DNA from: Minisyncoccota bacterium | GTDB taxonomy: Bacteria > Patescibacteriota > Minisyncoccia > Minisyncoccales > Minisyncoccaceae | Reading direction: 5' to 3' | DNA: 17,803 nt | Assembly (NCBI GenBank): GCA_028690275.1 | Contig: JAQVBN010000004.1 | Coordinates: 1 to 17,803 of the forward strand | Shown here: positions 1 to 17,803 of the stretch, piece by piece | Numbering within the stretch: position 1 is the stretch's first letter | Layout of the letters: the number at the start of each line of letters is the position of its first letter | Made by a program: the position numbers and the translations under genes | The notes under the pieces: generated by a model | What the model saw: the letters and a program-made list of their open reading frames with translations, nothing else | What the model was told of the DNA's origin: nothing | Databases searched by the model: none

Positions 1-2
1 TG

Positions 3-71
3 TGCGTGTCTCCTCAAAATGAAAAATGTGAAGTGATGAGTTATTTAAATGAAAGCTGTATCTTAGAATAA
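3..71 (+). CDS. 3' end of an unidentified plus-strand gene (partial)
   Basis: The frame starting at base 3 is open from the window edge for 22 codons and closes with two tandem TAA stops at 69-74. The visible tail has cysteines at visible residues 1, 9 and 19 and ends in Ile-Leu-Glu. I do not recognise the family from so short a piece. A good intrinsic terminator for this strand begins a few bases after the stops, which supports this being a real gene end. It converges on the minus-strand miaB-miaA gene. The body of the gene lies outside the window. Confidence 0.4.
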   Translation, partial: CVSPQNEKCEVMSYLNESCILE

Positions 72-76
72 TAAAG

Positions 77-98
77 AATCCCCTTTAGGGGATTTTTT
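77..98 (+). terminator. Intrinsic terminator, possibly bidirectional, between convergent genes
   Basis: An inverted repeat pairs AATCCCC (77-83) with GGGGATT (88-94) around a TTTA loop. On the plus strand the T-run at 93-98 follows, the classic Rho-independent form for the gene ending at 71. On the minus strand the same hairpin is followed by the less regular CTTTATTATT, so it may also end the miaA message. The repeat runs up to the miaA stop codon at 97-99. Confidence 0.75.
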
Positions 99-1812
99 AT
101 TTTAAAAACTTTTTAACTTCTTTCTCTACTTCTGAATATTTTTTAATCCACTTTATATTTTTATCTCTTTTAAACCAAGTCATTTGACGTTTAGCAAATC
201 TAAAAGTATTTATTTTAATTCTTTCCACTATTTCTTTTATATCTTTATACTCCCTCCATTCACGATAACCAATTGTTTCAAGTAAAAGAGATTTTTTAGG
301 AAAACCCTTAACCTCTTTTTCCAATCCTTCCTTAATCATATCATCAACCCTTTTTTCAATTCTTTCTTTAACTTCTTCTCTAGAAACCTCAATTCCGATT
401 TCTAAAATATCGAATTCTGGCTTATTTTTTGTATTTTTAAAAAAAGTTCTTGTTTTTGTAGCAACTTCAATAGCTCTCACAAGTCTTCTCTTATTCTTTT
501 TATCAATTACCCGCGCCCCTCCTTTATCTAACTTTAAATAAATATTAAAAAGATCTTCTTCGGTTTTTGCTTCCAACTCTTTTCTAAACCTTGAATTGGG
601 TTCGATTTTAGGAAAATCAATATTTTCCACAATAGAAGAAATATATAGACCAGTTCCTCCTGCCAGTATGGGCACCTTACCCCTACTTAAAACGTCCTTA
701 ATCGCTTTTTCCGCATCTTTTTTAAACAAAGCCACATTATACTCCTTCTCAATAGAAATAATGTCTATTAAGTGATGTCTAATTCCATCAACATAATATT
801 CTTTTTTATTTTTATCTTTTTTAGGTTTAGCAATTCCTATATCCATTTTTTTGTAAACCAAACGAGAATCAGCAGAAATAACTTCCCCATTAAATTTTTT
901 CGCTAAATCGATAGCCATTTTTGTTTTACCGGTTGCTGTGGGTCCCAAAACAACAATTAACTTTGCTCTTTCTCCTTCTAGTCCAAAGCTAAGAATTTTA
1001 TTTATTTTTACTTTTACAAAACTACCAATTAAGCCCTCTTCTTTAGATTTAAACTTAACTGTCTTGTAGTCCCATGATTTTCCGACATAATATCCCTTTA
1101 CTTTTTCCAAAACAAGAACATCTAAAACTTTTCCTAAATAACTCTTACTTTTACTCACAACCCCTTTCTTTAAAATGTCGGTTAGTCTCTTGTCTCTCGC
1201 CTTCTTTTCTTTTTTGAAAACATCATCTTTCATTTTAAGAAGAGCATAAGTTCCTGGTCTAGTAGAAAACTGATTGATATATGCCATATCAAAGCTAAGC
1301 TCCTTAAAAGCTCTTTCTGTTTCTTTAAACTCTTCTTCTGTTTCTCCTGAAAAACCAACAATAACATCGGTAGAGATAAAAATATCCTCTCCTCTTTTTT
1401 CCTTAAAAGCTTTCTTGATTCTAATAAACAATTCTTTATACTTCTCGTAAGTATATGGCCTATTCATTCTTTTAAGAACGGAGTTTGATCCTGATTGTAT
1501 TGGAAGGTTTAAATATGGTCCATACTTATCACAATCAACCATTGCTTTAATTAAACTATTCGAAAAATTTCTAGGATGAGGCGAAGTAAACCTAATCCAA
1601 AAATTACCAGGAATATCGTTAACCATTTTTAACAATTTAGAGAAATCTACTCCTTCGAATAAATAGTCATTAACATTCTGACCAAGAAGCCAAACTTCTT
1701 TAGCTCCGCTTAAAGTAGCTAATTCTACTTCTTTAAGAATTTCATTATAATCTCGACACTTAAGTGGTCCTCTTGTATAAGGTACGGCACAATAAGTGCA
1801 AAAATAATACAT
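97..1812 (-). CDS. miaA: MiaB (C-terminal part) fused in frame to tRNA dimethylallyltransferase MiaA
   Basis: 571 codons are open from the ATG at 1812. Residues 1-283 are the MiaB radical-SAM core and TRAM domain: FCTYCAVPYTRG (4-15), LLGQNVNDY (42-50), RFTSPHPR (74-81), and a TRAM-like segment at about 215-283. Residues 284-571 (bases 97-963) are a full MiaA of about 288 residues: P-loop GPTATGKT (290-297), DSR (315-317), GGTGLY (385-390), KRRLVRAIE (441-449), and RQMTWFKRD (542-550). MiaA puts the isopentenyl group on tRNA A37, and MiaB then adds the methylthio group, so the fusion joins consecutive steps. No stop or usual start codon separates the halves. The ATG at 1812 is probably not the true start: it sits inside the MiaB cysteine motif, and the rest of MiaB lies upstream in another frame (1725-2219). 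With one base restored the protein would be 707 residues, of which 419 are MiaB. Confidence 0.9.
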   Translation of the reverse strand: MYYFCTYCAVPYTRGPLKCRDYNEILKEVELATLSGAKEVWLLGQNVNDYLFEGVDFSKLLKMVNDIPGNFWIRFTSPHPRNFSNSLIKAMVDCDKYGPYLNLPIQSGSNSVLKRMNRPYTYEKYKELFIRIKKAFKEKRGEDIFISTDVIVGFSGETEEEFKETERAFKELSFDMAYINQFSTRPGTYALLKMKDDVFKKEKKARDKRLTDILKKGVVSKSKSYLGKVLDVLVLEKVKGYYVGKSWDYKTVKFKSKEEGLIGSFVKVKINKILSFGLEGERAKLIVVLGPTATGKTKMAIDLAKKFNGEVISADSRLVYKKMDIGIAKPKKDKNKKEYYVDGIRHHLIDIISIEKEYNVALFKKDAEKAIKDVLSRGKVPILAGGTGLYISSIVENIDFPKIEPNSRFRKELEAKTEEDLFNIYLKLDKGGARVIDKKNKRRLVRAIEVATKTRTFFKNTKNKPEFDILEIGIEVSREEVKERIEKRVDDMIKEGLEKEVKGFPKKSLLLETIGYREWREYKDIKEIVERIKINTFRFAKRQMTWFKRDKNIKWIKKYSEVEKEVKKFLK

Positions 1813-2219
1813 CCACTAGAAATAGGAATGCTAGCAATAAAAGGATTTTCTCTTTCCGGAGAAATATTTAAATAGTCATTAGCGTAATCAAATTTTTTCC
1901 CCCCTAGCACCTTGTACCAATTATTCAAATCTTTAATATCTAAAATATAATCAACTTTTCCCTCCAACTTCTTTTTATCAAAATCTAAAATACAACCAGT
2001 AATAATAGTTTTAGCTTTAATTTTTTGAAACTTAGGAGTTAATCCGAAAATTCTATCAACTGCTGATTGTCTAACAGAACAAGCTATTACTACAACTAAA
2101 TCCGCCTCCTCCATTTTAGAAGTTTTTTCATAGCCTAGATCCTTTAATACTGATGCTATTCTTTCCGCATCAGCTAAATTCATCTGACAACCAAATATTA
2201 TGGAAAAATATTTTTTCAT
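1725..2219 (-). CDS. miaB: MiaB N-terminal part, separated from the rest by an apparent frameshift
   Basis: This is the start of the tRNA-2-methylthio-N6-dimethylallyladenosine synthase, a radical-SAM iron-sulfur enzyme acting on tRNA A37. Residues 1-137 are MiaB: FGCQMN (9-14, Cys11), ACSVR (46-50, Cys47) and TGC (74-76, Cys76) supply the N-terminal cluster cysteines, and SSGC (134-137) gives the first cysteine of the radical-SAM CxxxCxxC motif. After Ile-Ile-Phe (138-140) the reading becomes unrelated and stops at residue 164. The other two cysteines and the rest of the enzyme continue in the frame one base back. The break lies at a run of five A on the plus strand (1800-1804). One extra base there restores Cys-Ile-Ile-Phe-Cys-Thr-Tyr-Cys. 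A single-base assembly error or a fresh mutation is the simplest cause; recoding is possible but unsupported. The gene starts 46 bases after the sugar kinase stop. Confidence 0.85.
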   Translation of the reverse strand: MKKYFSIIFGCQMNLADAERIASVLKDLGYEKTSKMEEADLVVVIACSVRQSAVDRIFGLTPKFQKIKAKTIITGCILDFDKKKLEGKVDYILDIKDLNNWYKVLGGKKFDYANDYLNISPERENPFIASIPISSGCIIFALIVPYLIQEDHLSVEIIMKFLKK

Positions 2220-2230
2220 ATATTTGAAAT

Positions 2231-2257
2231 AGTATATTATTTAAAACTCAAAAGCAA
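2231..2257 (-). promoter_or_regulatory. Weak candidate promoter before miaB
   Basis: In the gap before miaB the minus strand reads TTGCTT (2252-2257), a 15-base spacer, then TATACT (2231-2236), 11 bases before the ATG at 2219. The spacer is shorter than the usual 16-18 and the DNA is AT-rich, so chance is a real possibility. If used, the message would have a leader of only a few bases. Confidence 0.25.
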
Positions 2258-2265
2258 GTAAAAAA

Positions 2266-3204
2266 TTACTTAACTTTTAAAAGTCCGTTTGTTGCTCCTT
2301 GCTTTTTAACACAACTTGCTGAGTTTTTTAATCCAAGATTTATGGCTTTGTCTATGTTGTTATACTTAATTAATCCAGAAACAAAAGCTGACCCAAAAGC
2401 ATCTCCCGCCCCCGTTTTATCAACAGCCCTAACTGGTTTAATTTTTTTAACAATTACTTTATTGTTTTCATCAATAACAACAACCCCTAAATCGCCTTTT
2501 GTCATAACAACAATTCCCTTGTTTATTTTCTTTAAATCTTCAATAATCTTCTTCTCTTCTTTAAATTCATTTTTTGTCAAAATGGCCGCTTCTTCTTGAT
2601 TTAAAAGTAAAACATCAGCTTTTTCAATAACTTTCATTAATGTTTTTCTAGGAAGATTTAATTGACTATTACCCGGATTGAAAGCAATTTTAATTTTTTC
2701 ATCAACAGCGTAATCAATAATTTTTTGAGTCAATTTTGAAATTTTTCCAGAAAGTGGTGCCAAATAATACCATTTAGCTTTTGGAAAAGAATCTTTTGTG
2801 AAATGCTCAGAAGCTCCTCGATAATTCAAAATTGTTCGGTCTTGTCCCTTATGGTTAAAAACTATTGAACAGTTAGTGGAAGCTTTTTCTGTTTTTTGAA
2901 TCAACTTGGTTTCTATCTTATTTTTTTTAAGACGAGATATAATTTCATTGCCTAAAATATCATTTCCCACTGATCCCATATAAGCAACCTTAAAACCCTG
3001 CTTTTTAAAAGTGAAAGCTGAATTAACCCCACCACCACCAATATTAAATTGAGTTTCTTTTAAATTTATTTTAGAACCTAGGTTGAAAGCAACTGCTTTT
3101 CCTGAAACAAAATTACTACTAGATATAATATCCATTTTTTCTGGGGAAAGATAAATATCCCAAGTTGCTGAACCAAAAGTTATAACGTCGTATTGATTTA
3201 CCAT
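2266..3204 (-). CDS. PfkB/ribokinase-family carbohydrate or nucleoside kinase
   Basis: 312 residues, normal for the family. The N-terminal glycine-rich substrate loop NIGGGGVNSA is at 54-63, and the C-terminal PfkB signature DKTGAGDAFGS is at 262-272, with the catalytic base expected at Asp268. The fold is a ribokinase-like kinase that uses ATP to phosphorylate a sugar or nucleoside hydroxyl. The substrate cannot be read from sequence: ribokinase, adenosine kinase, fructokinase and 6-phosphofructokinase-like members share these motifs. The start overlaps the ppsA stop by 7 bases (ATGGTAA), which implies translational coupling to PEP synthase and a role in the same carbon block. No signal peptide or membrane segment is seen. 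I leave the gene symbol empty because specificity is unproven. Confidence 0.9.
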   Translation of the reverse strand: MVNQYDVITFGSATWDIYLSPEKMDIISSSNFVSGKAVAFNLGSKINLKETQFNIGGGGVNSAFTFKKQGFKVAYMGSVGNDILGNEIISRLKKNKIETKLIQKTEKASTNCSIVFNHKGQDRTILNYRGASEHFTKDSFPKAKWYYLAPLSGKISKLTQKIIDYAVDEKIKIAFNPGNSQLNLPRKTLMKVIEKADVLLLNQEEAAILTKNEFKEEKKIIEDLKKINKGIVVMTKGDLGVVVIDENNKVIVKKIKPVRAVDKTGAGDAFGSAFVSGLIKYNNIDKAINLGLKNSASCVKKQGATNGLLKVK

Positions 3205-5585
3205 AAAAACTTCTTTGTTTTCTTAAGACTACTTAATCTGATTATTGTTTTAATAACAGAATCTGGATTAAGAGAAATAGAAGAAACTCCTTTTTTCATA
3301 ATAAACTCTGCAAACTCAGGATAGTCTGATGGTGCTTGTCCACAAATACCACAATACTTCTTTCTCTTTTTACAAGCAGTTATTGCTTGATCAATTAATT
3401 TCATTACTGCCTCATCCCTTTCGTCTCCAATATAAGACAAGCCTCCATTATCTCTATCTAGTCCTAAAGTTAATTGAGTTAAATCATTTGAACCAATACT
3501 AAAGCCATCAAAAATATCTAAAAATTCGTTTGCAAGAATAACGTTAGCAGGAATTTCGCACATCACATAAACAGGCATTTTTTTATCAGTAAGTCCAAAC
3601 TTTTTAATTAAATCTCTAGACTGTTTTCCTTCTTCAAGGGTTCTACAGAATGGGACCATAACACAGATATTGTTAAGCCCAAACTCTTCTCTGGCTTTTT
3701 TAATTGCTTCACACTCTAATTTAAACGCTTTTTGAAACTCTGGATCAATATATCTTGAAGCTCCTCTAAATCCCATCATTGGATTTTGTTCTTCTCCTTC
3801 AAATAACCTTCCTCCAATTAGGTTTCTATATTCATTAGTTTTAAAATCAGAGAATCTAACAATTACCTTTTTAGGATAAAATGCTGCTCCTATTTGAGCA
3901 ACGCCTTCAGCTAACTTATCAACAAAAAATTTCTTTTTGTCAGTGTATCCAAAAGTAATTTCTTCTATCTTTTTCTTTTCTTCTTTAGACAACTTACTTT
4001 TTACTTTATCAAAATAAGACAAAACTAGTGGATGAACCATAATCTTATTTGCAATAATAAATTCTTCACGGGCAAGTCCTACTCCATCAACTGGCAAATA
4101 AGAATACTTAAAAGCAATATCTGGCGCTCCTATATTCAAACAGATATCTGTTTTTAAATCAGGAATTTTATCTAAATTATATCTTTTTGAAGTATAAGGA
4201 ATCTTTCCTCTAAAGATTCTACCATCTAGTCCTTGTGTACAATCTACCGTAATAATATCTCCTGTTTTAAACATTTTTGTTGCCTTCTTACTACCCACAA
4301 TACAAGGAATACCAAGCTCTCTTGAAATAATAGCCGAATGACAGGTTTTTCCACCCTCGTCAGTGATTACTGCCCCCGCAATAGTCATGATACTATTCCA
4401 ATCAGGATCAGTCATTTTTGTGATAAGAACTTCTCCCTCTTTAAAATCTTTCATGTCTTTAGGGTCAAGAATAACTCTTACTTTTCCTGTTCCAATCTTA
4501 TTACCAATCGCTACTCCATATAATGCTGGGTCTTGTGGGGAATCAATCATATATTCTGTATAAAAATGACCCGATTCGTTAGAATGAACTGTTTCTGGTC
4601 TAGATTGAACAATAAAAAGCTTACCCGTCTTTCCATCTTTGGCCCATTCAATATCTTGAGCATTGCCATAATGGTTTTCAATAGCACAACCCCATTTAGC
4701 CAAAGTAATTACTTCTTCGTCGGTAATAGACATGATGCTATGATCTTTCTTTGGAACAGCAACTTCTTTTAGTCCTCCTTTTGGTGAGTAAATTAACTTT
4801 CTATTCTTTCTTCCCAAGCTTTTAGAAATAATTGACTTATAGCCATCAGTTAAAGTGTTCTTAAAAACAAAGAATCTGTCCGGAGTTATTCGTCCTTTTA
4901 CAATCAATTCTCCCACCCCCCAAATAGAATTAATAACAACCGACTTATCAAATCCAGTCTCAGTATCAATAGTAAACATAATACCTGAAGAAGCTAAATC
5001 TGACCTAACCATCTTTTGAATACAAACCGATAAATATACTTCTAATTGCTTAAAGCCTTTTTCCCTCCTATAGGAAATAGCTCTGTCTGTAAACAAAGAA
5101 GAGAAACAACTCTTAACAGATTTTAGTAATTGCTTTTCTCCAGATACGTTTAAATAAGATTCATGTTGTCCCGCAAAAGAAGCATCTGGTAAATCTTCTG
5201 CAGTAGCTGAAGACCTAACAGCAACATCTGTATTTTTACCGTATTCTTTTTCAAGTTTTTTATAAGCTATGATAATTTCTTTTTCTAAATCTTCTGGAAA
5301 TTTTCCTGAAGAAATCCATTTTCGAGCAAGTCTTCCAGCCTTTTGAACATTTTCAAGCTTCTTTAAATCTAAGTTCTTAAAAAGCTTTTCAAGCTTAGTG
5401 TCAATTTTATTATAACTAATAAAATAACGATAAGCTTCTGCCGTTGTAGCAAAACCATTAGGAATATTTATTCCTTTTTGAGTTAATAAAGAATACATCT
5501 CTCCAAGAGAAGCATTCTTTCCTCCAACTTTAGCAACGTCAACTTTTCTTATTTCGGAAAACCAAAGGACTTTTTCATTTTTCAT
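3198..5585 (-). CDS. ppsA: Phosphoenolpyruvate synthase (pyruvate, water dikinase)
   Basis: 795 residues, the full family length. Domain order is as expected. The N-terminal ATP-binding domain has VGGKNASLGEM (20-30) and AVRSSATAEDLPDASFAGQ (122-140). The swivelling phosphohistidine domain has GGKTCHSAI (411-419), with His416 as the phospho-carrier. The C-terminal PEP/pyruvate barrel has GVGLAREEF (501-509), MGFRGASRY (604-612), IGSNDLTQL (697-705) and CGICGQ (745-750). The enzyme interconverts pyruvate plus ATP with PEP, AMP and phosphate. In organisms lacking pyruvate kinase it may run toward pyruvate, but direction cannot be read here. It begins 8 bases after a small membrane-protein gene that follows the acetyl-CoA synthetase alpha gene, and its stop overlaps the sugar kinase start. 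The leader before the ATG is A/T-rich with no Shine-Dalgarno. Confidence 0.97.
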   Translation of the reverse strand: MKNEKVLWFSEIRKVDVAKVGGKNASLGEMYSLLTQKGINIPNGFATTAEAYRYFISYNKIDTKLEKLFKNLDLKKLENVQKAGRLARKWISSGKFPEDLEKEIIIAYKKLEKEYGKNTDVAVRSSATAEDLPDASFAGQHESYLNVSGEKQLLKSVKSCFSSLFTDRAISYRREKGFKQLEVYLSVCIQKMVRSDLASSGIMFTIDTETGFDKSVVINSIWGVGELIVKGRITPDRFFVFKNTLTDGYKSIISKSLGRKNRKLIYSPKGGLKEVAVPKKDHSIMSITDEEVITLAKWGCAIENHYGNAQDIEWAKDGKTGKLFIVQSRPETVHSNESGHFYTEYMIDSPQDPALYGVAIGNKIGTGKVRVILDPKDMKDFKEGEVLITKMTDPDWNSIMTIAGAVITDEGGKTCHSAIISRELGIPCIVGSKKATKMFKTGDIITVDCTQGLDGRIFRGKIPYTSKRYNLDKIPDLKTDICLNIGAPDIAFKYSYLPVDGVGLAREEFIIANKIMVHPLVLSYFDKVKSKLSKEEKKKIEEITFGYTDKKKFFVDKLAEGVAQIGAAFYPKKVIVRFSDFKTNEYRNLIGGRLFEGEEQNPMMGFRGASRYIDPEFQKAFKLECEAIKKAREEFGLNNICVMVPFCRTLEEGKQSRDLIKKFGLTDKKMPVYVMCEIPANVILANEFLDIFDGFSIGSNDLTQLTLGLDRDNGGLSYIGDERDEAVMKLIDQAITACKKRKKYCGICGQAPSDYPEFAEFIMKKGVSSISLNPDSVIKTIIRLSSLKKTKKFLW

Positions 5586-5593
5586 ATTATGTT

Positions 5594-5707
5594 TTAATTA
5601 AATGGATTATTATCTTTAAATATAACGTATAAACCTATCAAAAGGAATAATATGATAAAAGCCACATTAATCCAAAAAACAGACAAACACCCTTTTTTAT
5701 TTTTCAT
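5594..5707 (-). CDS. Small single-pass membrane protein, 37 residues, unknown function
   Basis: A short frame starts at the ATG at 5707, inside the last codons of the acetyl-CoA synthetase alpha gene (11-base overlap), and ends in TAA at 5594, 8 bases before ppsA. The product begins with a basic head (MKNKKG), has an unbroken hydrophobic stretch at about residues 8-30 containing FWINVAF and LFLLIGLYVIF, and ends in a short polar tail (KDNNPFN). This is a plain single-span protein, predicted with the head inside by the positive-inside rule. It fills what would otherwise be the largest gap in the block, and its overlap and spacing match its neighbours, which favours a real gene. There is no lipobox. 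I do not recognise a family; the function is unknown. Confidence 0.6.
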   Translation of the reverse strand: MKNKKGCLSVFWINVAFIILFLLIGLYVIFKDNNPFN

Positions 5708-7025
5708 AAGTTAAATTTTTTATTACTTTTGTTGCTCTTTTGATTTCTTCAACGTTCGGGATTTTATTTTTCTCAAGCATATCAATAGCTTTCTTAAAAA
5801 AATCACCCCCCACAAAAGAACAAATGATTGGTTTATTATATTTCTTTCTCAATTTTATTATAATTTTAGCAGTTTTTTCTGGTTCTGTCATCATCTGCAT
5901 TCCTTGAATAATAAATAATGTATGTATGTTTTTTTGTTGCAATAAAGCTTCTATAGCAATTTCATATCTATCAGCCAACGCGTCCCCCAAAACATCCAAA
6001 GGATTGTTTTTAGTTTTTACTTTTTCTAAAGCTTCGAGCTTATTCAAGGTTTCTTTTTTTAATTTAGGTATTTTAACACCATCTAAATCCAAATAATCTA
6101 CCGCTAAAACCCCAAACCCTCCACCATTAGTAATAATACCTACTCCATTTTGAGAACGATTATAAAAAGAAAGAGCTTTTGATGTGTTAAGTAGTTCCTC
6201 TAAAGAATCAACTTCTATAATTCCTGCTTGTTTGAAAACAGAACTATATATTTTACTATTTCCTGCAAGCGAACCAGTATGAGTTAAAGCAGCAGATTTT
6301 CCTGATTCAGTCTTGCCTGATTTTAAAACAACAATTGGTTTGATTTTAGAAACTCGAGAAGCAACCTCTAAAAACTTTCTTCCATTCTTATTAATTCCCT
6401 CTAAATACATCATAATAACCTTAGTCTCTTTATCGGTAGCTAAATATTCTAAATAATCTGACAAATCAACTCCTGCCTCATTTCCATAGGAAACAATTTT
6501 CGAAAAGCCGTAGCTTTTGTTTTTAGAAATATCAATAATAGCGTCTAGAATAGCTCCTGATTGAGATAAGAGAGCAATATTACCTTTACTAGGTGTTAAT
6601 GGAGCGAAAGAAGCGTTTAAATTATCTTTTGTATTAATTATACCCAAACAATTTGGTCCGATAAGCTCCATATTTCCTTCTTGGGCTATCTTTCTTAGAT
6701 TCACCTCTTCTTCCGTATTACCAACCTCAGAAAAACCCGCAGAAATAACAATTATTCCTTTTACTTTTTTTTCTACACATTGACTAGCTACAAAATTAAC
6801 AATCTTTCCTGGAACAGCAATAATTGCTAAATCTACGCCTTCTTTAATTTCTAAAACAGAAGAATAGGTTTTCTTTCCAAATACCTTTTTGGAATTAGGA
6901 TTAACAAAAAAGATCTTCTTTTTACTTTTAAGTAAATTAGAGGCAATTCCACTACCTACTGTTTTAGGTTCATTAGAGGCTCCGATAAGAGCAACTGATT
7001 TAGGATTGAAAATATATTTAAGCAT
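5697..7025 (-). CDS. acdA: ADP-forming acetyl-CoA synthetase, alpha subunit
   Basis: 442 residues, close to the usual alpha-subunit length. The N-terminal CoA-binding Rossmann domain starts FNPKSVALIGAS (6-17). The succinyl-CoA-synthetase-like domains carry LIGPNCLG (121-128), LLSQSGA (152-158), the active-site loop AALTHTGSLAG (245-255) with the phosphorylated His249, and GIITNGGGFGVLA (296-308). With the beta subunit it converts acetyl-CoA (or a similar acyl-CoA), ADP and phosphate to the acid, CoA and ATP, a one-enzyme energy step common in archaea and in CPR bacteria. The beta gene ends one base upstream, so the two are certainly co-transcribed. The 3' end overlaps a small membrane-protein gene. 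Acyl-CoA preference cannot be read from the sequence, and the gene symbol follows archaeal usage. Confidence 0.92.
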   Translation of the reverse strand: MLKYIFNPKSVALIGASNEPKTVGSGIASNLLKSKKKIFFVNPNSKKVFGKKTYSSVLEIKEGVDLAIIAVPGKIVNFVASQCVEKKVKGIIVISAGFSEVGNTEEEVNLRKIAQEGNMELIGPNCLGIINTKDNLNASFAPLTPSKGNIALLSQSGAILDAIIDISKNKSYGFSKIVSYGNEAGVDLSDYLEYLATDKETKVIMMYLEGINKNGRKFLEVASRVSKIKPIVVLKSGKTESGKSAALTHTGSLAGNSKIYSSVFKQAGIIEVDSLEELLNTSKALSFYNRSQNGVGIITNGGGFGVLAVDYLDLDGVKIPKLKKETLNKLEALEKVKTKNNPLDVLGDALADRYEIAIEALLQQKNIHTLFIIQGMQMMTEPEKTAKIIIKLRKKYNKPIICSFVGGDFFKKAIDMLEKNKIPNVEEIKRATKVIKNLTYEK

Positions 7026-7026
7026 T

Positions 7027-7656
7027 TTATTTTTTAATTATTAAAAGATCAGCGATATTAATTTCTGTATCACTTACAAACACAGGGTTAAAATCAAGAG
7101 AGTGAACATCCTCTTCTTTAATTATTAGATTAGATAGATTTAAAAGCAATTCAATTAATTTTTCTAAATCAACTTCTTTACTTCCTCTAAAATCTAGCAA
7201 AGTTTTAAATCCTTTAAGTTCCTCGAGCATAGATAAGGCGTCCTTTTTATCAATCGGACAAACCCTAAAACTAACATCATTTAAAACTTCAACAAAAATT
7301 CCTCCCAATCCAACCATAATAACTGGACCAAAAGTTTGATCGTAATTAAGACCAATTACAAGCTCTTTTCCCTTAAATTGCTTTTGAACTAAAATACCCT
7401 CTTTATCTTTAAATTTTTTATCCAAAGCATTAAAAACTTCTTTAAATTCTTTTTCGTCTTTAATATTTACTATAACAGCATTCTGTTCCGTGCTATGAAT
7501 TATTTTTTCTCCAGAAACTTTTAAAACAACTGGAAAACCAATTTTTTTAGCATAAATAAGAGCTTCTTTCTCTTCGGTAAATAATTCCGTTCCCCTAACA
7601 GTTATATTATATTTCTTAAGCAAATTTCTTGTTTCTATAAAACTTAAAACTTTCAT
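7027..7656 (-). CDS. acdB: ADP-forming acetyl-CoA synthetase, beta subunit (ATP-grasp)
   Basis: 209 residues, slightly shorter than the typical beta subunit of about 230. It is an ATP-grasp protein: FPVVLKVSGEKIIHS (41-55) carries His54, the position of the second phospho-histidine in this family; GPVIMVGLGGIFVEV (110-124) and LDFNPVFV (187-194) are the ATP/metal-binding stretches. It takes the phosphate from the alpha-subunit histidine and passes it to ADP. An oddity is the loop after His54: the family usually has His-Lys-Ser/Thr-Asp/Glu-x-Gly-Gly-Val, while this protein reads HSTEQNAV, so the two glycines are Asn-Ala. The gene overlaps the tpiA stop by four bases and ends one base before the alpha gene. 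Confidence 0.9.
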   Translation of the reverse strand: MKVLSFIETRNLLKKYNITVRGTELFTEEKEALIYAKKIGFPVVLKVSGEKIIHSTEQNAVIVNIKDEKEFKEVFNALDKKFKDKEGILVQKQFKGKELVIGLNYDQTFGPVIMVGLGGIFVEVLNDVSFRVCPIDKKDALSMLEELKGFKTLLDFRGSKEVDLEKLIELLLNLSNLIIKEEDVHSLDFNPVFVSDTEINIADLLIIKK

Positions 7657-8312
7657 TTTATTATATTTAAAAATTCTTTTTTATTAATCGACGCCCCTCC
7701 AACCAAAACTCCATCTGTAATACTAAGAATCTGTTTTGCATTTTTGCTATTAACACTTCCACCGTATAAAACAGAACTTTCTTTTACTATTTTTTTAATA
7801 AAGTTATAACTATCTAAGATATCTTCATTTTTACAAGTTTTTCCAGTCCCAATAGCCCAAATAGGTTCATAAGCGATAATTACTGATCCCTTAATTCCCT
7901 TCAAACATTCCTTGAGTTGATTTTTTAAAACTTCCTCTTTGTTTTCTCCCAGCTTTTCTCCAATACATAAAACAGGTTTTAATTTATTTTCTAAACAAAT
8001 CTTTATCTTTTTATTAATCTCTTCATTATTCTCTTTTTGATATTCTCTTCTCTCAGAATGTCCTAGAATAACATATTTACAACCTAGATCTTTTAACATC
8101 TTAGGAGAAACTTCTCCTGTATAAGCTCCTTCATTTTTCAAAAAACAATTTTGAGCTCCAAGAATATAGTTCTCTCCCTTTTCTAAAAAACAGAAAGGAG
8201 GACATAAAATAACTAAATTTTTTGTTTTAATATCAAAAGCCTTAAAAAGATCTGAAGCCTTCTTTTTTGAAGAAGGATTCATTTTAAAATTTCCTATAAT
8301 AATTTTTTTCAT
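7653..8312 (-). CDS. tpiA: Triosephosphate isomerase
   Basis: 219 residues, shorter than the common bacterial 250 and near the compact archaeal size. All catalytic positions are present: Asn8 and Lys10 in GNFKMN (7-12), His85 in LGHSERR (83-89), and Glu149 in AYEPIWAIGTG (147-157). The phosphate-binding YGGSV (183-187) and GGAS (205-208) also remain. It interconverts dihydroxyacetone phosphate and glyceraldehyde 3-phosphate in the cytoplasm. The shortening comes from trimmed loops and helices, not from loss of active-site parts. It overlaps the upstream membrane-protein stop by four bases and the acetyl-CoA synthetase beta start by four bases, so it belongs to the same transcript. It is the only classical lower-glycolysis enzyme in the window. 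Confidence 0.97.
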   Translation of the reverse strand: MKKIIIGNFKMNPSSKKKASDLFKAFDIKTKNLVILCPPFCFLEKGENYILGAQNCFLKNEGAYTGEVSPKMLKDLGCKYVILGHSERREYQKENNEEINKKIKICLENKLKPVLCIGEKLGENKEEVLKNQLKECLKGIKGSVIIAYEPIWAIGTGKTCKNEDILDSYNFIKKIVKESSVLYGGSVNSKNAKQILSITDGVLVGGASINKKEFLNIIK

Positions 8313-8770
8313 ATAGCTATGTTAATAACACCTAAAGTTGCTAATACAATTAAAATCGCTGCGATAGTATTTCCTGTAATAATTAAAAATATAGTTCTCT
8401 TAAACGGAACTTGAAAAAGATATGCGCAAACAGAAGCCGTCCAAGTTCCAGCAAAAGGAAAAGGTAAAACTACGATTATAAAAAGAGCTAAATCCCTATA
8501 AGTTTCAAAACTTTTAACATTTTTCATTCTTGTTCTCTCTAAAAACCAAGTAATTGTTTTTTTGAAAAATTGAGAATGATCAGAAAGGAAATTAACAATT
8601 ATTTCCATGAAATTTAAAACAAAAAAAGGAATTAAAGAATTTCCTAATAATGAAACTATAAACACCTGCCATAGGGGTAATTTAAAAAGAGCTATTCCCA
8701 TTGGAATAGAGCCAGACAATTCACATATCGGCATCATCGAGAATAAAAAAACTTGAAATAAATCATTCAT
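8309..8770 (-). CDS. COG2426-type small integral membrane protein (putative small multidrug export family)
   Basis: 153 residues, strongly hydrophobic, with several membrane spans. The pattern PICELSGSIPMGIALF (14-29) near the start resembles the PE(L/R)xGxIPxG motif of the Sm_multidrug_ex family (COG2426, PF06695). The middle part, LPFPFAGTWTAS (102-113), matches the LPxPGTGAWTG-like motif, and a C-terminal ITGNTIAA (130-137) follows. The family name comes from a weak historical link to drug export; the real substrate is unknown. It opens the metabolic block after a 43-base gap from map, and a good extended -10 sequence lies just before its ATG. Its stop overlaps tpiA by four bases. Family assignment is from recalled motifs, not a search. 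Confidence 0.75.
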   Translation of the reverse strand: MNDLFQVFLFSMMPICELSGSIPMGIALFKLPLWQVFIVSLLGNSLIPFFVLNFMEIIVNFLSDHSQFFKKTITWFLERTRMKNVKSFETYRDLALFIIVVLPFPFAGTWTASVCAYLFQVPFKRTIFLIITGNTIAAILIVLATLGVINIAI

Positions 8771-8778
8771 ATTTGTAT

Positions 8779-8787
8779 ATTATAACA
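8779..8787 (-). promoter_or_regulatory. Candidate extended -10 promoter with near-leaderless start
   Basis: The minus strand reads TGTTATAAT, a perfect extended -10 (TGnTATAAT), ending 9 bases before the ATG at 8770. No clear -35 is seen, which fits an extended -10 promoter. Transcription would begin within a few bases of the start codon. It lies in the 43-base gap between map and the membrane-protein gene, one of the few non-coding gaps here. It would let the tpiA, acd and ppsA block be expressed apart from the ribosomal genes. Confidence 0.45.
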
Positions 8788-8813
8788 CACAATAAAAAAA
8801 AATCTACTTCTAT

Positions 8814-9614
8814 TTATTTTGTTAAAACTATTGATCCATCTTCGACAACAGCAATCATATCCTCATAATGAGCAGCTAAAGAATTGTCTCTAGTGACATA
8901 GGTTTGTCTATTTTTAGCTAATTTAATATCGTCATCACCAAGAGCAAGCATTGGTTCGATGCAAATAACCATTCCTGGTATTAATTTAAGTCCTTTATGC
9001 CTTTCGCCATAATTTAAAACATCAGGACTCTCGTGAAGGTTTTTTCCTATCCCATGACCACATAATCCTTTAATAACAAAAAAGCCCTGCTTTTCAGCAT
9101 ACCTCTGCATAGTTTCTCCTAAGTCTCCAAGAGTAATACCTGGCCTTACTTTTTTAATTCCAATCTTAAGCATTTTTCTAGTAGCAGTTAAAAGTCTTTT
9201 TGTTTCCAAATCAACCTCTCCCACAGCATAAGTTCTAGCCATATCAGTATGAAATCCATTCAAAAGATTGGGATATTTTTTTCTATCAAAATCTTTTCCT
9301 AAAAATTTTTCTGGCTTAAAAAAAATACCAAAATCAATGGTAAAAATATCTCCGTTTTTCAATTCCCTATCCCCAGGTATTCCATGAACTATCTCATCAT
9401 TAAGAGAAGCACAAACCGAATAAGGGAATCCTCCAACTCCCTTAAAGCTAGCTTTGCCACCCTCTCTTTGAATAATTCTTTCGGCCGCTTTTTCTATTTC
9501 AATTGTTTTTGTGCCCGGACTAACAAGTAGACTTAATTCATCGATAACTTCTTTTAGGATGTGTCCACCCATAGCCATCAGCGCAATCTCCTCTCTTGTT
9601 TTTACTGTAATCAT
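8814..9614 (-). CDS. map: Methionine aminopeptidase, type I, with an internal insertion
   Basis: 266 residues. It removes the initiator methionine from new proteins. The active-site set is complete: His77 in VHGIP, metal ligands Asp94 (TIDFG), Asp124 (HTDMARTY), His187 (GHGIGKNLHE), Glu220 (CIEPM) and Glu251 (AHYEDM). The family usually has about 11 residues between the two aspartates; here there are 30, because a basic, aromatic segment of roughly 19 residues (about 99-118) is inserted. It has no N-terminal zinc-finger extension. The ATG overlaps the adk stop by four bases, and the secY-adk-map order is the standard one in many bacteria. In many bacteria infA follows, but here a metabolic block does. 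Confidence 0.97.
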   Translation of the reverse strand: MITVKTREEIALMAMGGHILKEVIDELSLLVSPGTKTIEIEKAAERIIQREGGKASFKGVGGFPYSVCASLNDEIVHGIPGDRELKNGDIFTIDFGIFFKPEKFLGKDFDRKKYPNLLNGFHTDMARTYAVGEVDLETKRLLTATRKMLKIGIKKVRPGITLGDLGETMQRYAEKQGFFVIKGLCGHGIGKNLHESPDVLNYGERHKGLKLIPGMVICIEPMLALGDDDIKLAKNRQTYVTRDNSLAAHYEDMIAVVEDGSIVLTK

Positions 9615-10201
9615 AATCCTAATTTTTGGATAATTTCACTATAAACTTCTTCTACGGATTGTTCTCCGTTTATTTTAACCAATTTTCCTTTTTCTTCATA
9701 GTAATCAAGAACAGGAACTACCTCGTCTTTAAACCAACCCAATCTCTTTTTTAAAGCCTCTACTTCATCATCCTCTCTTCCTTCTATCTTAGCTCTTTCG
9801 GCAATCCTTTTAACAGCTTCTTCGTCAGAAATATCGATTAAAATTACTTTTAAATCATTATCCCAATCATACCATGAAACGGCTTCGTCTAAAAGTTTTG
9901 CCTCTAAAATTTTTCTAGGAGAACCATCAAATAAAATACCTTTAACATTTTCTATACTTTTTATTCTCTCTAATTCTTTCATCCAAAGAGAAAATATAAC
10001 AGGAGTTAAAACTAAACCTCCGTTATCAATACACTCTGCAATTTTTTTTCCAGTAAAATCTGCTTGTTGCTTTCTAGCTCTAAGCATTTCTCCACTACCA
10101 AGATATTCTAAACCTAATCTTTCTCTAATAAGGCTAACTTGAGTTCCTTTTCCAGCACCAGCCTTACCTAAAACACATACTATTAATGGTTTATTGTTCA
10201 T
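9611..10201 (-). CDS. adk: Adenylate kinase, short-LID form
   Basis: 196 residues from the ATG at 10201. It converts AMP plus ATP to two ADP. The P-loop reads GKAGAGKGTQ (12-21) where most family members have GPPGAGKGTQ. The AMP-binding SGEMLRAR (36-43), DGSPR (92-96, usually DGFPR) and the arginine-rich ERAKIEGRED (135-144) follow. The LID is the short kind with no zinc-binding cysteines. The frame stays open upstream to a TTG at 10243, but that would add a hydrophobic, unconserved 14 residues, so the ATG just before the P-loop strand is chosen. There is no Shine-Dalgarno: a T-rich run directly precedes the ATG. AMP made by PEP synthase chemistry is a natural substrate. Some CPR nucleotide kinases diverge, so exact nucleotide choice is slightly open. 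Confidence 0.92.
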   Translation of the reverse strand: MNNKPLIVCVLGKAGAGKGTQVSLIRERLGLEYLGSGEMLRARKQQADFTGKKIAECIDNGGLVLTPVIFSLWMKELERIKSIENVKGILFDGSPRKILEAKLLDEAVSWYDWDNDLKVILIDISDEEAVKRIAERAKIEGREDDEVEALKKRLGWFKDEVVPVLDYYEEKGKLVKINGEQSVEEVYSEIIQKLGL

Positions 10202-10245
10202 AAAAAAATAAAACTTGTTAAGGGATCTTACCACCACAAACAAGT
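10202..10245 (-). terminator. Terminator-like inverted repeat between secY and adk
   Basis: On the minus strand ACTTGTT (10239-10245) pairs with AACAAGT (10213-10219). Inside the loop AAG and CTT can extend the right arm, leaving a 9-base bulge. The right arm runs straight into TTTTATTTTTTT (10202-10213), which ends at the adk ATG. The form is that of an intrinsic terminator or attenuator after the ribosomal/secY transcript, but the loop is long and the stem is AT-rich, so efficiency is uncertain. Confidence 0.4.
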
Positions 10246-10254
10246 CATTAGCAA
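10225..10254 (-). promoter_or_regulatory. Candidate adk-map promoter overlapping the hairpin
   Basis: TTGCTA (10249-10254), an 18-base spacer, then TAAGAT (10225-10230) on the minus strand. Each hexamer differs from consensus at two positions. The predicted start near 10218 falls inside the right arm of the neighbouring inverted repeat, so transcripts begun here could not form the hairpin, while secY read-through could. Confidence 0.3.
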
Positions 10255-10269
10255 CTAATTATTTAATAC

Positions 10270-11514
10270 TTAATCATTATACTCACGCATTTCTAGCTGA
10301 GCATCAATTTGTCTTGAAGTTTCTAAAATAACACTAACAATAATCAATAAAGATGTACCTCCAATCATAAATGAAAACTGTTGTACTCCTGTAACAGATT
10401 CAACAATTAAAGGCATAATCGCTACCGCACCCAAGAAAGATGCTCCGATAATAAGAAGTCTGTTTAAAATAGTTTTTATAAAATCTTCGGTAGGTTGTCC
10501 TGGTCTAACTCCTGGAATAAATCCACCCATTTTTTGAAGGTTTGAAGAAACGTTCTTTGGGTCAAAAGTAACAGCAGTATAAACAAAAGTAAATAAAAAT
10601 ACTAATACAAAATACAAACCTCCGTAAATCCAATTATTAGATAGTAAATTACTTAAAAAATCTATATGCAAGAAAGTTCCGATCATGTTTGGAAGCATTA
10701 ATAAAGAAATCGCAAAAATAATTGGAATAACTCCTGATGGGTTTAGTGACATTGGTAAATAAGTAGAAACTCCTCCATACATCTTATTTCCCCTAATTCT
10801 CTTTGCGTAAGAAACAGGTATATTTCTTCTTCCTTCGTTAACCATAATAACTGCTGCAATAATTAATATCGAAACAACAATAAAAGAAATATAAGAAATT
10901 AATTGACTTGGATCATAAGTATAAATTGCTTGTTTAATATTACTTGGAACATCAGCCACAATACCCGCAAAAATCAATAAAGAAACTCCGTTTCCAATTC
11001 CTTTCTCTGAAATCAACTCTCCAATCCACATCAAAACAACAGTACCGGCAGTAATGGCAATAATTGATGTTATAAGCCCAAAAATACTCATTCCCACGAT
11101 TAATCCTTGACCACTTAAGAACATTATCATTGCATAACTTTGTAGGGCTGCAAAAATTGGTGTTGCTAATCTAGCATACTGATTAAATTTTTGCCTTCCT
11201 TGCTCCCCTTCTTCTTTATATAATTTTTCCAATTTAGGAATAATCATAGTTAATAGTTGGAAAATAATAGTCGCTGTAATATATGGTCCTAAACCAAGCA
11301 TTACAATAGAAACTTTATCTAACGCTCCTCCAGTAAATAAGTTTAACATTCCGAAAAATTCATTCATAGCAAAAAATTGCTGAATGCTTGTTATGTCAAT
11401 TCCTGGTATTGGAATGTTAGCCATCAATCTGAAGACCGCAAACATAGCTAAAACGAAAAGAATCTTTCTTCTTAATTCCTTTGTTTTCAAAATTTGAGCT
11501 ACTTTATTAAACAT
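10270..11514 (-). CDS. secY: Preprotein translocase subunit SecY
   Basis: 414 residues, a typical length, with about ten hydrophobic spans. It forms the protein-conducting channel of the Sec translocon in the cytoplasmic membrane. Recognisable parts are the N-terminal RLMANIPIPGID (29-40) with its plug region following, GIGNGVSLLIFAGI (172-185), the cytoplasmic loop NEGRRNIPV (226-234), SLNPSGVIPIIFA (256-268), and the ribosome-contacting loop GGFIPGVRPG (330-339). It lies one base after rplO, as in the usual spc operon, and is the last gene of the ribosomal cluster here. Unlike most genes in the window it has a good Shine-Dalgarno (AAGGAG, about 12 bases before the ATG), which comes from the end of rplO. 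Confidence 0.98.
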   Translation of the reverse strand: MFNKVAQILKTKELRRKILFVLAMFAVFRLMANIPIPGIDITSIQQFFAMNEFFGMLNLFTGGALDKVSIVMLGLGPYITATIIFQLLTMIIPKLEKLYKEEGEQGRQKFNQYARLATPIFAALQSYAMIMFLSGQGLIVGMSIFGLITSIIAITAGTVVLMWIGELISEKGIGNGVSLLIFAGIVADVPSNIKQAIYTYDPSQLISYISFIVVSILIIAAVIMVNEGRRNIPVSYAKRIRGNKMYGGVSTYLPMSLNPSGVIPIIFAISLLMLPNMIGTFLHIDFLSNLLSNNWIYGGLYFVLVFLFTFVYTAVTFDPKNVSSNLQKMGGFIPGVRPGQPTEDFIKTILNRLLIIGASFLGAVAIMPLIVESVTGVQQFSFMIGGTSLLIIVSVILETSRQIDAQLEMREYND

Positions 11515-11515
11515 A

Positions 11516-11938
11516 TTATTTTATTTCTCCTTGTTTAGCTTCGATAACTTCTCTAGCTTTTTTAGAAACCGTACAACCTTCAATGATCAAAGATTTTGTT
11601 AAGTCTCCACTTCCCAAAATTTTTACATTCAATCTTTTTTCTGTAATTAAGTTTTTCTCCTTTAAAGTTTTTGGAGAAACTGTTTGCCCTGATTCAAAAT
11701 TCTTCTCTAAATCAGATAAATTAAAACCAATAGCTTTTTCTTTAAGTGTGTTAAATCTGTATCCTCTTAATTTGTGATACTTCTTAAGCCATTCTCGAAT
11801 CATAGGTTGAAATCTTGTACCAGCTCTAGACTTTTGCCCCTTCATTCCTCTTCCAGAATAAGTGCCCTTCTTTCCTCCTCTTCCAACTCTTTTAACTCTT
11901 TTGAAACTTGTTTTTGGTTTTAATTCGTGTAATTGCAT
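11516..11938 (-). CDS. rplO: 50S ribosomal protein L15
   Basis: 140 residues, normal for uL15. The glycine/arginine-rich N-terminal arm VGRGGKKGTYSGRGMKGQKS (18-37), which threads into 23S rRNA, is clear. The globular C-terminal part contains ILGSGDLTKSLIIEGCTVSKKA, split here as ILGSGDLTKS and LIIEGC. It comes directly after rpsE with a 10-base gap; in most bacteria rpmD (L30) lies between them, and it is absent here. The start is preceded by AAAAAGAG, a weak purine-rich signal. Confidence 0.97.
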   Translation of the reverse strand: MQLHELKPKTSFKRVKRVGRGGKKGTYSGRGMKGQKSRAGTRFQPMIREWLKKYHKLRGYRFNTLKEKAIGFNLSDLEKNFESGQTVSPKTLKEKNLITEKRLNVKILGSGDLTKSLIIEGCTVSKKAREVIEAKQGEIK

Positions 11939-11948
11939 AATCTCTTTT

Positions 11949-12425
11949 TTATATCTGGCGGGCTAAAAGCTCAAAAGCCTTTATTGTTGCCTTGGCATTA
12001 TTTAATTTATTTTTAGTTCTACTCAATACTTTTGATGAAACATCCTGAATTCCTGCAAGCTGACATAAAGTTCTTACTGCTCCTCCAGCCATAAGACCTT
12101 TTCCTTTCTTTTGTGGTTTAAGTAAAATAACTGATGGTCCAAATTTTGCTTCCACTTCGTGATCAATACCTCCTTCTTTATTTATTGGAACAATCATTAA
12201 ATTCTTTTTAGCTACTTTAGTAGCCTTATCAATTGCTTGACTTACATCTAATCCTTTTGAAACCCCTAAACCTATTTTTCCTTTTCTATCTCCAACAACA
12301 ATAATAGCTCTAAAACGAAGCTGTTTCCCTCCAGCAGTAACTCTAGTAACCCTAGTTAGATCTAATAATTTTGATTCAAACTCGTCTTGAGGTTTATTAA
12401 ATTGTCTTTTTTGATCTTTCATCAT
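11949..12425 (-). CDS. rpsE: 30S ribosomal protein S5
   Basis: 158 residues, uS5. The N-terminal double-stranded RNA-binding-like domain includes LLDLTRVTRVTAGGKQLRFR (20-39) and VGDRKGKIGLGVSKG (44-58). The C-terminal domain contains GGAVRTLCQLAGIQDV (114-129). S5 shapes the mRNA entry site and affects decoding accuracy. Two adjacent ATG codons (12423-12425 and 12420-12422) could each start it; I use the first. The gap to rplR is 6 bases. Confidence 0.97.
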   Translation of the reverse strand: MMKDQKRQFNKPQDEFESKLLDLTRVTRVTAGGKQLRFRAIIVVGDRKGKIGLGVSKGLDVSQAIDKATKVAKKNLMIVPINKEGGIDHEVEAKFGPSVILLKPQKKGKGLMAGGAVRTLCQLAGIQDVSSKVLSRTKNKLNNAKATIKAFELLARQI

Positions 12426-12431
12426 AATTTC

Positions 12432-12764
12432 TTAGAATTTTAACCCACTTTTTCTTGCAGCTTCTGCAAGTGCTTTTACTCTTCCGTGATATTTGTATCC
12501 TCCTCTGTCGAACACAACTTTATCTATTTTTTTTGCTTTTGCTTCTTTAGCAATAGCGTCTCCAACTTTTTCCGCTCTCTCAGTTTTAGTTCCCTTTAAA
12601 TCAATATCTTTTGTAGAAATTAAAGTTTTTCCTTCTCTATCATTAATCAAAGTAGCAGAAATGTGCTTATTTGATCTTGAAACAAGTAATCTGGGTCTTT
12701 CTTCTGTTCCTGAAATTCTACTCCTTATTTTGTTGTGTCTTTTGACTCTTTTTGTTATATCCAT
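12432..12764 (-). CDS. rplR: 50S ribosomal protein L18
   Basis: 110 residues, uL18, which binds 5S rRNA and anchors it in the central protuberance. The basic N-terminus has [20 protein letters not shown] (6-25), with the family core [13 protein letters not shown] next. The C-terminal [20 protein letters not shown] (85-104) is the standard ending. The start context is TTTAAAAATATG, the A/T-rich leader shared with rpsS and rplN. The gap to rplF upstream is 11 bases. Confidence 0.97.
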
Positions 12765-12775
12765 ATTTTTAAAGT

Positions 12776-13315
12776 TTAACTACCTGCAGCTTTTTTACCT
12801 AACTTCTTTCTTACAACCTCCCCTTGATATCTAATTCCCTTTCCTTTATAAGGTTCTGGTTTTCTTACCTCTCTAATAGTAGCTGCTGTTTGACCAACTA
12901 ATGCTCTATCAATTCCGGTAATTGTAATGTTTGTTTTTTCTGCGGTAAAAGTAATTCCTTTAGGAGCAGGAAACTTAACTTGATGGCTAAAACCAATATC
13001 TAGAACTAATTCTGTTCCTTGAACATTAGCTTTGTATCCAACTCCAATTAATTCTAACTTCTTTTCAAATCCCTCAGTAACTCCTTTAACCATATTTTGA
13101 ACAAGAGCTCTTTGAAGTCCCCAAAGGGCAATAGTTTTCTTGTCTTCTTTTTGTGGAGTAAAAATAATCTCATCGTTTTCAACCTTAGAATCAATTAATT
13201 CAACCAAAGGTTTTACTAATTCCCCCTTTGGTCCCTTAACTGAAATCATTCCATTTTCAATCTTAACCTCAACTCCTTTTTCGATTTTAACTGGTTTTTT
13301 TCCTATTCTTGACAT
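12776..13315 (-). CDS. rplF: 50S ribosomal protein L6
   Basis: 179 residues from the ATG at 13315, uL6. The start MSRIGKKPV is the family's conserved N-terminus. An upstream in-frame ATG at 13333 lies inside the last codons of rpsH and would add six unconserved residues, so it is not used. Two tandem L6 domains are present; the second carries [15 protein letters not shown] and the closing [19 protein letters not shown], given here in two parts as [11 protein letters not shown] and QGEVVRKK. L6 sits at the factor-binding side of the large subunit. The start is 4 bases after the rpsH stop. Confidence 0.97.
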
Positions 13316-13319
13316 ATTA

Positions 13320-13709
13320 TTACCAAATTTCACAAATTATCTCACCTCCAACTTTATTCCTTCTAGCCTCCTTATTTGTCATCAAACCTTTAGAGGTTGA
13401 AACAATAGAGAATCCATATCCTGACTTAACCGGTTTTATATCTGAAGATGTCTTATAAATTCTTTGACCTTGCTTTGAAACCTTTCTAACTTTTGAAATC
13501 ATTGGAATACCATCTTCTCTATACTTCAAATCAATTAAGATTTTCTTGTTAGGCACTCTTCCCTTTTTTTCAATATTCAAAAGATAGCCTTCTCTTTTAA
13601 GAAGTTCTACTATTTTGAAATTAAATTCAGAATAAGGAACACTGATTTGTTTTTTTGAAACAACCTGTGCGTTATTTATTGTTGTTAACATGTCTGCTAC
13701 TCTGTCCAT
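13320..13709 (-). CDS. rpsH: 30S ribosomal protein S8
   Basis: 129 residues, uS8, a primary 16S rRNA-binding protein. The N-terminus reads MDRVADMLTTINNAQ and the C-terminal domain carries the conserved GYGFSIVSTSKGLMTNKEA (98-116) and the end GGEIICEIW (121-129). In E. coli S8 represses the spc operon by binding near the start of L5; I see no convincing matching hairpin in this window. The gap to rpsN is 12 bases, and the leader TTTAAATATTATG lacks a Shine-Dalgarno. Confidence 0.97.
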   Translation of the reverse strand: MDRVADMLTTINNAQVVSKKQISVPYSEFNFKIVELLKREGYLLNIEKKGRVPNKKILIDLKYREDGIPMISKVRKVSKQGQRIYKTSSDIKPVKSGYGFSIVSTSKGLMTNKEARRNKVGGEIICEIW

Positions 13710-13721
13710 AATATTTAAAAA

Positions 13722-13907
13722 TTACCAACTACTCTTTTTAACTCCTGGAATCTCTCCTTTATTAGCCATCTCTCTGAAACAAATTCTGCATAATCCAAAC
13801 TTTCTAATAAAAGCTCTATTTTTTCCACAACTAAAGCATCTTCTAGTGACTCTTGTAGAAAATTTAGGTTTTTTTTCTGATTTTGCTATTGATGATTTCT
13901 TTGCCAT
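13722..13907 (-). CDS. rpsN: 30S ribosomal protein S14, zinc-binding short form
   Basis: 61 residues, uS14. It is the short, zinc-binding type: cysteines at 24, 27, 40 and 43 form CxxC-x12-CxxC, within [12 protein letters not shown] and [11 protein letters not shown]. The C-terminal [11 protein letters not shown] is the standard ending. The longer form without zinc, found in many Proteobacteria, is clearly not what is here. It lies between rplE and rpsH, as in most spc operons, 9 bases after the rplE stop. Confidence 0.97.
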
Positions 13908-13916
13908 AAACTATAT

Positions 13917-14474
13917 TTAACTTTTTTTAAATGGAAAGTCAAGTAAAGTAAACAATTCTTGAGCTTCTTCTCTTGTCTGTGCTGATGAAACAACTGTAAT
14001 CTGAAGTCCGAAAAGATAATTAGCCTTTTCTGGAGAAATTTCTGGAAAAGCAATATGTTCCTTCATTCCAATATTTAAATTACCATTAGTATCTAGTGCA
14101 CTCAATTTTATTCCTTTAAAGTCTCTTGTTCTTGGTAATACGATATTAATTAACTTGTCTAAAAAGTTATACATTTTCTTTCCTCTAAGTGTAACCTTAG
14201 CTCCGATAACATTTCCCTCTCTTGTTTTAAAAGAAGATATTGATTTTTTAGCTTCTGTCAAAACAGGCTTTTGTCCTGCAAACTCTGCTATTTGAGCAAG
14301 TATATATTGTTCAAACTTCTTTTTTTCGTCATTTGTTTTTGGGATGATAATTTTACCAAAACCAGTGTTGATCACAACCTTTTCTATTTTTGGTACAGCC
14401 ATTACATTCTTGTAAGAAAACTTTTTCATCATCTCACTTTTCGCCTGATTTTGATATTTTTCTTTAATAATCAT
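13917..14474 (-). CDS. rplE: 50S ribosomal protein L5
   Basis: 185 residues, uL5, which binds 5S rRNA and contacts P-site tRNA. Recognisable pieces are VPKIEKVVINTGFG (27-40), AGQKPVLTEAKKSISSFK (67-84), GAKVTLRGKKMYNFLDKL (92-109) and LPRTRDFKGI (113-122). The ending is the usual EEAQELFTLLDFPFKK. The ATG overlaps the rplX stop by four bases, which anchors the end of rplX and shows translational coupling. Confidence 0.97.
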   Translation of the reverse strand: MIIKEKYQNQAKSEMMKKFSYKNVMAVPKIEKVVINTGFGKIIIPKTNDEKKKFEQYILAQIAEFAGQKPVLTEAKKSISSFKTREGNVIGAKVTLRGKKMYNFLDKLINIVLPRTRDFKGIKLSALDTNGNLNIGMKEHIAFPEISPEKANYLFGLQITVVSSAQTREEAQELFTLLDFPFKKS

Positions 14475-14779
14475 ATTTCTTTGTTACACTTTTTACAAAC
14501 CCTCTTCTTTGTATTGTCTTTTGAAAATACGTAAGACACTCTTGTTTTTTTAGAACATTTTGGACAAATTAATTCTACGTTTGAAACATCAATAGGTCTT
14601 TCTTTCTCAACAATCTGACCTTTTTGTCCTTGTCCTTTTGGACGAAGATGTTTCTTTATAATTGCTACTTTTTCTACCACAACCTTACCCTCTTTTGGAA
14701 GCGCTTTTATAACCTGGCCTTTCTTATCTTTATAATTTCCAGCAATAATAATACCTTTATCTCCTTTTTTAATATTTAT
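14471..14779 (-). CDS. rplX: 50S ribosomal protein L24 with an apparent ATA start codon
   Basis: 102 residues if translation begins at ATA (14777-14779). The encoded start is (M)NIKKGDKG, matching the family's usual M-x-I-K-K-G-D. A KOW segment at about 10-27 follows (IIIAGNYKDKKGQVIKAL). The C-terminus has a zinc-ribbon-like cysteine set at 72, 75, 95 and 98 (CPKC and CKKC). The first ordinary start codon in frame is a GTG at 14680, which would delete 33 residues including the whole KOW core, so it is unlikely to be the real start. There is no ATG, GTG or TTG between the rplN stop and the core. The ATA sits in GTATAAAAATATA, the same context that holds ATG in rplN and rpsS. L24 starts large-subunit assembly on 23S rRNA. 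The gap to rplN is 4 bases. ATT at 14771-14773 is a second, weaker start candidate. Confidence 0.85.
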   Translation of the reverse strand: MNIKKGDKGIIIAGNYKDKKGQVIKALPKEGKVVVEKVAIIKKHLRPKGQGQKGQIVEKERPIDVSNVELICPKCSKKTRVSYVFSKDNTKKRVCKKCNKEI

Positions 14780-14783
14780 ATTT

Positions 14784-15155
14784 TTATACTAATTCTTTAG
14801 TCATTGTTGATATCTTCTCAAAGCCTTTCTCTCTAACCTCTCTAGCAACTGGTCCTAAAATTCTAGTTCCTTTTGGCTCTTTTGTTTTTGCATCTAAAAT
14901 TACAACAGCATTATCATCAAATCTAATGTATGATCCATCAACTCTTTTCATTGGTTGTTTTTGTCTAATAATAACAGCTCTAACAACTTGATGTCTCTTA
15001 ACAATCTTTCTTGGTTCTGCTTTTTTAACAGTGCAAACTATAATATCTCCTAATTGAGCATATCTTCTTCTTGATCCTCCAATTGGTCTAATACATAAAA
15101 CCTCTTTTGCCCCTGAATTGTCTGCTACTTTTAGCCTTGATTCTGGTTGTATCAT
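14784..15155 (-). CDS. rplN: 50S ribosomal protein L14
   Basis: 123 residues, uL14, one of the most conserved ribosomal proteins, located at the subunit interface. [19 protein letters not shown] (1-19), a [19 protein letters not shown] strand region, and the ending [15 protein letters not shown] are family hallmarks. It begins 4 bases after rpsQ. In E. coli this is where the S10 operon ends and the spc operon starts; here no gap or promoter separates them, so the two operons are merged. The start context is GATATAAAAATATG, with no Shine-Dalgarno. Confidence 0.98.
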
Positions 15156-15159
15156 ATTT

Positions 15160-15393
15160 TTATATCTTTACTATTACTTCCCACTTCTTATCTTTTGAAA
15201 TAGGAGCACATTCTCTAATAACAACAGCGTCCCCTTCCTTTAAATCCATCTTCTCGTTGTGAGCCTTGTAATTCTTATGACTTTTTATTCTCTTCAAATA
15301 CTTTGAATGTTCTTTTAATGTCTCAACACTAACTACAACAGTTTTCTGCATCTTAGCTGAAACGATTTTTCCTGTTAATTCTCTTTTTGGCAT
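15160..15393 (-). CDS. rpsQ: 30S ribosomal protein S17
   Basis: 77 residues, uS17, an early 16S rRNA-binding OB-fold protein. The start [20 protein letters not shown] (1-20) and the middle [20 protein letters not shown] (43-62) are typical, followed by APISKDKKW. It is near the short end of the family. It lies one base after the rpmC stop and 4 bases before rplN, and is preceded by the A/T-rich ACTAAATAATATG. Confidence 0.97.
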
Positions 15394-15394
15394 A

Positions 15395-15577
15395 TTATTT
15401 AGTATTTAATATAGTTAATATCTTCGCAATTGTTTTCTTAATCTCATTTAACTCCTTAACATTCTTAACCTTTGAAGTAGCCAAATCCATCCTCATTTCT
15501 TGTGCCTTTTTTCTGTTCTCATCCAAACTCTTAACCAATTCTTCTTTACTTAATTTTTTTAGTTCTTGAGTTTTCAT
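15395..15577 (-). CDS. rpmC: 50S ribosomal protein L29
   Basis: 60 residues, uL29, a two-helix protein near the exit tunnel where chaperones and SRP dock. MKTQELKKLSKEELVKSLDE (1-20) and the helix with RKKAQEMRMDLATSKVKN are characteristic, as is the closing IKKTIAKILTILN. The ATG overlaps the rplP stop by four bases. The leader has AAAAAAGAGAT, a weak purine-rich signal. The small size is normal for this family. Confidence 0.95.
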   Translation of the reverse strand: MKTQELKKLSKEELVKSLDENRKKAQEMRMDLATSKVKNVKELNEIKKTIAKILTILNTK

Positions 15578-15990
15578 ATCTCTTTTTTAATAAATTTAAC
15601 TTTAACAGGAAGCTTGTCTCCACATTTCTTAAAAGCTTCTCTTACTTCTGCTTCAGGAACTCCTTCCATTTCGAATAAAACTCTTCCTGGCTTAATTACA
15701 GCAACATAATGATCTAAATTACCCTTACCTCCTCCCATAGGAACCTCGGCCCCTTTTCTAGTAATAGGTTTGTCTGGGAATACTCTAATCCACATCTTTC
15801 CAGTCTTTCTAATGTATCTGATAAGAATTCTTCTGCAAGCTTCTAACTGATTTGAAGTTAGCCAAGCAGGACCTTGAGCTTTAAGACCATAATTTCCAAA
15901 AGAAATTTCAGTTCCTGAATCACTAAACATACGAAGTCTGCTTCTTCCTTTCATCTGTTTTCTATATTTTGTCCTTTTTGGTGTAAACAT
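15574..15990 (-). CDS. rplP: 50S ribosomal protein L16
   Basis: 138 residues, uL16, which positions tRNA in the A site and completes the peptidyl-transferase centre. MFTPKRTKYRKQMKGRSR (1-18), the ACRRILIRYIRKTGKMWIR block (51-69), the PDKPITRKGAEVPMGGGKG loop (73-91) and the EMEGVPEAEVREAF segment are clear family features. The start is 9 bases after the rpsC stop, preceded by AATATAAAGATATG. The 3' end overlaps rpmC by four bases. Confidence 0.98.
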   Translation of the reverse strand: MFTPKRTKYRKQMKGRSRLRMFSDSGTEISFGNYGLKAQGPAWLTSNQLEACRRILIRYIRKTGKMWIRVFPDKPITRKGAEVPMGGGKGNLDHYVAVIKPGRVLFEMEGVPEAEVREAFKKCGDKLPVKVKFIKKEI

Positions 15991-15999
15991 ATCTTTATA

Positions 16000-16674
16000 T
16001 TATTTGTCAAATTTGTCTCCTTTATATATCCAAACCTTAATTCCGATCACTCCATAAGTACAAACTGCCATATGTTGAACATAATCTATATCTGCTCTAA
16101 TTGTATTTCTTGGAAGTCTACCTGCTTCTGCTCTTTCATTTCTAGCAATAGAAACACCATCAAGTCTTCCAGCAACTTCAATTTTAACTCCTTTAACCTC
16201 CTTATTAGTCATTACTTTCTCAACCGCTTGTTTGATAGTTTTTCTGAAAGGTGTTCTTCTCTCAATCTTTTGAGAAATCCATTCTGCTACTAATTTAGAT
16301 GATAACCAAGGATTTTTAACTTCCTTAATCTCTAATTTGATTTTCTTTTCAAGTTCAAATCCCTCTTTTTGAGTTAAATGAATTGTTTTGATAATCATTC
16401 TAATGAGCTCTTTGCTAAGTTTTTCAACTCCTTCACCACCTCTTCCAATAATCAAACCTGGTCTTGATGTATAAATAACAACCCCTGTCTTATTAGGAAG
16501 TCTGTTAATTTCAACTTTTTCAACAGATAAGTCTTTTAATTTTTTATCTAAAAACTTTCTGATTATAAAATCTTCTCTAAGAAGTCTTACAAAATTTTTC
16601 TCGTAAAAACCTCTTGATAACCAATCATTTGTTTCCTTTATTCTAAATACTTTTGGGTGTACTTTGTGGCTCAT
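16000..16674 (-). CDS. rpsC: 30S ribosomal protein S3
   Basis: 224 residues, uS3, at the mRNA entry site. The start MSHKVHPKVFRIKETNDW (1-18) matches the family. The KH type II domain carries the loop GLIIGRGGEG (73-82). The C-terminal S3 domain includes GVKIEVAGRLDGVSIARNE (162-180), with RADIDYVQHMAVCTYGVIG and KVWIYKG near the end. The conserved AR(N/T)E..x.GR motif is intact. The ATG overlaps the rplV stop by four bases. Confidence 0.98.
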   Translation of the reverse strand: MSHKVHPKVFRIKETNDWLSRGFYEKNFVRLLREDFIIRKFLDKKLKDLSVEKVEINRLPNKTGVVIYTSRPGLIIGRGGEGVEKLSKELIRMIIKTIHLTQKEGFELEKKIKLEIKEVKNPWLSSKLVAEWISQKIERRTPFRKTIKQAVEKVMTNKEVKGVKIEVAGRLDGVSIARNERAEAGRLPRNTIRADIDYVQHMAVCTYGVIGIKVWIYKGDKFDK

Positions 16675-17057
16675 TTTTCTTCTGTTTTTACCTTCTTATC
16701 TTCTTTTTTGACTTTACTTTCTTTCTTAACCATTTTATCTAATTCTATCTCAAAATGTGAAGTTCTTTTGTTAATCCTGTATGCAGTTCCTCTTGCTCTT
16801 GGCATAATTCTCTTATAAGTCGCTCCTTCATTAATCGCTACTTTAGAAATATATAAATCACCAACTTTCACTCCATCAAGATGTTCTGCGTTTGCAGCGG
16901 CTGAATTTAATAATTTAAGCATAGGATCTGCAGATTTGTTCAAAGTAAATCTTAAAATAGACTGAGCCTCCTCAACTTTTTTTCCTCTAATCAAATCAGC
17001 AACCAATCTTCCCTTTCTCGCTGATACTCTAAAATTGTTTAACTTAGCTTTATACAT
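16671..17057 (-). CDS. rplV: 50S ribosomal protein L22 with a charged C-terminal tail
   Basis: 128 residues, uL22, whose long beta hairpin lines the peptide exit tunnel. SARKGRLVADLIRGKKVEEA (12-31) and MPRARGTAYRINKRTSHFEI (85-104) mark the globular domain and hairpin. The core ends near residue 108, and about 20 further residues are almost all Lys, Glu, Asp, Val and Thr (KKESKVKKEDKKVKTEEK). Such a tail is variable among bacteria and is probably disordered, perhaps reaching the ribosome surface. The gap to rpsS is 5 bases, and the ATG is preceded by AAATAAAGATT. Confidence 0.97.
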   Translation of the reverse strand: MYKAKLNNFRVSARKGRLVADLIRGKKVEEAQSILRFTLNKSADPMLKLLNSAAANAEHLDGVKVGDLYISKVAINEGATYKRIMPRARGTAYRINKRTSHFEIELDKMVKKESKVKKEDKKVKTEEK

Positions 17058-17062
17058 AATCT

Positions 17063-17344
17063 TTATTTCTTATCAATCTCTTTTTGTAATTTACCACCAT
17101 GCTTAATGAATTTAGTTGTAGGTGAAAATTCTCCCAACTTATGTCCTACCATATCTTCTTCAATTCTAACAGCAATATGATCTTTTCCGTTATGTACTCC
17201 AAAAGTAAAACCAATCATTTCTGGAATAATAGTACAAGCTCTTGACCATGTCTTAATAACAGTTGCGTCGCCCGCTCTGACTTTAGACATTTTTTTCAAT
17301 AACTTTTCGTCAATATATGGACCTTTTTTAAGACTTCTTGTCAT
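17063..17344 (-). CDS. rpsS: 30S ribosomal protein S19
   Basis: 93 residues, uS19, in the head of the small subunit, where it contacts A-site tRNA and the inter-subunit bridge. [19 protein letters not shown] (1-19), [20 protein letters not shown] (32-51) and [13 protein letters not shown] (67-79) are standard. It lies 4 bases after rplB, with start context AAATAAAAATATG; a GGAGAG about 15 bases upstream belongs to the end of rplB and is probably too distant to act as a strong ribosome binding site. Confidence 0.98.
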
Positions 17345-17348
17345 ATTT

Positions 17349-17803
17349 TTATTTTTTTACTCTCCTTTTAACGATTAATTTACTAAAACGCTTGTTCTTA
17401 CCCCTTGTTTTTACTCCAAGAGCATGTTTACCCCAAGGAGTCTTTGGATATTTTAATCCAATTGGTGCTCTTCCTTCACCACCTCCGTGTGGATGATCTA
17501 CAGGATTCATCGCACTTCCTCTAACAGTAGGTCTAACCCCCTTTCTTCTCATTCTTCCAGCATTTCCCCAGTTTATAAACTTGTAGTCGTGATTAGAAAC
17601 GATTCCGATAGACGCAAAACACTCCTCTCTCATCTTTCTTAATTCAGATGAAGGCATTTTAAGAAGAACGAATCCGTCGTCATGAGCCATAACAACCGCA
17701 TTTGAACCCGCTGATCTTACAAGTACTCCTTTCTTTCCTGGTTCTAAAGAAATATTATATATTTCAGTTCCGTCAGGGATGTTCTTTAATTGCATTCTAT
17801 TTC
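17349..17803 (-). CDS. rplB: 50S ribosomal protein L2, C-terminal part (gene continues past the window edge)
   Basis: The frame runs through the right edge: the codons before the ATG at 17795 read Asn-Arg, as in the family's GNxMPLxNIP region, so that Met is internal and not a start. About 150 codons, the C-terminal half, are visible. [20 protein letters not shown] (89-108 counting from Met 17795) is the hallmark loop of uL2, which reaches toward the peptidyl-transferase centre, and [17 protein letters not shown] is the usual C-terminal block. L2 binds 23S rRNA and is needed for subunit joining. The N-terminal half and the earlier S10-operon genes (rpsJ, rplC, rplD, rplW) are expected just beyond the window. 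Confidence 0.97.

Follow-up and report, generated by a model that had tools for sequence, protein, structure and literature searches.

An ATA codon at the conserved start of rplX in a Minisyncoccota genome: a probable assembly error rather than an AUA start

Introduction

The closest described parallels to the locus studied here come from S. aureus, where infC, ccpN and citZ start at AUA according to the available part of PMC13009471, which describes the citZ case for the NCTC 8325 lineage only. The same part of that source reports extended Shine-Dalgarno motifs for infC, cvfC1 and ccpN, with the ccpN motif conserved as far as B. subtilis. When assayed with reporters in poor medium, ccpN, citZ and cvfC1 yielded from their non-canonical starts about 10% of what AUG gave; in rich medium ccpN reached 30%.

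In vitro, weak third-base pairs are excluded by IF3 (PMC10158994, as excerpted). For the initiator tRNA, the portion of PMC10486304 available terms three consecutive anticodon-stem pairs, G29-C41, G30-C40 and G31-C39, highly conserved. Our literature searches returned no match on non-AUG start codons in Patescibacteria and, judging by titles, nothing on the subject of a non-AUG start for L24/rplX.

Here we analyse a window of 17,803 bases that makes up the complete contig C7 of an uncultured Patescibacteria draft genome (523,799 bases, 73 contigs, 90.41% complete), in which rplX carries ATA where its start is expected. As assembled, this gene resembles S. aureus infC, ccpN and citZ in having AUA at a bacterial initiation site, and citZ is likewise restricted to one strain lineage. 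It differs in that it has no visible extended Shine-Dalgarno motif of the kind that the accessible text of PMC13009471 describes for infC and ccpN, shares its ATA with no relative examined and encodes a ribosomal protein.

Results

The rplX frame and its start

The ribosomal protein genes from rplB to rplO, followed by secY, adk and map, lie on the minus strand of the window, and rplX sits in this spc operon with rplN and rplE on either side. rplN (L14; 14784..15155, minus strand) ends in a TAA at 14786-14784. Four bases further on, a spacing found in four of five same-genus relatives, the rplX frame reads ATA (14777..14779, minus strand). From this codon to the stop the frame occupies 14471..14779 on the minus strand, encodes 102 residues of ribosomal protein L24 and matches TIGR01079 and PF17136. 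The frame opens past an in-frame TAG (14791-14789) and continues TAT AAA AAT ATA AAT ATT AAA AAA GGA GAT.

A first-pass annotation of this DNA had proposed that rplX begins at the ATA because no ordinary start codon precedes the conserved core. In the assembled sequence both halves of that statement hold. There is no in-frame ATG, GTG or TTG from the stop beside rplN to the GTG of codon 34, and the ATA occupies the position of the conserved L24 start. With ATA as the start, the product exceeds the cut-off of NCBIfam TIGR01079 over nearly its whole length (positions 2-104 of 104; 102.4 bits, cut-off 53.7). The only PF17136 match is rplX itself, the single L24 found in the genome. Further candidate weak starts, absent from the first-pass annotation, also lie in the frame: an ATT (AUU) at codon 3 (14771..14773, minus strand) and ATT ATT ATT at codons 10-12 (14744..14752, minus strand). 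The gene as assembled has AUA at its initiation site and no canonical start there. Elsewhere in the window, ATG begins every gene whose start was compared (17 of 18, the exception being rplX). By eye, we saw no Shine-Dalgarno motif in the 30 nt upstream of rplX; GGAG precedes rpsS and secY.

Could L24 begin further in, or not stand alone at all? The GTG at codon 34 (14678..14680, minus strand) is the first canonical in-frame start and would yield a protein of 69 residues; the gene might also be decaying, or L14 and L24 might be fused by frameshifting at the rplN stop, which lies only four bases upstream of the ATA. We regard this group of explanations as the least credible of those considered. 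Starting at the GTG would delete the first third of L24, leaving a match to positions 35-104 of TIGR01079 alone (67.9 bits), and a search with the 69-residue form found no truncated L24 in the 42 proteins returned, which are clusters at 90% identity that could conceal one. Decay sits badly with the finding of one L24 only, whose later codons carry no private change. Against fusion, no relative has the two genes fused: in four of the five same-genus relatives rplN has an identical stop and rplX its own ATG after it, and the fifth (G001) has an ATG that overlaps the end of rplN.

The aligned codon in relatives

When the 21 family genomes were searched at the protein level, rplX turned up in 19, counting the window. 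At the aligned codon all 18 others have ATG, as does a further contig, L021. The first-pass annotation had noted that the ATA stands in the same context as several ATG starts of the operon and that one G-to-A change would account for it, and had called for a comparison of the rplN-rplX junction with relatives. rplN, rpsS and rplR do have their ATG in the TAAAAATATG context, and at the junction it recurs exactly in four of the five same-genus relatives, where the whole spacer is identical. The single change is supported by this comparison; conservation of ATA is not, every relative examined having ATG at that place. A base that departs from its relatives in one assembly only, where those relatives agree, is what an error would look like, and 14777 is such a base. 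Uniform ATG among relatives is also one half of the combination that the first-pass annotation had named as counting against its claim, the other half being low depth at the site.

The ordinary, ATG-started rplX genes of G001-G005 make the closest comparison. They resemble the window in gene order, in a junction that is the same or overlapping, and in protein (75-87% identity); they differ from it at one base of the start codon and at two neighbouring bases private to the window.

Wider sampling gave the same picture. Among 80 loci, collected with six peptide words of which one includes the start Met and which therefore bias the set towards ATG, the aligned codon is ATG in 75. The other five all have an in-frame ATG upstream, which rules out a second case of the ATA type in this set. 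Across 379 genomes of the phylum, the N-terminal motif occurred in its ATG form in 48, counted by motif alone, and in its ATH form in 27. Four of the 28 ATH matches are rplX by a reading of their translations, and three of these have an upstream in-frame ATG or GTG; the window alone has neither. The closest L24 protein cluster (P0001, clustered at 90% identity) is 92% identical and begins MNIKKGDQV. A search of IMG/VR returned a single remote and uninformative match, and the phage records gave none.

Three further observations concern this region. An L5 identical to that of the window is present on three contigs (P0157), the longest of them 17,803 bases as the window is, so the region has been assembled or deposited more than once. 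The DNA of the rplN-rplX junction (14740-14816) is unusually strongly conserved between the window and four same-genus relatives, and judged from this conservation it may be a coupling or regulatory element. Finally, contig L021 (JAQUBQ010000039.1), titled Clostridia bacterium, is 79% identical over 6,040 bases to the Patescibacteria operon of the window; the record is mislabelled or a mixed bin.

Private bases around the start

The ATA has company. The window has private bases at 14777, 14758 and 14754, three differences packed into 24 nt of a segment on which the relatives concur. The second and third (14754..14758, minus strand) place Lys for Gln at codon 8 and Gly for Val at codon 9. A fourth difference in the cluster, at 14750 inside the run of ATT codons, sets the window apart from five of the six rows of the alignment and is common to the window and G001. 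In L24 as a whole there are three private amino-acid changes, at codons 1, 8 and 9, and none at codons 10-102 where the relatives agree. The glycine at position 9 is without precedent: among the 146 homologues with a residue there, 141 have V, five have I and none has Gly. The DNA surrounding the cluster is otherwise intact, and codons 2-7 are identical to those of L021, G005 and G003.

This pattern could be taken to mean that the base is real and that initiation has shifted to an AUU, at codon 3 or at codons 10-12, with AAAGGAG eight bases upstream of the latter serving as Shine-Dalgarno and codons 1-9 left untranslated. All three private amino-acid changes would then lie in the abandoned segment, the GGAG is suitably placed eight bases ahead of codon 10, the resulting 93-residue form still scores 93.7 bits against TIGR01079, its match beginning at profile position 11, and AUU starts have a precedent in cvfC1, going by the part of PMC13009471 at hand. 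Against this reading, the DNA of codons 2-7 is unchanged, and the GGAG belongs to the Lys-Gly-Asp codons and is found in the relatives too. Position 7 is Asp in 145 of the 146 homologues with a residue there, so the segment that would be lost matters. On balance we find a shift to AUU very unlikely.

Signs of error on the contig and in the genome

If the ATA is an error, as we favour, does the assembly carry others? We compared 235,864 bases, 45% of the genome, with pieces of five same-genus genomes and one further contig. On the contig of rplX itself, miaB is broken by one base (1782-1803 of the window) inside the radical-SAM Cys motif; both flanks are open, and the gene is in frame in four relatives. 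This is another disruptive single-base anomaly on the same contig, which is again what error would leave, although the break itself could be real. It is the only clear frame break in 166,326 homology-covered bases of the genome, compared with no clear one in G003 (212,932 bases) and a single one in G005 (173,169 bases). These counts leave out a flagged break on L147, for which the evidence is a frame of 73 residues, and two opposite rpsS, in G003 and in G005, called against an antisense frame of L104.

As a side observation on the same gene, the C-terminal part of MiaB and MiaA share one reading frame in the window (97-1812), and relatives G002, G004 and G005 have open frames of 692-706 residues; from these frames a MiaB-MiaA fusion seems normal in the genus.

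Errors spread evenly through the genome are another matter. We found no premature stop in the true gene frames of this sequence; each of the two hits lies opposite a frame of the other strand. Had substitutions struck the 55,623 compared codons at random, some 30 nonsense changes would be expected for every start lost. With none seen, fewer than about 53 substitution errors are allowed (3 / 0.0566), which corresponds to at most about 0.1 lost starts among the 136 starts sampled. Nor does the window show an excess of radical private changes: it has 7 of 70, and the two relatives that diverge most have 15 of 121 and 5 of 104. With neither premature stops nor radical changes in excess along the contig or the genome, a uniformly bad assembly is ruled out. 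Since evenly spread errors would give so few lost starts, a reading of the ATA as error must assume a local patch.

Start codons across the sampled genome

Are AUA starts a habit of this genome? Homology placed 136 starts in the sampled sequence, comprising 128 ATG, one GTG and seven others. Six of these seven have a canonical codon one to six codons away. The remaining one is rplX, with none up to the stop or within 11 codons downstream. A genome-wide habit is rejected for the sampled 45%, in which rplX is the one start of 136 with no canonical codon nearby. The same method applied to two relatives as controls gave two non-canonical sites among 190 in G003, where no canonical start was found for L227:102, and four among 161 in G005, each with a canonical codon within nine.

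The first-pass annotation had suggested that AUA might serve to tune the dose of L24. This idea is not supported: ATA is present in no relative examined, no Shine-Dalgarno-like motif is seen upstream by eye, and the sampled 45% of the genome holds no other such start.

The initiation machinery

The genome encodes an initiator-like tRNA (anticodon CAU, with an unpaired A.A at 1:72) at G000:C72:14636-14707 (L286). Its anticodon stem is made of C27-G43, C28-G42, A29-U41, G30-C40 and U31.G39. The same stem is present in all 20 family genomes in which the tRNA was found (homologues L285 and L287-L304). In a sample of 142 genomes of the class, the exact 17-base arm occurs in two, this genome included, and the canonical GGG-CTCATAA-CCC arm in 26, with none among the eight of its own order. 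Because relatives that use ATG have the non-canonical stem in common with this genome, the change in the stem is older than the ATA of rplX. The stem of this family could permit weak starts, and is not by itself the cause of the ATA.

Some mycoplasmas also have initiator tRNAs without the three G-C pairs of the anticodon stem, and these mycoplasmas use more non-AUG starts. The family of the window is like them in lacking the three pairs. This genome is unlike them in that its IF3 keeps the residue that aligns with R131, its uS9 keeps the SKR tail, and ATG starts dominate (128/136). The uS9 C-terminus is SKR in this genome and in both relatives that could be read. Aligned to a 180-residue PDB IF3 chain, which we take to be that of E. 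coli, the IF3 of this genome keeps the Arg at 131 and has Ile at 129. Its infC has ATG at the aligned place, and the infC frames of five relatives begin with ATG. Loss of IF3 as an enabling change is rejected, with infC above the cut-off in all six genomes of the genus. Initiator tRNAs with an anticodon stem of four base pairs are predicted to be able to read AUA (PMC13092985, 2026, in its accessible part); the stem here has five pairs, the U.G included.

An initiator tRNA that reads AUA directly was not found. The tRNA with anticodon UAU (G000:C22:9135-9211, L204) has a paired 1:72 end, which marks it as an elongator tRNA-Ile, and the anticodon of the initiator-like tRNA is CAU. Two CAU tRNAs are among those found, one resembling elongator and the other initiator tRNA-Met. 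With a UAU tRNA-Ile present and both CAU tRNAs Met-like, AUA may be read without lysidine in this genome.

Discussion

Assembly error had been offered by the first-pass annotation as one of two ways to understand the ATA. What we have added to that half of the claim is circumstantial, namely the cluster of private bases, a residue 9 that has no precedent and a one-base frame break on the same contig, and it falls short of proof. We nevertheless consider a local consensus error at 14777 to be the most likely reading, at a probability of roughly 0.55, the weights given to all readings being matters of judgement. The initiation site of rplX would be the codon at 14779-14777, which is ATG in every relative examined and ATA here through one private G-to-A difference. 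The cause would be a low-depth or strain-mixed patch in the metagenome assembly, which would also be the source of the private bases 14758 and 14754. L24 would then be made from an ordinary AUG in an A-rich context, with initiation there probably linked to the ending of rplN translation four bases before it.

The second most likely reading is that the base is real and that L24 is made from AUA, though we think it rather doubtful. It would be a sporadic mutation of the lineage and not a conserved device. A ribosome finishing rplN would reinitiate four bases on, with fMet-tRNA(CAU) pairing weakly with AUA, and the resulting drop in L24 output would be tolerated; the weak-stem initiator tRNA of the lineage may help. 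That codons 10-102 lack private amino-acid changes argues that rplX was under constraint until recently, no second rplX was found in the genome, and the lack of nonsense errors in the sampled genome also speaks for a real base. AUA starts have precedents in S. aureus infC, ccpN and citZ (PMC13009471, in part), and the non-canonical anticodon stem of the initiator-like tRNA would suit such a start. Against this reading, ATA is common to no relative examined, and the initiator stem is identical in 19 relatives, of which those with rplX found use ATG. The available text of PMC13009471 gives S. aureus infC, cvfC1 and ccpN extended Shine-Dalgarno motifs, whereas rplX shows none. The genome encodes an IF3 that retains the residue matching R131 in the alignment, and IF3 rejects weak third-base pairs in vitro, according to the excerpt of PMC10158994. 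The unprecedented Gly9 sits beside the ATA codon.

A more far-reaching form of this idea is that a core ribosomal gene is translated from AUA with no Shine-Dalgarno, ribosomes reinitiating there once rplN is finished, and that the initiator tRNA of the lineage, being without the three canonical G-C pairs, discriminates less, making drift from AUG to AUA tolerable. This we think unlikely. For the AUA start in general, a base-level artefact is more likely than biology.

Either outcome has consequences. If the base is wrong, then a universal marker gene has lost its start to one consensus base, and a gene caller could shorten L24 to 69 residues or overlook it. If the base is right, a ribosomal protein gene would be starting at AUA with no visible help from a Shine-Dalgarno motif and, taken with the family's unusual initiator tRNA, it would make start-codon fidelity in Patescibacteria a testable question.
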